This document shows, piece after piece, positions 1 through 64,000 of a DNA stretch of 64,000 nt (position 1 is the stretch's first letter; each line of letters starts with the position of its first letter). The stretch is from contig NZ_CP021023.1 of NCBI RefSeq assembly GCF_002117005.1, positions 62,001-126,000 on the forward strand, read 5' to 3'. The position numbers were made by a program, and so were the translations under genes. Source of the DNA: Sedimentisphaera salicampi (GTDB lineage: Bacteria; Planctomycetota; Phycisphaerae; Sedimentisphaerales; Sedimentisphaeraceae). A model generated the notes under the pieces. It worked only from the letters and a program-made list of their open reading frames with translations, did no database searches and had not been told where the DNA came from.

Positions 1-228
1 GAGGTATTCGCCCGAAAAACCTTTAATTTCACCGTTTTCCACAAATTCTATCGGCGCAAAGTTCTTGTCTGGGGCCACTTTTACAACAGGATGTTCTTCA
101 ACCCATTGCTTTTCTGTCTTGTTCAAAAAGTCGGATTTGCCGTTTTCGCCGGCTATAAGCCCGGCGGCTGAAACAAGAAACAGCAGCTTCCAGCATAGTA
201 TTAAGTATTTAGACTTCTTTAAGTTCAA
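1..228 (-). CDS. Solute-binding (SBP_bac_3-type) sensor or receptor protein, partial
   Basis: The reading frame runs off the left edge, so only the first 76 residues are seen. Residues 1-28 form a hydrophobic signal peptide or signal anchor (KYLILCWKLLFLVSAAGLIA). After it comes LNKTEKQWVEEHP, then VKVAPDKNFAPIEFVENGEI, the typical opening of a periplasmic solute-binding domain 3. That opening is common in hybrid sensor kinases and in amino-acid-type receptors. The start is taken as TTG at 228-226, because an in-frame TAA lies a few codons upstream and no ATG is available. The gene diverges from the receiver-domain gene at 383, so a sensor kinase with its regulator nearby is plausible but unproven. 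The kinase part, if any, lies outside the window. Confidence 0.6.
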   Translation of the reverse strand, partial: MNLKKSKYLILCWKLLFLVSAAGLIAGENGKSDFLNKTEKQWVEEHPVVKVAPDKNFAPIEFVENGEIKGFSGEYL

Positions 229-382
229 ATTATTTTTAGAAAAATTACTTTATTATTTTGTTGCAATTTTAACCCATTTGGTTAATATTGCAAATGTTAT
301 ATATGCAGTTTGAAATTCTTTCGCACATTATTTACATTGAGAAGTAAAATCCAAGGATATAATATTAGGACGGGGTAAAAAA

Positions 383-766
383 TTGACCAAAATTCTCGTA
401 ATAGATGATGACTCACAGATTCTTGAAATGGTAACCGAATTTCTCGCAGATGCAGGCTATGAAGTGTTCGGAGCCTCTGACGGAGATAAAGGTGTAGAGC
501 TTTTCAGAGAAAAATCGCCGGATTTGGTTATCACCGATATCATAATGCCCGGCAAAGAAGGCATAGGCACGCTGATGGATATAAAAAATCAGGCCCCGGA
601 CGTTAAGGCGATAGCTATTTCCGGGGGCGGGAGAGTAGTACGCGCCTCGGATGCCCTGAAAGACGCCAGTTTTTTCGGTGCTGAGGAAATTATCGAAAAG
701 CCGTTTTCCTGCGATAATCTGCTTGAAACAGTTAAGAAAGTTCTGGGAGAAAGCAATAAATCCTGA
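383..766 (+). CDS. Stand-alone response regulator receiver domain (CheY-like)
   Basis: A 127-residue protein made of one receiver domain and nothing else. The acidic pocket is D8/D9, the phospho-acceptor is D52 in LVITDIIMPG, the switch Ser/Thr is S80, and the conserved lysine is K106 in EKPF. No DNA-binding or enzyme output domain follows, so it should act by protein-protein contact or in a phosphorelay. The start is TTG at 383; no ATG is available in frame upstream of the first beta strand, and a GGGG run lies about 9 bases before it. It diverges from the partial sensor gene on the left and converges, with a 2-base gap, on the unknown gene at 769-1209. The cognate kinase is not identified. 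Confidence 0.92.
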   Translation: MTKILVIDDDSQILEMVTEFLADAGYEVFGASDGDKGVELFREKSPDLVITDIIMPGKEGIGTLMDIKNQAPDVKAIAISGGGRVVRASDALKDASFFGAEEIIEKPFSCDNLLETVKKVLGESNKS

Positions 767-768
767 AT

Positions 769-1209
769 TCAGCTGTCATCTTCGTTTGTCTCGACAATAT
801 TGTCCAAGTTATTCAGTATGAAGGTGTAGAAGGGGGAAATCTCTCTGAATGCTTTTTCGCTTAGATTTTCTTTGAAAAGCCTGAGCCATTCGTTGAGCTG
901 TATCTGCCAGTATTCCTTTTTGAATCCTCTTGCCATGTATGTGCGAACCGCCCAGAGCACAGTTTCTGAGAATACATTCGGGTCGTATTCACTCATAACT
1001 GATGACATAAACTCAATGTGATTTTTGTGATTTATTTTCATCATCTGAATGCTGCCTGTGCCTATGTATTTTTCAATATCATTTCTCTCGGAAAGATTTT
1101 TGTTAATAAGGCTCAAAAGCAATTCGCTGTTATTTTTCATTTCTGCGCTGGTTTCTTCGCTTACAGATTCGATTTTTCTTGCCTGCTGAAGCAGTTCTTC
1201 TCTTGTCAT
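769..1209 (-). CDS. Unknown protein paired with cobalamin-binding protein
   Basis: A 146-residue protein of no family I recognise. It looks cytoplasmic: no signal peptide or membrane segment, largely helical composition, charged N-terminus (MTREELLQQARKIES) and an acidic tail (NEDDS). It starts 9 bases after the stop of the cobalamin-binding gene and is surely co-transcribed with it. The context suggests it is the partner or output of that sensor-like protein. A central stretch rich in aromatic residues (YWQIQLNEWLRLF) may form a packed helical domain. No catalytic motif is visible. Confidence 0.8.
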   Translation of the reverse strand: MTREELLQQARKIESVSEETSAEMKNNSELLLSLINKNLSERNDIEKYIGTGSIQMMKINHKNHIEFMSSVMSEYDPNVFSETVLWAVRTYMARGFKKEYWQIQLNEWLRLFKENLSEKAFREISPFYTFILNNLDNIVETNEDDS

Positions 1210-1218
1210 CGGATCCCT

Positions 1219-1890
1219 TTATTTTTCAAGCCTGAGATCAATGTAATTTTTAAGATTAGTTAGAGTTTTGAATATCTTAGCATTCCTCGGAAGGTTCAGT
1301 CTGCTTTGCATATTATAAAAAGCCTGCCCGCCCGCTATTATTTCCGATTCAGGCGATATGCTGTATAATTGTTTGGCAGTTTCTATAAAAATCGGCATAT
1401 TTGAATAAATTGTTATGCTGAACATTATAAAATCCGGTTTTTCCGTCTTTGTAAGTATCATAAGGTCTGTTCTGGGAACATCTGCTCCTAAGTGAATCGC
1501 CTGAATCCCCCAAAGTTCAAGCAGATAGGATATCATTTTGGTTCCGAGCTGATGGTGTTCATTTTCTATGCAGGCTATTATGGCCTTAAGCCCTGAGAAA
1601 GCCCTTTTTTCCTGAATAATCTTTGGATAAAGGCCTGTTATAAGCGTTTCAGTGATGCAGGTTGCAATATGTTCCTGAGCTACTGAAAGCTCATTCTTTT
1701 CCCATCTCTCGCCCACAACAACCATCGATGGGTAAAAAAGATTTTCGAATATATCTAAAACTCCCCAGCCCTTTGAGAGAAGCTCTGAGACAGTGTTCTG
1801 GCAATACGAGGTGTGTCCCTGAACCAAATGGTCAACGTATTCAGTAAGCTCTCCGTTTATTTTAGAGCCGACATTAATTTTTGAGCGCAT
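1219..1890 (-). CDS. Cobalamin (B12)-binding sensor-like protein
   Basis: A 223-residue protein with the two-part layout of B12-binding modules: a helical cap (about 12-95) and a Rossmann-like cobalamin domain (about 100-215). The cap holds W63, E73 and H74 in the Wx9EH arrangement known from adenosylcobalamin photoreceptors of the CarH/LitR group. The Rossmann domain has E111-x-H113-x-x-G116, a variant of the DxHxxG motif that supplies the lower-axial histidine, plus the GADVP and AGGQAF loops. There is no MerR DNA-binding domain and no methyltransferase domain, so it is a free-standing binding module. It leads a two-gene unit with the unknown gene at 769-1209. A light- or redox-sensing role is inferred; a corrinoid protein for methyl transfer is the alternative. 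Confidence 0.85.
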   Translation of the reverse strand: MRSKINVGSKINGELTEYVDHLVQGHTSYCQNTVSELLSKGWGVLDIFENLFYPSMVVVGERWEKNELSVAQEHIATCITETLITGLYPKIIQEKRAFSGLKAIIACIENEHHQLGTKMISYLLELWGIQAIHLGADVPRTDLMILTKTEKPDFIMFSITIYSNMPIFIETAKQLYSISPESEIIAGGQAFYNMQSRLNLPRNAKIFKTLTNLKNYIDLRLEK

Positions 1891-2040
1891 AAAACCAACA
1901 TTAATTAAAATTTAATAATCTTTTATTATTATATAAGAAATTTAAACTGTCCGCAACTCTGCAAAATTACTGTAACAGACGAATTACAAATTGGCGGGGA
2001 AAATGTTAAAAATGGTGTTGTCTTGATGGTGCTTTACATT

Positions 2041-2062
2041 AAAATCTGGTCGGGTAGATTTT
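2041..2062. promoter_or_regulatory. Inverted repeat upstream of GH2 beta-galactosidase
   Basis: AAAATCT at 2041-2047 is repeated inverted as AGATTTT at 2056-2062, separated by 8 bases. It lies 26 bases before the ATG of the GH2 gene, between a short AT-rich stretch and the ribosome binding site AAGGAG (2079-2084). It could be an operator or a 5' leader hairpin. No known regulator site is matched. Confidence 0.3.
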
Positions 2063-2079
2063 AATCTTAATTACAGTAA

Positions 2080-5130
<3,051 letters not shown>

Positions 5131-5176
5131 AATTCGAACAAAACTCTAACACACAAAGTACACTATTTGATTTATT

Positions 5177-5205
5177 GGGCTTGCAAAAAATTGTAAGCCC
5201 TTTTT
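5177..5205 (+). terminator. Rho-independent terminator after GH2 gene
   Basis: GGGCTTGC (5177-5184) pairs with GTAAGCCC (5193-5200) through 8 pairs including one G-T, and is followed directly by five T. It sits 47 bases after the stop of the beta-galactosidase gene. Confidence 0.75.
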
Positions 5206-5506
5206 AAAGCAGTTTTAAAAGCTTCATAGGTTCGACGAGCCTTTTTGAGTTTTTTAATGAGCTTGAAAATTCGCCTTGAATTTGTAAAGTGGAATACTGA
5301 TGTTATGAAGTAAGGTTAAAAGGCCTTCTGAGATGGCGATAGAGTTTAGAGTTTATATATTCAGAGCTGTTTACATAACCCTGCAGTTATGCAGGAGATT
5401 TTTTCGAATTTCAGGGGGCGTTCAAGCATATTTAATCAGTACTGACCTTCCATTGCCGGTTTTGTATTATTTAAAGCCGGCTCAGAATTAAACAAAGGGG
5501 GTTTCA
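5206..5506. other. Gene-free stretch before the redox module
   Basis: About 300 bases without a convincing open frame or RNA. It should contain the promoter of the downstream four-gene module, but I cannot place one firmly. The ribosome binding site AAAGGGGG (5494-5501) near its end serves the TTG start at 5507. Confidence 0.5.
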
Positions 5507-6511
5507 TTGGCAGATTTCAAACGTAACAGAAAACTTGAGAGCACTATGTCTGCAGTTTGTCTTGGCATTATCGCTGCAGCGGTGCTGGGGGTTTTGATTA
5601 AGCAGAATGATTTTGATATGTCCAAATACGGCTTGAAACCTTCCGCAGGAGTATCTTCAGAGGCCCAGGCGGGCAAAGAGGGTTCTTCTGCTGAATCTGC
5701 TCCAGGGGATGTCCCCGAAGGCTTCAAGATATTTACACCTGAAAAAACTTACAATGAAGAAACTCTCTACGAAAAGATCAACGGGAAGGCCCCCCTCTAT
5801 ACTGATGCAGGGTTCGAAGAGCTAAGCAGTACGAGGTTTGCCCTTAAGGCTAACCCGGATCTCTGGTTTGAGGCAAATATTTACCATATGGCAGGTTCCG
5901 AGGCTGCATTCTACGTCTTCAGCACTCAGCGCAGGCCGGAGGCGATATACAAGGGGATTCATAATCCGCTCTGGGAATACCGCACTGAAAACGGCTATTT
6001 CGCTTTTGCCGGCAGCAGGTATTTTGAATTTGTAGGTTCAAGCGCCTCCGAAGAGCTCGTAGCTGAGATGATTAAATGCGGGCGTGAGATGGCCGGTTCG
6101 CCAGCTGATGACCTTCCCGAAGCGGTTTCATTTCTGAACGGCAGTGATGTTCTGGATCATAAAACCGTAAAGCTCAGCCTTGATAACACCTTTGGGGCGG
6201 AAGGCCTCAATAATATAATGATTGCCTCCTCAGAAGGCCGGTCGCTTTTCTGGAGCAAATGCAAAAGCAGCGAAGAGGCGTTAGAACTGCTAAGTGTTTA
6301 CGATTCTTTTCTAAGCCAAAACGGCTACAACCTTGCAGAAAAAAGCGAAAAATCAAGGACGTATGAATTTTTCGGTCTGAAAGAATACTTTTACGTTGAC
6401 GGGGACGTGTTTGCAGGTGTTCATGAAGTAGAAAACTTGGAACCTGCCAAAGAAAAACTTCTCAGCTTAGTTGCTGCTGTTAAAGGAGAAACTGATGAAA
6501 ATGCAGAATAG
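5507..6511 (+). CDS. DUF6599-like exported or membrane-anchored protein
   Basis: A 334-residue protein. Residues about 13-32 form a single hydrophobic segment (signal anchor), followed by a low-complexity Ser/Ala/Glu linker (about 45-65). The soluble region of about 270 residues starts at GFKIFTPEKTYNEETLYEKI and resembles the DUF6599 family, whose function is unknown. The start is TTG at 5507, chosen for the strong AAAGGGGG site just upstream and the lack of an in-frame ATG before the membrane segment. Its end overlaps the start of the next gene by 17 bases, so the two are translated together. Its place beside Tat and Fe-S proteins suggests a structural or substrate role in that electron-transfer system. 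The family assignment is from memory of sequence features. Confidence 0.8.
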   Translation: MADFKRNRKLESTMSAVCLGIIAAAVLGVLIKQNDFDMSKYGLKPSAGVSSEAQAGKEGSSAESAPGDVPEGFKIFTPEKTYNEETLYEKINGKAPLYTDAGFEELSSTRFALKANPDLWFEANIYHMAGSEAAFYVFSTQRRPEAIYKGIHNPLWEYRTENGYFAFAGSRYFEFVGSSASEELVAEMIKCGREMAGSPADDLPEAVSFLNGSDVLDHKTVKLSLDNTFGAEGLNNIMIASSEGRSLFWSKCKSSEEALELLSVYDSFLSQNGYNLAEKSEKSRTYEFFGLKEYFYVDGDVFAGVHEVENLEPAKEKLLSLVAAVKGETDENAE

Positions 6512-7463
6512 AAGGGAGTTTGTTTGGAATGCTGCAAGGGCCGGAACTTTGGCCGCCCTTACCGCAGGAGCTGTAGGGCTCTATTCGGCAGGGGATGGTG
6601 AAAAGGGCTCAGAGAACGGTTTTTCAATGCCGGATTTTTCTGTTGAAAAAATCGACGGCAAAACCATTGCCTCAGTTTCGGGTTCTTCAAGGCCTGAGCT
6701 GGCCAGAAAAGCCGTGGCTATGCTTGGCGGGATGGAAAGATTTATAGAAAAGGGCGATGTGGTTGCGCTGAAGCCAAACGTGGCATTCGCATCTCCGGAA
6801 TCGCTCGGAGCAACAACAAGCCCAGATCTGGTTTACGAGCTCTCTAAGATGTGTTTCGAGGCAGGAGCTAAAGAAGTACTGGTGTTCGATAATCCAATCA
6901 ACAGCCCCCAGAGCTGCTTTATGATAAGCGGCATAAGCAAGGCAGCCGAAAGGGCGGGGGCAAAAGTTTTGATTCCTTCTGATTCGATGTTTTCAAAATA
7001 CACGCTTTCCGGAGGCGGGCTTATAGTGGATTGGCCGCTGTTTAACGATCCGCTGAAAAGGGCGGATAAGCTGATTGGTGTTGCTCCTGTGAAAGATCAT
7101 CATCGAAGCGGGGCATCAATGACAATGAAAAACTGGTACGGCCTTCTCGGAGGCCGAAGAAACATATTTCATCAGGATATAAACGGAATTATCAAAGAGC
7201 TTGCTGTTATGGTAAAGCCCAGTCTCGTGGTTTTGGATGGTGTGGTAACTATGATGAGAAACGGCCCTACAGGCGGAAGCCTTTCAGACCTCAAAGACAC
7301 AAACACACTCATAGCAAGCACTGATATGCTCGCCGCAGATACACTCGGCGTTTCGCTCCTTGAAAGGGAGCCTGGTTCCCTGCCTTATCTTGCGTTGGCT
7401 CAGGAGGCAGGCGTTGGTACTATGGATTTGAATAAAGCTGGCCTTATGGAGGCGAAGTTATGA
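6495..7463 (+). CDS. Tat-exported DUF362 domain protein
   Basis: A 322-residue protein of the DUF362 family, often linked to iron-sulphur or quinone-related redox systems. The N-terminus MKMQNRREFVWNAARAG, followed by an Ala/Gly hydrophobic stretch, is a twin-arginine signal, so it is exported folded, probably with a cofactor. The DUF362 core follows (GDVVALKPNVAF, then GAKEVLVFDNP, then PVKDHHRSGASMTMKNWYG). The ATG at 6495 is preferred over an upstream TTG in frame (6471) because it has the AAAGGAG site at 6482-6488 and gives the correct Tat signal. It overlaps the preceding gene by 17 bases and ends in an ATGA overlap with the polyferredoxin gene, which indicates one transcript and coupled translation. 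Confidence 0.88.
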   Translation: MKMQNRREFVWNAARAGTLAALTAGAVGLYSAGDGEKGSENGFSMPDFSVEKIDGKTIASVSGSSRPELARKAVAMLGGMERFIEKGDVVALKPNVAFASPESLGATTSPDLVYELSKMCFEAGAKEVLVFDNPINSPQSCFMISGISKAAERAGAKVLIPSDSMFSKYTLSGGGLIVDWPLFNDPLKRADKLIGVAPVKDHHRSGASMTMKNWYGLLGGRRNIFHQDINGIIKELAVMVKPSLVVLDGVVTMMRNGPTGGSLSDLKDTNTLIASTDMLAADTLGVSLLEREPGSLPYLALAQEAGVGTMDLNKAGLMEAKL

Positions 7464-9190
7464 AGATCACAACCGCAAGGAAGGTGAGTCAGGCAGTATT
7501 TCTTCTGCTTTTTATATGGCTCTCGATTACTATTCAGCTTGGAACAGCCTTCTATGAAATCAGGGGCTGGCCGGTAAATCTTTTCCTCGGGGCAGACCCG
7601 CTTGCCGCCGTTAGTACGGCTTTGGCCTCAGGCAGCCTTCATGCCGGCCTTATAACAGGGGGAGTGATACTTATTGCCACTGTTTTTCTCGGTCGTTTTT
7701 TCTGCGGCTGGATTTGCCCTTTCGGGGCGTTCCATCAGCTGGTAAGCTGGCTCTCATGGCGCGGACGCAAGAGCTCAGAGCTGCTCAAGGCAAATGAGTA
7801 CAGCAAGTTTCAGTCTGTTAAGTATTACGTATTGCTGATTTTTCTCGGCGCTGCGGTTACAGGGCTTTCGAGCACACTTCTGACGGGGCTTTTAGACCCG
7901 ATCCCGCTTTTCCACAGGTCTGTAAATATCGCTGTTATGCCGATTGCAGATTATATCGGCTCAGGCGATTTCACCCGGCATTATGAATTTGGCCTCGGAA
8001 TATTCGCTGTTTTCGCCGCATTTACGCTTTTGAATATTATACGTCCGCGGTTTTTCTGCAAATTTGTATGTCCGCTGGGAGCATTGCTTGGAATCTTCAG
8101 CAGATTCAGTATGTTCAGGGTGGCAAAGGTGCAGGATGAATGCAGGATGTGCGGCCTGTGCAATAAAACCTGTCACGGCTCTGCAACCCCCAAAACTTCT
8201 ACAAAGCTGAGCGAATGTATGCTTTGCTTCAATTGCCGTGAGGTCTGCCCGGATGAGGTGGTAGGTTATCTGCCCGCAGGAGAGTGCAAGGCCGAATCCA
8301 AGCCTGATATCTCACGCCGCGGAGTGCTTATATCGCTTGCCGCAGGCGGGGCAGGTTCTTACGTAGTTAAAGCGGCCGATAAATCCAGCGGCAGCAACTG
8401 GGACAGCTCCAACATACGCCCGCCAGGATCGCTCAAAGAAGAGGACTTCCTTCAGAGATGTATAAAATGCGGGCAGTGCATAAGGGTATGCCCCTCGAAC
8501 GTCCTTCAGCCCGCTCCGATATCCAAAGGGCTTGAGGTGATGTGGACGCCCGTATTGAACAACAGAATTGGCACAAGCGGCTGCCAGCAGAACTGCACAA
8601 GCTGCGGAGCGGTTTGCCCAACAGGGGCCATAAAACACCTCACCCTCGACGAAAAACACGGAACAGGCGAGTTTGCAGATAAGGGGCCGGTAAAACTGGG
8701 CACAGCCTTTGTGGACCGTTCACGCTGTCTTCCTTGGGCTATGAACAAGCCGTGCATTGTTTGTCAGGAGAATTGCCCTGTGAGCCCGAAGGCCATTTAT
8801 ACTATCGATGTTTACGAACGCGTGAGGAATTATTCATATGAGATTGATGGCGTGGATATTTCTGAGGGTGAGAGCTCTTTGCAGGTGGTTTCAGATATAA
8901 GCCCCGCTTATGCAACAGGCGATTACTACATATCCGCTGGTGGAGAAGAATTCAGGATCAAAACCATTAACGGCAAAAATGTAATAGTTGATGGAGAGGT
9001 TACCAAAGCCGGTTCGGGCGATAAAATTGAGGTTTTAGCTCATCTCCAGAGACCCGCAGTTGAGATAGACAGATGCATTGGCTGCGGTATCTGCGAACAT
9101 GAGTGCCCGGTAAGCGGTAAAAGAGCAATAAGGGTAACCGCTGAAGGCGAATCCAGAGACCCAGAAAGCCGACTTGTCTTAGGCTCGTAG
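7460..9190 (+). CDS. NapH/NapG-like fused membrane polyferredoxin
   Basis: A 576-residue iron-sulphur membrane protein. The first half is NapH/MauN-like: several membrane helices (about 10-30, 58-78, 115-140, 175-200) with the cytoplasmic motifs CGWICPFGA and CKFVCPLGA, then two 4Fe-4S sites (CRMCGLCNKTC, CMLCFNCREVCP). Near residue 284 comes DISRRGVLISLAAGGAG, which resembles a twin-arginine signal, and then a NapG-like second half with CIKCGQCIRVCP, CTSCGAVCP, CIVCQENCP and CIGCGICEHECP. NapH and NapG are normally separate proteins, so this looks like a fusion. It should pass electrons from the quinol pool or cytoplasmic donors to the exported partners encoded on either side. The start overlaps the previous stop as ATGA. 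Confidence 0.9.
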   Translation: MKITTARKVSQAVFLLLFIWLSITIQLGTAFYEIRGWPVNLFLGADPLAAVSTALASGSLHAGLITGGVILIATVFLGRFFCGWICPFGAFHQLVSWLSWRGRKSSELLKANEYSKFQSVKYYVLLIFLGAAVTGLSSTLLTGLLDPIPLFHRSVNIAVMPIADYIGSGDFTRHYEFGLGIFAVFAAFTLLNIIRPRFFCKFVCPLGALLGIFSRFSMFRVAKVQDECRMCGLCNKTCHGSATPKTSTKLSECMLCFNCREVCPDEVVGYLPAGECKAESKPDISRRGVLISLAAGGAGSYVVKAADKSSGSNWDSSNIRPPGSLKEEDFLQRCIKCGQCIRVCPSNVLQPAPISKGLEVMWTPVLNNRIGTSGCQQNCTSCGAVCPTGAIKHLTLDEKHGTGEFADKGPVKLGTAFVDRSRCLPWAMNKPCIVCQENCPVSPKAIYTIDVYERVRNYSYEIDGVDISEGESSLQVVSDISPAYATGDYYISAGGEEFRIKTINGKNVIVDGEVTKAGSGDKIEVLAHLQRPAVEIDRCIGCGICEHECPVSGKRAIRVTAEGESRDPESRLVLGS

Positions 9191-9278
9191 GCTGAACCAA
9201 ATAACGAAAGATTCCTAAAGCCCATAAGCGTCTGGTGCTTTAGTAATACTATATTAACTTTTACAGGGGAAACACATT

Positions 9279-10496
9279 ATGACCGATTTTAACAGAAGAA
9301 ATTTCATCAAGGCAGTTGGCGCTGCCGGCGTGGCTGGTACTTCGTACAAAGTTTACGCTGAGCCGAAAGACAAAAAAGACTGTGAAAAGAAGGGTGAGGA
9401 AAAGAAAAGCCCCGTCCTCCAGAGAACTCTGGGCAAAACAGGGCTTAAGGTTCCAACTTTGGCTCCCGGAATTATGTACAATGCCGTGAATAATCAATCC
9501 GTGCTGCTGGCCTCTGCAATGAAAGGCGCCAACTATTGGGATACTGCCCATGGATATGCCGGCGGGAACAGCGAGCTTGGCATCGGGAAATTCTTCGAGA
9601 GAAAGCCTGAGCTGAGAAAGAAGATTATCATTGCTTCTAAGGCCTCCGGAGCCCGTGATAATGCTGGCAGAGACGACCGCCTTCAAACCTCTTTCAAAAG
9701 AATGAACACAGACTACATCGACATCTACTACGGCATCCACGCTATGTCTCGTCCTGAGCAGCTCACAGATGAGCTAAAGGAATGGGCTCAGAAAGCCAAG
9801 GAAGAAAAGAAAATTAAATTCTTCGGGATCACTACCCACAGTAATATTGAAGAATGTTTGCACGCCTGTGCTGAGAGCGGGTACATCGATGCGATTATGT
9901 GCAGCTACAACTTCAAGCTGATGCAGCAGGATAAGATGAATAAGGCTGTTGAGGCTGCTAATAAGGCCGGAATTGGGCTTGTGGCAATGAAGGTAATGGC
10001 GAGAAACGCAGATATAGAGAAAGACGACGACAAGAATATAGCCTCTCAGTTCCTCGAAAAGGGAATGACCCCGGCACAGGCTAAAATAAAGGCTATCCTT
10101 TCAGACGACCGCTTCGCGTCTGCCTGCGTTGGAATGAAGAGTGTGAAAGAGTTCAGCGAGAATCTCAAGGCTGTGCTCAGAGATGAAAAGCTCTCTTTCA
10201 GCGACCATCAAAAGCTCGGCGAAATCGCCAAAGCCAATTGCGACGGCTACTGCGCAGGCTGCTCTGAGATTTGCTCCAAGGCCTCAGGCAATCCGTATAT
10301 CGCTGATGCAATGCGGGCTTTGATGTATAACGACAGCTACGGCGAGCACGAGATGGCTGTAGAGACCTTCAGCGAGATTCCGACGGCTTACAGGCAGCAG
10401 TTTGCATCCGCAGATTTTTCCGCAGCCGAAAGGGCCTGCCCGAATAACATTCCGATAACAGAGCTCGTAAGCAGGGCGGCTGATAAGCTTGCTTGA
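9279..10496 (+). CDS. Tat-exported aldo/keto reductase with C-terminal Cys cluster
   Basis: A 405-residue protein. The N-terminus MTDFNRRNFIKAVGAAGVAG is a twin-arginine signal. The core is an aldo/keto reductase TIM barrel (about 50-310), beginning RTLGKTGLKVPTLAPG, with the DTAHGYAGGNSELGIG region and the catalytic-type lysine in IIIASKASG. After the barrel comes CDGYCAGCSEIC, a Cys-rich segment found in AKR-like proteins that may bind an Fe-S cluster. NADPH is normally absent outside the cytoplasm, so an exported AKR may use electrons from the polyferredoxin encoded just upstream; this is inference. It begins 88 bases after that gene with an AGGGGAAA site before the ATG. The substrate is unknown. 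Confidence 0.9.
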   Translation: MTDFNRRNFIKAVGAAGVAGTSYKVYAEPKDKKDCEKKGEEKKSPVLQRTLGKTGLKVPTLAPGIMYNAVNNQSVLLASAMKGANYWDTAHGYAGGNSELGIGKFFERKPELRKKIIIASKASGARDNAGRDDRLQTSFKRMNTDYIDIYYGIHAMSRPEQLTDELKEWAQKAKEEKKIKFFGITTHSNIEECLHACAESGYIDAIMCSYNFKLMQQDKMNKAVEAANKAGIGLVAMKVMARNADIEKDDDKNIASQFLEKGMTPAQAKIKAILSDDRFASACVGMKSVKEFSENLKAVLRDEKLSFSDHQKLGEIAKANCDGYCAGCSEICSKASGNPYIADAMRALMYNDSYGEHEMAVETFSEIPTAYRQQFASADFSAAERACPNNIPITELVSRAADKLA

Positions 10497-10597
10497 TATC
10501 TGAAGCAAAATATTTTTATTATTTTGTGAGTAATTTAATATTTTCCGGTTGAAAACTCGGGACGAATCCATAAAATGCCGTATTCCCTTGATAAACA

Positions 10598-10680
10598 GGG
10601 TCGGTGCCCGAGTGGCTAAAGGGGACGGGCTGTAAACCCGTTGGCGAGAGCCTTCGTTGGTTCGAATCCAACCCGGCCCA
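10598..10680 (+). tRNA. tRNA-Tyr (GTA)
   Basis: An 83-base class II tRNA. The acceptor stem GGGTCGG (10598-10604) pairs with CCGGCCC (10673-10679), with A73 at 10680. The anticodon stem ACGGG/CCCGT encloses CTGTAAA with anticodon GTA at 10632-10634. A long variable arm (GGCGAGAGCC region) fits bacterial tRNA-Tyr. GGTTCGAATCC forms the T arm. CCA is not encoded. Confidence 0.95.
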
Positions 10681-10739
10681 TTTGAAGCCCCGGTAATTAA
10701 ATCTTATCGGGGTTTTCTTTGCTTTAGCTATAGTTTCAG

Positions 10740-10813
10740 GGGCCCATAGCTCAGTTGGTTAGAGCTACGGACTCATAATCCGTCGGTCCTTGGTTCGAGT
10801 CCAAGTGGGCCCA
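10740..10813 (+). tRNA. tRNA with CAT anticodon (Ile2 or Met)
   Basis: A 74-base tRNA. The acceptor stem GGGCCCA (10740-10746) pairs with TGGGCCC (10806-10812), with A73 at 10813. Anticodon CAT is at 10774-10776 within stem ACGGA/TCCGT. The full 5' pairing and T54-type arm argue against initiator tRNA. The body resembles the lysidine-modified tRNA-Ile2 of many bacteria, but elongator Met cannot be excluded by eye. Confidence 0.93.
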
Positions 10814-10832
10814 TTTTTGCTCTGAAATCAAC

Positions 10833-10906
10833 GGCGACGTGGCCAAGTGGTCTAAGGCGTCGGTTTGCAAAACCGATATTCACCGGTTCGAATCCGGTCG
10901 TCGCCT
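10833..10906 (+). tRNA. tRNA-Cys (GCA)
   Basis: A 74-base tRNA. The acceptor stem GGCGACG (10833-10839) pairs with CGTCGCC (10899-10905). The discriminator base is T at 10906, the U73 identity element of tRNA-Cys. Anticodon GCA is at 10867-10869. It is third in a cluster with the Tyr and CAT tRNAs. Confidence 0.95.
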
Positions 10907-11027
10907 GTCCTTCCAAATCTAACTTATTTTCCAGCAGGTTAATTTCGCCATCTCATTTTAGGACATCTATGCGTCGGTATTTTCAATGCGATATTAGCTG
11001 GATTCTGCGATTATAAAAAATTTTCAA

Positions 11028-11462
11028 TCAGCGGAAGGCCTTTTGGATGTGTTTGGTTTCAGGGCGTCCTTTAGGAGGCAGTATGATTGTGATAATATCA
11101 AACTGAAATTTTCTTTCACGAAGCCCATTTTCCCTGAGGAATGCCTTTGCTGCCTGTTTAAGGAATTTCTTTTTGTCCTTATCTACAGCCCGCTCTGTGG
11201 GTTTGAGCCCTTCCTTACGGCGGGTTTTTACTTCCGTAAAAACAATTCTCCCCTCTTTATCAGAGCTGATCAGGTCTATTTCGTATCTGCCCTTGCGGTA
11301 GTTTGAGCATATCAGGCGGTGGCCTTTTCTCTTCAGTATTCCCGCTGCAAATTTCTCCCCCCAGCTCCCTAGTGCGGAGCTGTTTTTGAGCAGTTTCCTT
11401 CTAAAGAATATATGAGCAAAGCCTTGCATAAATCTGAAGAGAAGATAAAAAAACGGCCGCAT
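11028..11462 (-). CDS. yraN: YraN family (UPF0102) nuclease-like protein
   Basis: A 144-residue member of the YraN/UPF0102 family, which has a restriction-endonuclease-like fold and an unsettled role in DNA processing. The core motif is visible as ALGSWGEKFAAGIL, then KGRYEIDLISSD and IVFTEVKTRR, giving the E...D...ExK pattern of PD-(D/E)xK nucleases. A hydrophobic, basic N-terminal stretch (MRPFFYLLFRFMQG) precedes the domain and is longer than in most members. It is the last gene of the ffh-rpsP-trmD-rplS operon, 27 bases after rplS; this position is common in bacteria. Confidence 0.9.
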   Translation of the reverse strand: MRPFFYLLFRFMQGFAHIFFRRKLLKNSSALGSWGEKFAAGILKRKGHRLICSNYRKGRYEIDLISSDKEGRIVFTEVKTRRKEGLKPTERAVDKDKKKFLKQAAKAFLRENGLRERKFQFDIITIILPPKGRPETKHIQKAFR

Positions 11463-11489
11463 TGAGTTCTGCGGCCGTATATTGATTCT

Positions 11490-11867
11490 TTATTTTGTTT
11501 TCCTTACTGCGGTGTGCTTTGAGTGCCTCTGTTTGAGGCGTACAGCCTTGCCCGCTCTTTGGCGGAGGAAGTACAGCTTTGCCCTTCTCACTTTGGCGCT
11601 TCTTATCGGCACAACATCCACCACATTCGGCGAATGAAGCGGGAATACACGTTCAACACCCTGATCTGCAATCATTCGGCGAACGGTGAAGCTTTCGTTT
11701 ATCCCGCTGCCTTTCCTTGCAATCACTACGCCGCTGAAAACCTGCACCCTTGTCTTGTTTCCTTCTTGTATTCTGCAGTGAACCTCAACAGTATCTCCTA
11801 TTTCGAAATAGGGCACATTTTTCTTAAGGCTCGCTGATTCTACAGCATTTAATAATTCAGTTTTCAC
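11490..11867 (-). CDS. rplS: 50S ribosomal protein L19
   Basis: A 125-residue L19, recognised by [20 protein letters not shown], then [21 protein letters not shown] and [12 protein letters not shown]19 sits at the 30S-50S interface. The start is set at GTG (11867-11865), giving VKTELLN translated as Met-Lys-Thr. AGGAG lies 6 bases upstream and this gives the family's usual N-terminus, whereas a longer reading to 11909 adds 14 residues not typical of L19. The start lies inside the end of trmD (11-base overlap), so translation is likely coupled. The C-terminal tail is basic, as usual. Confidence 0.95.
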
Positions 11868-12579
11868 GATTATTCTCCTGATATTTACTGTTATCTTTGT
11901 ATTTCTCAAACAAATCCGGCCTTACAGCCTTTGTCCGTTCAAGCGATTTTTCACGCCGCCATTCTTCGATATTCTTGTGATGTCCGCTTAAGAGCACCTC
12001 CGGAACAGTCATCCCCCGGTAGTTCTCCGGCCTTGTGTAGTGCGGATATTCAAGCAGGCCGTTGGAGAATGATTCATCTTTTGCAGAATCTTCATCTCCC
12101 AGCACGCCTTCCAGCAGCCTTGCCACTGAGTCCACAACCACCATTGCAGGCAGTTCGCCGCCTGTGAGCACATAATCTCCGATAGACACCTGCTCAGCGC
12201 CGAGCCCATCGCGGATTCGTTCATCAAAGCCTTCATATCTTCCGGCTATTATCACAACCCTCTCTTCTCTGCTGAGTTCTTCTGCCATCTTCTGGTCATA
12301 CTGCCTGCCCTGAGGGGTCATCAGCAGCACTCTCCCTGGCTTTGGCCCCTGCTCGGCAACGTGCTCGAAGCACCGGAAAACCGGCTCACACATCATCACC
12401 ATCCCAGGACCTCCGCCGTACGGCTTGTCGTCCACCTTGCGGTGAGGGTTGTCTGTAAAGTCTCTAATATTTGAAAGAGCTATCTCAAACGCCCCGGTTT
12501 CCTGGCCGCGTTTGAGAATCGAGCTGCCCATTGGTGAGGCAAACATCTCGGGGAAAAGAGTAAGAATATCAAATCTCAT
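11857..12579 (-). CDS. trmD: tRNA (guanine-37-N1)-methyltransferase
   Basis: A 240-residue SPOUT-class methyltransferase that makes m1G37 in tRNAs reading CNN codons. Visible motifs are [29 protein letters not shown], the trefoil-knot loop [10 protein letters not shown], the S-adenosylmethionine-binding stretch [16 protein letters not shown] and the C-terminal [12 protein letters not shown]. Length is normal for the family. It lies between rpsP and rplS in the conserved operon order and overlaps rplS by 11 bases. Confidence 0.97.
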
Positions 12580-12593
12580 TTGGCAAGTCAGGC

Positions 12594-13022
12594 TTATTCA
12601 GCCTTTTCTGCTTCGGCTTTTTCAGCTTTAGCCTTTTCCCTGGCCTCGGCTTCTGCCTTGTCGGTTTTGGCTTTAGCAACAGCGAGTTTTTCCTGCTTTG
12701 TAAATGGCACGCCTTTCTTGCGGGCAAGAGCCTTCGCCCTTTCCTTGCGAGCCTTCTTACGCTTGTACGTTGGGCACTCAATCTCGAACTTTTCGAGAAT
12801 CTGCGCTACTGTATCCGAAGGCACAGCGCCCTTGTCGATCCATTTCTTGGCCTTTTCTGTGTCCAGCTCGATCTGGCTGTCCTTGTCTTTCTTGAGAGGG
12901 TCGTAATGCCCAACTTTCTCAAGGATCCTGCCGTCTCTGGGCGTAGTGGATTCCACTGCGTTGATACGGAAGAACGGGCGGTGCCTTCTGCCCATCCTCG
13001 TCATTCTTAATTTTACTGCCAT
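12594..13022 (-). CDS. rpsP: 30S ribosomal protein S16 with long C-terminal extension
   Basis: S16 core in the first 85 residues or so: [19 protein letters not shown], then [14 protein letters not shown] and [14 protein letters not shown]. The family is usually 80-90 residues; this one has 142. The extra part (about 92-142) is a Lys/Ala/Glu low-complexity tail such as [19 protein letters not shown], predicted to be helical or disordered. Such tails occur in some bacterial S16 proteins and are probably dispensable for fold. The ATG is followed by the standard S16 N-terminus. It is the third gene of the ffh operon, 28 bases after the gene before it. Confidence 0.96.
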
Positions 13023-13050
13023 ATTTCAGCTCCTGTAAAAAGTATATAAT

Positions 13051-13380
13051 TTAATTCCGCGGCTCACTGCCGCGAACACGTTTACAATATAATGCATACC
13101 CGTTTATAAATATCGAAAGCAGGGCTTCATCTATCCCAGCATCTTCCGATATAGCTCTTATTTTTTCATCGCCGAGATTCTCAGCGTCTTTTTTCTCCGA
13201 TTCTGTCATAATTGCAACAGCTTTTCTCAGGTCTTCTGCTTCCTGCTGAGTTGGACAGGCAAGCGCCGCAAGCTCCGAGGCTCCCGAAAGGATATCGGAA
13301 AACTGCCGCCTTACCATAAGCCCGAAGCTGTCGCCTTGGAGCGAGGTAACCTGTTCAAGATATTCCTCGATATTCTTCAT
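13051..13380 (-). CDS. Unknown small protein between ffh and rpsP
   Basis: A 109-residue soluble, probably all-helical protein that I do not recognise. It is acidic in the first two thirds (EYLEQVTSLQGDSFG, then SEKKDAENLGDEKIRAISED) and has no membrane segment, metal motif or KH domain. It starts 7 bases after ffh ends and stops 28 bases before rpsP, so it belongs to the same transcript. A position inside a ribosome and SRP operon makes a role in translation or targeting conceivable, but nothing in the sequence shows it. Confidence 0.75.
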   Translation of the reverse strand: MKNIEEYLEQVTSLQGDSFGLMVRRQFSDILSGASELAALACPTQQEAEDLRKAVAIMTESEKKDAENLGDEKIRAISEDAGIDEALLSIFINGYALYCKRVRGSEPRN

Positions 13381-13387
13381 GGCTCTA

Positions 13388-14815
13388 TCAGCGTTTCTTA
13401 CGCTTCTTTCCGCGAACCTTTACCTTCTTGCGCTTAGACCTTTTCTTCTGCTTCCCAGCTCCGCCCATGGCATTGAACATACTCATATCGCCGCTCAGCA
13501 TTCCCTTCATAGCGCTCATTGAGCCGCCCTCGCCTGAGGCCATCATTTTCATCATATCGCGGCTTCTCTTGAATGTTTTGATAAGCCCGGAAACATCGTT
13601 TACAGTAAGACCGCAACCGGCGGCGATACGCCTGCGCCTTGAGGCGTTCAATACCTCGGGATCTTTTCGTTCGGTGTATGTCATAGAGCGGATTATAGCT
13701 TCGATCCGTTTGAATTCCTTTTCATCAACGTCTAAATCATCCATCTTGCCGGCCATACCGGGGAGCATTTTCATCATGCTCATTATCCCGCCCATGTTTT
13801 TGATTTTAGACATCTGCTTGAGGAAGTCATCGAGGCCGAATTTTCCCTCGGCCATTTTATTTTTGAGCTTGTCTGCTTCTTTTTCATCGTATTCGCTTTG
13901 TGCTTTCTCCACAAGCGATACCACATCCCCCATCCCGAGGATTCTGCCGGCCATTCTGTCCGGATGGAATTTCTGCAGGTCTTCGATTTTCTCGCCAACG
14001 CCTGCGAATTTTATCGGCTTGCCCGTTACAGCCTTAACGCTCAGCGCCGCTCCGCCTCTTGCATCGCCGTCGAGCTTCGTAAGGATCACACCGTCCAGCT
14101 CGAGCCGTTCGTTGAATTCCTTCGCAGAATTAACCGCATCCTGACCAGTCATTGAATCGCAAACGAGATATATTTGGTGAGGCGAGGTGGCTTTGGCCAC
14201 ATTAGAAACCTCGTCCATCAGCTCCTGATCTACGTGGAGCCTGCCGGCGGTATCGAGGATTACCACATCCGCATCGTTTTTCTTTGCGTCTTTGAGTCCG
14301 TTCTTGGCAACCTTTACCGAATCCTTGCTCTCCTCGCAGTACACCGGCACATCAATCTGCTCGCCGAGGGTTCTCAGCTGCTCTATAGCAGCCGGTCTCT
14401 GGAGATCTACGGCCACCATCTGCGGCTTTTTCCCCTCGCTTCTCACGTAGTTTGCCAGCTTGGCGGCAGTGGTTGTTTTACCGCAGCCCTGAAGGCCGGC
14501 AAGCATTATAACTGTTGGCCCTGGGGATACGTAGTATATATCGCTGCCCTCAGGCCCCATGAGCTTTGTAAGCTCATCCTGAACGATCTTGATCAGAACC
14601 TGCCCGGGTTTTAAGCTTTGTACTACCTCCGCCCCGAGCGCAGCCTCGCGAACGTCTTTGCAGAACTGCTTGGCTACCTGATAATTAACATCCGCCTCGA
14701 GAAGAGCCTTGCGAACTTCTCGCATTGCGTCTGAGATGTTAGACTCAGTTATCCTGCCGCGCCCTGAAAGCGACTTAAATACACTGTTGAAACGATCTGT
14801 TAGAGATTCAAACAT
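13388..14815 (-). CDS. ffh: Signal recognition particle protein Ffh (SRP54)
   Basis: A 475-residue SRP GTPase that targets membrane and secreted proteins together with 4.5S RNA and FtsY. The N domain (about 1-90) is followed by the G domain with P-loop GLQGCGKTTTAAKLA, DTAGRLHVD, TKLDGDARGG and the closing GVGEKIEDLQ. The M domain (about 295-440) is rich in Met (IMSMMKMLPGMAGKM) and holds the RNA-binding helix-loop region with SRRRRIAAGCG. A strongly basic tail (KQKKRSKRKKVKVRGKKR) ends the protein. It is the first gene of the operon leading to yraN. No SRP RNA gene was found nearby. Confidence 0.97.
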   Translation of the reverse strand: MFESLTDRFNSVFKSLSGRGRITESNISDAMREVRKALLEADVNYQVAKQFCKDVREAALGAEVVQSLKPGQVLIKIVQDELTKLMGPEGSDIYYVSPGPTVIMLAGLQGCGKTTTAAKLANYVRSEGKKPQMVAVDLQRPAAIEQLRTLGEQIDVPVYCEESKDSVKVAKNGLKDAKKNDADVVILDTAGRLHVDQELMDEVSNVAKATSPHQIYLVCDSMTGQDAVNSAKEFNERLELDGVILTKLDGDARGGAALSVKAVTGKPIKFAGVGEKIEDLQKFHPDRMAGRILGMGDVVSLVEKAQSEYDEKEADKLKNKMAEGKFGLDDFLKQMSKIKNMGGIMSMMKMLPGMAGKMDDLDVDEKEFKRIEAIIRSMTYTERKDPEVLNASRRRRIAAGCGLTVNDVSGLIKTFKRSRDMMKMMASGEGGSMSAMKGMLSGDMSMFNAMGGAGKQKKRSKRKKVKVRGKKRKKR

Positions 14816-15316
14816 TTATGATACCATATAAATTTACTGCTGTACGAAGGTCTCTGCGCAAAGATAGACGCAGAATTCTAACAAATAAAGAAGCATTTTC
14901 AAGCTTAAACCCATTCCCAAGACCCTGTTTTCGGGATATTTTTTACAATATAAACCCGTCTGAAGTAATTCGGCAAGATTTTAGCAGGGGGATAACCTGC
15001 TTTATCTCTCTGAGCTGTTTGCTTCAGACCTCTCTTGCCTTTCCGCAGAAATCGAATTTTCTGATCTCAGTGTCCAGTGTATCCTGCCTTGCTTGTTCGG
15101 GCTGTTTATGCCCGCTCGAAATTTTCTGCCGGTAAACAGCTATTCTGGCTGCTTGTAGGTTATTCCTTACGCCCTGAAGGGCTTCTGCTCTATCATTTCA
15201 CTAAAATATATTACAAAAGAAATGTCTTGTTCCTGATACAAAATCAAAGATGTAATTTTATAATTATAGACTGTGCAATAAAAACGCTAATGAAGGGTAA
15301 TAACGGGAAATCATTT
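14816..15316. other. Gene-free stretch upstream of ffh
   Basis: About 500 bases. The left part should hold the ffh operon promoter on the minus strand. A TATAAT hexamer at 15259-15264 lies 53 bases before the small plus-strand gene at 15317 and could be its -10 box, without a good -35. Open frames crossing this region have no family features. No RNA gene was recognised. Confidence 0.45.
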
Positions 15317-15580
15317 ATGAAAAGATTGAACTCAGCATCAAATTGGCTTATGGATTTAGTACTAAAAAAAGGTGATGACGGGAAGAAAAAAGTTGAGAAA
15401 ATTCTTTTCTCAACGTCTGCAGACGAGCTGTATCGCCTTCACTCAGCTCTTCTGGAGATGCACAGGATTACAAAAGAAAACGAAGAACACAAGAAGCTTA
15501 ATAAGACAATAGAGGATTGTCTTAATATTACTTCCGGTGTCGCAGCGGAGATATCAATGAGAGAAAAGATTATGCAGTAA
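15317..15580 (+). CDS. Small unknown cytoplasmic protein
   Basis: An 87-residue charged, helical protein (MKRLNSASNWLMDLVLKKGD, later KVEKILFSTSADELYRLHSA). I do not recognise it. The ATG at 15317 is preferred over an in-frame ATG at 15290 because a weak GGGAAA site precedes it; neither start is strong. A good rho-independent terminator 70 bases after its stop supports a real transcription unit. No neighbour is obviously linked to it. Confidence 0.5.
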   Translation: MKRLNSASNWLMDLVLKKGDDGKKKVEKILFSTSADELYRLHSALLEMHRITKENEEHKKLNKTIEDCLNITSGVAAEISMREKIMQ

Positions 15581-15649
15581 TATAAAAAGCAAACACCATT
15601 TCAGGGGGCAACCAGGCATTTGAAAGCTGCACCCTCTTACACTTACATC

Positions 15650-15684
15650 AATTCCGGGAAAATGAAAATTTTCTCGGAATTTTT
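15650..15684 (+). terminator. Rho-independent terminator after small gene
   Basis: A 13-pair stem, AATTCCGGGAAAA (15650-15662) with TTTTCTCGGAATT (15669-15681), one G-T pair and loop TGAAAA, ending in a five-T run. It separates the small gene at 15317 from the PEP-CTERM array. Confidence 0.75.
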
Positions 15685-15790
15685 AGTTTGCCCTGAATGT
15701 TCATTAAATTAGTTGTGCAGGTTCACTGCACGCTCGGCAGCTGGGACTCCCGAAAGCAGGAAAACACGAAAAGGTTGCGAATATTTTCTC

Positions 15791-15869
15791 TTGAATAACG
15801 TTTTTGATTTGATAAAGTGAAAATACTAAAATTGTAATAAAATTTCCAAGCGAAATTAAGGAGCTGAAA
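15791..15869 (+). repeat. Conserved leader repeat, copy 1 of PEP-CTERM array
   Basis: First copy of a 79-86 base leader found directly before four of the five PEP-CTERM genes. It opens TTGAATAACGTTTTTGATTT, continues with GATAAAGT and closes GAAATTAAGGAGCTGAAA before the ATG. TTGAAT and TAAAGT, 16 bases apart, resemble a sigma-70 promoter, and AAGGAG is the ribosome binding site, so each gene may carry its own promoter. Sequence identity continues into the coding region. Confidence 0.8.
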
Positions 15870-16457
15870 ATGAAAAAGATGTTGGTTGTTTTTGCGGTTT
15901 GTTTTGCTGTTTTTAACGCTGAGGGCGCGGTTGATTGGGATATCTATGATGATGCCTCAATTCAGGATGGAGATGTTTATCTCGCCGTAAACATTTATGA
16001 TAACCCCCCTGAACAGACAGTGGTAAATATGACGGGTGGAGACATTTCTCTTTGTTCAATTAACAATTCAGCGACGCTGAATTATAAAGGCGGCGACATA
16101 AGTACTTTACAGGCAAATAACCAAAGCGTTGTTATGTCTGATTCTGTAGATATTCCCACAATGTATTTGTACGAAGAAACACAAGCTTATATCCATAACG
16201 GCAGCTATGGTTCAAGCATCTTTCTTTATGACAACGCAAAAGTGCATATTTATGGGTACAACTTTGATTACAACGAGCTTGTTAGTCCCAATTTATTGAA
16301 TGGACAATGGGAAAATGGTGAGAGCTTTTCTTTAGTTTTTAGAAATTCATACTCTTACAATTCTGATCAAGTAATCCTGCATGAAGTCCCTGAGCCGGCA
16401 ACGGTACTGCTTCTTGTTTCAGCAGGCGGTGTTTTGTATAACAGAAGAAAATCTTAA
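15870..16457 (+). CDS. PEP-CTERM surface protein, array gene 1
   Basis: A 195-residue secreted protein. Residues 1-19 (MKKMLVVFAVCFAVFNAEG) are a signal peptide. The centre is a series of short strands with Gly/Asn turns (VVNMTGGDISLC, then LNYKGGDISTL), as in a beta-solenoid. The C-terminus is VPEPATVLLLVSAGGVLYNR plus RKS, a PEP-CTERM signal: PEP motif, membrane helix and basic end, recognised by an exosortase for processing and surface delivery. No exosortase gene lies in the window. The first 60 residues are almost identical to array gene 3. Function is unknown; family members are usually matrix or surface proteins. Confidence 0.9.
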   Translation: MKKMLVVFAVCFAVFNAEGAVDWDIYDDASIQDGDVYLAVNIYDNPPEQTVVNMTGGDISLCSINNSATLNYKGGDISTLQANNQSVVMSDSVDIPTMYLYEETQAYIHNGSYGSSIFLYDNAKVHIYGYNFDYNELVSPNLLNGQWENGESFSLVFRNSYSYNSDQVILHEVPEPATVLLLVSAGGVLYNRRKS

Positions 16458-16484
16458 AAATTATAAAATAATCCTTTTTTTTTC

Positions 16485-16570
16485 TTGAATAACGTTTTTG
16501 ATTTGATAAAGTAAAAATACTAAAAATGTAAGGTAACTAAAATTTTCCAAGCAAAATTAAGGAGCTGAAA
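16485..16570 (+). repeat. Conserved leader repeat, copy 2 of PEP-CTERM array
   Basis: Second copy of the leader described at 15791, with the same TTGAATAACG start, the TAAAGT box and AAGGAGCTGAAA before the ATG. It is preceded by a T-rich run (16474-16483) that ends the previous gene's 3' flank and may help terminate its transcript. Confidence 0.8.
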
Positions 16571-17146
16571 ATGAAAAAGATGTTGGTTGTTTTTGCGTTT
16601 TGTTTTGCTGTTTTTAATTCTGATGGCGCTGTTGATTGGGATATCTATGATGATGCCTCAATTCAGAATGGAGATGTTTATTCAGCTGTTAATGTTTTCA
16701 GTGATTCTTTTGTTGAAATGACTGGAGGCGGAATAAATATTTTAAAGACGTTTGATACCGCTGAATTTGCAATAATCAGAGGTGATGTTTCAGCTGGAAT
16801 TCAATTATACGATTCGAGCACGGTTAATATTTACGATGGTAATATTTTCGGGTTAACTGCAAATGATGCCAGCACAGTCAATATCTATGGGGGTGGGCTG
16901 GAATATCAATACGGCATCTCTTCTGAAGCTGTAGTTAATTACTTTGTTAGTTCTTATTCTCTTTACGATGCGGGAGGGCAAGGTGTGATAATGAATGGTT
17001 ATTGGAAAGATGGTTCTCCCTTCTCGGTGTCTTTTAGAGATTCTGAAAGCTGGGATAAGGCCAATATTATAATCGTCCCCGAGCCGGCAACGGTATTGTT
17101 TTTCGGCTTAGCGGGCGGTGTTTTGTATAACAGAAGAAAAGCTTAA
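16571..17146 (+). CDS. PEP-CTERM surface protein, array gene 2
   Basis: A 191-residue protein with nearly the same signal peptide as gene 1 and the same start of the mature part (AVDWDIYDDASIQNGDVY). The centre differs and shows a clear period of about 19-20 residues: FVEMTGGGINILK, EFAIIRGDVSAG, TVNIYDGNIFGL, TVNIYGGGLEYQ. This fits one coil of a parallel beta-helix per repeat. It ends VPEPATVLFFGLAGGVLYNR plus RKA, the PEP-CTERM signal. The last 72 bases are almost identical to those of array genes 4 and 5. The ligand or role is unknown. Confidence 0.9.
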   Translation: MKKMLVVFAFCFAVFNSDGAVDWDIYDDASIQNGDVYSAVNVFSDSFVEMTGGGINILKTFDTAEFAIIRGDVSAGIQLYDSSTVNIYDGNIFGLTANDASTVNIYGGGLEYQYGISSEAVVNYFVSSYSLYDAGGQGVIMNGYWKDGSPFSVSFRDSESWDKANIIIVPEPATVLFFGLAGGVLYNRRKA

Positions 17147-17170
17147 AATTTATAATATTATTTTTTTTCC

Positions 17171-17255
17171 TTGAATAACGTTTTTGATTTGATAAAGTAA
17201 AAATACTAAAAATGTAAGGTGATAAAATTTTCTAAGTGAAATTAAGGAGCTGAAA
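17171..17255 (+). repeat. Conserved leader repeat, copy 3 of PEP-CTERM array
   Basis: Third copy of the leader described at 15791, 85 bases, with the same start, spacing and AAGGAGCTGAAA site before the ATG of array gene 3. Confidence 0.8.
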
Positions 17256-17840
17256 ATGAAAAAGATGTTGGTTGTTTTTGCGTTTTGTTTTGCTGTTTTT
17301 AACGCTGAGGGCGCGGTTGATTGGGATATCTATGATGATGCATCAATTCAAGATGGAGATGTTTATCTCGCCGTAAACATTTATGATAACCCCCCTGAAC
17401 AGACAGTGGTAAATATGACGGGTGGAGACATTTCTTTTTGCAATATTTTCGATTCGGCTCAGCTTAATTGCAGCGGCTGCGAGATCAGTTTCTTAGATAC
17501 ATATAACAATTCAGTGGTTTCAGTAAACGCTAACGCAGGCTTAGACTTAATAGATATGTATGACAGCAGCACTGTTTTCCTTCACAACGGAGCTGAAAAT
17601 GTTTCAAACATAAGAATATATAACGATTCTTTGCTGCATATCTATGGCTATTCATTGAAAATTGAGCCTTTATGGGTTGAGGGTTACAGCGTTGATGATG
17701 AATGGTTTACCATCAACTTTCGCAACAGCTTTATCCCGGAAGACCACATAATACTCCATGAAGTCCCCGAACCGTCAACTATACTGCTTTTAGGCTCAGC
17801 ATCAGGAATAGTCGTAAGCAGGCAAAAGAATAAATCATAA
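17256..17840 (+). CDS. PEP-CTERM surface protein, array gene 3
   Basis: A 194-residue protein. Residues 1-60 and their DNA nearly equal those of array gene 1 (IYDNPPEQTVVNMTGGDIS), then the two diverge completely. The centre again has short strand-turn units (VVSVNANAGLDLIDMYDSS, then TVFLHNGAENVSNIRIYNDS). The C-terminal signal is VPEPSTILLLGSASGIVVSR plus QKNKS, a PEP-CTERM motif whose sequence differs from the shared block of genes 2, 4 and 5. Gene 4 follows after only 27 bases without its own leader, so genes 3 and 4 probably share a transcript. Confidence 0.9.
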   Translation: MKKMLVVFAFCFAVFNAEGAVDWDIYDDASIQDGDVYLAVNIYDNPPEQTVVNMTGGDISFCNIFDSAQLNCSGCEISFLDTYNNSVVSVNANAGLDLIDMYDSSTVFLHNGAENVSNIRIYNDSLLHIYGYSLKIEPLWVEGYSVDDEWFTINFRNSFIPEDHIILHEVPEPSTILLLGSASGIVVSRQKNKS

Positions 17841-17867
17841 AAGCATAGAAATTTGGAAGGCGAATAA

Positions 17868-18473
17868 ATGAGAACAAATATAATTGCTTTAATATTTTTT
17901 GTTATAACAGCTTCTGCGTATTCTACCCTTTGGGAAATACAAGAAGATGAGAATATTAACAATTCTGTCTATGACCAAATAAACGTATATAATGAGGCAA
18001 CGTTGGACGTTGAAGGATCTCAAACCGCGGTTTCTTGGATGAGAAGCTATGATTCAAGCATTATTAATCTTTACAATGGAGAAATTTCTACGCTGCATCA
18101 ATATGATTCTTCTGTTTTGAATTTACATGGGGGTAATCCGCAGGGTTGGGAGATGTTCGAGCAAAGTACTGCTCATATTTATGGTGGAGATATCGAATTT
18201 ATTATGATAAACGAATTAACTAACAGCGTAAATATATATGGTTTCGATTTCAATTTTGTACGATCGGGAGGCCAACAGGAATCAGGTTGGCTCTCTGGCT
18301 ATTGGCAAAATGGGCAGGAATTTGAGATTTATTTACGCTATTTGCCTGATGTCTTTCCCGAAGACCCATATTTGGGTACCTCATATATCACCCTTCATGA
18401 AGTCCCCGAGCCGGCAACGGTATTGTTTTTTGGCTTAGCGGGCGGTGTTTTGTATAACAGAAGAAAAGCTTAA
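17868..18473 (+). CDS. PEP-CTERM surface protein, array gene 4 (unlike N-terminus)
   Basis: A 201-residue protein. Its signal peptide (MRTNIIALIFFVITASAYS) and mature N-terminus do not match the other array members, and the conserved leader is absent. The centre has the same style of repeats (IINLYNGEISTLHQYDSS, then VLNLHGGNPQGWEMFEQS). The end, VPEPATVLFFGLAGGVLYNR plus RKA, is identical in protein to genes 2 and 5, and its last 72 bases (18402-18473) are almost identical to theirs in DNA. It therefore appears to be a mosaic that has acquired the common 3' end. GGAAGG serves as the ribosome binding site. Confidence 0.88.
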   Translation: MRTNIIALIFFVITASAYSTLWEIQEDENINNSVYDQINVYNEATLDVEGSQTAVSWMRSYDSSIINLYNGEISTLHQYDSSVLNLHGGNPQGWEMFEQSTAHIYGGDIEFIMINELTNSVNIYGFDFNFVRSGGQQESGWLSGYWQNGQEFEIYLRYLPDVFPEDPYLGTSYITLHEVPEPATVLFFGLAGGVLYNRRKA

Positions 18474-18497
18474 AAATTTATAAGATAATCTTTTTTT

Positions 18498-18582
18498 TTG
18501 AATAACGTTTTTGGTTTGATAAAGTAAAAGTACTAAAAATGTAAGGTAATAATATTTTCCAAGCGAAATTAAGGAGCTGAAA
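18498..18582 (+). repeat. Conserved leader repeat, copy 4 of PEP-CTERM array
   Basis: Fourth copy of the leader described at 15791, preceded by a T run and followed by the ATG of array gene 5. It has a few substitutions (GGTTTG for GATTTG, AAAAGTAC for AAAATAC) but the same ribosome binding site. Confidence 0.8.
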
Positions 18583-19110
18583 ATGAAAAAGATGTTGGTT
18601 GTTTTTGCGTTTTGTTTTGCTGTTTTTAACGCTGAGGGCGCGGTTGATTGGAATATTAACAGCAGTCAATTGATTGAAAATGGGTCTTACGGAAATATTC
18701 GAATATTTGATGGTCAATCGGAGCAAACAATTGTTGAAATGTCTGGAGGGTCCTGTCTTTCTGTAATTACCCATGACACGAGTAAATTTGATCTTCATTC
18801 AGGATCTGCTGATGTAATAACTGTATATGATTCAAGTGCTGTAAATCTCTTTGGCGGGGCTGTAGAATCAGTTTACGTTAATACCGGAATTTTAAATTTG
18901 TATGGATATGATCTCTCAATCCAAAACCATGATGTTTCTAATGGGATTTTTAATTTAACTGGTTATTGGGAAAACGGCGCAGCTTTTGAAATATATTTTG
19001 AAAGAGCATATTTAGACCAAAACACATTTCTCCACGAAGTCCCCGAGCCGGCAACGGTATTGTTTTTTGGCTTAGCGGGCGGTGTTTTGTATAACAGAAG
19101 AAAAGCTTAA
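18583..19110 (+). CDS. PEP-CTERM surface protein, array gene 5
   Basis: A 175-residue protein, the shortest of the array. The signal peptide equals that of gene 3. The mature part departs early (AVDWNINSSQLIENGSYGNI) and has fewer strand-turn units (IVEMSGGSCLSVITHDTS, KFDLHSGSADVITVYDSS, AVNLFGGAVESVYVNTG). It closes with a WENGAAFEIYF strand also recognisable in genes 1, 2 and 4, and with the common VPEPATVLFFGLAGGVLYNR plus RKA signal. Members differ mainly in the number and sequence of solenoid-like coils. Confidence 0.9.
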   Translation: MKKMLVVFAFCFAVFNAEGAVDWNINSSQLIENGSYGNIRIFDGQSEQTIVEMSGGSCLSVITHDTSKFDLHSGSADVITVYDSSAVNLFGGAVESVYVNTGILNLYGYDLSIQNHDVSNGIFNLTGYWENGAAFEIYFERAYLDQNTFLHEVPEPATVLFFGLAGGVLYNRRKA

Positions 19111-19225
19111 AAATTTATAAGAGAAGATGTTTCAAAATTTGGACGGCAGTTTTAGGTGGGCTGCTTGGCATATAGACCGGCAGGAAATCATAGCCGCCTG
19201 TCATATCTATAAATTCCCGCTGCAA

Positions 19226-19257
19226 GAAAAAAGGCCGAACGAATTTCGTCCGGCCTT
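19226..19257 (-). terminator. Rho-independent terminator of nifJ
   Basis: AAGGCCGAACG (19231-19241) and CGTCCGGCCTT (19247-19257) form an 11-base stem with one mismatch. On the minus strand it is followed by a T run (A bases at 19227-19232). It lies 31 bases after the nifJ stop. The plus direction has fewer T bases, so it may also partly end the PEP-CTERM transcripts. Confidence 0.75.
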
Positions 19258-19287
19258 TATGTGATTTATTTTTTCTGAGAGAAAAGT

Positions 19288-22200
19288 TTACTGCTTATCG
19301 CATTCCATATTAGCGATATTTTCAAGCAGGCAGAATTTCCTCTTGGCGTCTTTAGAGCCTTCTTGCATCATCTTTTCAGCTGCCTCAGGATTGCTCTTCA
19401 TCAGCACCTTCCAGCGGTTTTCGCCCTTGGCGAATTCATCGAATCCGATAGTAGGCGCTTTGCTGTCGAGCTTGAGCGGGTTCTTGCCTTCAGAGGCGAG
19501 GTCAGGATTGAATCTGTAGAGAGGCCAGTGGCCGCTGTTTACAGCCTTTTTCTGCTCGTCGAGCCCGCAGGTCATATTGATGCCGTGAGCGATACAGTGT
19601 GAGTATGCGAGGATGATGCTCGGGCCGTTGTATGCTTCTGCTTCAACGAACGCCTTCACCATCTGATTCGGATTCGCTCCCACTGCCACCTTGGCAACGT
19701 ATATTCCGCCGTAGGTCATTGAGATCATACCGAGATCTTTCTTCGGCATCTGCTTTCCGCCTGCGGCAAACTTGGCCACAGCACCCAGCGGCGTAGATTT
19801 AGACATCTGCCCGCCTGTGTTGGAGTAAACCTCTGTATCAAGCACGAGCAGGTTCACATCGCTTCCGCTTGCAAGCACATGGTCAACACCGTGGCTGTCG
19901 ATATCGTATGCCCAGCCGTCGCCGCCGAGAATCCATACGCTCTTATGTACGAGGTAATCAGCAAGCGTTGTTATCTCTTTGCCCAGCTCGCCGCAGCCCT
20001 CGCAGGCAGCCTTGAGCTTCTTAACTCTCGCCCGCTGGTCTTCAATGCCGGATTGGTCTTTCGTGTAAACGTTTGCTTTGATCTGCTCAGCGAGCTCTGA
20101 ATCAACGCAGCCGTTTTCTACTGCCGTATCGAGCTTCTCTATTGCCTGCTGCTTGAGGCGGTCTGCTGTAAGACGCATACCCATACCGAATTCGGCATTG
20201 TCTTCGAATAAGCTGTTAGACCATGCCGGCCCGTATCCGTCAGCCCTCTTCGTGTAAGGTGTGGTTGGCAGGTTTCCGCCGTATATAGATGAGCAGCCGG
20301 TAGCATTTCCGATTACCGCACGGTCGCCGAAGAGCTGAGAGAGCAGCTTAACATAAGCTGTTTCGCCGCAGCCTGCGCAAGCTCCGCTGAATTCAAACAG
20401 CGGCTCAACAAACTGACTTCCCTTAACAGAAGCAACTTTGTATTTATCAGGATCGGTGTTAGGCAGATTCAGGAAGAAGTCCCAGTTTTCTGCTTCTGAA
20501 TCGCGAAGCGGTTCCTGATGCTCCATATTGATTGCCTTCTTGCCTTCGATTTCCTTGCTCTTGCCCGGGCAGTTCTCAACGCATGCCCCGCAGCCTGTGC
20601 AGTCTTCCGGAGCTACCTGAACTGTAAACTTCATGCCCTTGAGGTCTTTGCCCTTGGCATCAACGCTCTTGAATGTCTCAGGTGCGTTTTTCAGATTGTC
20701 TTCTTCGTATGCCTTAACGCGAATAGCCGCATGCGGACACACCAGCGAACACTGGCCGCACTGAATACACAGTTCCGGCTCCCATACAGGGATGTTTACA
20801 GCAATATTGCGTTTCTCGTATTTGGTTGTTCCTGTGGGGAATTTCCCGTCCACAGGCATCTTGCTCACCGGCACGCTGTCGCCCTTGCCGGAGAGAATCG
20901 GTGCAAGCACTTCCTTAACGAATTCAGGTGCGTCATCCGGTACAACCTGCGCCATCTCTTTCTTGCTTGTTGCATCAGAGGGCACGTTAACCTTTTGAAC
21001 GCTGTTTACAGCAGCATCTACTGCATCAGAGTTCATCTGAACGACTTTTTCGCCCTTCTTGCCGTAAGTCTTCTTGATAGCGTCTTTGATTGCATCAATC
21101 GCTTTTTCAGCAGGTATAACTTCGCTGATCTTGAAGAATGCTGTCTGCATTATTACGTTGATTCTCGCACCGAGCCCGAGCTTCTCTGCAATGCCGATAG
21201 CGTCGATTACGTAGAAATTAAGCTTCTTGTCTATAATCTGCTGCTGCACCTGCTTGGGCAGTGTGCACCATACATCAGAGGCATCATGTGAGCTTGTCAG
21301 CAGGAATGTTGCTTCGTCTTTGGCGTTGCTGAGCATATCATACTTCTCAAGGAAGCTTGGGTTATGACAGGCCACAAAATCCGCTTGGCTGATAAGATAT
21401 GGCTTTCTCAGAAGGCTTTTGCCGAAGCGAAGGTGAGATACTGTTACAGCACCGGCCTTCTTGGAATCGTAAACGAAGTAGCCCTGGGCGTAGTTATCTG
21501 TGAGTGAGCCGATGATCTTGATTGAGTTTTTGTTTGCTCCTACAGTACCGTCAGACCCGAGGCCGTAGAACATTGCCTCGAACGCATCGGATTTGAGGTT
21601 GAATGATGGATCAAAGTCAACGCTCTTATTTGTAACATCGTCTTCAATTCCCACAACAAAGCTGTTGATCGGCTCTTTGAGGTCGAGGTTTGCAAATACT
21701 CCCTTGACCATTGCCGGCGTGAATTCTTTAGAGCCAAGTCCGTAGCGTCCTCCCACTGTAACAGGATAATCCTTGAATTCAGTGAGTCCTTCAGACATTG
21801 CCTCGCCTATAGCTGTGCGAACATCCACGTAAAGCGGTTCGCCAACAGAGCCCGGCTCTTTTGTTCTGTCGAGAACGGCAATCTTCTTAACTGTTTTCGG
21901 CAGGGCGTTGATGAAGTGTTTAACGCTGAAAGGCCGATAGAGACGCACTTTCAATACGCCCACTTTTTCCCCGGCTTCGGACATCTCTTCTACAGTTTCG
22001 TGTACTGTATCAGCGCCTGAGCCCATAACGATAATAACCTTCTCAGCGTCCTCTGCGCCCACATAGTCAAACAGCTTGTATTGGCGCCCTGTAACTTCAT
22101 AAAACTTGTCCATAGCCTTCTGAACTATGGCCGGAGCAGCATTGTAGTATTTGTTTACAGTCTCACGCCCCTGGAAATAAACATCAGGATTTTGGGCAGT

Positions 22201-22851
22201 ACCAGAGATTACAGGATGATCCGGACTGAGGCCTCTTTGCCTGTGCTCGCGTACTTTGTCATCATTTATAAGAGCCTTCATATCATCAAGAGCAAGTTCT
22301 TCAACCTTCTTGATTTCGTGGCTCGTACGGAAACCGTCGAAGAAGTGTACGAATGGAACTCTTGATTCAAGCGTTGAAGCCTGAGCAATCAGAGCCATAT
22401 CCATAACTTCCTGAACAGAATTGGAGCAGAGCATTGCAAAGCCCGTCTGGCGGCAGGCCATCACATCCGAGTGGTCTCCGAAAATGCTCAGCGCCTGGCA
22501 TGCAAGAGATCTGGCCGAAACATGGAAAACTGTCGGCAAGAGCTCGCCGGCAATCTTGTACATATTCGGGATCATTAAAAGAAGGCCCTGAGAAGCGGTG
22601 AATGTGGTTGTAAGTGCGCCTGTCGCAAGAGCACCGTGGACAGCTCCAGCTGCTCCGCCTTCTGACTGCATCTCAGTTACCGAGGGGACTGAACCCCAGA
22701 TATTTTTTTGGCCGGCTGCTGATTTTGCGTCAGAAATCTCACCCATGGGCGAGGATGGGGTGATCGGATAAATCGCAATCACCTCGTTGGTAGCATGTGC
22801 TACGTGTGCCGCAGCAGTGTTACCGTCTATAGTTACCATTTTTCTTGACAT
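19288..22851 (-). CDS. nifJ: Pyruvate:ferredoxin (flavodoxin) oxidoreductase
   Basis: A 1187-residue single-chain enzyme, the usual length of the homodimeric PFOR. It converts pyruvate and CoA to acetyl-CoA, CO2 and reduced ferredoxin in anaerobic metabolism. Visible parts are the N-terminal pyrimidine-binding domain (GNTAAAHVAHATNEVIAIYP), the transketolase C-like and gamma regions, and two 4Fe-4S motifs (CIQCGQCSLVCP and CTGCGACVENCP). A Cys pair near CAGCGETAY ligates the third cluster. The thiamine diphosphate region is GDGWAYDIDSHG with VYSNTGGQMS. It stands alone with its own terminator. The presence of PFOR supports an anaerobic lifestyle. Confidence 0.97.
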   Translation of the reverse strand: MSRKMVTIDGNTAAAHVAHATNEVIAIYPITPSSPMGEISDAKSAAGQKNIWGSVPSVTEMQSEGGAAGAVHGALATGALTTTFTASQGLLLMIPNMYKIAGELLPTVFHVSARSLACQALSIFGDHSDVMACRQTGFAMLCSNSVQEVMDMALIAQASTLESRVPFVHFFDGFRTSHEIKKVEELALDDMKALINDDKVREHRQRGLSPDHPVISGTAQNPDVYFQGRETVNKYYNAAPAIVQKAMDKFYEVTGRQYKLFDYVGAEDAEKVIIVMGSGADTVHETVEEMSEAGEKVGVLKVRLYRPFSVKHFINALPKTVKKIAVLDRTKEPGSVGEPLYVDVRTAIGEAMSEGLTEFKDYPVTVGGRYGLGSKEFTPAMVKGVFANLDLKEPINSFVVGIEDDVTNKSVDFDPSFNLKSDAFEAMFYGLGSDGTVGANKNSIKIIGSLTDNYAQGYFVYDSKKAGAVTVSHLRFGKSLLRKPYLISQADFVACHNPSFLEKYDMLSNAKDEATFLLTSSHDASDVWCTLPKQVQQQIIDKKLNFYVIDAIGIAEKLGLGARINVIMQTAFFKISEVIPAEKAIDAIKDAIKKTYGKKGEKVVQMNSDAVDAAVNSVQKVNVPSDATSKKEMAQVVPDDAPEFVKEVLAPILSGKGDSVPVSKMPVDGKFPTGTTKYEKRNIAVNIPVWEPELCIQCGQCSLVCPHAAIRVKAYEEDNLKNAPETFKSVDAKGKDLKGMKFTVQVAPEDCTGCGACVENCPGKSKEIEGKKAINMEHQEPLRDSEAENWDFFLNLPNTDPDKYKVASVKGSQFVEPLFEFSGACAGCGETAYVKLLSQLFGDRAVIGNATGCSSIYGGNLPTTPYTKRADGYGPAWSNSLFEDNAEFGMGMRLTADRLKQQAIEKLDTAVENGCVDSELAEQIKANVYTKDQSGIEDQRARVKKLKAACEGCGELGKEITTLADYLVHKSVWILGGDGWAYDIDSHGVDHVLASGSDVNLLVLDTEVYSNTGGQMSKSTPLGAVAKFAAGGKQMPKKDLGMISMTYGGIYVAKVAVGANPNQMVKAFVEAEAYNGPSIILAYSHCIAHGINMTCGLDEQKKAVNSGHWPLYRFNPDLASEGKNPLKLDSKAPTIGFDEFAKGENRWKVLMKSNPEAAEKMMQEGSKDAKRKFCLLENIANMECDKQ

Positions 22852-23249
22852 AATAACTCCATCGTTATCTGCATATTATATGTTTTTCTAAGCTCACTTG
22901 AACTTAAAGCTTAAAGTCGATTAAAAACTGCTCCCTGCTTAGCTTGTTTTGTAAGGGAAAAAAACAGCGGCCGGCAGGAGTTGCAAGCAGTTTTGATTTT
23001 CCGGTTTAAGGGCTTAATATATAAGCCTTAAAAAACCCATATCATTATATGTTTTTCGTGCTTAACATCAATACATTTCGTTATAGTTTTTCACAAAAGT
23101 GAGCAAAACACGCTATATATAACCTTAACTGCGATACGTGGAATCGTTTTGATTTGTTTGATTTACCTGAATGCGGTCTTTTCCTCCGCTTTTAGATTAA
23201 AAAACAGAGGCTGAATGCCGCTTAAGCGATTTTGCATCACCGCTTAAAT
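22852..23249. other. Gene-free stretch upstream of nifJ
   Basis: About 400 AT-rich bases that should carry the nifJ promoter on the minus strand. A ribosome binding site (GGAG, complement near 22857-22861) precedes nifJ. TTAAGCG (23222-23228) and CGCTTAA (23241-23247) form a 7-pair hairpin just after the cupin gene stop, without a T run. No gene or RNA was recognised. Confidence 0.45.
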
Positions 23250-23693
23250 CTATTTTACATACTCAGTGCCGTCCGGCCCAACGGCATGCAGCTCCAGCAA
23301 TACGCCTTCCTCCCTCGTTTCGGCGTAGTGAGCCTTGTTTGCGGGCTCTGTAAAGAAGCTGCCGGCCGGCATTTCCCTGAGCTTTGATTTGTCGAAAGTC
23401 TCGCCGAAAGCAAAGTGTATCTTTCCTGAAAGAACAGTTACTCGCCGCAGTGTATTCGGATGTCTGTGCGGCTCTATTTTAAAATTTGGCGGGAACATTA
23501 TCCGCTGAACGTAAGGGGCAGGCTCTGAGGGGTCGCCGATTAACGTTGCTGTTTGAAGTGAATGCATTTTGGGATTGCTTTGCCATTCAATCTCATCAGG
23601 CAGAATTTGAACAGCCTGCTCAGTTTTGCTGGCAGAGCAGCCGGCAAGCAGAAGAGCGGCTGACAATAATATGTAAACCTTTCTTGCTACCAT
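23250..23693 (-). CDS. Cupin-domain lipoprotein
   Basis: A 147-residue protein with a lipoprotein signal: MVARKVYILLSAALLLAGCS, lipobox LAGC with Cys at residue 19. The rest is one cupin barrel: motif 1 is FKIEPHRHPNTLRRVTVLSG (G..HxH...E-like) and motif 2 is PANKAHYAETREEG. The two His of HRH and the later His suit a metal site. It is probably anchored in the periplasm or outer membrane, with an unknown ligand, perhaps a sugar acid given the neighbouring uronate genes. The kduI terminator lies between, so it is likely a separate transcript. Confidence 0.85.
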   Translation of the reverse strand: MVARKVYILLSAALLLAGCSASKTEQAVQILPDEIEWQSNPKMHSLQTATLIGDPSEPAPYVQRIMFPPNFKIEPHRHPNTLRRVTVLSGKIHFAFGETFDKSKLREMPAGSFFTEPANKAHYAETREEGVLLELHAVGPDGTEYVK

Positions 23694-23782
23694 AATTTTT
23701 CCTTATGCAAAATTCTCTTATATGAACAGAGGTTGATAATACCACAATTCATTTAAAGCTTCAAGCTCCATTTTACGATAAC

Positions 23783-23814
23783 AAAAAAAACTGCGGGGAT
23801 TAAGCCCGCAGTTT
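23783..23814 (-). terminator. Rho-independent terminator after kduI
   Basis: CTGCGGG (23791-23797) pairs with CCCGCAG (23805-23811), extended by three A-T pairs. On the minus strand the stem is followed by eight T (A run at 23783-23790). It lies about 26 bases after the kduI stop and closes the uronate operon. Confidence 0.85.
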
Positions 23815-23839
23815 CAGGTTTTAGATGTTTATTGCTTGT

Positions 23840-24670
23840 CTATTTGAGGTCGTCTATTCCGAGGTGGTCCATGTCGTTGAAGTCCTGATTTTCGCCGCCC
23901 ATCCCCCAGCAGAAGCGGTAGCCGGATGTGCCTGCTCCAGAGTGTATAGACCAGCTTGGTGAAACCAATGCCTGCTTATCAGCAACCACAATATGTCTCA
24001 TCTCGTCGGGCTTGCCCATAAAATGGAACACGCGGTTTTCTTTCGAGATATCGAAATACATATAAGCCTCCATCCTGCGCGGGTGCAGGTGCGGGGGCAT
24101 TGTATTCCATACGCTGCCCTTGGCTATTTCTGTGAACCCCATTACAAGCTGGCAGCTCTCAATTCCGTCCGGATGGATGTATTTGTATATTGTGCGTTCG
24201 TTGCAGGTGTCTTTTGAGCCAAGATGTGCCTGAAGGGCATCTTCGATTTTAGCATGCTTAACCGGATACTCTTTATGAGCTGGGTAGCTTAGCAAATAGA
24301 AGCACGCCGGCTCCGAGCCGTTCTTGCTGCTGAATGTAATTTCTCTGCTTCCGCGTCCGATATAGAGGCATTCAAGCTTTTTTATATCGAAAGACTGCCC
24401 GTCAACCTCAATCGCTCCTTCTCCGCCTGCGTTCAAAACTCCGAGTTCTCGGCGTTTGCAGAAAAACTCTGCCCTCAGCTCGTCTGCTGTGCTGAGCGTA
24501 AGAGGCTTATCAGCGGGAACAGCAGAGCCTATGATAGCCCTGTCAACATCTGAATAAACCATCTCGATAGTATCGGCCTTGAAAAGGGTTTCTATCAGGA
24601 AATTATCACGTATTTCCTGATTTGTCATTCTTGAAAATCTAACTGGATCTGGTGAATACCTTACTTCCAT
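23840..24670 (-). CDS. kduI: 5-dehydro-4-deoxy-D-glucuronate isomerase
   Basis: A 276-residue KduI of normal length that turns 5-keto-4-deoxyuronate, formed from unsaturated uronates, into 2,5-diketo-3-deoxygluconate. The N-terminus MEVRYSPDPVRF and the metal-binding stretch MPPHLHPRRMEAYMYFD are typical: two His and one Glu, with the fourth ligand in the later WSIHSGAGT. Fold is a double cupin, acting in the cytoplasm. AGGAG precedes the ATG. It is the last gene of the IclR-kduD-kdgK-eda-kduI unit, 83 bases after eda. Substrates would come from pectin, alginate-like or glycosaminoglycan-like polymers cut by lyases encoded elsewhere. Confidence 0.96.
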   Translation of the reverse strand: MEVRYSPDPVRFSRMTNQEIRDNFLIETLFKADTIEMVYSDVDRAIIGSAVPADKPLTLSTADELRAEFFCKRRELGVLNAGGEGAIEVDGQSFDIKKLECLYIGRGSREITFSSKNGSEPACFYLLSYPAHKEYPVKHAKIEDALQAHLGSKDTCNERTIYKYIHPDGIESCQLVMGFTEIAKGSVWNTMPPHLHPRRMEAYMYFDISKENRVFHFMGKPDEMRHIVVADKQALVSPSWSIHSGAGTSGYRFCWGMGGENQDFNDMDHLGIDDLK

Positions 24671-24753
24671 TTTTTTCTCCTGTCTAATCTTATTATTTCT
24701 TGATTACTACTCTACTATTTTTTAACCGTCATTTTGTAAAAATCTCAGTTTGC

Positions 24754-25431
24754 TTAAATCTTTGTTCTGATCTTGCTGATTTTACTTATCACTTCCGCTG
24801 TTTTATCGGTAAGCTTTTTGTAGTCTTCTTTTGAAGAAAAGCTCCCTTTAATTAGTTTTGAGCCTATTCCTGCAGCAGCGATCCCTGCAGAAAACCACTC
24901 TTCAAGGCTCTTATCTGTGGGGGCTACGCCGCCTGTCGGCATAAGCTCTGCCCAAGGCATAGGCGCTTTCAATGCCTTTGCAAAAGCCGGCCCGCCTACC
25001 TGCTCTCCGGGAAATATCTTGCAGATCTCAACGCCCAGTTCGTGAGCCTGATGAATCTCCGATGCGCTGCCGCACCCCGGGCTGTAGGGAATTTTGCGTT
25101 TATTGCAGAGCAGGGCGGTTTCTCTGTCCAGAATCGGCGAAACTATGAAATCGGCACCTGCCGCTATATACATTGCAGCAGTGGGTGCATCGCAAACAGA
25201 CCCTGCACCTATGATCATTTCTGGGAGGCTTTCATCCCTGTAAGCCGCAAGCTCTTTGAACACATCTATCGCTCTGTCTCCGCGGTTGGTAAACTCGATA
25301 ACTCTCGCCCCGCCTTCTGCGCAGGCCCTCATTATCCCGCAGGAAGTTTCAGCGTCCGGCCTGTAAAACACCGGCACAAGACCAATGTTTTTCATTGCAC
25401 AGAGCGTTTCGAGTCTTGAATGTTTAGCCAT
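24754..25431 (-). CDS. eda: KDPG aldolase (2-dehydro-3-deoxy-6-phosphogluconate aldolase)
   Basis: A 225-residue class I aldolase that splits 2-keto-3-deoxy-6-phosphogluconate into pyruvate and glyceraldehyde 3-phosphate. The Schiff-base lysine is K138 in EICKIFPGEQ. The catalytic E46 lies in RVIEFTNRGD, and phosphate contacts are in MPTGGVAPT and AAGIGSKL. The TIM-barrel length is normal. The ATG at 25431 has CGGAG upstream. It sits 20 bases after kdgK, so the kinase that makes its substrate is co-expressed. Confidence 0.95.
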   Translation of the reverse strand: MAKHSRLETLCAMKNIGLVPVFYRPDAETSCGIMRACAEGGARVIEFTNRGDRAIDVFKELAAYRDESLPEMIIGAGSVCDAPTAAMYIAAGADFIVSPILDRETALLCNKRKIPYSPGCGSASEIHQAHELGVEICKIFPGEQVGGPAFAKALKAPMPWAELMPTGGVAPTDKSLEEWFSAGIAAAGIGSKLIKGSFSSKEDYKKLTDKTAEVISKISKIRTKI

Positions 25432-25451
25432 AACTAATCTCCGTTAATAAA

Positions 25452-26552
25452 TCAGCGGGCAATTCTCGCCGAACCGCCTTCAACGAGTCTTTCCACTTCT
25501 TTAAGACTTGCGGTTGTCGTATCGCCCGTGGTGGTCATTGCAAGCGCTCCGTGCGCTGCCCCGTAATCAACTGCTGTCTGCGGGTCTTTGCCTTCCATCA
25601 GGGCGTAGATCAGCCCTGAGGCGAAGCTGTCTCCTCCGCCAACGCGGTCTAAGATTTCGAGTTTCTCGCGGAGCTGGGCATCGTAAAATTCCCCGCCTGC
25701 GTAGAGCACTGCCCCCCAGTCGTTCTTTGTTGCGGTAATTGCGTTTCTCAGGGTCGTTGCAACTGCCTTGAAATTCGGGAATTCGCTCACTGCTTCACGA
25801 ATCATTTTTTTGAAGTTTGCCGGATCAAGCTTGCTGCATTTTTCATCAAGCCCATGAACCTCAAATCCAAGCGAAGCTGAAAAATCCTCTTCATTGCCTA
25901 TCATAACATCTACAAGCGGAGCAATCTCTCGATTAACCTGCATCGCTTTTTTCTTGCCGCCGATATCTTTCCAGAGTGATGCACGGTAGTTTAAGTCGTA
26001 TGATACAACTGTGCCGTATTTCTTTGCCGCCTGCATTGCCTCGATTAAGACTTCCGGCGTGGTCTCGCTGAGCCCTGCATATATACCGCCTGAATGAAAC
26101 CAGCGAACGCCGTCATTCCCAAATATTGAATTCCAATCTATATCGCCTTTTTTAATCTGAGATGCAGCGCTGCCGGCGCGGTCATTGCAGCCTACTGCTG
26201 CCCGCACCCCGAAGCCTCGTTCTGTGAAATTCAGTCCTACCCGAGTCTTGCGGCCAATCCCGTCAAACGGTACCCATTTAATGTATTCAAGTCCTGTGCC
26301 GCCCTGATACAGCAAATCCTCAAGAAGCCGTCCTACCGGATTATCCACAATTGCTGTTACTACAGCAGCCCGTTTGCCAAAGCAGCGTTTGAGCCCACGA
26401 GCTACGTTATACTCTCCGCCGCCTTCCCAAACGTTAAACTGGCGGGTTGTGTGGATTCTGTTCTCGCCCGGGTCCAGCCGGAGCATAACCTCGCCAAGCG
26501 AGATAATATCATATTTGCATTCTGATTCAGGACGTAATTTCAGTTTGTTCAT
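25452..26552 (-). CDS. kdgK: 2-keto-3-deoxygluconate kinase (PfkB family)
   Basis: A 366-residue PfkB-type sugar kinase that phosphorylates 2-keto-3-deoxygluconate to KDPG. Motifs are YDIISLGEVMLRLDPGE at the N-terminus, then FNVWEGGGEYNVARGL, and the ATP/anion-hole signature RVGGGDSFASGLIYALMEG with the catalytic Asp in GGGDSF. ATG at 26552 is chosen over an upstream TTG because GGAAG lies at proper distance. Its substrate is inferred from the cluster (kduI, kduD, eda). It is somewhat longer than the usual 310-340 residues. It begins 36 bases after kduD. Confidence 0.92.
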   Translation of the reverse strand: MNKLKLRPESECKYDIISLGEVMLRLDPGENRIHTTRQFNVWEGGGEYNVARGLKRCFGKRAAVVTAIVDNPVGRLLEDLLYQGGTGLEYIKWVPFDGIGRKTRVGLNFTERGFGVRAAVGCNDRAGSAASQIKKGDIDWNSIFGNDGVRWFHSGGIYAGLSETTPEVLIEAMQAAKKYGTVVSYDLNYRASLWKDIGGKKKAMQVNREIAPLVDVMIGNEEDFSASLGFEVHGLDEKCSKLDPANFKKMIREAVSEFPNFKAVATTLRNAITATKNDWGAVLYAGGEFYDAQLREKLEILDRVGGGDSFASGLIYALMEGKDPQTAVDYGAAHGALAMTTTGDTTTASLKEVERLVEGGSARIAR

Positions 26553-26588
26553 AATAACTTCCAAGCCTTGATCCGATATATCACAGTT

Positions 26589-27350
26589 TTACCTTGCAAG
26601 CCATCCGCCGTCAACGGCAATGGTGTATCCGTTCATATAATCTGATGCCTCTGATGCAAGAAATACTGCTGCTCCCTGCAAATCCTCCGGTTTGCCCCAT
26701 CTGCCGGCAGGTATGCGGCCTAAAATTGCCTTGCTTCTCTCAGGATCGTCCCGCAGCGGCTTTGTATTGTCTGTGGCCATATACCCAGGGGCAATTCCGT
26801 TGGTGTTGATCCCGTGTTTGGCGAGTTCATTTGCCATAAGTTTTGTAAGCCCCATTACAGCGCTTTTTGAGGAGGTGTATGAGGGAACAAAGATTCCCCC
26901 TTGGAAGCTCAGCATTGAAGCGATGTTGATTATCTTTCCGCCTCTGCCCTGTTCTATAAGAACCTTGCTGACTTCCTGGCTCAAAAAGAAAAGAGTGCGG
27001 AGGTTCACGTTCAAAACATCGTCCCAGTCTTTCTCTGAGAATTCTGTGAAGGGAGCTCTGCGGATAGTGCCTGCATTATTAACAAGGATGTCTATGCCGC
27101 CCAGTTCCTGTCTGGTTCTGGTAACTATCTCACCAACAGGCTCTTTATTCGTGAGATCGGCCTGAATGGTGATGCATTCCCTGCCAAGGTTTTCGATTTT
27201 TGTTTTGGTTTCTTCCATGCTGGTCTTGGCAACAAGGGCAACATCAGCTCCGGCTTCTGCAAGACCGATTGCCATAGCCTGTCCGAGACCGCGGGAACCG
27301 CCTGTTACAATTGCATTTTTTCCGTCCAGTTTGAATTTTTCTAAAATCAT
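26589..27350 (-). CDS. kduD: 2-dehydro-3-deoxy-D-gluconate 5-dehydrogenase (SDR)
   Basis: A 253-residue short-chain dehydrogenase, the same length as characterised KduD proteins. It reduces 2,5-diketo-3-deoxygluconate to 2-keto-3-deoxygluconate with NAD(P)H. Motifs are the nucleotide loop TGGSRGLGQAM, NNAGT, the catalytic Ser in NIASML, YTSSK with the Tyr/Lys pair, and PGYMATDNT. ATG at 27350 is chosen over the ATG at 27356 because AGGAG then has a 6-base spacer rather than abutting the start. It follows the IclR regulator by 36 bases. Confidence 0.93.
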   Translation of the reverse strand: MILEKFKLDGKNAIVTGGSRGLGQAMAIGLAEAGADVALVAKTSMEETKTKIENLGRECITIQADLTNKEPVGEIVTRTRQELGGIDILVNNAGTIRRAPFTEFSEKDWDDVLNVNLRTLFFLSQEVSKVLIEQGRGGKIINIASMLSFQGGIFVPSYTSSKSAVMGLTKLMANELAKHGINTNGIAPGYMATDNTKPLRDDPERSKAILGRIPAGRWGKPEDLQGAAVFLASEASDYMNGYTIAVDGGWLAR

Positions 27351-27386
27351 TTTCATCTCCTGTAAAACATTGAATTTCCCGTTGTC

Positions 27387-28148
27387 TTAATTTCCCGAAT
27401 AACCCATTGATTTGCTCAAATTTTCTGCGGCTGTAATAACTTCTTCTGAAAAACCTTCCAGCCGGTTTTCTGAGAGGTTGTCTGAAGGGCCGGTTATTCC
27501 AATAGAAGCGCATATTTCCCTGCTGCCGTTTCTTACAGGTGCAGCCAGACAGCATACATTATTGTGATACTCTTGAGCATCCACGCTGTAACCTTTTTCA
27601 AGGATTTTGTTTACTTCTTCCTGCATTTCTTCGAGAGTTGTTATGGTGTTTGCGGTAAATTTCTCCGGCAGGTGATTTGAATAGTATTCCTTTAGCTTAT
27701 TCTTGTAAATATGCGCCAGAAAAATTTTCCCTGTAGAGGAGCAGTACAAAGGAACTGTAGTACCCGGCCTTGAGGCCACTCGTACCGGGTTTGGGCTGTC
27801 GTGAACTTCAAGAATCAGCGACTGCCAGCCCGTTGGGATGGCAAGGTGGCTCGTGCAGCCAGTTTTATTTGCCAGATCACGCAGATATGGAACGCACAGA
27901 GACCTTATTTCCATAGAATGCAGTGATTCAAGGCCGATTCTCACAAGCTGAGTGCCCGCGAAGAAAAGCCCTTTTTTCTTTTGCACCATCTCTTGTGCGC
28001 ATAATGTTTGAAGTATTCTGTAAACCGTCGTTCTTGCAGTTTCAGATCTCTCTTCAATCTCTGATGCGCTCAGCCCTTTAGGATTTTCTGCTAAAAGCAT
28101 TAGTATTTTGCAAGTCTTGGTTATGTTGGGAATCTGATATTTATTCAT
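27387..28148 (-). CDS. IclR family transcriptional regulator of uronate operon
   Basis: A 253-residue IclR regulator: winged helix-turn-helix at about 5-70 (LSASEIEERSETARTTVYRI) and effector-binding domain at about 75-245 (GCTSHLAIPTGWQSLILEVH, then STGKIFLAH and VCCLAAPVRN). KdgR, the classical regulator of pectin and 2-keto-3-deoxygluconate metabolism, is of this family. It is the first gene of the operon it presumably controls, with kduD next. No clear operator palindrome could be fixed in the 150 bases upstream. Confidence 0.92.
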   Translation of the reverse strand: MNKYQIPNITKTCKILMLLAENPKGLSASEIEERSETARTTVYRILQTLCAQEMVQKKKGLFFAGTQLVRIGLESLHSMEIRSLCVPYLRDLANKTGCTSHLAIPTGWQSLILEVHDSPNPVRVASRPGTTVPLYCSSTGKIFLAHIYKNKLKEYYSNHLPEKFTANTITTLEEMQEEVNKILEKGYSVDAQEYHNNVCCLAAPVRNGSREICASIGITGPSDNLSENRLEGFSEEVITAAENLSKSMGYSGN

Positions 28149-28300
28149 ATTTGAAAACCTTTGTTTATATATGAAATATTTTATGCGAATGCACTACTGC
28201 TGTCAACGTTGAAAAATTAATATTCGGAGAAGTGATTTAAAACGCTTTTCATTACAGCAGCCGGTTGTCGAAAAAATTGGCAATTCGGTCTGAACGTCTT

Positions 28301-29659
28301 CTACTGTTTTTGAAGTTCGTTTACCTTGTCAATATAGCTTTTCATATTAAATTTGCGTTCCAGCCCTCGGGCGTTCATATACCGAACCGAACCGAATATA
28401 CTGCGTTTTGTCCAAGGCCTGTCGTGATTGCCGAAACACCATGCAACCCCTGCAAAACTGTTTGGATCGTTTCCATCAAGAGAGTAAACGTTATTCAGCC
28501 TCAAAGCCCAGTCGAATGCAGTTTTGGGGTTGTTTGTCCATTCAAGAATCTTTTTGCCCCAGTACATCCGCATATATCCGTGCATTTTGCCTGTGATTAT
28601 CATCTCTTTCTGAGCGGCGTTCCAGTATTTATCGTGTGTACGGGCATTTTCAAGCTCTTCGTATTTGTATACATACTCCCGCTTTGCGGATTTTTGCTCT
28701 TCAAGGGTTTCCCTTGCCCATGCGGGCAAGGCGGAATATCGCCAGAAATTTTCAGTGTACCAGACAAAATTGAATGCGAGCTCCCTTCGTACAAGGATCT
28801 GCTCTAAGAAACCCTCGCAGGGTTTGCCGCTATCTTTTACTTTACGGTAAATAAGATTCGGGCTTATCTGCCCGAATCGAAGATAAGGGCTCAGGCCGGA
28901 CTGAAAATCTGACGCTGGGTCGTTGCGGCTGTTTTCGTAGTTTTCGAGGCGGTTTTCAATGAAATCCGAGAGCCGTTTTATTGCGTGGTTTTCTCCGCCT
29001 GGGTGCAGCCTTTGGCCTATATATTTGAATCCTGCAATCTCTCTAAGGTCAGGGCGTGCATCATGGATTGAGAATTCATCGCTTTTGATATCTAAATCAA
29101 GCGAGCTTTTAACCGGCTCATTTTTTTCGCAGGGTGCGATGAAATTCTCAGCAATCGGTACAATTTTTCTCCTGAGAGTTGCTGCGCTGTATTCTCGTTT
29201 GTTTGAGGCAGTTTCCACAGGCACAATAACATTTGAATCAACCTCGAATACAGGGCATTTGCACCTTCGAGCTATAACGCTCTCCCATCTATTTTCAGTG
29301 TAAGCGTAGCCTCTGTCGAATATTAGCGATTCTGCTTCAGCGCAGTATTGCGGGATGGCTTCTGTAGGTTTGTTCTTTTTGAGGATGAATTTTATATTTC
29401 TCTCTGCCAGTTTTTTTTCTACCTCTTTTAGACCTTCAAGCATAAACCTGTAGCTTCTTCTTCCGCTTTGAGGGAATTTGTCTACAAGGCAGAACATCAC
29501 TATAGCAGGCAGGCCTGCGTTGTTTGCCTTTTCAACTGCAAATTCAAGGGCGGGATTTTCTTCTGTTCTGATAGATGCGTGCATCCAGTAGAGAACATAC
29601 CGCCCGTTTTCGCGGCTTGAGAGGTCGTTTAGTTTTGTTATTCTCTCTTGCTGTGTCAT
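28301..29659 (-). CDS. Class II CPD photolyase (deoxyribodipyrimidine photolyase)
   Basis: A 452-residue photolyase, normal for class II. It repairs cyclobutane pyrimidine dimers with FAD and light. The N-terminal antenna-type domain (about 18-150) begins GRYVLYWMHASIRTEENPAL. The FAD domain (about 215-450) contains SDFQSGLSPYLRFGQISP, ELAFNFVWY, YWNAAQKEMIITGKMHGYMR and RLNNVYSLDGNDPNSFAGVA. The Trp and Asn residues in HDRPWTKRSIFGSVRYM close the domain. It stands alone between the uronate operon and tRNA-Gln. It implies that the organism meets sunlight, as in shallow mats, despite an anaerobic metabolism. Confidence 0.95.
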   Translation of the reverse strand: MTQQERITKLNDLSSRENGRYVLYWMHASIRTEENPALEFAVEKANNAGLPAIVMFCLVDKFPQSGRRSYRFMLEGLKEVEKKLAERNIKFILKKNKPTEAIPQYCAEAESLIFDRGYAYTENRWESVIARRCKCPVFEVDSNVIVPVETASNKREYSAATLRRKIVPIAENFIAPCEKNEPVKSSLDLDIKSDEFSIHDARPDLREIAGFKYIGQRLHPGGENHAIKRLSDFIENRLENYENSRNDPASDFQSGLSPYLRFGQISPNLIYRKVKDSGKPCEGFLEQILVRRELAFNFVWYTENFWRYSALPAWARETLEEQKSAKREYVYKYEELENARTHDKYWNAAQKEMIITGKMHGYMRMYWGKKILEWTNNPKTAFDWALRLNNVYSLDGNDPNSFAGVAWCFGNHDRPWTKRSIFGSVRYMNARGLERKFNMKSYIDKVNELQKQ

Positions 29660-29820
29660 TTTCTATTCAACAAATTATATCTCAGCTTGGAGGCATAACT
29701 GCTAAATATAGGCTCAGCGAAAATATTTTAAAGTTTTTTCCTTACTTGTTTTTTGGTTTTCAGCTTATTGTTCTTGGATATAAATGCAGGTATGTCGGTC
29801 AATAAGTCTTTTGCAGGAAT

Positions 29821-29846
29821 AAAAAAAGCCGGCCTTCAGGCCGGCT
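29821..29846 (-). terminator. Rho-independent terminator after tRNA-Gln
   Basis: AGCCGGCC (29827-29834) and GGCCGGCT (29839-29846) form a perfect 8-pair stem with a 4-base loop. On the minus strand it is followed by a seven-T run. It ends 5 bases from the 3' end of the tRNA. Confidence 0.9.
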
Positions 29847-29851
29847 GATAA

Positions 29852-29922
29852 CTGGGGTACAGGGATTCGAACCCCAACTAACTGAGCCAGAGTCAGTCGT
29901 GCTGCCGTTACACTATACCCCA
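29852..29922 (-). tRNA. tRNA-Gln (CTG)
   Basis: A 71-base tRNA on the minus strand. The acceptor stem TGGGGTA pairs with TACCCCA, with G73 at 29852; U1-A72 is typical of tRNA-Gln. The anticodon stem ACTGA/TCAGT encloses CTCTGGC, so the anticodon is CTG. The T arm contains GGTTCGAATCC. CCA is not encoded. A strong terminator follows at once. Confidence 0.95.
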
Positions 29923-30143
29923 ATCTCTGGAGGCCAGAGAATATATAGAATTGAGCGGACGAATCAAGCAAAATTTTCACATAATTTGAGTTTCTTCAAA
30001 AGAGCAGAGGTTGCCGGAGCTCAATATATTTCAGAACCGGCAAAAAAAATTAAATCAAACTTTCGATAAGAAGGAAAACTTGTAAAATCTTGATAATAAA
30101 TTAAACTTTGGAAACTTAGATAATTATTTTGCAAAGGTGCGGT

Positions 30144-31058
30144 ATGAAACCATCGTTAGTAGTTATGGCAGCAGGTATGGGTTCACGTTACGGCGGTCTC
30201 AAACAGCTTGATTCTGTTGGCCCATCAGGCGAGTCTATAATAGAATATTCACTTTATGACGCAGTAAGGGCTGGTTTTGGTAAGGTCGTTTTTGTTGTGA
30301 GGGAGGAGTTTAAGCAGCTTTTCCACGATAAAATAGGCTCTGTAGTCCAGGATATAAATGGTTTTGATGTTGATTATGCATGTCAGGAGCTTGATGCGAT
30401 GCTGCGCGGAAGGAAAATACCCGAAGGCAGGACAAAGCCTTGGGGCACAGGCCATGCGGTTCTTACAACTAAAGAGCTTATCGATACACCTTTTGCCGTG
30501 ATAAATGCAGACGATTTCTACGGCAAACATGCTTTTGAAGTTATGGCGGGTTTTCTGTCCCAAAACTGCGGCAGCGGAGAATATGCAATGTCTGGATTCT
30601 TGCTGAAAAATACTCTCAGTGAGTACGGCAGCGTTTCAAGAGGCCTTTGCACCACTGATGAAAGGGGCTTTTTGAAGAAGGTGGAGGAATATAAAGAAAT
30701 CTACTGGAAAGACGGTGAGGTTTTCTCGAGTCTGGAAAGCGGTGAAGAAATAAAAATGAACCCGGAAACAATGACGAGCATGAATTTCTGGGGCTTTCAG
30801 CAGGATATATATGAACATCTCGAGCAGCAGTTTCATCAATTTATAGATGAATATGGAAGTGAGCTCAAGAGCGAATTCTTCATCCCGAATGTTGTTGACA
30901 CGCTTATCAGCGAAAACAAGGCCTGCGTAAACGTTCTTCCCACCTCAGGAGAATGGTTCGGTGTAACCTACAAAGAGGATAAACCGCTTGTGAGGAATAA
31001 TATAGCCAAACTTACAGAAAAAGGCATCTATCCGGAAAATTTATGGGAAAAGAAGTAA
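30144..31058 (+). CDS. Sugar nucleotidyltransferase-like protein
   Basis: A 304-residue protein of the NTP-transferase (GT-A-like) family. The nucleotide-binding signature is VVMAAGMGSRYGGLKQ, with the later PWGTGHAVLT and the metal-binding Asp in VINADDFYG. Such enzymes join a sugar phosphate to a nucleotide, or cytidylate a choline-like group. The substrate is not evident. ATG at 30144 is used because AAAGGTG lies just before it; an in-frame TTG at 30129 would add five unlikely residues. Its 3' end overlaps the small Cys-rich gene by 16 bases. Confidence 0.9.
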   Translation: MKPSLVVMAAGMGSRYGGLKQLDSVGPSGESIIEYSLYDAVRAGFGKVVFVVREEFKQLFHDKIGSVVQDINGFDVDYACQELDAMLRGRKIPEGRTKPWGTGHAVLTTKELIDTPFAVINADDFYGKHAFEVMAGFLSQNCGSGEYAMSGFLLKNTLSEYGSVSRGLCTTDERGFLKKVEEYKEIYWKDGEVFSSLESGEEIKMNPETMTSMNFWGFQQDIYEHLEQQFHQFIDEYGSELKSEFFIPNVVDTLISENKACVNVLPTSGEWFGVTYKEDKPLVRNNIAKLTEKGIYPENLWEKK

Positions 31059-31246
31059 CAGAAAATGATAAAAAACTTGCTCAGCACTGCGTAAACTGCA
31101 AAATATGTCAGTACGCCAGAAAAAAGCAGAATGGCGTGATATATTCGCTGGTTAAATTTGGCGAAAAATTCTGCCCGTTCTGCAGAGCTTACGAAAAGGT
31201 GCATGGCAAAAAAGCCTACGAGACTGAAGAGCGAAATAGTAAATAG
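31043..31246 (+). CDS. Small Cys-rich, zinc-ribbon-like protein
   Basis: A 67-residue protein with two Cys clusters: CVNCKICQYARKK (C16, C19, C22) and KFCPFCRAYEK (C44, C47). The spacing could hold one zinc ion as a ribbon. It is basic (many Lys), cytoplasmic and of no family I recognise. It starts inside the last 16 bases of the nucleotidyltransferase gene, so the two are translationally coupled and may act together. Confidence 0.7.
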   Translation: MGKEVTENDKKLAQHCVNCKICQYARKKQNGVIYSLVKFGEKFCPFCRAYEKVHGKKAYETEERNSK

Positions 31247-31335
31247 TGTATTAACAGGCTTGGAGACAGGTCTGCAGGGCTGCGTTGGTTAGGCCGCAGC
31301 AGTATAGTTGGCAGCGTTTTTATAAGGAAAAGATT

Positions 31336-33198
31336 ATGCTGATGGTTACAGATGTTGTAGAAATTGCAGTGATAATGGCCTATCTGGTCATTGTGATTAT
31401 GCTCGGCTGGCTTGGTTACACTAAAACCAAAACCGCCTCGGATTTTATGCTGGCAGGCAGGGGTACTCATCCCTTCGTTATGGCTATGAGCTACGGAGCC
31501 ACATTCATCTCTACAAGCGCAATTGTCGGCTTTGCCGGCGTAGCGGGTATGTTCGGGATGGGGGTGCTTTGGCTGGTATTCCTGAATATATTTGTGGGTA
31601 TATTCATTGCCTTCGTTTTCCTCGGTGAGAGAACTCGTCATATGGGGCACGTTCTCAATGCCCATACCTTCGCAGAGCTGCTCGGCAGGCGGTACAACAG
31701 CAAAGCAGCACAGGTTTTTTCCGGGATTATAATAAGCCTGTTCCTGCCTCTTTATGCAGCGGCGGTTTTTATCGGTGCATGTGAGTTTATAACTGCCCAT
31801 TTCGGCATATCCTATCACCTTGCATTATTGATTTTTGCTGTGATAGTGGCTTCTTATGTGGTAACAGGCGGGCTGAAGGGCGTGATGTACGTTGATGCGA
31901 TGCAGGGAACTATAATGACCGTCTGTATGATAACAATGCTTATCCTCTGCTATAAGATGGTAGGCGGGGTTGCTGAAGGCCATGCCCAGCTTACAGAGAT
32001 GTCTGATCAGGTGTTCGTTGGTTTCAAGGCGATTGGTCATCAGGGCTGGACAGAGATGCCCAAATTCGGCTGGGGAGACAGCCAATATGATCTGTGGTGG
32101 ATTCTTGTATCGAGCATAATCTGCGGAGTAGGTTTCGGCGTGCTTGCACAGCCCCAGCTTACGGTTCGTTTTATGACAGTACGCAGTAAAAGGGAGCTCA
32201 ACAGGGGCGTTCTTATCGGCGGACTGTTCATTCTTCTTATACCAGGCACGGCATACGTTGTGGCAAATATGTCGAACGTTTACTTCAATAAATATGAAAC
32301 TATTACAGGCCAGCTGCTCTCTCGTACTGAAAGGGCGGATGTTATAGCGAAGAAAACAAGGGATGTGGAAAAAACGATTCCCTGCAGCCTCCTCCATATT
32401 GATGAAGACGGTGATAAAAAAGCGGATTTCCATGTTATTGAGAAAGGTCTCGGGAAGGCCTCTGCAATAATGCCGAAGGCGGAAGTAACCGAAATGGAAA
32501 ACGGTATGATTCAGGTTAAGCCGCGCGGAACCGCCTTTAAACGTGCCCTCACGCAGACAAGAAACGGCCGCTGGATGCTGAATGCAGACAGCGTAATACC
32601 TAATTATATCCGCTCAGCGATGCCCACGTGGTTTTCTCTGCTTTTCCTTATTACACTGCTCTCAGCGGGTATGAGTACGCTCTCAAGCCAGTTCCATACG
32701 CTTGGAAGTACATTTGCGCATGATGTATTCCGAAAGCTTAGAAACAAAGAAACCAGCAGTGTAAAGGTTACAAGGACTAGCATACTTGTAGGCATTATAA
32801 TCGCTATGATGCTCAGCCTGTATGCAAGAGGCGGGTTTATCGTAGCGAGGGCTACTGCGATTTTCTTCGGCCTTTGCCTCTCCTCGTTTCTGCCTTCGCT
32901 GGTAGGGGGGCTGTTTTTCCGCAGAATGACAAAGCCCGCTGCTCTGAGCTCTATGGCCGCCGGCTTCGGCGTTACTGTATTCTGGCTTCTTTTCGTTAAG
33001 GCCAAGGAGGCCGGAGCGATAGGCCTTGTTCAGCACATCACAGGCGGCGAATCTTCCATACTCGCAGGCTATCCAAACTGGCCTAATGTGGATCCGTGCT
33101 TTGTTGCTCTGCCGATCTCAGTGATCACTGCTGTAGTTGTGGCAGCATTCACAAAGGCGCATACAAGCGAAGAGCTCGAAAAGTGCTTTGCAGGATAG
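31336..33198 (+). CDS. Sodium:solute symporter (SSS family), copy 1
   Basis: A 620-residue membrane transporter with about 13 helices. It starts MLMVTDVVEIAVIMAYLVIV and has the SSS features GRGTHPFVMAMSYGATFIST and VVTGGLKGVMYVDAMQG (the GGLKAV-like sodium solute signature). Substrates of the family are sugars, sugar acids, amino acids and others; none is shown here. A soluble insertion of about 113 residues (315-428) interrupts the helices and contains IDEDGDKKADF, with Asp at 356, 358, 360 and 364 as in a calcium loop. ATG 31336 is chosen for AAGGAAA upstream and because it matches copy 2 exactly. Copy 2 follows 159 bases later. Confidence 0.93.
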   Translation: MLMVTDVVEIAVIMAYLVIVIMLGWLGYTKTKTASDFMLAGRGTHPFVMAMSYGATFISTSAIVGFAGVAGMFGMGVLWLVFLNIFVGIFIAFVFLGERTRHMGHVLNAHTFAELLGRRYNSKAAQVFSGIIISLFLPLYAAAVFIGACEFITAHFGISYHLALLIFAVIVASYVVTGGLKGVMYVDAMQGTIMTVCMITMLILCYKMVGGVAEGHAQLTEMSDQVFVGFKAIGHQGWTEMPKFGWGDSQYDLWWILVSSIICGVGFGVLAQPQLTVRFMTVRSKRELNRGVLIGGLFILLIPGTAYVVANMSNVYFNKYETITGQLLSRTERADVIAKKTRDVEKTIPCSLLHIDEDGDKKADFHVIEKGLGKASAIMPKAEVTEMENGMIQVKPRGTAFKRALTQTRNGRWMLNADSVIPNYIRSAMPTWFSLLFLITLLSAGMSTLSSQFHTLGSTFAHDVFRKLRNKETSSVKVTRTSILVGIIIAMMLSLYARGGFIVARATAIFFGLCLSSFLPSLVGGLFFRRMTKPAALSSMAAGFGVTVFWLLFVKAKEAGAIGLVQHITGGESSILAGYPNWPNVDPCFVALPISVITAVVVAAFTKAHTSEELEKCFAG

Positions 33199-33357
33199 CT
33201 TTTGTGCGGAATATTATAAACTATTGTTGATGATTGAGGTTTAAGCCGCAGAAATTTTTTGTATATCAGAATAGATGTGCCTGCTCAAAAGCGGGCAGGA
33301 ATTGTGCCGGAAACGTTAATGCCGGTCTTATTTTAAGCGTTTTTTAAGGGGAAAATT

Positions 33358-35220
33358 ATGCTGATGGTTACAGACGTTGTTGAAATTGCCGTGATAATGA
33401 CTTATCTGGTTTTGGTTATTATGCTCGGCTGGCTTGGTTACACTAAAACAAAAACTGCTTCGGATTTTATGCTCGCAGGCAGGGGAACTCATCCATTTGT
33501 TATGGCTATGAGTTACGGAGCCACATTCATCTCTACGAGTGCGATTGTAGGCTTTGCAGGTGTTGCCGGAATGTTCGGGATGGGCGTGCTTTGGCTTACG
33601 TTTCTAAATATTTTTGTAGGTATATTTGTAGCTTTCGTTTTTCTCGGCGAGAGAACACGTCATATGGGGCACGTACTCAACGCCCATACCTTCGCTGAGC
33701 TTCTCGGCAGACGATACAGCAGCAAGGCGGCGCAGGTTTTCTCCGGCATTATCATCAGCCTCTTTTTGCCGCTTTATGCCGCTGCGGTTTTTATCGGTGC
33801 ATGCGAGTTTATATCGGCGCATTTCGCAATATCCTACCATCTTGCATTGCTGCTTTTTGCTGTTATTGTAGCCTCATACGTGGTAACGGGAGGCCTCAAG
33901 GGTGTTATGTATGTTGACGCAATGCAGGGAACCATTATGACTGTCTGCATGATCACGCTGCTCATTCTTTGCTACAAGATGGTAGGCGGGATAACAGAGG
34001 GACATACCCAGCTTACCGAGATGTCTGATCAGGTGTTCGTCGGGTTCAAGGCAATTGGCCATCAGGGCTGGACAGAGATGCCCAAATTCGGCTGGGGAGA
34101 CAGCCAGTACGACCTCTGGTGGATTATGGTTTCCAGCATAATCTGCGGCGTAGGTTTCGGCGTGCTTGCACAGCCCCAGCTATCGGTTCGTTTTATGACA
34201 GTACGCAGTAAAAGAGAGCTCAACAGGGGTGTACTTATCGGCGGTTTGTTTATATTGCTCATCCCGGGAACTGCATTTGTTGTGGCCAATCTTTCAAATG
34301 TTTATTTTAATAAATACGAAACAATCACAGGCCAGCTGCTTTCACGTACTGAGAGGGCGGATGTTATAGCGAAGAAAACAAGGGATGTGGAAAAGACTAT
34401 TCCCTGCACCCTTCTGCATATAGATGAAGACGGCGATAAAAAGGCAGATTTCAATGTAATTGAGAAAGGTCTCGGTAAGGCGGCAGCTATTATGCCGAAA
34501 GCGGAAGTAAAAGAGCTCGAAAACGGGTTTATTCAGGTTAAGCCCCGCGGCACCGCTTTCAAACGCGCTCTCACGCAGACTAGGGACGGTCGCTGGATGC
34601 TGAATGCAGACAGCGTAATACCAAACTTCATTCGCTCAGCAATGCCCACATGGTTTTCTCTCCTTTTCCTTATTACATTGCTCTCAGCGGGTATGAGTAC
34701 GCTCTCAAGTCAGTTCCATACGCTTGGAAGTACATTTGCGCATGATGTATTCCGAAAGCTTAGAAACAAAGAAACCAGCAGTGTAAAGGTTACAAGAACA
34801 AGCATTCTGGTGGGCATTATAATTGCTATGATGCTCAGCCTGTATGCAAGAGGCGGGTTTATCGTAGCGAGGGCTACTGCGATTTTCTTCGGCCTTTGCC
34901 TCTCCTCGTTCCTGCCTTCGCTGGTAGGGGGGCTGTTTTTCCGCCGAATGACAAAGCCCGCTGCTCTGAGCTCTATGGCCGCCGGCTTCGGCGTTACTGT
35001 ATTCTGGCTTCTTTTCGTTAAGGCCAAGGAGGCGGGAGCGATAGGCCTTGTTCAGCACATCACAGGCGGCGAATCTTCCATACTCGCAGGCTATCCAAAC
35101 TGGCCTAATGTGGATCCGTGCTTTGTCGCTCTGCCGATCTCAGTGATCACTGCTGTAGTTGTGGCAGCATTCACAAAGGCGCATACAAGCGAAGAGCTCG
35201 AAAGATGTTTTGCGAAATAA
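33358..35220 (+). CDS. Sodium:solute symporter (SSS family), copy 2
   Basis: A 620-residue paralogue of the gene at 31336, colinear without gaps and differing at few residues (for example MTYLVLV for MAYLVIV, FISAHFAIS for FITAHFGIS). It carries the same large soluble insertion with the Asp-rich loop at 356-364. The ATG is preceded by AAGGGGAAA. DNA similarity to copy 1 is patchy: the last 400 bases or so are nearly identical, while upstream parts differ at many third positions, which suggests gene conversion. Substrate preference may differ only through the few changed residues. Confidence 0.93.
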   Translation: MLMVTDVVEIAVIMTYLVLVIMLGWLGYTKTKTASDFMLAGRGTHPFVMAMSYGATFISTSAIVGFAGVAGMFGMGVLWLTFLNIFVGIFVAFVFLGERTRHMGHVLNAHTFAELLGRRYSSKAAQVFSGIIISLFLPLYAAAVFIGACEFISAHFAISYHLALLLFAVIVASYVVTGGLKGVMYVDAMQGTIMTVCMITLLILCYKMVGGITEGHTQLTEMSDQVFVGFKAIGHQGWTEMPKFGWGDSQYDLWWIMVSSIICGVGFGVLAQPQLSVRFMTVRSKRELNRGVLIGGLFILLIPGTAFVVANLSNVYFNKYETITGQLLSRTERADVIAKKTRDVEKTIPCTLLHIDEDGDKKADFNVIEKGLGKAAAIMPKAEVKELENGFIQVKPRGTAFKRALTQTRDGRWMLNADSVIPNFIRSAMPTWFSLLFLITLLSAGMSTLSSQFHTLGSTFAHDVFRKLRNKETSSVKVTRTSILVGIIIAMMLSLYARGGFIVARATAIFFGLCLSSFLPSLVGGLFFRRMTKPAALSSMAAGFGVTVFWLLFVKAKEAGAIGLVQHITGGESSILAGYPNWPNVDPCFVALPISVITAVVVAAFTKAHTSEELERCFAK

Positions 35221-35260
35221 AAGTTATCGCGAAGACGATAAAATGATTTGAAGCTTTTGT

Positions 35261-35291
35261 TCGGGGCGCAGGCTTAAATGCTTCGCCCCGA
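35261..35291. terminator. Hairpin between converging symporter and prfA genes
   Basis: TCGGGGCG (35261-35268) pairs with CGCCCCGA (35284-35291), 8 perfect pairs with a 15-base loop, directly against the prfA stop. Downstream of the stem on the plus strand the DNA is AT-rich (ATTATATATT) but lacks a T run, so termination efficiency is uncertain in either direction. Confidence 0.45.
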
Positions 35292-36377
35292 TTATATATT
35301 ATCGAGCCTTTGCTGCTTATCGTGGGTTTGCAGGGCTTCTACAATCTCGTCTAAGTCGCCCATAATAATTTTATCGAGGTGGTAAAGCGTAAGATTGATT
35401 CGGTGGTCGGTAACTCGGTTTTGCGGGAAGTTGTAAGTTCTTATTCTCTGGGAGCGGTCTCCCGAACCTATCATTGCCTTTCTCTGTGAATCACGTTCAG
35501 CCCTTTCCTGCGAGATGAAGTGTTCATATATACGGCTTTTCAGGATTCGCCAGGCCTTTGCCCTGTTTTTATGCTGGCTCTTCTCGTCCCGCATGCTCAC
35601 TGTTATTCCCGTTGGGATGTGCTCGAGCTTGATAGCGCTGTTTATCTTGTTTACGCTCTGCCCGCCCGGGCCGCCTGCCCGGCTCACATGCTCAACTACA
35701 TCACTCTCCTTGATATCCACCTCAATATCTTCAGGCTCGGGCATAATTGCTACAGTAGCAGCGGAGGTGTGAATACGTCCCTGTGTTTCCGTTTCCGGAA
35801 CTCTCTGAACTCTGTGTCCGCCGCCTTCATAACCTAACTGTGCCCAAACGCCCGGACCTTTAATCCCAGCTACTACTTCCTTAATCCCGCCTCTCTCCGA
35901 GCCGGCAAAGGAAATCGTTTCAACTTTCCAGCAGTTTGCTTCTGCGTATCTGGAGTACATTGAGAAAAGATCTTTCGCAAACAGTGCGGCTTCATCCCCG
36001 CCGGTGCCGGGACGTATCTCTAAGATAACAGAGTCGATTGCTGCATCGTCTGCCATCACGAGCTTATCCTTTACTTCCTGAAGAACCTGCTCTTCTCTTT
36101 GTTTGAGTTCTTCAATCTCAGCCTCAGCCATCTCCCGCATCTCGGAGTCCTGTTCGTTTTCGAGAATTTCTTCGGAGCCCTTAATGCCGTTTATACACTC
36201 GTTGTATTCCCTGTACAAACTTACCACAGGCTTCAGTTTGGCCTGCTCCTTTGTAAGAGGGATAAGTTTGGAAGGGTCTGAAGCGATTTCAGGATCCTCA
36301 ATCTGTTTGCCAAGCTCATTAAGACGAGTTTCAAGCTCTGAAAGCTTTTCGAGGAGTCTTGTATTGTCTTCGCTCAT
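35292..36377 (-). CDS. prfA: Peptide chain release factor 1
   Basis: A 361-residue class I release factor. The GGQ motif is at 238-240 in AGGPGGQSVNK and triggers peptide release. The codon-recognition tripeptide is of the PxT type (PET in RVPETETQGRIHTS), which identifies RF1, reading UAA and UAG, rather than RF2. The N-terminal coiled-coil domain is at about 1-105. Length is normal. It lies just downstream of rpmE, a common pairing, though a terminator between them suggests partly separate expression. Confidence 0.97.
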   Translation of the reverse strand: MSEDNTRLLEKLSELETRLNELGKQIEDPEIASDPSKLIPLTKEQAKLKPVVSLYREYNECINGIKGSEEILENEQDSEMREMAEAEIEELKQREEQVLQEVKDKLVMADDAAIDSVILEIRPGTGGDEAALFAKDLFSMYSRYAEANCWKVETISFAGSERGGIKEVVAGIKGPGVWAQLGYEGGGHRVQRVPETETQGRIHTSAATVAIMPEPEDIEVDIKESDVVEHVSRAGGPGGQSVNKINSAIKLEHIPTGITVSMRDEKSQHKNRAKAWRILKSRIYEHFISQERAERDSQRKAMIGSGDRSQRIRTYNFPQNRVTDHRINLTLYHLDKIIMGDLDEIVEALQTHDKQQRLDNI

Positions 36378-36411
36378 TAAAACCTGAATAGATTAACTAA
36401 CTCTTTAATTT

Positions 36412-36447
36412 GAAAAAAATAACGCTGCCTGTGTTAAGGGCAGCGTT
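36412..36447 (-). terminator. Rho-independent terminator after rpmE
   Basis: AACGCTGCC (36421-36429) pairs perfectly with GGCAGCGTT (36439-36447). On the minus strand the stem is followed by ATTTTTTT. It lies 20 bases after the rpmE stop and upstream of prfA. Confidence 0.88.
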
Positions 36448-36467
36448 TGGTAAGCTAAGCTGTTAGG

Positions 36468-36701
36468 CTAATTCTTTTTCTTTTTAACTCTGTCAAGCAT
36501 GCTGTTGCCGTATTTCCTCTGGAAACGCTCAATGCGTCCTGCGGTATCAACAAACTTCTGCTTACCCGTAAAGAACGGGTGGCACATTGAACAAATCTCA
36601 ACATGCACCTCTTTATTAAGAGTGCTGCGGGTTTCAAATGTGTTTCCGCAGCCGCAGTGGACTGTTACCTTGTCGTATTTTGGGTGTATTTTGTCTTTCA
36701 T
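36468..36701 (-). CDS. rpmE: 50S ribosomal protein L31 (zinc-binding type)
   Basis: A 77-residue L31 that starts [20 protein letters not shown]. Four cysteines, C16, C18, C37 and C40 (HCGCG and [14 protein letters not shown]), form the zinc site of the C+ type, so this is not the zinc-free paralogue induced by zinc starvation. GGGAGAG lies before the ATG. The basic tail RVKKKKN is slightly longer than usual. Confidence 0.97.
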
Positions 36702-36910
36702 AATATTGCTCTCCCGCCTGTCTTAAGCTATGAGCCAGTAAAATGTTTTTATTTTAATTCGCTGCCGGCAACTATTTGTTCAGCTTTCGACTTGCAAAAC
36801 AATCAGAAAGCAGTAAATTGGGTTTCCGGCAAATTAACGAAAACGTAATTTTATTATTCTAAAAAATATTTTCAAGGAGTATTTTTTACTTTTTCGGGAA
36901 TTTCTTTCTC

Positions 36911-36947
36911 AAAAACAGAAGGCCGCACCTTTAATAGACACGGCCCT
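36911..36947 (-). terminator. Probable terminator of type IV pilus operon
   Basis: AAGGCCG (36919-36925) and CGGCCCT (36941-36947) form 7 pairs with one G-T. On the minus strand this is followed by CTG and five T. It lies 33 bases after the pilT stop, at the end of the pilus cluster. Confidence 0.6.
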
Positions 36948-36979
36948 ATCTGAATTCTCTATCAGATGCAGATGAGAAT

Positions 36980-38080
36980 TTAAAAAACTATCGGGGCGAA
37001 GTCTTTTTCGTCGTAAACTTTTCCGAGAAGTTTCTGCATTTGTGTCTGGTTGGATGACTTAGCAACAGCATCGCTTTTATATATTGCGCCCCTGTAGAAA
37101 GTGTCCAGTATGCTTTTATCCAGCGAGTGCATCCCAAGCTGCCGCGAGGTTTCGATAATATTGGGTATTTCGTGGAGCCGGTTATCTCGAATGCAGTTCT
37201 TGGCTGCTGAATTGCATATCAGAACCTCCGAACATGGGATCATACCCTCAAGATCTTTTCGCTGGAAAAGAGTTTGAGAAACAACTGCCTTGAGAGTATT
37301 AGAAAGCAGACTCCTGATATGGTTCTGCTGGCCGTCTGGATAGATATCTATAATCCTTTCTATTGTCTGGGCGGCATTGATTGTGTGCAGAGTGCTCAAA
37401 ACGAGGTGCCCTGTTTCAGCGGCGGTGATTGCAGCGGAAGTGGTTTCAAGGTCTCTCATTTCGCCCAACATTATGATATCCGGATCCTGCCTCATTGCGT
37501 GCTTGAGGCCTGAAGCAAAATTCGTTACATCCCTTCCCAGCTCCCTTTGTTCAATATGGCTAAGATTATTTTCAAAGAGATACTCTATCGGATCCTCAAG
37601 CGTGATTATACGCTTGGCTGACTGCTGGTTGATTTTATTTATTGTCGACGCAAGGGTTGTACTTTTGCCCGAGCCTGTAGGGCCAGTAACGAGTACAAGA
37701 CCCCTTGGAAGTCCCATTATTTCCTCTACTGCACCGGGCAGCTCCAGCTCTTCGAGTTCTGGTATTGAATTAGGTATAATTCTGAAAGACAAGGCGGGTT
37801 TGCCCCTCTGGTAATGCACGTTAACACGAAATCGGTTCCGGCTTTTAAGCATAACAGCAAAATCAATGTCTTTGTTTTTTGCCAGTTTTTCCTGCCCGCC
37901 TTCATAAACAAACTCCTCTAAAAACGACCTTAAATCATCGGCCGTTATTTCAGGGAAATCGAGGCCCATTATCACTGTGTTTTTCCTGATAACAGGCGGC
38001 AGTCCAATGTTTATATGTATATCGCTTGCTTTCTGCTCTACCGCTTTTTCGAGGGCTTCAGTTATCTTCATCATCTTCAC
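36980..38080 (-). CDS. pilT: Type IV pilus retraction ATPase PilT
   Basis: A 366-residue secretion ATPase of the PilT group. It has the N-terminal PAS-like domain (ASDIHINIGLPPVIR) and an ATPase core with Walker A TGPTGSGKSTT (K139), Asp box ITLEDPIEYLF, Walker B DPDIIMLGEMRD and His box STLHTINAAQTI. There is no zinc tetracysteine and no MshEN domain, which sets it apart from the PilB-type gene at 46755. It drives pilus retraction and twitching. The start is GTG at 38080 or one of the ATGs at 38074 and 38071; all overlap the pilQ end, so translation is coupled. It is the last gene of the cluster. Confidence 0.92.
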   Translation of the reverse strand: MKMMKITEALEKAVEQKASDIHINIGLPPVIRKNTVIMGLDFPEITADDLRSFLEEFVYEGGQEKLAKNKDIDFAVMLKSRNRFRVNVHYQRGKPALSFRIIPNSIPELEELELPGAVEEIMGLPRGLVLVTGPTGSGKSTTLASTINKINQQSAKRIITLEDPIEYLFENNLSHIEQRELGRDVTNFASGLKHAMRQDPDIIMLGEMRDLETTSAAITAAETGHLVLSTLHTINAAQTIERIIDIYPDGQQNHIRSLLSNTLKAVVSQTLFQRKDLEGMIPCSEVLICNSAAKNCIRDNRLHEIPNIIETSRQLGMHSLDKSILDTFYRGAIYKSDAVAKSSNQTQMQKLLGKVYDEKDFAPIVF

Positions 38081-39539
38081 CGCTCAAAACCTGCTTAAGA
38101 TTTCTTCCCTTGTAATCAGGGCTCGGACAACCTGTTTTATCGAGAATTTCTTTTTCCTTTTTGCTTATCTTATGCTCTCCCGGGATTATCAGCGGGCGTA
38201 TAAAAACCATAAGCTCGGATTCCTTTATAGTTTCATTCTCAGAACGGAATATTGGGGCAATCAGCGGGAGATCTCCGAGGATAGGCGCCTTGGTAAAACT
38301 TTTTGTTGTTTCAAAGCGTTTCAGGCCGCCTAATACCACTGTCTCCCCGCTCTTGAGCAGGGCGATTGTGTCAAGACGCCTCGTGTTCACAGTAGGTACC
38401 TTATCCTGATATGCGCTCTGGCCTTCAACAATGCCGAATTCAGGGATTATTCTCATTCTGAGCATATCATCTCTGGTGATGTGCGGGGTTACTTCAAGCT
38501 TAACACCTACATCCTTAAATTCTGTCGAAGTCATTGAGCCGCCTTGAGATGTTTCGCTTTCCTCTTCGTATGGGATTTCCTGCACAATCTCAAAGTTTGC
38601 CGTTTCATTGTCCAGAACGAGTATCTTAGGATTGGCAAGCAGTTTGGCAAGCCCCTCTTTATGAAGCATCGAGAGCACCATATCCACGCTTATTGAATCA
38701 TTGAGAAACCCAAGCCTAATAGCCCCTCCGGATTCTTTATCGAATGAACCTGCTGCGTAAGGGTCTTCTCCTGTCTGGATAGGGGTGCCTCCAGGTGCCT
38801 CGCCCACAACCATCTCATCGCTGTATTTAATTCCTTCTCCGGTTGTCTGGTAAACCTGATTTCCTAATGAGTTAGATGTTTCGGTACCAGCATTCCACTC
38901 AATTCCGAGTTCAACCGAACTGTCTCCCGATACATCATAAATCCGCACTTCCACAATCACCTGCTCTGTTACCCTGTCAACCTCATCGACAAAAGCATCT
39001 ATCGCTTTGATTCTGCTTTCCTTGTCAGTAACAGCGATATTGCTTGTGCCCGGGCTAACAGAAACCCTGCCGGTCTCAGAGATATAATCTTTCAGGGCGG
39101 AGGCAACGTTGGTCGCATCGGCATAAGTTATCCTGTACACCTTGCTCACCGTTTTCTCAGGCGCATTGATCACTTCGCTCTCAGGAACAATCCGCAGCAT
39201 AGTTTTGGTTTTTATGTAAGCATAGTTATGCACAGCGAGGATATTCTCCAAGGCCTCGCCTACAGGAACATCGCTCAAACGAGCGTTTACGGTGCCTGTA
39301 ACCTCCGGGCTTTTTACCATATCAACATCAGCGTATTGCGAGATCATCCTGAGAACATCATCAATTTCAGTTCCTACGAAATCAACGCTGATTTCTTTGC
39401 TCAGCTTTTTATCTATGGCAGCTGCTTCCTGCTTTTTATCCTTTTTCGCTTCAGTTATTTCACCAAAGCACGGCAGGGATAAAATGATAACACCTAAAGC
39501 AGCGAAGAGCATTTTTGTGCCGGTGTTTCTGCGTTTCAT
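38058..39539 (-). CDS. pilQ: Type IV pilus secretin PilQ-like outer-membrane channel
   Basis: A 493-residue secretin with a signal peptide (MLFAALGVIILSLPCFG). Residues about 45-125 form a secretin/TonB short N-terminal domain (ISVDFVGTEIDDVLRMISQY), about 130-200 an N1-like domain, and about 270-460 the secretin barrel with VKLEVTPHITRDDMLRMRI and TIALLKSGETVVLGGLKR, ending ESELMVFIRPLI. It is shorter than proteobacterial PilQ and has no AMIN repeats. It should form the gated outer-membrane pore for the pilus, consistent with a two-membrane planctomycete envelope. It follows the PilP-like gene by 5 bases and overlaps pilT. Confidence 0.92.
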   Translation of the reverse strand: MKRRNTGTKMLFAALGVIILSLPCFGEITEAKKDKKQEAAAIDKKLSKEISVDFVGTEIDDVLRMISQYADVDMVKSPEVTGTVNARLSDVPVGEALENILAVHNYAYIKTKTMLRIVPESEVINAPEKTVSKVYRITYADATNVASALKDYISETGRVSVSPGTSNIAVTDKESRIKAIDAFVDEVDRVTEQVIVEVRIYDVSGDSSVELGIEWNAGTETSNSLGNQVYQTTGEGIKYSDEMVVGEAPGGTPIQTGEDPYAAGSFDKESGGAIRLGFLNDSISVDMVLSMLHKEGLAKLLANPKILVLDNETANFEIVQEIPYEEESETSQGGSMTSTEFKDVGVKLEVTPHITRDDMLRMRIIPEFGIVEGQSAYQDKVPTVNTRRLDTIALLKSGETVVLGGLKRFETTKSFTKAPILGDLPLIAPIFRSENETIKESELMVFIRPLIIPGEHKISKKEKEILDKTGCPSPDYKGRNLKQVLSGEDDEDN

Positions 39540-39544
39540 AATAA

Positions 39545-40207
39545 TCAGTTCCTGTTATCTTCTGTTGTCAGGATCTCGCGGCTCCTGCCCACTTCAATTT
39601 TTATTGGGTGTCCGTTGGAATCCTCTAAAACAACGCTTTCCCTTGTTACCTTTGCAAGCCTGTACCCTTCGAATGTGCCGTTTTCATTTATCATTTTTCT
39701 ATTGATAAGAGCCATGGATTTGCCCTCAGGGTTCATTAAAACGCCCTTAACAAATACCTTTTTCTTAACTATCTTCTGTTTCTGTTCTTCAGTCTTCTCA
39801 ATCTCCTCGGGCTCTTGCTCCTCTTCGGGTATTAGCGAGTGTTTCTGCCTGAAGGCGAGGATCTTGTTCAGATCAAGCATCGGATTTTCACACCTATCGC
39901 TGCGAAACTCAACTTGCTCCCATTCACTCTTGAAGCTTATGTCCTCAAGCACTTTTATATCAGGCAGTCCCTGCAGCTCGGCATCTTTTGCCGCCTCTTT
40001 TTTTGTGTAGAAAACGTTGTAATAAACCACAACACCCAGAATGCAGGCAAGAAAGGTTATAACGGCCGCTTCCTTTACTGTACGCGGATTTATATGACCT
40101 TCTTTGCCGATGAAATCTGAGTCGAAAACGCTTTTCTTGTCGGCAATCTTCCCGCCTTCTGAAAGGGCAGAAAAATCGGAGACTGCTTTTTTCTTTTTGC
40201 CAAACAT
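39545..40207 (-). CDS. Single-span protein in PilP position
   Basis: A 220-residue protein with a basic cytoplasmic start (MFGKKKKAVSDF), one membrane helix (about 49-68, VITFLACILGVVVYYNVFY), a Glu/Lys-rich linker (PEEEQEPEEIEKTEEQKQK) and a C-terminal beta-rich domain (FVKGVLMNPEGKSMALINRK, then SVVLEDSNGHPIKIEV). The layout and position between pilO and pilQ match PilP or GspC, which link the inner-membrane complex to the secretin. Direct sequence similarity to PilP is weak and it lacks a lipobox, so the assignment rests mainly on position and topology. Confidence 0.75.
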   Translation of the reverse strand: MFGKKKKAVSDFSALSEGGKIADKKSVFDSDFIGKEGHINPRTVKEAAVITFLACILGVVVYYNVFYTKKEAAKDAELQGLPDIKVLEDISFKSEWEQVEFRSDRCENPMLDLNKILAFRQKHSLIPEEEQEPEEIEKTEEQKQKIVKKKVFVKGVLMNPEGKSMALINRKMINENGTFEGYRLAKVTRESVVLEDSNGHPIKIEVGRSREILTTEDNRN

Positions 40208-40222
40208 AATAAATTCCTCCGA

Positions 40223-40792
40223 TTAAGTTTTTGTTTCTTTGTCTGTATAAAAGGTCAGTAAGATGTTTATGTTGTTCTTCTCGTTTCCCATTTTCGGCTC
40301 AGAGATGTCGAATCTGTCAACAAACACCACAGGCGTATAAGTTTCCAGTTTTGAAAGCATAGACATAAACTCTTTGAAATTTGCCGTAAAATTTAATCTG
40401 ATTGTACCCTGCCCAATGTGTTTGAATCCCGTTACCTTTCTGTAAGATGACTCAGGACTGTATGATGCGCTGAAATTTGATACATTCGCTTCTGATGCGA
40501 GCCTGTTGAATTTGAATATCATTCCGTTAACATCTTCTTTGCGAATGAGGAATTCGGAAATCAGATCTTCAGCTTCCTTAACTCGCTTATCCATTATAGA
40601 TTCAGCACGCTCGTTATCTGCGTTTGCAATAACGAGATTCTTGGCGATTTTTTTATCGAGCCTGCTGTAGAGAACATCAAGTTTTCTTGCCTGAGGCATA
40701 AGAATAAAGAAGTAGCAAGCGCTGATTGCTGCTGCGAAAATCGCCCATATAAGCAGAACCTTTCCAAACGTTTCTTTGAGTTTAGCCTTCAT
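40223..40792 (-). CDS. pilO: Type IV pilus inner-membrane protein PilO-like
   Basis: A 189-residue protein with one N-terminal helix (about 12-31, LLIWAIFAAAISACYFFIL), a coiled-coil stretch (about 35-85) and a ferredoxin-like C-terminal domain (FTANFKEFMSMLSKLETYTP, then VVFVDRFDIS). This is the PilO/GspM layout. It pairs with PilN to form the inner-membrane alignment complex. Its start overlaps the end of the PilN-like gene by 11 bases. Confidence 0.85.
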   Translation of the reverse strand: MKAKLKETFGKVLLIWAIFAAAISACYFFILMPQARKLDVLYSRLDKKIAKNLVIANADNERAESIMDKRVKEAEDLISEFLIRKEDVNGMIFKFNRLASEANVSNFSASYSPESSYRKVTGFKHIGQGTIRLNFTANFKEFMSMLSKLETYTPVVFVDRFDISEPKMGNEKNNINILLTFYTDKETKT

Positions 40793-41453
40793 TGCCTTCC
40801 TCCAGCTGCTTTTTACCGCTCACGAATACACACTCCACTACATAACATGGCAGAACATATTCACCAAACTCTTCGAGCCTGATTGAAGCGATCTTTGCAT
40901 TTTTCATTTTGGTCTTTAGAGCTTTAGATTCGTTCAGCTGATTTATGTAATGTTCTGCGCTTTCGTTTCCGTCATCATCACGAAGATTGTAAACAAGCAG
41001 GCTCAGCTTTCTGCTCACTATCTCAACATCCTTTTTGCGTCCTTCTTTTTCCGGATCTTCTATCCTGAGCCTGTCTGTCTCTTTGCTCACGTCAAATTCT
41101 GATATGGCGAGGTTTTCCGGCAGTGTTCCGGTGATTGATTCGAGTATCGGAGTCCATTGCAGAGACTTATCAATACCCAGCAAAAGCTCCTCGGGATATT
41201 CAATTCCCACGCCCAGTTTCTTCTTAAGGCGGTTATTCAGCCTTTCATCGAAAGGCAGTGTGGAAACTTTCTTCTCAATTCTGGTTAAAACCTTGGAATT
41301 AAAATCAATCTCTATGTTTTTCCCGTAATACTCGAAAAGGAAAAGCCCGCTTAGAATAAGGGGCAGGGAAACTGCCGCTGTCATTATAACTGTCAGCAGC
41401 GGAGTGCTTTTTCTCGGTATTCCCTGTTTTTTGAGCATATCTACTTCATACAT
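40782..41453 (-). CDS. pilN: Type IV pilus inner-membrane protein PilN-like
   Basis: A 223-residue protein with a short cytoplasmic N-terminus (MYEVDMLKKQGIPRKS), one helix (about 20-42, LLTVIMTAAVSLPLILSGLF), then a coiled coil and a PilN-like periplasmic domain (ESITGTLPENLAISEFDVSK). The N-terminal peptide is where PilN docks on PilM. ATG at 41453 has GAGGAGG upstream and overlaps the pilM stop by 8 bases. The domain is larger than in some PilN proteins, with an inserted acidic segment (RIEDPEKEGRKKDVE). Confidence 0.85.
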   Translation of the reverse strand: MYEVDMLKKQGIPRKSTPLLTVIMTAAVSLPLILSGLFLFEYYGKNIEIDFNSKVLTRIEKKVSTLPFDERLNNRLKKKLGVGIEYPEELLLGIDKSLQWTPILESITGTLPENLAISEFDVSKETDRLRIEDPEKEGRKKDVEIVSRKLSLLVYNLRDDDGNESAEHYINQLNESKALKTKMKNAKIASIRLEEFGEYVLPCYVVECVFVSGKKQLEEGNEG

Positions 41454-42501
41454 ATTCCGGCCTCCTCATAGACAGCCCGGCGGCAATTGCAAAAGCCGAA
41501 CCTGTTTTGTCAAGCAAGTCCTGTCCGGTTATGTTTTTCTTGTCTATTTTCTCAAACGGGTTCCACTGACTCATCGTCCAGTGCATCTGCTCACTGAGCA
41601 GCTCAACTATAATAGGCATAAGCGAGAGCTCACCGGTTATGTATATATGATTTATTTCAAGATTTTCATCCTGCGTAAGGCAATACTGAAGCGTCCTGTT
41701 TACATTCTGAGCAAGGGTATCGCAAGACTTCTTCAGCACTTCCAGAACATCATCTGAAAGAGATTCTTTCGCATTCTGAAGAGAGTCTGTAAAGTCCTCC
41801 TTCTCAATGCCCTTAGCCTTAACAACACTGTTGATTATGTTCTTGCCGCCATATTCGATGTTCCTCACAAACGGCACTGAATCCCGCCGAGGGATTGCGA
41901 TTATAGTATGAGACATATCAACATTGATTATCGCAGTATCTCTGCGTTCGTTGAGCAGTTCAAAACAGTTTAAAAGGGCGAAGCTGTCTGTATCTATTAT
42001 TATGCTCTTCAGGCCGGAACGCCTCATCATTGAATAATAATTCTGTACTGAGCTCTGCTGAGATATTGCGATAATTCCGTTTGCTCTGGCTGGCTGCTGA
42101 GGGTCTTCCGGTTTTTCCCTTGATATCACATGATAATCTATAACAGCCTTTTCCAAATCGGATGGATATATTTGTTCAATTTCTCCGATGAGTGATCTTT
42201 CCAGTTCCTGTTTTGATTTTTCGGGCAGTGAAAAGGTGCTGACGATCACATCCGGCCAGTTCATACACGTTACGTAGAATCCTGATTTTTCGATCTTCCG
42301 GCCTATGGTGTTTTTGCAGGTATTTATCGCCTGAACGTTATTTCTTATTCTCTCCTCAGCGTCGAAATAACCCTGTACAGGAGAAAGGGCGGCGCTGCCT
42401 GCGCGGTAAGTTTCATTATCGGCATGGTAATTCATCTGAACCACGCGAACAGTGTCTGCGCCTATATGTATTCCTGAAACTGTGTTTTTCTTGTTCAGCA
42501 T
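41446..42501 (-). CDS. pilM: Type IV pilus assembly protein PilM (actin-like)
   Basis: A 351-residue cytoplasmic actin-fold ATPase. The phosphate-binding regions are VSGIHIGADTVRVVQM, TAIINVDMSHTIIAI and YITGELSLMPIIVELL, and it has the RNIEYGGKNI strand typical of PilM. It binds the PilN N-terminus and couples the cytoplasmic ATPases to the inner-membrane complex. It lies 18 bases after the PilX-like gene and overlaps pilN by 8 bases. Confidence 0.92.
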   Translation of the reverse strand: MLNKKNTVSGIHIGADTVRVVQMNYHADNETYRAGSAALSPVQGYFDAEERIRNNVQAINTCKNTIGRKIEKSGFYVTCMNWPDVIVSTFSLPEKSKQELERSLIGEIEQIYPSDLEKAVIDYHVISREKPEDPQQPARANGIIAISQQSSVQNYYSMMRRSGLKSIIIDTDSFALLNCFELLNERRDTAIINVDMSHTIIAIPRRDSVPFVRNIEYGGKNIINSVVKAKGIEKEDFTDSLQNAKESLSDDVLEVLKKSCDTLAQNVNRTLQYCLTQDENLEINHIYITGELSLMPIIVELLSEQMHWTMSQWNPFEKIDKKNITGQDLLDKTGSAFAIAAGLSMRRPEYV

Positions 42502-42519
42502 TTTATCCCTTTGCCTCTT

Positions 42520-43740
42520 TCAACTCTCCCACCAGCTTCCCCTGTGGAGCTTGAGGTTGGAGATAAGGTTGTCTCTGTTTGAATATAAATCGAAAACGAA
42601 ATAGAAATTTGCGCTGTTTTTAAGGATAACATCCTTGCCCATGACAGCTCCGTAAACATCGGAGCTGTTCCTAAGGTCTATAAATGCCTGAGGGGCGTAA
42701 ATCCCTGCTGTAAGATAGCTTGAATTTTTGAAAACAAGGTTCTCACAGCTCGGTGTACCGTAAATCTTAACGGACTTTACAGAATCTCTGATCTCTTCGT
42801 AAGTGCTTGCTGAATCGAAATTTTCGTTAGAAAATACAGAGCCATTGCCCATGTCAAGATCCCCTGCCATATATAGACATAGCGAGGAACCGCTGGTTAT
42901 CTTGATCTCTGCGCCGTTGCCGAGATCCAAATCCCCGTTAATTACTGCAACAACATACCCCTCTACTCTCAGCGTTTCTGAGTTCCCTAATGATATCGTT
43001 CCATAAATTCCGCTTTCGTTCATTACATAATCACTGCTGTCAATTGTGAGCGTTTTATTTGCGAGCCCTGAGGGTATTGAAACATCGGGATATTCTATTT
43101 CTTCATACATAGACCAAGTTTCACCATCGATTACCGCTTCTCTTTTAGTATCTATAACCGAATCAGGATCTCCGCCCGGGCCGACAATAATATCTCCCGG
43201 GATATGAACACCGTTACGCAGAACGATGCTGTTTGAGTTTATCAGATTTGTAACAAGCGTGAAATCTTCGTAGTCTGCCGGCAGGAGTGCTATTCCGGCG
43301 CCTACGTTTATATTTATTGTTTCTTTGGCTGATATTCCAACCCAAGGGTGCTGGATAACCATCCTGTAATGTACTTCCCGCTCCTGAGTGCCGGCTGAGG
43401 CATAGGAGGTTATATCGTAGCCGTAGAATTCCTCTGAGAGCTCAACGGTGAAGTAATATTCTGCATCTGCTGTAGTGCCCTCGAAATTGTAAGTTGGTGA
43501 TGTGTAATCAATGTCTATTAGGTCGGGGGCGTTTTGGTTCCAGAGGCTGTAAACATAATCAATCCCCATATTAAGGCCGGTGTCTGCTGCATTTTGTGCG
43601 CTTATCTCGGCTGTTAATCTTGCAGAACGCATCCTTGCAGCCTGAGCTATCTTCAATATGCTCAGGCCTGTCATTGCAAGTATCATTACGATCACCGCTA
43701 CGGTGGGAAGTGCTGATCCTTTTTTATTTATTTCTCTCAT
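42520..43740 (-). CDS. PilX-like pilus assembly protein with beta-solenoid-like domain
   Basis: A 406-residue protein with an N-terminal hydrophobic helix following MREINKKGSALPTVAVIVM, as in PilX-type minor pilins. It has no clean G|F-x-x-x-E prepilin site. The extracellular part ends with short strand-turn repeats (EGYVVAVINGDLDLGNGAEI, then LYMAGDLDMGNG), resembling the polymer-like solenoid region of DUF7305 pilus-linked proteins. ATG at 43740 is preferred to an upstream in-frame start (43815) because of GGGAGCTGAA just before it and because the N-terminus then matches PilX. It may act in priming or at the tip of the pilus. Confidence 0.8.
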   Translation of the reverse strand: MREINKKGSALPTVAVIVMILAMTGLSILKIAQAARMRSARLTAEISAQNAADTGLNMGIDYVYSLWNQNAPDLIDIDYTSPTYNFEGTTADAEYYFTVELSEEFYGYDITSYASAGTQEREVHYRMVIQHPWVGISAKETININVGAGIALLPADYEDFTLVTNLINSNSIVLRNGVHIPGDIIVGPGGDPDSVIDTKREAVIDGETWSMYEEIEYPDVSIPSGLANKTLTIDSSDYVMNESGIYGTISLGNSETLRVEGYVVAVINGDLDLGNGAEIKITSGSSLCLYMAGDLDMGNGSVFSNENFDSASTYEEIRDSVKSVKIYGTPSCENLVFKNSSYLTAGIYAPQAFIDLRNSSDVYGAVMGKDVILKNSANFYFVFDLYSNRDNLISNLKLHRGSWWES

Positions 43741-43759
43741 TTCAGCTCCCTTGGCAAAT

Positions 43760-44299
43760 TCAGTTATGCCTGACAGCAGTCCAAGTAAATGTGAAATCGT
43801 CTGAGCCCTCGTCAATCGTCATACAAAGCTCTACAGACAAACCCTGAGCAGAAAAGCTCAGATAAGAAACATCCCCGCAGAGAATCTCTGTATAGTCGCT
43901 GCTTAGCTGCTGAAGCGTCCCGAAAACTACATCCCCATGTTCAACAAAGAACTCGTCATTACTGTTCAGATAGTATTTTGCGTATTTATCTGGCCAGTAG
44001 GGCGGGTCTGTATGGTCGGAATAGTAATAGAGGGTTAATGTTTCTCCGTCGTCTTCTATTGTGATATTTCTAAGGCTTGCTTTTCTGCAAGTGCCGTTAA
44101 ATGCCTTTCTTACTTTAACTACTCCCTCTGCTGTCTCCCCGAAGATTCGGCGGAAGGTCTTGTCCAGCCCGGAGTACTGATTTGCTATAACATTATTAAC
44201 TGCCATAACAATAACTGAAATTATCGCAAGCGAAATGGTTACTTCTACAAGTGTAAAGGCCTTGCTTTTTCTGCTTGATTTTGTTGGCTTAAGTCTCAT
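43760..44299 (-). CDS. Minor prepilin (PilW/GspJ-like), Ala at cleavage site
   Basis: A 179-residue prepilin. The leader MRLKPTKSSRKSK is basic, followed by A|FTLVEVTISLAIISVIV. Glu at +5 is present, but the residue before the cleavage point is Ala instead of the nearly invariant Gly; Ala is tolerated by some prepilin peptidases. The remainder is a beta-rich pseudopilin-like head. ATG at 44299 is chosen because GGAAGG lies 7 bases upstream. It is one of three small pilins after the major pilin gene and is probably part of the priming complex. Confidence 0.87.
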   Translation of the reverse strand: MRLKPTKSSRKSKAFTLVEVTISLAIISVIVMAVNNVIANQYSGLDKTFRRIFGETAEGVVKVRKAFNGTCRKASLRNITIEDDGETLTLYYYSDHTDPPYWPDKYAKYYLNSNDEFFVEHGDVVFGTLQQLSSDYTEILCGDVSYLSFSAQGLSVELCMTIDEGSDDFTFTWTAVRHN

Positions 44300-44323
44300 T
44301 TTTATGCCTTCCAATCTAAGGCT

Positions 44324-44815
44324 TCAATGAAGGCACTCTGTGATGCCCACATAATCTCTTGACTTCCAGTAGCCTCCGTCCAGATTGTTTGCCCAGCCTA
44401 CTCTAACATTGAGATACTTGTAGCCGTCTATGTATTTGTAGGAGAGAGCCACGCGGAACTTGGTCCCATTGATTGTGATCTTGTAGTAGGGGAAGATATC
44501 GTATGATATTGTAAATCCCGCAGGGATCCCAGGCCCGAAATAAGCCCCGGAGACGCTCACATCCCCGCAGTCCATAATCGAATCCGAGAGGTCTTGCGCA
44601 GGGTTGAATTCCAGCGTTCCTCCCTGTCCCTGCCAGCTCTCCATAACAGCAGACCCCAGCATACAGCCCTCAAGCTGGCACTGTGAGCGGTAGGAATCTA
44701 TCGCAGAGTAGTAATCAAATTTCATCGTTCCCATTACAGCGATTAAAAGGACAGCAGAAGAAATCGTGGCTTCAACTATAGCAAAGCCTTTTCTGTTGGT
44801 ATTATATTTTTTCAT
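44324..44815 (-). CDS. Minor prepilin (PilV-like)
   Basis: A 163-residue prepilin. The leader is MKKYNTNRKG, then cleavage before FAIVEATISSAVLLIAVMGT with Glu at +5. The mature head has three Cys, of which C-QLEG-C could form a disulphide. Its size suits a PilV or GspI-like minor pilin. GGAGCA lies just before the ATG. A hairpin separates it from the major pilin gene upstream, so its expression is likely lower than that of the pilin. Confidence 0.87.
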   Translation of the reverse strand: MKKYNTNRKGFAIVEATISSAVLLIAVMGTMKFDYYSAIDSYRSQCQLEGCMLGSAVMESWQGQGGTLEFNPAQDLSDSIMDCGDVSVSGAYFGPGIPAGFTISYDIFPYYKITINGTKFRVALSYKYIDGYKYLNVRVGWANNLDGGYWKSRDYVGITECLH

Positions 44816-44857
44816 TTTTGCTGCTCCTTAAACCCTAAGATATCAATGAGAAGTAAA

Positions 44858-44879
44858 GGGGTGAGAATAGCCTCACCCC
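44858..44879 (-). terminator. Hairpin after major pilin gene (attenuator-like)
   Basis: GGGGTGAG (44858-44865) pairs perfectly with CTCACCCC (44872-44879), loop of 6. On the minus strand it is followed by only three T, so it is a weak terminator or a stabilising 3' hairpin. It lies 18 bases after the pilin stop, where partial termination would make pilin more abundant than the downstream proteins. Confidence 0.5.
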
Positions 44880-44896
44880 AAAAGATTTCTATTTTT

Positions 44897-45319
44897 TTAA
44901 CCCGAGGTAGCTGCGGTTTCAGTCCAAGCGCCGTCTTGATCGAGCGTAATTTGGGAATAGTTCGAAGGTGCGTCCGTCTTAGACGGAGTGCAGGTTATTG
45001 TGAATGTCAATGGATCCATTGAAGAAACGGTCATAGAGTAGTCTTCATCTGCGAAGTAAGTTCCTTCCAGATCCCCGTCCGCAAAGCCTAACTCTGTTGC
45101 ACCTTGGCCGAAAATAGCCGTAGCAGCATCTCCGTTAGGACCTTTCTCTGCGTGGTAAGCACGGATAGCAGTTGCAACTGTACCCATAGCTGCCTTTGCC
45201 TCAGACCACTTGGCCGAATCCACACGGCCCCTCATCAGCGGCACTGCAACAGCAGCCAAGATTGCGACGATCAATACTACGATCATCAGTTCGATTAATG
45301 TGAAACCTTTTGCCTTCAT
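44897..45319 (-). CDS. Major type IV pilin
   Basis: A 140-residue prepilin with the short leader MKAKG and the classic mature start FTLIELMIVVLIVAILAAVA, including Glu at +5. The small globular head (about 30-140) is rich in Ala, Gly and Thr. The pattern AKAAMGTVATAIRAYHAEKG is typical of main pilins and GspG-like pseudopilins. ATG at 45319 is chosen because it gives the 5-residue leader and has AGAGGTG upstream; a longer start would not make a normal leader. Its position right after pilC and the hairpin behind it support its being the main subunit. Confidence 0.93.
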   Translation of the reverse strand: MKAKGFTLIELMIVVLIVAILAAVAVPLMRGRVDSAKWSEAKAAMGTVATAIRAYHAEKGPNGDAATAIFGQGATELGFADGDLEGTYFADEDYSMTVSSMDPLTFTITCTPSKTDAPSNYSQITLDQDGAWTETAATSG

Positions 45320-45385
45320 AAGTTCACCTCTTAAAAAATGATACATCAGTTAAAAATTCTCAATCTACACTCTGCAGATTATTCT

Positions 45386-46594
45386 CTATACATCGGACAT
45401 GGTGAATACCGGCAGGTAAAGCGCTATCACTGTTACCAGCACAAGCGAGCCCACCAGCATCATCATTACAGGTTCTATCATCTTTGTCATAGCTTTTATT
45501 GAGCCCTCAAGCTGCCTTTGAAACTGTTCGCTGGTCTTGTCGAATACGTTTGACAGCGAACCGCTCTGTTCGCCAACTTGAGCCATTTTTATCACCAGAT
45601 TGGGAAACATTTCAGTAGATTCGATTGCCGAGGAGATGTTGTCTCCCTCTTCGATTCGCTTTTGTATGTTGGTGATTGATTCTCTTATAATATCGTTGCT
45701 GTTCATAGCCTTGATTATCTCAAGAGTTTCCAGCACAGACACTCCAGACATAAACAGAGTTGATGTTGTCTGGCAGAAAGTGGTTATGAACGAGTTTATT
45801 ATTATGTTGTTGAAAAAGGGCAGCCTTAAAACAAGCTTGCTCAGATTTCTGTGCCCATTGATTGTTTTGCTGTAAAAATGCCCCGAAATCCACAAGGCAA
45901 TGATTATTAGTCCCATCCACCAGATATTTCTGGAAATGTAATCGTAGCAGGACATATATACCTCTGTAAACGCTGGAAGCTCGTTTTTGAACATCTCGAA
46001 CATACTTTTGAATCTCGGGATGATCAAAAGCCCCATAACGGTTACAATAAGCACAACAAATCCTGCTACGAAACAAGGATACGAAAGAGCCCCTTTTACG
46101 TCTTTTAAGAGCTTCTCCCTCTTAACGTAATAGTCTGCCAGCCTTTCAAAAACTTGGGGCATATTGCCGCTGGTTTCTCCTGCGAGGCTCATCGCTCTGA
46201 AGAATGTGTTGAATACTTTCGGATGTTTTTTAAGGGCGTCTGTGAAAGTGCTGCCGGCTTTGATGTCTTCTGAAATTGAGTTTAAGGTCTTCTCGAAGTA
46301 TTCATTGTCTATGTCGTCTGAGATTGTCTCCAAAGATTCTGTTATGGAAACTCCGCCGCCCATCATAGTGCCAATCTGCCAGCAAAATGCAGCCATTTCA
46401 GAGAGTGATACGTGTTTTACATTTCTCTTTTTCTTCCGGCTTTTCTTCTTTCGAGTGTCAAGCTCTTCGATGAGAACGGGGATTCGCCCTTGGCATCTTG
46501 CCCAAACAATTACTTCGCTGTGGCTGACGGCTTCGTAAGTGCCTGTGTATTGTTTGCCGCTCTCGTCTCTGAGTATGTACTTGAAAGTTTTCAT
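45386..46594 (-). CDS. pilC: Type IV pilus platform protein PilC (GspF family)
   Basis: A 402-residue inner-membrane protein with two T2SSF domains (about 70-190 and 270-395) and three membrane helices (about 170-190, 220-240, 375-398). Typical motifs are MAAFCWQIGTMMGGGVSITE and FCQTTSTLFMSGVSVLETLE, with MAQVGEQSGSL before the last helix. The N-terminal 60 residues form a small extra domain (TFKYILRDESGKQYTG). The ATG at 46594 is the first start giving this N-terminus; its ribosome binding site is weak. It sits between pilB and the major pilin gene. Confidence 0.93.
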   Translation of the reverse strand: MKTFKYILRDESGKQYTGTYEAVSHSEVIVWARCQGRIPVLIEELDTRKKKSRKKKRNVKHVSLSEMAAFCWQIGTMMGGGVSITESLETISDDIDNEYFEKTLNSISEDIKAGSTFTDALKKHPKVFNTFFRAMSLAGETSGNMPQVFERLADYYVKREKLLKDVKGALSYPCFVAGFVVLIVTVMGLLIIPRFKSMFEMFKNELPAFTEVYMSCYDYISRNIWWMGLIIIALWISGHFYSKTINGHRNLSKLVLRLPFFNNIIINSFITTFCQTTSTLFMSGVSVLETLEIIKAMNSNDIIRESITNIQKRIEEGDNISSAIESTEMFPNLVIKMAQVGEQSGSLSNVFDKTSEQFQRQLEGSIKAMTKMIEPVMMMLVGSLVLVTVIALYLPVFTMSDV

Positions 46595-46754
46595 AATTTT
46601 AACCGCTAAAAGCAAGTGTTAATACTTGTCTAATAGCCATTGTACCAAAATATACAGCAAGTCAAGAACTTTTACGTAAGTTTTCTTGCATTTTTAAAAA
46701 TTTTTCAAATATAAATACTTGTTTAGTGGCTGTGGTGTGATTATGAGGCTTGAT

Positions 46755-48464
46755 TCAGAGGCTGCTGTAGGCCGCAGCAAGAACTTCTTCGGCAGTCGTG
46801 ATTCCGACTGCCATCCTTCTTACTCCGCTCTCAAGAAGGCCGTCGAAGCCGGCTTTTCTTGAAGACTGCCTCACCTCTTCTTCATGGCCGTTGTGCACGA
46901 TGATGTTTTTTATTTCGCTGTTTATATTGAGGAATTCGAAGATCGGCAGACGCCCGCGGTAGCCTGTTTTGCTGCAGTATTCACACCCCGCAGCCCTGTA
47001 GAAGGTATTCTGACGGGCGTATTCCTCACTGATTTGGAGCTTTTCCTTTTCCTCCTCAGTTAGTTCGGTTTGCTCCTTGCACCTCTCACAAAGCCTTCTG
47101 ATGAGCCTTTGAGCTATCACGAGATTCACAGCAGAAGCAAGAAGATACGGCTCAAGACCCATATAAAGCAGTCTGCTCACAGCACTGGGCGCATCGTTGG
47201 TATGCAGAGTACTGAGCACCAGGTGCCCTGTGAGGGCAGCCTTAACTGCAATCTCCATAGTTTCGTTGTCTCTTATTTCTCCAAGAAGGATAATATCCGG
47301 GTCCTGCCGCAGGATTGAACGAAGGCAGGCGGCAAAGCTCAGGCCTATGCTTGACTTAACCTGAACCTGATTTATGCCCTCAAGCCTGTATTCTACAGGG
47401 TCCTCAACTGTAGTAATATTTTTTGAAGGATCGAAAAGGTAGCTCAGAGCTGAGTAGAGTGTGGTGCTTTTTCCGCTGCCTGTAGGGCCGGTAACGAGAA
47501 TAATCCCGTGCGGCTTGCTCAGTGAATTCTTCATAACCTTCAAAAGGTTCGGTTCAAAACCAACGCTTGCAAGGTCGTGTTTTAGCGAAGACTGGTCCAG
47601 TATTCGCATTACTATCTTCTCGCCGTAGATTGTAGGTATTGAACTCACTCTCACATCAACGGCCTTTCCCGCTAGTTTAACCTTGAACCTTCCGTCCTGA
47701 GGAACACGCCTTTCAGTAATGTTCATCTGAGAAAGTATTTTAAGCCTTGTAAGAACCCCGGGCTGCATCTTTCTAGGCGGCGGGCACATATTCTGCAAAA
47801 CACCGTCCACACGCATCCTTATCTGCATGGTTTTCTCTTGCGGCTCAACGTGGATATCGCTGGCCCTGCTCTTTATTGCCTGGCTGAGCATCAAATCCAC
47901 AAACCTTATTACAGGCGCCTTGCCGGCCTCAGACTCCACGTTGAGATCAGATACTGTGTCCTCTTCGGCCTCTTCCTCGCCAGAATCAAATTCCAGCTCA
48001 ACTATATCTCTAAGCTGCTGCTCCTCTATATCAGAGCCGTGATATATCAGCTCAATCGTCTTTTCGATATCTGATTTGCACGCTATAAAGAGATTGAGAT
48101 TGGTTTTCAGTTTGCTTTTTATGTTGTCAACAGCCACCACATTAAGAGGATCGGCTATTGCTATTGAGATAGAATCGGGATTTTCCTGTACTATCACTGC
48201 ATTGAAGCGCCGTGCCATCATTTCAGGCAGCTTTCTGGCAATTTCAATATCAACGCCGGAGAGAACATCGCCGCTCATAAATTCAATGCCGAAATATTCT
48301 GAAAGGCAGTTGGTCAGCTGTTTTTCAGAAAATGCTCCTCTGCTTTGCAGAAACTCGCCTATACGCTTGCCAGAGGGCTGGGCGTCCAAGGCTTCTGCAA
48401 GCTCAGTTTCGCCTATTTTGCCTTGAGAAACGAGCCATTGTCCAAATTTAATCTTTTCCGCCAT
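46755..48464 (-). CDS. pilB: Type IV pilus extension ATPase PilB (GspE family)
   Basis: A 569-residue secretion ATPase. The N-terminal MshEN-like domain (about 1-150) starts MAEKIKFGQWLVSQGKIGET. The core has Walker A TGPTGSGKSTT (K332), Asp box TTVEDPVEYRL, Walker B DPDIILLGEIRD and His box STLHTNDAPSAV. Near the end, CERCKEQ and CEYCSKTG give the four-Cys zinc site typical of PilB and GspE. It powers pilin polymerisation. ATG at 48464 has AAAGGAAA upstream; an upstream extension has no family features. It is the first gene of the cluster. Confidence 0.95.
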   Translation of the reverse strand: MAEKIKFGQWLVSQGKIGETELAEALDAQPSGKRIGEFLQSRGAFSEKQLTNCLSEYFGIEFMSGDVLSGVDIEIARKLPEMMARRFNAVIVQENPDSISIAIADPLNVVAVDNIKSKLKTNLNLFIACKSDIEKTIELIYHGSDIEEQQLRDIVELEFDSGEEEAEEDTVSDLNVESEAGKAPVIRFVDLMLSQAIKSRASDIHVEPQEKTMQIRMRVDGVLQNMCPPPRKMQPGVLTRLKILSQMNITERRVPQDGRFKVKLAGKAVDVRVSSIPTIYGEKIVMRILDQSSLKHDLASVGFEPNLLKVMKNSLSKPHGIILVTGPTGSGKSTTLYSALSYLFDPSKNITTVEDPVEYRLEGINQVQVKSSIGLSFAACLRSILRQDPDIILLGEIRDNETMEIAVKAALTGHLVLSTLHTNDAPSAVSRLLYMGLEPYLLASAVNLVIAQRLIRRLCERCKEQTELTEEEKEKLQISEEYARQNTFYRAAGCEYCSKTGYRGRLPIFEFLNINSEIKNIIVHNGHEEEVRQSSRKAGFDGLLESGVRRMAVGITTAEEVLAAAYSSL

Positions 48465-48824
48465 GGATTTCCTTTTGAATAATGATATCCTATTGTATAA
48501 TACGCAGGTGATAATACAAGCTTTTTTAATAAAAAATAAAGTAAAAACTCGTAACTCAATTCTCATATATTTAAGTGTATAGGCTTAAATGCAAATGAGT
48601 AAATGATTTACAGCTTTTTGAGTCTTTTCAGAATCGGCATAATTGCCAGATTTCAGATGCCGGCAGAAATTCTGAACATAATAAAGCTTTATGGGTATAT
48701 ATTATATTATAAGCGTATGGTTTGCGGCCTCAAAAATTAAATTTCCATTTTTTGAAAATCAGTGTTGCAGATTTTTAATCTGAAATCATTAAATAAATGA
48801 AAAAATAAAATCAGGAATATTGCT
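48465..48824. promoter_or_regulatory. Divergent promoter region between pilB and ECF sigma gene
   Basis: About 360 very AT-rich bases between divergent genes, so it should carry promoters for both. A perfect 15-base palindrome, CAGATTTTTAATCTG (48768-48782), lies 42 bases before the sigma gene start and could be an operator. TATATTATATTATAAG (48698-48713) offers several -10-like boxes. No gene or RNA was recognised. Confidence 0.45.
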
Positions 48825-49373
48825 TTGAAAGCGGAGATTCAAAAAAATACTGATCTGCATACCGGCGAGAAGTTTACAGATCTTCTCACCGGAAACCAAA
48901 GGCAGATTCATGCTTATATAATAAGCCTTGTTGGCAACTTCAATGATTCTGAAGACATTCTTCAGGAAACCACCAAGGAGATGTGGCAGAAGTTTGAAGA
49001 TTACAAACTGGGCACAAATTTCCTTGCATGGGGTAAAAAGATCGCTTACTACAAGGTTCTGGAGTATAGAAACAGAAACAAGCGGAAAAAGTTTGTTTTC
49101 GATGATTACATACTCCAGCAGATAAGCAAGGAGTCTGTTTCGGAGCTGAAAGACGCAAACTCTTACACTATGTTTCTTGAGGATTGCCTTAAAAAACTCA
49201 GAGATGCGGATTTGAATCTCGTTAAGTCTTTGTATGTGGAGCAGAAAACTGTTAAAGATCTTTGTGCGAGCCTGAACCGCTCTCACCAGAGCATATACAG
49301 GAGCCTTGGAAGAATTCTAAACCTGCTGCGGCAGTGTATTCTCAGGGCATCAATGAGGGCAGGAAATGAATAG
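48825..49373 (+). CDS. ECF-type RNA polymerase sigma factor
   Basis: A 182-residue sigma-70 family factor of ECF layout. Region 2 is at about 22-90 (LTGNQRQIHAYIISLVGNFN, then DSEDILQETTKEMWQKFEDY and FLAWGKKIAYYKVLEYRNR). Region 4 is at about 125-175 (VKDLCASLNRSHQSIYRSLG, a helix-turn-helix). It should direct a small regulon under control of the FecR protein encoded directly after. The start is TTG at 48825 with AGGA upstream. The overlap with the FecR gene is 8 bases. Confidence 0.92.
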   Translation: MKAEIQKNTDLHTGEKFTDLLTGNQRQIHAYIISLVGNFNDSEDILQETTKEMWQKFEDYKLGTNFLAWGKKIAYYKVLEYRNRNKRKKFVFDDYILQQISKESVSELKDANSYTMFLEDCLKKLRDADLNLVKSLYVEQKTVKDLCASLNRSHQSIYRSLGRILNLLRQCILRASMRAGNE

Positions 49374-51093
49374 ACAAACAATTTTAGAATTTAGAAGCCT
49401 GTGCATTAAGCTTTTCGAAGGGTCTCTGGATGATCATGAAAGCCAAAGGCTTAATGAGCTTATGTATCACCCTGCGCTGAGGAAGGTCTATTTCGGTTTG
49501 GTTAAAGTCAATCTCTCTCTTAAATTCGCAGGCGAATGCTGCAGAGAATCTTCAGAACTTCTAAGTGAAGAAACTTTTGTTGAACAGGTATGGGAGAGTC
49601 TCGCAGAAGAGGAGAAAAATGCTGAGCCTGCTCAAAGGTTTGAATCTATTGAAGAATCGCCAAGAAGAGTGAACAGGAAGGTTTATCAGCAAAAACAGCC
49701 AAGGCAGATCAGCAAATTCAATCTCTATTCAGCTATCACCGGCGCTGCTGCCCTGATATTTCTATTCATTTTTGCAAGCCTTTCGCCGGAGAGAGCAGCA
49801 GTGAAAGTGGCGGCGGTTAGAGATTCACTTGATGTTAAGTTTGCAGATGACTCTAAGAGATATTCCAAGGGCGATATCATCTGGGCTGAGGAAACTATTA
49901 AAATTTCCGAGGGGTTCATTGAATTTGCAACTGCGCGGGATGTTCTTATAACAGTTGAAGCACCGGCTGAGTTTGAATTCAATAAGCAGGACGATATGCA
50001 GCTCGAATACGGCCAGCTTTACGCAAATGTCGGCGAGAATGGGATTGGTTTCACTGTCCATACAGACAATATGCGATTGATTGATCTTGGAACCGAGTTC
50101 GGCGTTTACAGGGATAAAAAGGGCTGGACAGAAGTTCATATGATAGACGGCGAAGCAGCTCTTGTGGCTGGCGGGTCTTGGTTTAAGAAAACCAAACAGC
50201 AGCTGTTTCAAGGGCAGGCAAGGGGCGTTTCCGGAAACGGAACCAGTGTAGAAGAGCTTGATTCTAAGCCGGAAAAATTTGCCCGATACATTAACTCAGA
50301 CCATAAATCTGTATGGCGAGGACAGAAAACATTAGGCCTTGCTGATATTGTCGGCGGCGGCAACGGCCTCGGCAGCGGCGAGTATAAATCCGGCATAGAT
50401 ACAGCTTCTGGTGAATATACTGCGGACATTAACAGGCTTAATTCGCTCAAGTCTTCCAGCGGCAATAGATATTTTAATGTCAAATCTCTTCCGTTTGTTG
50501 ACGGGGTATTTATCCCGGACGGCGAGTTTGGCTCAGTTCAGGTTACAAGCCAAGGCCATACATTCAGCGAGCTGTCAGATACAGACGGAAAATACTGGAT
50601 CGGGCTCCTTAACGGCGCATACCATCCGAGGCTGAATGATGTTCTGCCGCATACACTTACTTTACAGGGAGCAAAGCAGAGTTATCCTGAAAATTCAGCA
50701 TTGTTTATACATCCAAATCAGGGAATCACATTTGACCTAAATAAAATAAGGCAGATTGTTGAAGGAAATCAGTTTGCCAGGTTTACCGCCGAATTCGGGC
50801 TTTCAGACAGCGTGTTTGACAACGACAACTTTGTTGTACCTCTGAATAATTTTGAGGTGTTCAAGGAGGGCCAGCTAAATTGCGATTTGCAGGTGCTCGT
50901 TGATGGTCAGCTTCGATTTGAGAAAAGGAACCAATCCCCCTCGCAAAAGCCGAGCAGGGTGGATCTAACACTAAAACCGCAAGATCGCTTCTTGACCATC
51001 ATTGTATCAAATCCTGTCGAAGACAATCTGCCTGATTCCGGTTTTGTCTGGGCATTTATGAGAGAGCCCAATCTCCATATCAGGAGAAATTAA
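49366..51093 (+). CDS. FecR-type membrane regulator with NPCBM-like C-terminal domain
   Basis: A 575-residue protein. Residues 1-110 are cytoplasmic and helical (EFRSLCIKLFEGSLDDHESQ), the anti-sigma-like part. One membrane helix follows at about 120-140 (ITGAAALIFLFIFASLS). The FecR domain is at about 145-270 (GDIIWAEETIKISEGFIEFA, then GFTVHTDNMRLIDLGTEFGV). The C-terminal 200 residues contain HTLTLQGAKQSYPENSALFI, FTAEFGLSDS and DRFLTIIVSNPVEDN, a pattern like NPCBM carbohydrate-binding modules. It could thus sense a glycan outside and act on the sigma factor inside. The start overlaps the sigma gene stop. The NPCBM assignment is by eye. Confidence 0.88.
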   Translation: MNRQTILEFRSLCIKLFEGSLDDHESQRLNELMYHPALRKVYFGLVKVNLSLKFAGECCRESSELLSEETFVEQVWESLAEEEKNAEPAQRFESIEESPRRVNRKVYQQKQPRQISKFNLYSAITGAAALIFLFIFASLSPERAAVKVAAVRDSLDVKFADDSKRYSKGDIIWAEETIKISEGFIEFATARDVLITVEAPAEFEFNKQDDMQLEYGQLYANVGENGIGFTVHTDNMRLIDLGTEFGVYRDKKGWTEVHMIDGEAALVAGGSWFKKTKQQLFQGQARGVSGNGTSVEELDSKPEKFARYINSDHKSVWRGQKTLGLADIVGGGNGLGSGEYKSGIDTASGEYTADINRLNSLKSSSGNRYFNVKSLPFVDGVFIPDGEFGSVQVTSQGHTFSELSDTDGKYWIGLLNGAYHPRLNDVLPHTLTLQGAKQSYPENSALFIHPNQGITFDLNKIRQIVEGNQFARFTAEFGLSDSVFDNDNFVVPLNNFEVFKEGQLNCDLQVLVDGQLRFEKRNQSPSQKPSRVDLTLKPQDRFLTIIVSNPVEDNLPDSGFVWAFMREPNLHIRRN

Positions 51094-51145
51094 CAAGAGC
51101 AGTATTTGCAGTTATGAAAAGTAACTAAACAATAAAGAGGATAAA

Positions 51146-51958
51146 ATGAATAATACAAAAAAAGGATTTACACTTATAGAGCTTCTGGTTGTTATTTCAA
51201 TCATAGCTCTGTTAATGGCAATTCTTATGCCTGCTTTGAGCAAGGCAAGGGAGCAGGGCAAAAGGATGCTCTGCGCTAATAATCTAAGGCAGTGTGCTGT
51301 GGCCTGCCAGATTTATTCCCAGCAGAACAGGGGGGTGTATCCCCTTCAGGCAACCACAGCTTGGGCGTGGGATATTTCTTACTGGACAACCGATCTGATT
51401 ATCGACAGCGGCGCAGAACCGGATATCTTCTACTGCCCATCAAATACCAAGATGTCTGCCGATAAAGACAGGTACTGGAGATTTGCTGAGATCTGGCCGG
51501 AAGCGCCAAATACAAGCCTCGACAGAGAAGAGCCCGATACCCTTTTCCACAGGAGAAATCTCTACAGGGTTTCATCATACTTCTGGTTTTTCGACAGCTA
51601 CGAGGTGCTTGAGGACAAAAATGCAGGGCGGCCTGACCTTGAAGGAAGGCCGACTACAGACTGGCTCGTTAAATCTCAGGACGTGGAAAACCCCGCTGAG
51701 AGGAAAATGATTGCCGATGCTGTTTTCAAGCAGAATGAGCTATACACCCAGATCAAAGGCGGCAATTGGGACGGCTGGCAAAAGACTGACAGAACAAATC
51801 ACGTTGACGGAGGCGGCGAGCTTAACGGCTCGAATGCTGCTTTCGTTGACGGCCATGTGGAATGGCTTGGCGAAGAGGAACTCGAAAACCCAGACGGCAC
51901 CGACAGGGTTCGGCTCAGAGTAGGCGGTTCCGGCGGTACCGTAGAGCAGATTTGGTAA
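51146..51958 (+). CDS. Planctomycete-type prepilin with H-X9-DG motif
   Basis: A 270-residue protein with leader MNNTKKG, then [20 protein letters not shown] with Glu at +5, a type IV pilin-like N-terminus. The head ends with [20 protein letters not shown], the H-X9-DG region of a prepilin-like family greatly expanded in Planctomycetes. Its role is unknown; members are thought to form surface or pseudopilus structures processed by prepilin peptidase. GAGGAT precedes the ATG. It lies 52 bases after the FecR gene and is probably co-transcribed with the sigma unit. Confidence 0.9.
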
Positions 51959-52041
51959 TTATAATTTAAGCAGTAAACAACAGACGATTTTTTCTGTGTG
52001 TTGAAATTCTAATTTAATACTTATTTTTAAGGAGATTCATT

Positions 52042-54435
52042 ATGAAAAGAAGCTTGCTTCTAACAATGTTTCTGGCGGCGCAGTTATTTTTGCTGCAGTC
52101 GCTTGCCGTAGGCAGCACTGTTGCCTACTGGCGTTTCGAAGGCGGTACATCCGATGGAGACCCCATCCTGCACGGAGACGCGGCCGACGGAGATTTTTAT
52201 CCGGCGATAGTTGACAGTTCCGGAAACGGCAACGCCCTTTCTGTATGGCACGAAGGCGCGCACATTTACAGCACGGAGGTTGGATTCACCGAAGTACCTC
52301 AAACTGGGGCATCCAATCAGTTCAGTGCTAAGAACAATACCGGCTTCCCCGGAATGTGGACTCAAACAGGCTCTCAAATTAGCAATATGAGCCCGGCTGA
52401 GTTTACTATCGAGGCAACCGTAAGGCTCGAAAACGGCGGCTATCGCTGTATAGTCGGTCGAGACAGCTACGGCACTTCACCGCACAACCCTGACCTTGCA
52501 GCACTTTATCTTCAGGCTACCCCTGGAAACGGCCTTGCGATAAAATTCTGCGATGTACAGGGTTTTTGGCATGATGCTATTTCAGAGGGCGGAGTGATAG
52601 AAACTTACGATTTTGGCACTAATCCTTCTGGTGCAGGCATTCCGTTCTACAGCATAGCGGCAGTTAGCGACGGCGAATACCTTTCGCTCTATCTTTACAA
52701 CCACGACAGCCCTGAAGAAGGCTACAGGCTTATTGCTCAGGAGAATATGCTCGAAGAAACCGAGAGCACAAATACTGCCCTTACAGCCGGCGCCGGAGAC
52801 GGCGGAGACTGGGACGCAGGTAACTGGACAGTAACAAGAGGTCTTTACGGCGGCGGTCACGGAGATCGTGCTTGGGGTTTTGTTGATGAAATCAGAATCA
52901 GCGATTCAGCCCTTAGAGTTACAGATTTCCTCCAGGGCCCAACACCCTACAACGGTGATGTTGCTCAGCAGTCCGATCCTGTTAACGGCGATGTTGATGT
53001 TACATTCAGCTGGGACGCTCCGGGCGAGGATGCCTCTGGAGACGGTTCAAATGCAGTTGAGCCCGATCTTGTAGATCAGTATGTTTTCGTTAGCTCAGGC
53101 AATGAAGAAGATCCCGAGCTGTACTACGCAGGCGCAACTGGCGTTGACCCGGGCACAGCAGATCCTGCATCTTCATTTGGCCCGGTTGATCTCAACTACG
53201 ACAGCACCTATCAGTGGGCAGTAGTGGGCGTTATGGACGGATATCAGCAGAGCCTCACTCCAGGAGTCAGCACGCTTGCAGATGCAGACCCGAACAACAA
53301 CATTCACGGGCCTGTCTGGGAGTTTGAGTCTATGGCTTCTGTTCCGATAATCGATGAAGACCCCGGCTATGATGTTGTTGCAGATGGCGAAGATGCTTCA
53401 CTGATTGTTGAGGTAACAAGTGTTACCGCGCCATCATTCCAGTGGTTCAAGTCTGAGGATCAGGCAAATGATACACCTGAAGATGATGCTGCTGTAAGCG
53501 ATCCTGATGTAACACTTGATATTGCTCAGGACGGCGAAAGCTACACCTGCACAATGACTGTTCCAGCTGCAGCATTTGCAGACGAAGGATATTACTACTG
53601 CGAAGTTTCAAATGAAAGCGCAGCTTCAGCAGTTTCACAGGCCGGCGAGATTGAGATCGAAAAGCTGGTTAACTGGTACGAATTTGAGAATAACATTATG
53701 GATTCTCAGGGCACAAACCACGGCGTTTCAATGAGAACTGATCCAAACGCTCCGTTTGATTATGCATCAGGAATGGTTGGACAGGCTATTTCTCTCAATG
53801 CCGACGGTGTAGGCGATTCATTCGAAATAGACCAGTCTGTAAAGGCAAACTTCACTATTGAGATGTGGGTTAAGACAACAGGCGATTCTCCAGGAACCGA
53901 CGGCTGGTATAACGGCTTAGGCCTTGTTGACGGCGAACAGAACGGACAAGTTGACGATATGGGGACAGCCCTGCTCGACGGCAAATTTGCTCTGGGAATC
54001 GGTGATTACGACGGCGAAATGCAGATGACGCTTAAGTCTGAATCAGACATCAACGACGACACCTGGCATTACTGCGTTGCAACACGCAACTATGAGACAG
54101 GCGATATGAAGGTTTATGTTGACGGCGTGCTTGAGGCCTCTTTAAGCGGAGCCACAGGGCTGAAAGATGAGCCTGAAACACTTCGAATCGGAGCATTGCA
54201 TACCGGTATGAATTTCTTCCCCGGACTGATCGATGAGCTCAAGCTCTACAACTACGAGCTTTCTGAGGTAGAAATTGCCGATAACTATACTTCTCTAACT
54301 GGCGAGTCTGTTTGCCTTACCTCTCAAGCACCTGATAAAGGCCTTGATGTAAATGATGACTGCCAGATTGATATGGCTGATTTCGCCGGCCTTGCTGCCG
54401 AATGGCTCACTAGCGGCATTTTCCCAGTTCAGTAA
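52042..54435 (+). CDS. Secreted multi-domain LamG/Ig protein with dockerin-like tail, paralogue A
   Basis: A 797-residue secreted protein. Signal peptide is 1-24 (LFLLQSLAVG). Domains are LamG/concanavalin-like 1 (about 27-300, starting VAYWRFEGGTSDGD), a fibronectin-like segment (about 305-435, VTFSWDAPGEDASGDGSN), an Ig-like segment (about 440-545, FQWFKSEDQ and YYYCEVSNES) and LamG 2 (about 548-755, WYEFENNIMDSQGTNHG). The tail is LDVNDDCQIDMADFAGLAAE, a single dockerin-like calcium loop and helix. No catalytic domain is seen, so it is a binding or structural protein for glycans. Paralogue B follows 86 bases later with the same layout. Confidence 0.9.
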   Translation: MKRSLLLTMFLAAQLFLLQSLAVGSTVAYWRFEGGTSDGDPILHGDAADGDFYPAIVDSSGNGNALSVWHEGAHIYSTEVGFTEVPQTGASNQFSAKNNTGFPGMWTQTGSQISNMSPAEFTIEATVRLENGGYRCIVGRDSYGTSPHNPDLAALYLQATPGNGLAIKFCDVQGFWHDAISEGGVIETYDFGTNPSGAGIPFYSIAAVSDGEYLSLYLYNHDSPEEGYRLIAQENMLEETESTNTALTAGAGDGGDWDAGNWTVTRGLYGGGHGDRAWGFVDEIRISDSALRVTDFLQGPTPYNGDVAQQSDPVNGDVDVTFSWDAPGEDASGDGSNAVEPDLVDQYVFVSSGNEEDPELYYAGATGVDPGTADPASSFGPVDLNYDSTYQWAVVGVMDGYQQSLTPGVSTLADADPNNNIHGPVWEFESMASVPIIDEDPGYDVVADGEDASLIVEVTSVTAPSFQWFKSEDQANDTPEDDAAVSDPDVTLDIAQDGESYTCTMTVPAAAFADEGYYYCEVSNESAASAVSQAGEIEIEKLVNWYEFENNIMDSQGTNHGVSMRTDPNAPFDYASGMVGQAISLNADGVGDSFEIDQSVKANFTIEMWVKTTGDSPGTDGWYNGLGLVDGEQNGQVDDMGTALLDGKFALGIGDYDGEMQMTLKSESDINDDTWHYCVATRNYETGDMKVYVDGVLEASLSGATGLKDEPETLRIGALHTGMNFFPGLIDELKLYNYELSEVEIADNYTSLTGESVCLTSQAPDKGLDVNDDCQIDMADFAGLAAEWLTSGIFPVQ

Positions 54436-54521
54436 TGGTGTTTGATTTACAATGATAATGTTATAAAACTTGCAGACCAGAGCTTATCTCTCTGCAGGTA
54501 ATAACAATAAGGAGATTAATT

Positions 54522-56912
54522 ATGAGTAAAAAATTACTTTTAACAGTATTCTTTGCGGCGCAGATATTCCTTCTGCAGTCGCTTGCGGTAGGCGAAACTA
54601 TTGCCTATTGGCGTTTTGAAGAAGGCCCAGCAGACGCTCAGGTTCTCCACGGGGCTGGCGAAGGTCAATTCGCTCCGGATATACCTGATGCTTCCGGTAA
54701 TGGCAATGACCTTTCGGTATGGAACGAGTCGTTCGCAGGATATGGTTTCAGAAGCGAAGTCGGCTATGATACCGTCCCATACACTGGGCAGGCAAACAAC
54801 TTCAGCGTTAAAAATACAGGCGGCTCGCCAGGTATGTTCACTCAAACCGGCTCTCAGATCAGCACTATCGAGCCGTCAGAGTTTACAATTGAGGCCACCT
54901 TCAGGCTTGAAAACGGCGGTTATCGCGGCATCATCAACAGAGACAGCCAAGGCAGTGTAACAGGAGATGCTGCGCTTTCAGCTCTTTATTTTCAGGCTAT
55001 TCCGGAGAACGGCGTTGCAATAAAATTCTGCGATGTTCAGGGCTACTGGCATGATGCTATCTCAGAAACAGGCGTTATAGAAACCTATGACTGGGGAACA
55101 AACCCCTCTGGTGCAGGCGTTCCTTTCTACAGCATGGCAGCAGTGAGCGATGGCGAATTTCTTTCGCTGTATCTCTACAACCATGATATGCCCGAGGAAG
55201 GCTATAAGCTTGTTGCTCAGGAGAATATGCTCGAAGAGACAGACAGCACAAACACCGCTCTCACATCTGGTACTGGAGACGGCGGAGACTGGGATGCAGG
55301 TAATTGGACTGTAGGAAGAGCTTTATTCAATGGCGGACACGTTGACCGTGCATACGGCTATATTGATGAGGTAAGGATCAGCAATTCTGCCCTAAGGATA
55401 ACAGATTTGCTTCAAGGCCCAACACCTTACAATGGAGGCGTTTCTCAGGAATCAGACCCTGCAAACAGCGATGTAAATGTTACTTTCAGCTGGGATGCTC
55501 CGGGCGAGGATTCATCTGGAGACGGTTCAAATGCTGTTGAGCCGGACCTTGTAGATCAGTATGTTTTCATTAGCTCAGGCGATGAAGAAGACCCTGTGCT
55601 TTACTATGCAGGAGCAACTGGCTCAGACCCGGGCACAGACAACCCGGCATCTTCCTTTGGCCCTGTTGACCTCAGTTACGATACTTCATATCACTGGGCA
55701 GTTGTTGGCGTTATGGACGGTTACGAGCAAAGCCTCACTCCGGGCGTCAGCACCCTTGCAGATGCTGACCCGAATAACAACATACACGGGCCTGTCTGGG
55801 AGTTTGATGCAATGGCATCTGTACCTGTTATTGATGAGAACCCGGAATATCAAGTCGTCGCAGACGGCGAGGATGCCTCGTTCACTGTAGAGGTAACAAG
55901 CGTTACTGCCCCTTCATTCCAGTGGTATAAATCTGAAGATCAGGCAAGCGATACCCCTGAAGACGACACCGCACTGAATGAGCCGGAGGTAACTCTGGAT
56001 ATTTCTCAGCACGGCACAACGTATGACTGCACTATGATCTTACCAGCAGCCGCTCTTGCTGATGAAGGCTACTACTACTGCGAAGTTACAAACGAGAGCT
56101 CCGTTTCGGCATTTAGCGATGCCGCCCAGCTCGAAATTGAAAGGCTTCTGCACTGGTACGAATTCGAGAACAATATCATGGATTCGCAGGGAACAAATCA
56201 CGGCGTTTCAATGAGAACTGATCCAAATGCTCCATTCGATTATACAGAGGGTATGGTAGGAGATGCTATCTCTCTGAATGCCGAGAGCGTTGGCGATTCA
56301 TTCGAAATCGATTGGACATTGAAGTCTAATTTCACAATTGAAATGTGGGTTAAAACCACTGCAACTCCGCAGGGCGGAGACAACTGGTGGGAAGGCGCCG
56401 GCCTTGTTGACGGCGAGCTGCCCGGATGGTCAGATGATTTAGGGGCTGTTTATCTCGACGGCAAATTTGCCCTCGGCGTAGGCGATCCTGATGACGGGAA
56501 TATTACCCTTAAATCAAATACCGATTTGAATGACGGAACCTGGCACTATTGCGTTGCTACCCGTGATTATCAAACCGGTGAGATTAAGGTATTTGTTGAC
56601 GGTGTTCTCGAAACCGAAACTGTTGCTCCTGCCGGCCTGAAACAAGGCGGGGATAACATTCGGATTGGTGCTATTCAAACCGGCAGCAATTTCTTCAAAG
56701 GACAGCTTGATGAAGTTAAGATTTATAACTATCAGCTCTCTGAGCTTGATATAGCTCAAAAATACACCACAGTAACTGGTGAAACAGTTTGTGTTGCTTC
56801 TCAGCGTCCGGATGAAGGCCTTGATACAAACAACGACTGCCAAATCAATATTGATGATTTTATGGTTATGGCATCTGAATGGCTTGTAAGCGGGATCTAT
56901 CCTGCAGACTAA
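54522..56912 (+). CDS. Secreted multi-domain LamG/Ig protein with dockerin-like tail, paralogue B
   Basis: A 796-residue paralogue of the gene at 52042 with the same order: signal peptide (FFAAQIFLLQSLAVG), LamG 1 (AYWRFEEGPADAQVLHGAG), fibronectin-like, Ig-like, LamG 2 (LHWYEFENNIMDSQGTNHG) and dockerin-like tail (LDTNNDCQINIDDFMVMASE). Many blocks are identical to paralogue A. The first LamG is closer to that of the GH43 protein at 57130 in places (EEGPADAQV, SVWNESF). AGGAGA precedes the ATG. A strong terminator follows at 56945, so the sigma-led transcript may end here. Confidence 0.9.
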   Translation: MSKKLLLTVFFAAQIFLLQSLAVGETIAYWRFEEGPADAQVLHGAGEGQFAPDIPDASGNGNDLSVWNESFAGYGFRSEVGYDTVPYTGQANNFSVKNTGGSPGMFTQTGSQISTIEPSEFTIEATFRLENGGYRGIINRDSQGSVTGDAALSALYFQAIPENGVAIKFCDVQGYWHDAISETGVIETYDWGTNPSGAGVPFYSMAAVSDGEFLSLYLYNHDMPEEGYKLVAQENMLEETDSTNTALTSGTGDGGDWDAGNWTVGRALFNGGHVDRAYGYIDEVRISNSALRITDLLQGPTPYNGGVSQESDPANSDVNVTFSWDAPGEDSSGDGSNAVEPDLVDQYVFISSGDEEDPVLYYAGATGSDPGTDNPASSFGPVDLSYDTSYHWAVVGVMDGYEQSLTPGVSTLADADPNNNIHGPVWEFDAMASVPVIDENPEYQVVADGEDASFTVEVTSVTAPSFQWYKSEDQASDTPEDDTALNEPEVTLDISQHGTTYDCTMILPAAALADEGYYYCEVTNESSVSAFSDAAQLEIERLLHWYEFENNIMDSQGTNHGVSMRTDPNAPFDYTEGMVGDAISLNAESVGDSFEIDWTLKSNFTIEMWVKTTATPQGGDNWWEGAGLVDGELPGWSDDLGAVYLDGKFALGVGDPDDGNITLKSNTDLNDGTWHYCVATRDYQTGEIKVFVDGVLETETVAPAGLKQGGDNIRIGAIQTGSNFFKGQLDEVKIYNYQLSELDIAQKYTTVTGETVCVASQRPDEGLDTNNDCQINIDDFMVMASEWLVSGIYPAD

Positions 56913-56944
56913 TCGGGTTGATTCTTGCTTCTAAGTAAACAAAC

Positions 56945-56980
56945 AGCAGGCGAGGGATTAAGTCCTTCGTCTGCTTTTTT
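56945..56980 (+). terminator. Rho-independent terminator after LamG paralogue B
   Basis: A 13-pair stem, AGCAGGCGAGGGA (56945-56957) with TCCTTCGTCTGCT (56963-56975) including two G-T pairs, a 5-base loop and a six-T run. It lies 33 bases after the stop codon. Confidence 0.88.
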
Positions 56981-57129
56981 AAAAAAATTTCTCTTGAACT
57001 AAATCTCTTCCTGATTTTTACCGTATATACGTCCATACTTCTTCGTATAAATTTAATGTTGAAAATTGAATGATTTCTTTCATATATAAGTGAATTCACA
57101 AATCGAAAGTGTTTTTATAAGGTTGCCAA

Positions 57130-59736
57130 ATGAATTTATTGATTCGCAATTACAGCCAAAAGCTCTTAGGGTTCTTTGCCTTTTTCCTGCTTTTATCAGC
57201 AGCGCTTCAGGCAGGAGAAACTTATACAAATCCTGTAATCTCCGAGATAGGGCCGGCAGACCCGACGATAATCAAGTACGACGGGAAATACTATATGTAT
57301 CCTACCGGTGATAATGTCAGCTATCATGTTTACACATCCACAGACCTTGTCAACTGGACAAAGGGGGGCAGAGTGTTCCAGCCGGGCGGAGTGAATATCT
57401 GGGCTCCGGATGTTTACTACAACGAAGACGACGGCAAATTTTATATGTATTACACCGCGGATTTCAAAATCGGCGTTGCAACATCGAACAGACCGGACGG
57501 GCCGTTTATAGATCAGGGCATAATTCTGGATGGTTTCATAGATGCCCACTTATTCAAAGACGCCGGCAATTATTATCTGTACTTCACAGATATCGGCCAT
57601 ATGTACGTTCAGCAGATGTCCAGTCCAACTCAGCTAACAGGCGAGAAGCAGGCTATCCTTCAGCCCGATCAGGGTTGGGACCAGGAGGCAGGCTGGGTGA
57701 ATGAAGGCCCGTGGATGCTAAAACACAACGGTACATACTACCTCCTGTTTTCAGGCAGCGGGGCGGATACTCCCGAATACGCTGTGGGCTATGCAACTGC
57801 CGACAACCCTATGGGACCGTTTACAAAATACGAAAACAATCCCATCATCGAAAGGGGCGGCGGTGTTTATGGCCCAGGGCACGGCTCTGTTACCACAGAC
57901 GATGATGGAAATCTCTGGCATATTTATCACCAGAAACAGGACGATAATGTGGATTGGAATCGTTTTATCTGCATTGATCCGATGTGGTTCGACTCAAACG
58001 GTGTCTTACACAGCCGAGCTACGAGGGGCGAGGAGCTTCCTGCCCCCAAGATTGACGGCAACAAGCCCGAACTTGCATATTGGCGTTTTGAAGAAGGCCC
58101 CGCAGATGCGCAGGTCTCTCACGGAGGGCTTGAAGACGGGCTCTTCTATCCGGCTGTCCCTGATGTTACCGGAAACGGAAACCCGCTTTCTGTTTGGAAC
58201 GAAAGCTTTGGCGGATACGTTTATAAAGATCAAACTGCCTTCGATACCGTTCCTTTAACAGGGCAGGCGAATAATTTCAGCGTTAAAAATTCCGGCGGAA
58301 ACCCCGGGATGTTCACAGGGACAGGTTCATTTCTGTCTTCAGTGAGCCCTTCAGAATTCACTGTACAGGCAACTTTCAAGCTGGAGGACGGTGGCTATCG
58401 CGGGATTGTAGGCAGAGACAGCTTCGGCTCGGCAGATAAAGACACGCAGCTTTCAGCTTTTTATTTGCAGGCGATTCCTAATAACGGGATTGCTGTTAAA
58501 TTCTGTGATGTGCAGGGATATTGGCACGATGCAATCTCAGACATTGGTATTATAGAAACCTACGACTGGAATTCGAATCCTTCCGGCGAGGGAGTCCCTT
58601 TTTACAGCGCAGCAGCAGTAAGCGACGGAGAATTCCTTTCGCTCTACCTCTACAACCATGATAACCCCGAGGAAGGCTATAAGCTCGTCGCTCAGGAGAA
58701 TATGCTCGAAGAAACTGAAAGCACAAATACCGCCCTCACTGCCGGCGCAGGAGATGGGCCGGACTGGGACGCCGGCAACTGGACTGTAGGCAGGGCTATG
58801 TTTGACGGCGGACATGCAGACCGTGCTTGGGGCTATATTGATGAGGTGAGAATAACCGCCGGAGACCTCAGGGTTACAGACCTCCTCCAAGGGCCTTCCC
58901 CCTACAACCCTGAAACGGCTTTAACTGCGGATATGGACAACTATGTGGTTGATGCCTATCTCTCCTGGAATGCTCCGGGAACGCCCGATGAGCCGGTTAT
59001 GAGGGATATTGTTAATGAGTGCGTTTTTATAAGCTCCCCGGATCCTCAGGATGACAGCCTTTATTATGCCGGCCAGACAGCAATGGACCCGGGAAACTAC
59101 AACCCCTCTTCATCCCTTGCAGGTATTGAGCTTGATTTTAACGTTTCCTACCGCTGGGCAGTGGTTGCAATTATGGATGGCTGCGAACAGACTTTTACAG
59201 TTGGTCAAAGCACGCTGGCGGATGTGGATTCGAATAATTTGATCGGCCCGATATGGAGTTTTGATTCTATCGAGCTTGAACCGGGTATTGCTGCCCAGCC
59301 TTCCGAGATTGTGCTTGCTGAGGATTCCTCAGCCACAGGCTGTTTCAGTGTCAATCTAAACAGCAAACCGATGGGTGATGTCCAGCTTGAGCTTTCAGAA
59401 AAATATTCACGCGGGCAGTTTACTGTTTCCCCCCAAAGCCTCCTTTTCACCGCTCAAAATTGGTCGGTAGGGCAGGATGTCTGCGTTCAGACGGTTGATG
59501 ATGATATGCTTGAAAGCCCTCTGGATACAGTGCCTGTTGAGGTAAGTGCGTCCAGCTCTGAAGATCAGTACTACAACGGCCTCACAGCAGAGCCTTTTGT
59601 TGTCATAATTGAAGATGATGAGTGCGGCTCGGCAGGCTATCTCAAAGCAGATTTCAATCTCGACTGCAAGGTTGGGATGGACGATTTCAGCTTTTTCGCT
59701 CAGCAGTGGCTTTCAGACACTTTAGTTCAGGATTGA
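57130..59736 (+). CDS. Secreted GH43-family glycosidase with LamG and dockerin-like modules
   Basis: An 868-residue enzyme. Signal peptide is 1-29 (LLLSAALQAG). The GH43 five-blade propeller occupies about 30-300: catalytic base D44 in GPADPTIIKYDGKYY, D138 in DGFIDAHLFKD and general acid E192 in WVNEGPWMLK. GH43 members cut arabinan, xylan or related side chains. A LamG domain (about 315-595, ELAYWRFEEGPADAQ) closely matches those of the two preceding genes. Next come a fibronectin-like segment, a Calx-beta-like segment (about 725-830, GCFSVNLNSKPMGDVQLELS) and the dockerin-like tail LKADFNLDCKVGMDDFSFFA. The start has AAGGTTGCC upstream. Confidence 0.92.
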   Translation: MNLLIRNYSQKLLGFFAFFLLLSAALQAGETYTNPVISEIGPADPTIIKYDGKYYMYPTGDNVSYHVYTSTDLVNWTKGGRVFQPGGVNIWAPDVYYNEDDGKFYMYYTADFKIGVATSNRPDGPFIDQGIILDGFIDAHLFKDAGNYYLYFTDIGHMYVQQMSSPTQLTGEKQAILQPDQGWDQEAGWVNEGPWMLKHNGTYYLLFSGSGADTPEYAVGYATADNPMGPFTKYENNPIIERGGGVYGPGHGSVTTDDDGNLWHIYHQKQDDNVDWNRFICIDPMWFDSNGVLHSRATRGEELPAPKIDGNKPELAYWRFEEGPADAQVSHGGLEDGLFYPAVPDVTGNGNPLSVWNESFGGYVYKDQTAFDTVPLTGQANNFSVKNSGGNPGMFTGTGSFLSSVSPSEFTVQATFKLEDGGYRGIVGRDSFGSADKDTQLSAFYLQAIPNNGIAVKFCDVQGYWHDAISDIGIIETYDWNSNPSGEGVPFYSAAAVSDGEFLSLYLYNHDNPEEGYKLVAQENMLEETESTNTALTAGAGDGPDWDAGNWTVGRAMFDGGHADRAWGYIDEVRITAGDLRVTDLLQGPSPYNPETALTADMDNYVVDAYLSWNAPGTPDEPVMRDIVNECVFISSPDPQDDSLYYAGQTAMDPGNYNPSSSLAGIELDFNVSYRWAVVAIMDGCEQTFTVGQSTLADVDSNNLIGPIWSFDSIELEPGIAAQPSEIVLAEDSSATGCFSVNLNSKPMGDVQLELSEKYSRGQFTVSPQSLLFTAQNWSVGQDVCVQTVDDDMLESPLDTVPVEVSASSSEDQYYNGLTAEPFVVIIEDDECGSAGYLKADFNLDCKVGMDDFSFFAQQWLSDTLVQD

Positions 59737-59786
59737 ATGAAGTTTCAGATTTTATTCTAAGATTTGTTTTTAATAGAAAGGTTACT

Positions 59787-62141
59787 ATGTCAAAAGTAAG
59801 CAAATTAGTTTTATGCGCATTAGTTGTGTGTATGTTTTCCCAGCAGCAGGCTTCGGCTTGGTCGTTAAAGCAGGCCCCGCTCATGACAGACTGGGCAAGC
59901 GAGGTGGACCCCCAGAATACTTTGCCCGAATACCCGAGGCCTCAGATGGTCCGTGAGGACTGGATGAACTTAAACGGTATCTGGCAGTTTCAATCGGGCA
60001 GTGAAGGCGACGATGTTCCCGCAGGCCAGAGTCTAAGCGGCGATATCCTCGTTCCATTCCCTGTGGAATCGGCTATTTCAGGGGTTAAAGAGCACCACGA
60101 AAGGGTGTGGTATAAGAGAACCTTCCAGGTTCCCCAAAGCTGGGATGGAAGCAAAATACTCCTGCATTTCGGCGCAGTTGACTGGGAATCAGAAGTTTAC
60201 GTAAACGGTCAGAGCGCAGGAGTTCACAAGGGCGGCTTCGATACTTTCAGCTACGATATAACATCAATGATCGATTCTCAAAAGCAGGATCAGGAGCTTA
60301 TAGTTCGCGTTTACGACCCCACAAACAGCACTGCCATTGCCTGCGGAAAGCAGGACCTCAATCCAAACGGAATATGGTACACAGCCGTTACAGGCATCTG
60401 GCAGACTGTATGGCTTGAGCCCGTTCCGCAGACTTCCGTAGAAAAATTGAACCTCACTCCAGACGTTGACAATAGCTGCCTGAATATTTCTGCTGATATT
60501 GACGGCGATGGAGAAGGCGTTACAGTGCATGCAAAGGCATTTGCAAAAGGGAAAAAGGCCGGCGAGATAAACGGCGCACCCGGGCAGAAGCTCAGCCTCA
60601 ATCTCAGGGATCCTCAGCTTTGGTCTCCCAGCAACCCTTTCCTCTACGACCTCACTGTTCAGCTCAAAAAGAACGGCAGTATTATAGATGAGGTGGAGAG
60701 CTATTTCGGTATGCGTAAGATTGAAGTAAAGAAGGTTGACGGGAAGAACAGAATCCTTCTAAACGGGGATTTCGTGTTCAATATCGGTCCGCTGGATCAG
60801 GGTTGGTGGCCGGATGGGCTTTTCACCGCCCCCACAGATGAAGCCCTCAAATACGACCTCGATATGACCAAAGAATTCGGCTTTAATATGACAAGAAAGC
60901 ATGTGAAGATTGAGCCGGCAAGATGGTATTACTGGTGCGATAAGCTCGGACTTATGGTTTGGCAGGATATGCCGAGTATGCGTTCAAGCGGGAATGCAGC
61001 CCAGAGGCAGCAGTTCGAGAAAGAGCTTGCGGCTATGGTTGACGATCTCGGGAATCATCCGTCAATCGTATTGTGGGTGGTATTCAATGAAGGCTGGGGA
61101 CAGTATGATACTGTTCGCGTTACTGAAGATGTGATGGAGCAGGATCCTTCAAGAATCGTTACCTGCGCCAGCGGCTGGACAGACCATGAAGTAGGCCATA
61201 TTAAAGACGACCACAGATACTCACCTCCTCACAATCCATCAGCTCCAACCGAGGACAGGGCGTCCGTTTGCGGCGAGTACGGCGGAATCGGTATGAGAGT
61301 AGAAGGGCATATGTGGGAGGAAGACTCCTGGAGCTATACAATGGCCGAAACAGGCGATGAGCTAGAAAGGATATACGATTCATATATCCAGACACTGGTT
61401 CAGTATCGCAAAGACCCGGGATACAGCGGCGCTGTTTACACGCAGATAACCGATGTTGAGGGAGAGATTAACGGCCTGATTACCTACGATCGTAAGGTTG
61501 TTAAGCCGGACCCTGCCGATATCGCTTTCTCAAACAAAATGTATGAGAGAACTTATGATCATATTCTCCCGACATCTGCACAAACCCCGCAGACTTGGAA
61601 ATATTCGGTTTCTGATCCGGGTGAAGGCTGGGAGGCAGCCGGATTCGATGATTCTTCTTGGCAGGAAGGACAGGGCGGATTCGGAACCGACGGAACTCCA
61701 GGAGCTGTTATCGGCACAGTCTGGGACAGCTCAGATATATGGCTTCGCAAGAGTTTTGAAGCAGGCGATTTAACTCCCGAACAAATGGATAAGCTTATTT
61801 TCCGTATTCACCACGATGAAGATGCAGAGGTTTATGTAAACGGTACGCTTGTTCTCTCTGTGGACGGATTCTCCACAAACTACTTGTATGTTAATGCAGG
61901 GCAGGAACTCAAAGATGCAATCCAGCCCGGGCAAACCAACACAATCGCTGTTCATTGCCGTCAGGAAACCGGCGGGCAGTATATTGATGTAGGCATTGCA
62001 GTAGAAACCACCAACTTTGATGATGAATCCTGCGGACAGCTCGGATACGCACCTTCAGATTTCAATCGTGACTGTCTCGTTGATATGAGCGATATGCTGG
62101 TTTTCGTGCAAGACTGGCTCGGAACCTCATCTGAAGGCTGA
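59787..62141 (+). CDS. Secreted GH2-family glycosidase with dockerin-like tail
   Basis: A 784-residue GH2 enzyme of the beta-glucuronidase/galactosidase type, shorter than LacZ. Signal peptide is 1-24. The jelly-roll is at about 55-200 (REDWMNLNGIWQFQSGSEGD), the Ig-like domain at about 205-310, and the TIM barrel at about 315-590 with acid/base E435 in VVFNEGWG and nucleophile E497 in CGEYGGIG. A second jelly-roll-like module (about 600-735, FRIHHDEDAEVYVNGTLVL) and the dockerin-like tail FNRDCLVDMSDMLVFVQDWL follow. ATG at 59787 has GAAAGG upstream and gives a proper signal peptide; a longer reading overlapping the GH43 gene is unlikely. It lies 50 bases after the GH43 gene. Confidence 0.92.
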   Translation: MSKVSKLVLCALVVCMFSQQQASAWSLKQAPLMTDWASEVDPQNTLPEYPRPQMVREDWMNLNGIWQFQSGSEGDDVPAGQSLSGDILVPFPVESAISGVKEHHERVWYKRTFQVPQSWDGSKILLHFGAVDWESEVYVNGQSAGVHKGGFDTFSYDITSMIDSQKQDQELIVRVYDPTNSTAIACGKQDLNPNGIWYTAVTGIWQTVWLEPVPQTSVEKLNLTPDVDNSCLNISADIDGDGEGVTVHAKAFAKGKKAGEINGAPGQKLSLNLRDPQLWSPSNPFLYDLTVQLKKNGSIIDEVESYFGMRKIEVKKVDGKNRILLNGDFVFNIGPLDQGWWPDGLFTAPTDEALKYDLDMTKEFGFNMTRKHVKIEPARWYYWCDKLGLMVWQDMPSMRSSGNAAQRQQFEKELAAMVDDLGNHPSIVLWVVFNEGWGQYDTVRVTEDVMEQDPSRIVTCASGWTDHEVGHIKDDHRYSPPHNPSAPTEDRASVCGEYGGIGMRVEGHMWEEDSWSYTMAETGDELERIYDSYIQTLVQYRKDPGYSGAVYTQITDVEGEINGLITYDRKVVKPDPADIAFSNKMYERTYDHILPTSAQTPQTWKYSVSDPGEGWEAAGFDDSSWQEGQGGFGTDGTPGAVIGTVWDSSDIWLRKSFEAGDLTPEQMDKLIFRIHHDEDAEVYVNGTLVLSVDGFSTNYLYVNAGQELKDAIQPGQTNTIAVHCRQETGGQYIDVGIAVETTNFDDESCGQLGYAPSDFNRDCLVDMSDMLVFVQDWLGTSSEG

Positions 62142-62174
62142 TTGTGCGGTGATCTGATTTAAGTTCAACCAATC

Positions 62175-62214
62175 AAAAGGGCGGGACGGCATTTGCCATT
62201 CCGCCCTTTATTCA
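62175..62214. terminator. Bidirectional terminator between GH2 and DUF3857-type genes
   Basis: AAAGGGCGG (62176-62184) pairs with CCGCCCTTT (62201-62209), and an inner GGC/GCC pair closes the loop. T-rich sequence on the right and A bases on the left allow termination of both converging transcripts. Confidence 0.75.
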
Positions 62215-62240
62215 TTACTGCTTTCTTTATGTTCAGGCTT

Positions 62241-64000
62241 TTATTCTTCGCTCTCAATAAGCGTTATTGTGCGTTTATCAGGATGTTTAAGCCAGCTGTC
62301 TATCTCTGAGAGCCTGTCGTACTCGAATTCCCTTATAACAGCGGGTCTTGTTTCCATAGTATATTTTATTGTTATCATCCTGCCTCTTTGAGTACATTCG
62401 ATTTCGATAACTCCTGCCCCTGCCGGCAGAACCCTTTTCTCCGATTTCGGCATCATCAGCACTTCCATCCCCTCAGGGACAGCGGTATTCACAGTAATCT
62501 CTGCCTTGCTGTAGCCCGGCATATAGTAAGGATTCTCGCGAACATCTTCACTTATTCCAATGCTTCCCGGATTTGCAGGGACAGTAAAATACATCAGATT
62601 GCCTTCTTTAACTGCGTATTTGGGTATGTCCAGCTCATACTGCTTAAGCCCCGGATAAGCGGAAAAATCTGTTATAAGCTCGCTTTCTGCCTCAGCGAAC
62701 TGGGAGATGTTTGAAACGAGCTTTTCGTAGTATCTTCTTCGCTTTTCCGGAGTTACCTCAGAAAAGTATTTGTTTGATTCAGCAAAATTTGTTCCCCATA
62801 TCCGGCTTTCATGGAGCATCTCAGCCTTTCCTTCGGGAGTGATTTCCAGCTCTATCAGCGAATCAGACCTGTTTGTGTATTCCTCGGGCACATCAATTCT
62901 CAAAAGCTGCCTTGTCTCTGTATTTACAGACATCCTGCGGTTTCTGTATGTCGTGCCGAGCTGGGCGTATTGAGTTGTATCGCCGATATAGAAAACGCCC
63001 TCATCAGTATGAGTTTTTACAAGCGGAGAACCCCAAAGAGACGGGGATACGGTTTCCTTCATCAGATCCTCAAATTCATTGAGCCGCCCGCAATTTGCGG
63101 GCAGAATAATTTCATTCTCAATGCCGGAAAGCTCCAGCAGTTTCGAGGTGAGTATTGCCTTGTCCAGCCTGTTGCCGTAGCCGTTTTCAAGCGTCTGCCT
63201 GCAGGTGAAGTGTTTACCAAGCGGGATTCGGGTGTATGAAGGGCCGGCGGTTCTGATATTCCGTGCTGCGAAATCCCTTATAGAAATTATTATCTCTTTA
63301 TCGCTCTCAGCGTCTTTGGTTATCTCCTTCACTTTTTCGGATATCTTTTCTTCCTGTGAGGCCACCCTTGATGCTGCGGCAACGCTTACCATATCAGCAT
63401 ACTCTCCTATTTGACCTGTGCTTACCCTTAAGAAAGGTGTATAGGCGTATTTTGGAGGCAATGAGCTTTCGGCCTTAAGCGCGGGGAGGTCTTTAGCTGT
63501 CCATACATACTTTTTTGTCCCTTGGTTTTCACTGCTTTGCCGTTCGATGATTCCTTCACCGCTCACAGTTCCCGGGTTGAGAATCCCGTTATCATCGCAC
63601 ACTATATGAGTTTCTATGTTTGAAGGGATATTCAGCTTTACTGTCATTCGGCGGTGAGGCTCATAACCTTGAAAAGTCCTGTACATAGAAAAATAAGGTC
63701 GGTTTTTGAGCGTCCTTTTAACGCTGTATTCTATAACGCTTCCCGCTTCCACTCCCGGCAGAGAAGCTACAAGAGTTTTGCCCTCGGGGTATTGCGGAGC
63801 AGAGGCCACCCAGCCTGCATCCATTACATTCTTCTCAACTTCGCTTATCTCTTTCACATTCCCGTCGTTTATGACTCTCGCATAGTTCAGCTCCAGTTCT
63901 TCCCAAACAGGCACATAGCTGAATTTGAGCTCTGAGTAGTCTTTTTTGCCCTTATAGCTGAGAATCTTCCTGCGAACTACAGTTTCAACAGTCCAGTTAT
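62241..64000 (-). CDS. DUF3857/transglutaminase-like protein, 5' end outside window, catalytic Cys missing
   Basis: The frame stays open to the right edge (it begins NWTVETVVRRKILSYKGKKD), so the true start lies beyond 64000; 585 codons are visible, plus the stop. The first part is a DUF3857-type domain (SYVPVWEELELNYARVINDG, then SLPGVEAGSVIEYSVKR). A transglutaminase-like core follows (REIIISIRDFAARNIR-like stretch, then TLENGYGNRLDKAILTSKLL). In active relatives the second segment has GxxC, but here Arg (codon complement 63168-63170) stands where Cys is expected, so the domain is probably not catalytic. The C-terminal half is beta-rich. The protein is likely exported; the signal peptide is not visible. 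It converges on the GH2 gene. Confidence 0.85.
   Translation of the reverse strand, partial: NWTVETVVRRKILSYKGKKDYSELKFSYVPVWEELELNYARVINDGNVKEISEVEKNVMDAGWVASAPQYPEGKTLVASLPGVEAGSVIEYSVKRTLKNRPYFSMYRTFQGYEPHRRMTVKLNIPSNIETHIVCDDNGILNPGTVSGEGIIERQSSENQGTKKYVWTAKDLPALKAESSLPPKYAYTPFLRVSTGQIGEYADMVSVAAASRVASQEEKISEKVKEITKDAESDKEIIISIRDFAARNIRTAGPSYTRIPLGKHFTCRQTLENGYGNRLDKAILTSKLLELSGIENEIILPANCGRLNEFEDLMKETVSPSLWGSPLVKTHTDEGVFYIGDTTQYAQLGTTYRNRRMSVNTETRQLLRIDVPEEYTNRSDSLIELEITPEGKAEMLHESRIWGTNFAESNKYFSEVTPEKRRRYYEKLVSNISQFAEAESELITDFSAYPGLKQYELDIPKYAVKEGNLMYFTVPANPGSIGISEDVRENPYYMPGYSKAEITVNTAVPEGMEVLMMPKSEKRVLPAGAGVIEIECTQRGRMITIKYTMETRPAVIREFEYDRLSEIDSWLKHPDKRTITLIESEE

Follow-up and report, generated by a model that had tools for sequence, protein, structure and literature searches.

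Rhs/CdiA C-terminal tip displacement and integron gene cassettes combine a constant delivery or anchor part with exchangeable cargo. In Anaplasma, one msp2 expression site is fed by silent pseudogene copies, and donors close to the expression site are used more (PMC2789410). PEP-CTERM proteins present a further modular system, in which the tails are more alike within than between species, a pattern attributed to the expansion of a modular domain in particular lineages, and many of the proteins have no orthologues in close relatives (Haft et al. 2006, PMC1569441). These proteins are numerous, mostly unassigned in function and among the fastest-changing of their genomes; so far, the origin of many unrelated bodies on one anchor has been put down to “paralogous expansion of a module”. 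Here, we compare a tandem PEP-CTERM array and its sister clusters with these systems.

Results

A tandem array of five PEP-CTERM genes

In the window, by which we mean the whole stretch of 64,000 nucleotides analysed, the ORF list contains five intact PEP-CTERM ORFs on the forward strand, which span 15870–19110 and are flanked by ffh (13388–14815, minus strand) and a pyruvate:ferredoxin oxidoreductase gene (19288–22851, minus strand). All five proteins match the PEP-CTERM model TIGR02595 (21.6–23.7 bits, cut-off 16) and carry the C-terminal PEP motif, hydrophobic stretch and basic end; matches to Pfam PF07589 lie below its cut-off. The N-terminus is hydrophobic by sequence, as read without a signal-peptide predictor, and a helix is predicted at 4–14. 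The GC content of the array is 36%, compared with 46% for the window. The host genome is complete (3.19 Mb, single contig) and contains 57 PEP-CTERM genes above the TIGR02595 cut-off, together with one exosortase match (PF09721, 200.4 bits, cut-off 25.7). The array consists of the following parts.

15790–15869, + strand: leader of gene 1 (80 nt, common non-coding block), 87–89% identical to the leaders of genes 2, 3 and 5
15870–16457, + strand: gene 1, PEP-CTERM protein of 195 aa; first 60 codons in common with gene 3
16386–16457, + strand: tail block of gene 1, resident type, 86–87% identical to those of genes 2, 4 and 5
16484–16570, + strand: leader of gene 2 (87 nt)
16571–17146, + strand: gene 2, PEP-CTERM protein of 191 aa
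17075–17146, + strand: tail block of gene 2, resident type; 22 of 23 codons the same as in genes 4 and 5
17075–17329, + strand: junction repeat copy A (tail 2, spacer, leader 3 and signal peptide 3)
17170–17255, + strand: leader of gene 3 (86 nt)
17256–17840, + strand: gene 3, PEP-CTERM protein of 194 aa; 5′ block resident, tail different
17735–17900, + strand: non-resident junction (divergent gene 3 tail, 27-nt gap, divergent gene 4 start)
17868–18473, + strand: gene 4, PEP-CTERM protein of 201 aa; signal peptide divergent, tail resident
18402–18656, + strand: junction repeat copy B (tail 4, spacer, leader 5 and signal peptide 5)
18497–18582, + strand: leader of gene 5 (86 nt)
18583–19110, + strand: gene 5, PEP-CTERM protein of 175 aa
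19039–19110, + strand: tail block of gene 5, the same as that of gene 4 at 23 of 23 codons

Runs of 8–9 T lie directly ahead of three common leaders (16475–16483, 17161–17168 and 18491–18499) and could be terminator tails or slippage-prone tracts; promoter and terminator scans gave no excess over shuffled sequence.

Two other tandem pairs occur in the window. The genes at 31336–33195 and 33358–35217 encode transporter-like proteins of 620 aa (sodium:solute symporter by eye) and are about 79–94% identical over most of their length and 96–99% identical over the last 500 bases, an alignment that looks like local gene conversion. The genes at 52042–54432 and 54522–56909 encode secreted proteins of ~800 aa, with a patchy identity of about 60–90% per 100 bases.

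Near-identical ends and divergent centres of the array genes

The sequence-only reading of this locus had described a constant–variable–constant layout, and our comparison agrees with it in each part. The leaders said to be common to four of the five genes, those of genes 1, 2, 3 and 5 (80, 87, 86 and 86 nt), are non-coding and 87–94% identical pairwise. The 72-nt 3′ blocks of genes 2, 4 and 5, described as almost identical, differ by at most one coding base (99–100% identity); gene 1, which was thought to carry this block in part, is 86–87% identical to them, and the block of gene 3 only 61–62%. The claimed likeness of genes 1 and 3 over their first 180 coding bases also holds, in that the first ~57–60 codons are ~98% identical, with one amino-acid and about three base differences, and then diverge abruptly. 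Gene 4 begins 27 nt past gene 3, and its leader and signal peptide differ from those of the other array genes. The centres, reported as strongly different, show a pairwise DNA identity of 43–52%.

In line with this layout, the synonymous comparison of blocks and centres that had been proposed as a check clearly separates the two. The same-codon fraction is 0.96–1.00 in the tails of genes 2, 4 and 5 (22–23 of 23 codons), whereas in the centres it is 0.22–0.45 at conserved residues, with 0.32 expected from codon usage. Judged by these codon fractions, the array centres are old and synonymously saturated and the ends are young. Synonymous divergence is sharply unequal between blocks within one gene pair, as in segmental gene conversion, and uniform divergence along the array paralogues is excluded.

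The similarity ends at differing positions, specifically at about codon 22 in gene 5, codon 37 in gene 2 and codon 60 in genes 1 and 3. Additionally, and beyond what the sequence-only reading had described, the two junction repeats (17075–17329 and 18402–18656) are direct and cross gene boundaries, with 93% identity along their 255 nt. Genes 3 and 4 complement each other, with a resident start and a foreign tail followed by a foreign start and a resident tail, and the two genes together occupy one interval bounded by two resident junctions. When the whole complete genome was searched, the leader block and the full tail block were confined to the array; outside it, only a 21-nt core of the tail block was matched. 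The non-resident junction (17735–17900) has only partial matches of ~50 nt elsewhere in the genome, to other array tails.

The bodies of the five genes are distantly homologous members of one family (E 1e-42 to 1e-7 when compared with each other by blastp). This homology, together with young ends and saturated centres, is in keeping with an old duplication in tandem, after which each centre would have diverged at its own locus under relaxed or diversifying selection, only leader and tail being subject to gene conversion and no body being moved in the array. Such a history would also give the pattern seen in the window array alone. However, the abrupt edges at three positions speak against it, and the foreign start and resident tail of gene 4, following the resident start and foreign tail of gene 3, require more than conversion of the ends.

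Exchange of bodies and centres in related clusters

Between the ribosome-binding site and the PEP codons (GTCCCCGAGCCGGC), the gene at position 2176519 of genome G000 and a gene of genome G002 have a DNA identity of 95.7%. Past the PEP codons, their tails agree at 7 of 13 codons, and each tail is closer to those of its own unrelated neighbours (20 of 20 and 13 of 16 codons). Because core proteins of the two genera are 74–76% identical, a body identity of 95.7% implies that the body moved between lineages, or that both lineages received it. Between G005 and G013, which belong to two families, a body is 82.5% identical while the tails agree at 2 of 12 codons and match their local neighbours at 11 of 16 and 14 of 15 codons. 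A further gene of G002, whose body matches G001 at 60%, agrees in its tail with G001 at 3 of 11 codons and with an unrelated neighbour at 16 of 19.

In G069, two adjacent relatives of the array gene family have centres that are identical at 495 of 511 bases, whereas outside the centre the identity falls to 85 of 150 bases in the leader, 56 of 97 in the 5′ coding part, 23 of 37 in the other flank and 57 of 72 in the tail. By these base identities, the centre has evidently been copied between two neighbours that kept their own ends. Movement of a centre in the same gene family counts against divergence in place with conversion of the ends only, and we regard that history of the array as unlikely. 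Such exchanges of bodies and tails, seen both in sister clusters and among relatives of the array gene family, together with the contrast in codon sharing within the array, support the earlier suggestion that recombination swaps parts of these genes.

As a separate observation, a PEP-CTERM module of two genes is present in G002 in three dispersed copies (L237, L238 and L239). The copies are about 95–97% identical along ~4.5 kb, which points to a module that was duplicated as a whole or is mobile.

Tail DNA follows the neighbourhood

Tails of neighbouring and distant genes were compared in pairs with a tail amino-acid identity of at least 0.7 and non-homologous bodies (blastp E>0.01). Among the 57 PEP-CTERM genes of the host genome, the same-codon fraction of the tails is 0.95 for neighbours versus 0.39 for distant pairs (permutation P≤0.0002). 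Divided by tail identity, distant pairs share 31% of codons at 0.70–0.85 and 53% above 0.85, the latter value being pushed up by one gene that lies 160 kb off and carries the tail of the 2169 kb cluster. In that cluster (2169–2177 kb), eight genes have one tail version; two of them are mutually homologous, and the one of these two that was scanned has an FGE-sulfatase-like domain. The eight also include several unrelated bodies. The common tail DNA sets in at the PEP codons and extends beyond the stop codon into a common heptamer tract. Gene pairs at 662 kb and 2297 kb have tail DNA in common within the pair, each in its own version. The tail version is specific to the cluster, which speaks against a constraint on this DNA across the genome.

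Degenerate heptamer tracts, (ACTTAxA)n, stand behind most tails of the 2169–2177 kb cluster (L061), and a shorter tract stands behind the tail of one G002 cluster gene. The same host cluster contains a transposase-like ORF (IS4-like by eye; L061:6239–7462), and a closely similar ORF is found in the congener (L081:5063–6286), ~9 kb from the oxidoreductase gene.

The neighbour effect recurs within the order: it is also present in G002, G005 and G030 (P 0.0002–0.0012); in G013 it is strong in one cluster (14 of 15 codons), the genome by itself falling short of significance, and clusters in G005 (L175), G030 (L185) and G056 show little or no tail sharing. The comparison clusters elsewhere were chosen for closely spaced PEP-CTERM genes, and the cross-genome tallies are thus a non-random sample that gives no frequency estimate. 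Solitary orthologues in G000 and G001 are about equally diverged in body and tail.

Two sources of the pattern were ruled out: genome-wide purifying selection on tail DNA, as tail DNA differs from cluster to cluster, and an assembly artefact, as the genome is a single contig. Simple tandem duplication under uneven selection would leave the ends constrained by their function as promoter, signal peptide and sorting signal and the centres free to change, and the ends are indeed functional, given the TIGR02595 matches and the exosortase in the genome. Nevertheless, constraint on the protein preserves neither synonymous codons nor a leader outside the reading frame, distant genes with similar tail residues reach only 0.31–0.53 of same codons against the 0.95 of neighbours, and tail DNA is specific to each cluster. 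Near-identical ends and saturated centres in the same genes therefore contradict simple duplication, which we consider very improbable.

Structure and homologues of the bodies

The predicted structure of the array centre is rich in β-strands, with a pLDDT of about 80–93 over most of its length. A Foldseek search of the PDB gave nothing significant (best E 0.37) and a Pfam scan of the centres no convincing match; a solenoid fold is plausible from the predicted model. Close relatives of array gene 3 were found neither in GTDB contigs nor in viral contigs, and GTDB contigs likewise held none of one body from the 2169–2177 kb cluster. The congener G001, the only other genome of the genus compared, is without the array, and the genes that flank the array sit 82 kb apart there, so that the history of the array is not readable by synteny.

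Discussion

Taken together, these findings suggest that, in clusters of exosortase-anchored genes, segmental homologous recombination decouples the anchor and the leader from the displayed body, an explanation that we consider likely, and this exchange acts on an evolutionary scale. Under this explanation, the array encodes a small group of exported surface proteins, anchored through the exosortase and with β-rich, probably solenoid centres. Their leader/signal-peptide block and PEP-CTERM tail block would evolve apart from these centres, through gene conversion and unequal crossing-over among adjacent genes and the occasional import of foreign bodies. The ~255 bp direct repeats at the junctions would supply homology on either side of each body, such that a body could be substituted or multiplied and the promoter, the secretion signal and the anchor left in place. 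Recombination tracts that end inside the constant blocks would replace either the ends, giving a homogenised anchor and leader, or the body, giving a new display. Genes 3 and 4, with a foreign junction between resident junctions, are what would be expected if one exchange had delivered a two-gene segment. We infer that the window array itself has undergone body exchange beyond the homogenisation of its ends; the exchanging machinery is presumably ordinary RecA-type recombination, and selection for surface diversity may stand behind the outcome.

More tentatively, the PEP-CTERM clusters of Sedimentisphaerales could be body-exchange platforms. Incoming bodies of exported proteins, some of them from other genera, would be joined in frame to a leader/signal block on one side and a sorting tail on the other, both resident, with the short conserved PEP-codon DNA (GTCCCCGAGCCGGC type) and the spacer as recombination edges, and a single exosortase would anchor a surface repertoire under continual renewal; we offer this wider reading as a possibility somewhat short of an even chance.

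The tail DNA reveals a mechanism that is checkable in any PEP-CTERM-rich genome, as tails track the neighbourhood and bodies do not. Whole-gene trees and orthology of PEP-CTERM proteins blend two or three histories. The array pattern looks like a natural way to place new proteins on an existing cell-surface anchor.

Like the array, Anaplasma msp2 has constant 5′ and 3′ ends and a variable centre changed by gene conversion (PMC2789410), and the sequence-only reading had accordingly likened the locus to antigenic or phase-variable cassette systems. This analogy is not supported. Unlike msp2, every array gene is intact and four of the five have their own leader; in place of the single expression site of msp2 and vlsE, the same leader lies upstream of these four genes, as known here from sequence alone. 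Outside the array, the search of the whole genome found neither the leader nor the full tail in any silent partial copy, and inspection of the ORFs in the 14.8–19.3 kb interval by eye identified no recombinase. It is very improbable that antigenic or phase variation actively rearranges the array as a population grows. The junction repeats of ~255 bp and the T runs ahead of three leaders might speak for such a system; against it stand intact ORFs with no silent cassettes, no single expression site and no adjacent invertase identified, and centres far too different for recent mutual exchange. The antigenic reading thus amounts to a likeness of layout.

The decoupling of ends from body that we favour also differs in form from Rhs/CdiA tip displacement and from integrons: no integrase site or orphan-tip organisation is seen, and in the array genes the cargo lies in the centre, between constant parts. 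The PEP-CTERM/exosortase repertoire described by Haft et al. (PMC1569441) shares with the array a short C-terminal sorting module on dissimilar exported proteins. Found in the array and its sister clusters, and not in that account, are tail DNA common to neighbours with non-homologous bodies, body exchange that ends at the PEP codons, and common leader blocks. A search of the open-access literature for PEP-CTERM with gene conversion, recombination or mosaic structure, judged mostly by title and abstract, yielded nothing relevant among the matches listed, and the neighbour-locality of the tails and the exchange of bodies at the tail edge appear to be new features of this modular system.

Follow-up and report, generated by a model that had tools for sequence, protein, structure and literature searches.

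Four predicted secreted proteins encoded in succession in Sedimentisphaera salicampi each terminate in one dockerin-like unit in which a loop cysteine is accompanied by a second cysteine upstream (hereafter the Cys-tail). They lie within the 64-kb stretch analysed here (the window), which corresponds to positions 62001-126000 of a genome consisting of a single 3.19-Mb contig. The Cys-tail is a variant of the dockerin and no new kind of thing; it is present throughout the order Sedimentisphaerales and is contained in no curated model searched. We lean, without great assurance, towards the view that it is a dockerin derivative peculiar to the lineage, serving for calcium-dependent attachment to a partner that would be no recognisable cohesin. 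The four carriers and their tails are as follows.

52042..54435, + strand: carrier 1, with a signal-peptide-like start and LamG/Ig domains (PF13385, PF13927)
54522..56912, + strand: carrier 2, a paralogue of carrier 1, 71% identical along its whole length
57130..59736, + strand: carrier 3, with a GH43 domain (PF04616, E 5.5e-56) and a region 64% identical to carrier 2
59787..62141, + strand: carrier 4, a GH2 protein (PF02837, PF00703, PF02836) similar to the GH43 protein in the tail only; the start is taken at 59787, that of the mechanical ORF list being 59622
54313..54432, + strand: Cys-tail of LamG/Ig protein 1, with Cys758, loop DVNDDCQIDMAD (Cys774) and a helix to the WL that ends the protein
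56790..56909, + strand: Cys-tail of LamG/Ig protein 2, with Cys757, loop DTNNDCQINIDD (Cys773) and a helix to WL
59623..59733, + strand: Cys-tail of the GH43 protein, with Cys832, loop DFNLDCKVGMDD (Cys846) and the helix FSFFAQQWL
62031..62138, + strand: Cys-tail of the GH2 protein, with Cys749, loop DFNRDCLVDMSD (Cys763) and a helix to WL

One tail unit ends each of the four open reading frames, and all four follow the same plan, namely an upstream cysteine, an EF-type loop of the form D-x-N-x-D-C-x-V/I-D-x-x-D-F, and a helix closing with W-L. Loop position 6 is occupied by cysteine in 4/4 window tails, the upstream and loop cysteines are separated by 14 residues in the GH43 and GH2 proteins and by 16 in the LamG pair, and the glycine at loop position 9 of the GH43 tail is the window's exception among the putative calcium ligands. 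When all six frames of the 64 kb were scanned with the pattern D.[ND].[DN]C.[VI][DNG]..D[FM], four matches were returned, every one of them in these tails. The pattern occurred in 0/2,000 shuffled whole proteins, and a chance origin was rejected because it appeared in 0/80,000 shuffled tails; the four window tails are real. The first-pass annotation had described a single dockerin-like unit with a conserved cysteine at the end of four unrelated proteins. The unit is borne out by the ORF ends, the six-frame scan, and the shuffles, and the cysteine by these four tails and by 69/114 classified tails of the whole genome, whereas the upstream cysteine of each tail had been overlooked and the description of the carriers as unrelated must be abandoned. 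Three of them have a common LamG-type region (the GH43 protein and carrier 2 are 64% identical over 437 amino acids with the tail excluded), and the GH2 protein alone is otherwise unrelated, having only the tail in common with the GH43 protein (50% identity over 34 amino acids, E 9e-8). The point about unrelated carriers does hold genome-wide, because members of the LamG, GxGYxYP, GH43, GH30, GH2, GH115 C-terminal, RGL11, and ricin-type lectin families are tailed.

Loci in the S. salicampi genome were picked with the PF00404 profile and a profile of the window tails (84 and 154 matches up to E 10, respectively), so that the counts given here describe 80 selected stretches rather than an unbiased proteome and leave out the stretch 2292399-2298399, whose match was seen separately. 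These stretches yielded 69 tails with the loop cysteine and 45 without it; unit numbers in this 114-tail census are loose and only its cysteine counts are used. Beyond these, a unit was found only internally or N-terminally in 12 proteins, and one protein was left unclassified. A strict-pattern census, which misses tails with loop inserts, gave 47 single-unit loop-Cys tails, with two-unit dockerins elsewhere in the genome; Cys-free tails, two-unit as well as single-unit, coexist with the Cys kind. Both cysteines are kept in a loop variant carrying several extra residues (e.g. DVSGPEGEPDC). Among the 51 Cys-tail proteins scanned against Pfam, Laminin_G_3 was matched in 32 and Ig_3 in 21, the other families being GxGYxYP, GH43, CBM4_9, RGL11, GH30, GH115 C-terminal, ricin-type lectin, and GH2. 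A signal-peptide-like start was recognised by a rough rule in 64/68 Cys-tail proteins as against 81/171 control ORFs, and 45/69 Cys-tail genes have a same-strand neighbour of their own kind (24 pairs, compared with a mean of 1.8 under uniform placement). A dockerin-type unit placed N-terminally, just after the signal peptide, was seen at 2385666-2386784, 2757821-2758750, and 636698-637771 of the genome.

The two cysteines go together. An upstream cysteine was present in 67/69 loop-Cys tails of the genome as opposed to 8/45 other dockerin-type tails, the four-tail profile used for these loci having included the upstream-Cys columns. The same outcome was obtained for relatives picked by a DNA pattern covering the loop and helix and not the upstream stretch, with 93/95 loop-Cys units across 80 public-genome loci (L181-L260) among the matches listed; in 20 loci of the class sample, many of whose rows have two units, the figure was 11/20. 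Behind the loop, single-unit tails carry either none or two further cysteines with few exceptions, and an odd number was counted in 9/143 tails (S. salicampi and relatives together), compared with the 43% expected from a Poisson distribution of the same mean. Cysteine pairs are thus kept or lost together, as in disulfide-bonded domains. Since the upstream cysteine goes with the loop cysteine and further cysteines are paired, the tail cysteines probably form a disulfide, and on the same grounds, a single reactive cysteine was rejected.

This pairing bears on the suggestion that the tail is a covalent sorting tag, which a transpeptidase-like enzyme would cleave or attach to the surface via the cysteine. 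A C-terminal, repeated, cysteine-containing element on secreted proteins is what would recommend such a reading, but it is rendered highly improbable by the paired cysteines, by the listed tails having no hydrophobic segment and basic end, and by the existence of internal copies. Signals of the PEP-CTERM, LPXTG, and MYXO-CTERM kind are strictly C-terminal and comprise a hydrophobic segment and a basic end, whereas the Cys-tails have a polar character and a single helix. Tags resembling PEP-CTERM or those of lipoproteins were rejected. Among the matches listed from other genomes, 13/115 loop-Cys units are internal; a terminal place is thus not obligatory for the tail, and a cleaved C-terminal sorting signal would not permit such positions. 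The proposal of a distinct sorting or attachment tag therefore survives as a recurrent module on different secreted proteins in a genome with no Pfam cohesin, and finds no support as a reactive or cleaved cysteine tag. PEP-CTERM-like protein ends (VPEPATLALLGIGG...RRR) were observed at 1922783-1923382, 2335026-2335688, 874234-874980, and 1253558-1254364 of the genome, which therefore seems to possess PEP-CTERM-type sorting beside the tails, and in another Phycisphaerae genome (L154), a two-unit dockerin is followed by a PEP-CTERM-like end.

The ancestry of the tail is indicated by a profile built from 42/51 loop-Cys tails of S. salicampi, for which type I dockerins ranked first in the PDB (2y3n_B, E 4.8e-6; 5nrm_B, 3.2e-4; 5nrk_B, 6.9e-4). 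The best match, 2y3n_B, spans profile positions 10-30 only, and the two units of 2y3n match separately. Type I dockerins (PF00404) and Cys-tails are alike in the EF-hand-like loop D-x-N-x-D...D-x-x-D, the exit helix, and detectable sequence similarity, and both are appended to secreted glycoside hydrolases. The type I dockerin consists of two tandem EF-hand-like units, whereas the Cys-tail has one. Glycine or a small residue is usual at loop position 6 of dockerins and EF-hands, and glycine is also visible there in the dockerin rows of the PDB profile search; the Cys-tail has cysteine instead, together with the upstream cysteine. The calcium ligands of the type I dockerin at loop positions 1, 3, 5, 9, and 12 recur, judging by sequence, in the Cys-tail, where these positions are D, N/D, D/N, mostly D/N, and D in a set of 132 tails, part of which was selected by a pattern fixing the putative calcium positions. 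The tail is hence likely to bind calcium. In the same set, loop position 11 and helix positions 18 and 19 have an entropy of at least 3.3 bits, and with the exposed positions so variable, no picture of a conserved binding face emerges.

AlphaFold2 modelling of the GH43 tail with 67 relatives (from an alignment of the 4 window tails and 64/75 tails of relatives) gave a mean pLDDT of 82 and a pTM of 0.55, with a loop and one helix (residues 34-47) predicted and a confident core (10-residue blocks of 94, 97, and 87); a LamG domain modelled together with its tail reached a mean pLDDT of 60 from only 7 sequences. Foldseek returned no match in the PDB for the 52-residue tail model. A Pfam scan extended to E 10 showed no PF00404 in the four carriers, NCBIfam gave no match in their tail regions up to E 10, and the NCBIfam families matched by the 51 Cys-tail proteins up to E 0.01 named no dockerin model. 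No description of the Cys-tail was found in the accessible portion of the open-licence literature.

Two kinds of unorthodox dockerin invite comparison. Non-cellulosomal dockerins in Planctomycetes have been described as part of the planctosome, for which the available part of PMC6461901 sets out a model with cohesin-bearing anchoring and adaptor proteins and peptidases; the Cys-tails, in contrast, occur in a genome without a found cohesin and on lectin-like and carbohydrate-active carriers. The truncated (group 2) dockerins of Ruminococcus flavefaciens, as discussed in the accessible sections of PMC2930009, are likewise incomplete dockerins borne by many proteins but, unlike the Cys-tails, coexist with cohesins and scaffoldins, and a search of that text for cystein* found no mention of cysteine.

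A cohesin partner binding the tail like a normal dockerin would, according to the first-pass annotation, have told against its proposal; by sequence the cohesin check was negative. The Pfam cohesin profile PF00963 had no match up to E 10 in the S. salicampi genome, and at E 0.01, it was matched in 2/31 genomes of the order and in 27/167 other genomes of the class. One large two-cohesin protein, itself ending in a related dockerin tail, is encoded in each of the genomes G018 and G056 (L167, L164), which belong to the same order. Full-length, it was found only in these two among 40 genomes of the order; against it, the S. salicampi genome matched its dockerin end alone and holds no homologue. 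A plain dockerin with a Pfam cohesin was therefore rejected, and given the rarity of cohesins in the order, the tail must do without a recognisable one in most of its members. It is nevertheless conceivable, though unlikely, that the tail is an ordinary dockerin whose cohesin has diverged too far for Pfam. Such a reading would draw on the homology to type I dockerin units, on the tailed two-cohesin protein of G018 and G056, on the discussion of truncated dockerins in R. flavefaciens cited above, and on PMC11557425, the accessible part of which reports that the full cohesin set in Ruminococcus was recovered only via structure prediction and lists a two-cohesin scaffoldin in Limihaloglobus sulfuriphilus. 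It has to contend with the PF00963 and two-cohesin searches just described and with tails that have no second unit.

The distribution of the loop-Cys motif was followed in 198 genomes of the class with a DNA pattern for D.[ND].[DN]C.[VI][DN]..D (RAY and RTN third-position ambiguity included). The motif was present in 31/31 genomes of the order, in 1 to 59 copies (43 in S. salicampi); outside the order, it was found in 45/167 class genomes, each with fewer than 10 copies except G106 (24), and the reversed pattern occurred once across all 198. A one-codon-longer motif searched in 392 genomes of the phylum was present in 10/10 genomes of the order, 1/31 other Phycisphaerae, and 0/351 genomes outside the class. 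In the scan of public genomes, 78/80 loci among the matches listed carry planctomycete names, the remaining two being in Candidatus Adlerbacteria and Candidatus Saccharibacteria bins (L210, L215), perhaps because planctomycete DNA was misbinned or the gene was transferred.

A lack of the tail in orthologues had been put forward as a finding that would tell against the proposal, and the GH2 protein shows this to be half the case. With the protein minus its tail as query, 30 homologues were considered among the matches listed. The 10 closest (56-100% identity, the S. salicampi protein included) are all tailed, nine with the Cys kind and one without the loop cysteine, while none of the other 20 (48-53% identity) shows a tail. 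The alignments of 12 among these 20 reach the last or last-but-one residue of the query; 11 of the 12 stop there or soon after, and one (L344) continues in other sequence. The remaining eight have a differing C-terminal part or are shorter, among them L350, which is open-ended at a contig end. The tail is therefore gained or lost as a unit, and the tail-less homologues mark it as an add-on dispensable for the enzyme. A lipobox, as an alternative anchor, was noted by eye at the N-termini of 0/10 tailed and 5/20 tail-less homologues, few sequences as these are.

The favoured mechanism starts from a dockerin that would have been cut down to one EF-hand unit, comprising a calcium-binding loop and one exit helix, in which the glycine of loop position 6 is replaced by a cysteine that would form a disulfide with another 11-29 (mostly 13-17) residues upstream. 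This staple would probably make up in part for the absent second unit. The module, appended to secreted polysaccharide-binding and -degrading proteins, would pass through Sec export, in line with the signal peptides, oxidation of the cysteine pair, in line with the cysteine statistics, and calcium uptake, in line with the ligand conservation. It may finally dock to a partner at the surface or in the extracellular space, concentrating lectins and enzymes near the cell; this last step is suggested by the tag-like spread of the tail, with up to 59 pattern copies per genome, many carrier families, and variable presence in GH2 homologues. Docking and the resulting location, like calcium binding and the disulfide, are put forward here as inferences.

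Much of the same pattern would also be given by a partner-free module that stabilises protein ends. In this main alternative, to which we accord a lesser though appreciable probability, the calcium- and disulfide-stabilised unit is a folding or stability cap protecting the C-terminus of secreted proteins. The variable exposed positions and the internal copies are compatible with such a cap, as are the 20/30 listed GH2 homologues that manage without a tail; on the other side, one module across unrelated families and an entire order is more typical of a shared partner, and the S. salicampi genome also keeps Cys-free tails of both one and two units. An order of polysaccharide-degrading anaerobes has up to dozens of dockerin-like tags per genome with nearly all genomes devoid of a recognisable cohesin, and either a new receptor for dockerin-type modules exists or dockerin units serve without any receptor. 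Either outcome would alter the interpretation of 'dockerin' annotations in environmental genomes, and should a partner be found, a small disulfide-locked and presumably calcium-dependent tag would make a handy building block.

Last to be considered are the genes preceding the four carriers, which together with them form a cluster (48825-62141) in the order ECF sigma, FecR, prepilin, LamG, LamG, GH43, and GH2.

48825..49373, + strand: ECF-type sigma factor (PF04542)
49366..51093, + strand: FecR-like regulator, probably an anti-sigma factor (PF04773)
51146..51958, + strand: stand-alone prepilin-like protein (PF07963 N_methyl, E 6.9e-9; weak PF07596), classed with the scattered prepilins

Scattered prepilins of the genome lie within 1.5 kb of a same-strand Cys-tail gene in 13/29 cases (mean of 1.23 under a shift null, the observed count being reached in 1/3000 shifts), as against 1/29 near Cys-free tails and 0/18 for clustered prepilins near Cys tails. 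FecR genes are within 5 kb of a Cys tail in 6/12 cases (5/3000 shifts) and of a Cys-free tail in 0/12. In two other genera, represented by G018 and G056, 9/55 and 5/56 scattered prepilins have their start no more than 300 nt downstream of a tail gene (0/3000 shifts each), as judged from 150 matches listed (67 and 83) of 185 found in both genomes. Because tail genes so often neighbour stand-alone prepilins, a pseudopilus link of the tail is possible but weak. The tail might be an export or assembly signal read by a pseudopilus, with the adjoining prepilins loading or displaying the tailed proteins, which we regard as quite unlikely. A bolder version, which we consider just as doubtful, would make the Cys-stapled half-dockerin the address label of a cohesin-free Sedimentisphaerales assembly or export route, in which cluster-specific prepilins, their genes adjoining those of tailed enzymes and pairs of tailed lectins and controlled through ECF sigma/FecR pairs, recognise the tail; the pseudopilus would then stand in for the scaffoldin, or the tail would serve it as a signal for type II secretion. 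Against a pseudopilus signal, prepilins of S. salicampi without tail neighbours adjoin other genes, including ones that look sulfatase-like or transporter-like from their ends, and a prepilin is present in only 4/80 other tail loci. Furthermore, the accessible part of PMC13274419 describes a verrucomicrobial genome in which one pseudopilin has 67 homologues and a pseudopilin is over-expressed on alginate, and a text search of that paper for dockerin found none. For these reasons, the prepilins may simply mark polysaccharide loci. The cluster at 48825-62141 itself resembles a polysaccharide-utilisation locus without SusC/SusD, and elsewhere in the window, a tandem row of five + strand ORFs of 175-201 amino acids was noted at 15870-19110.
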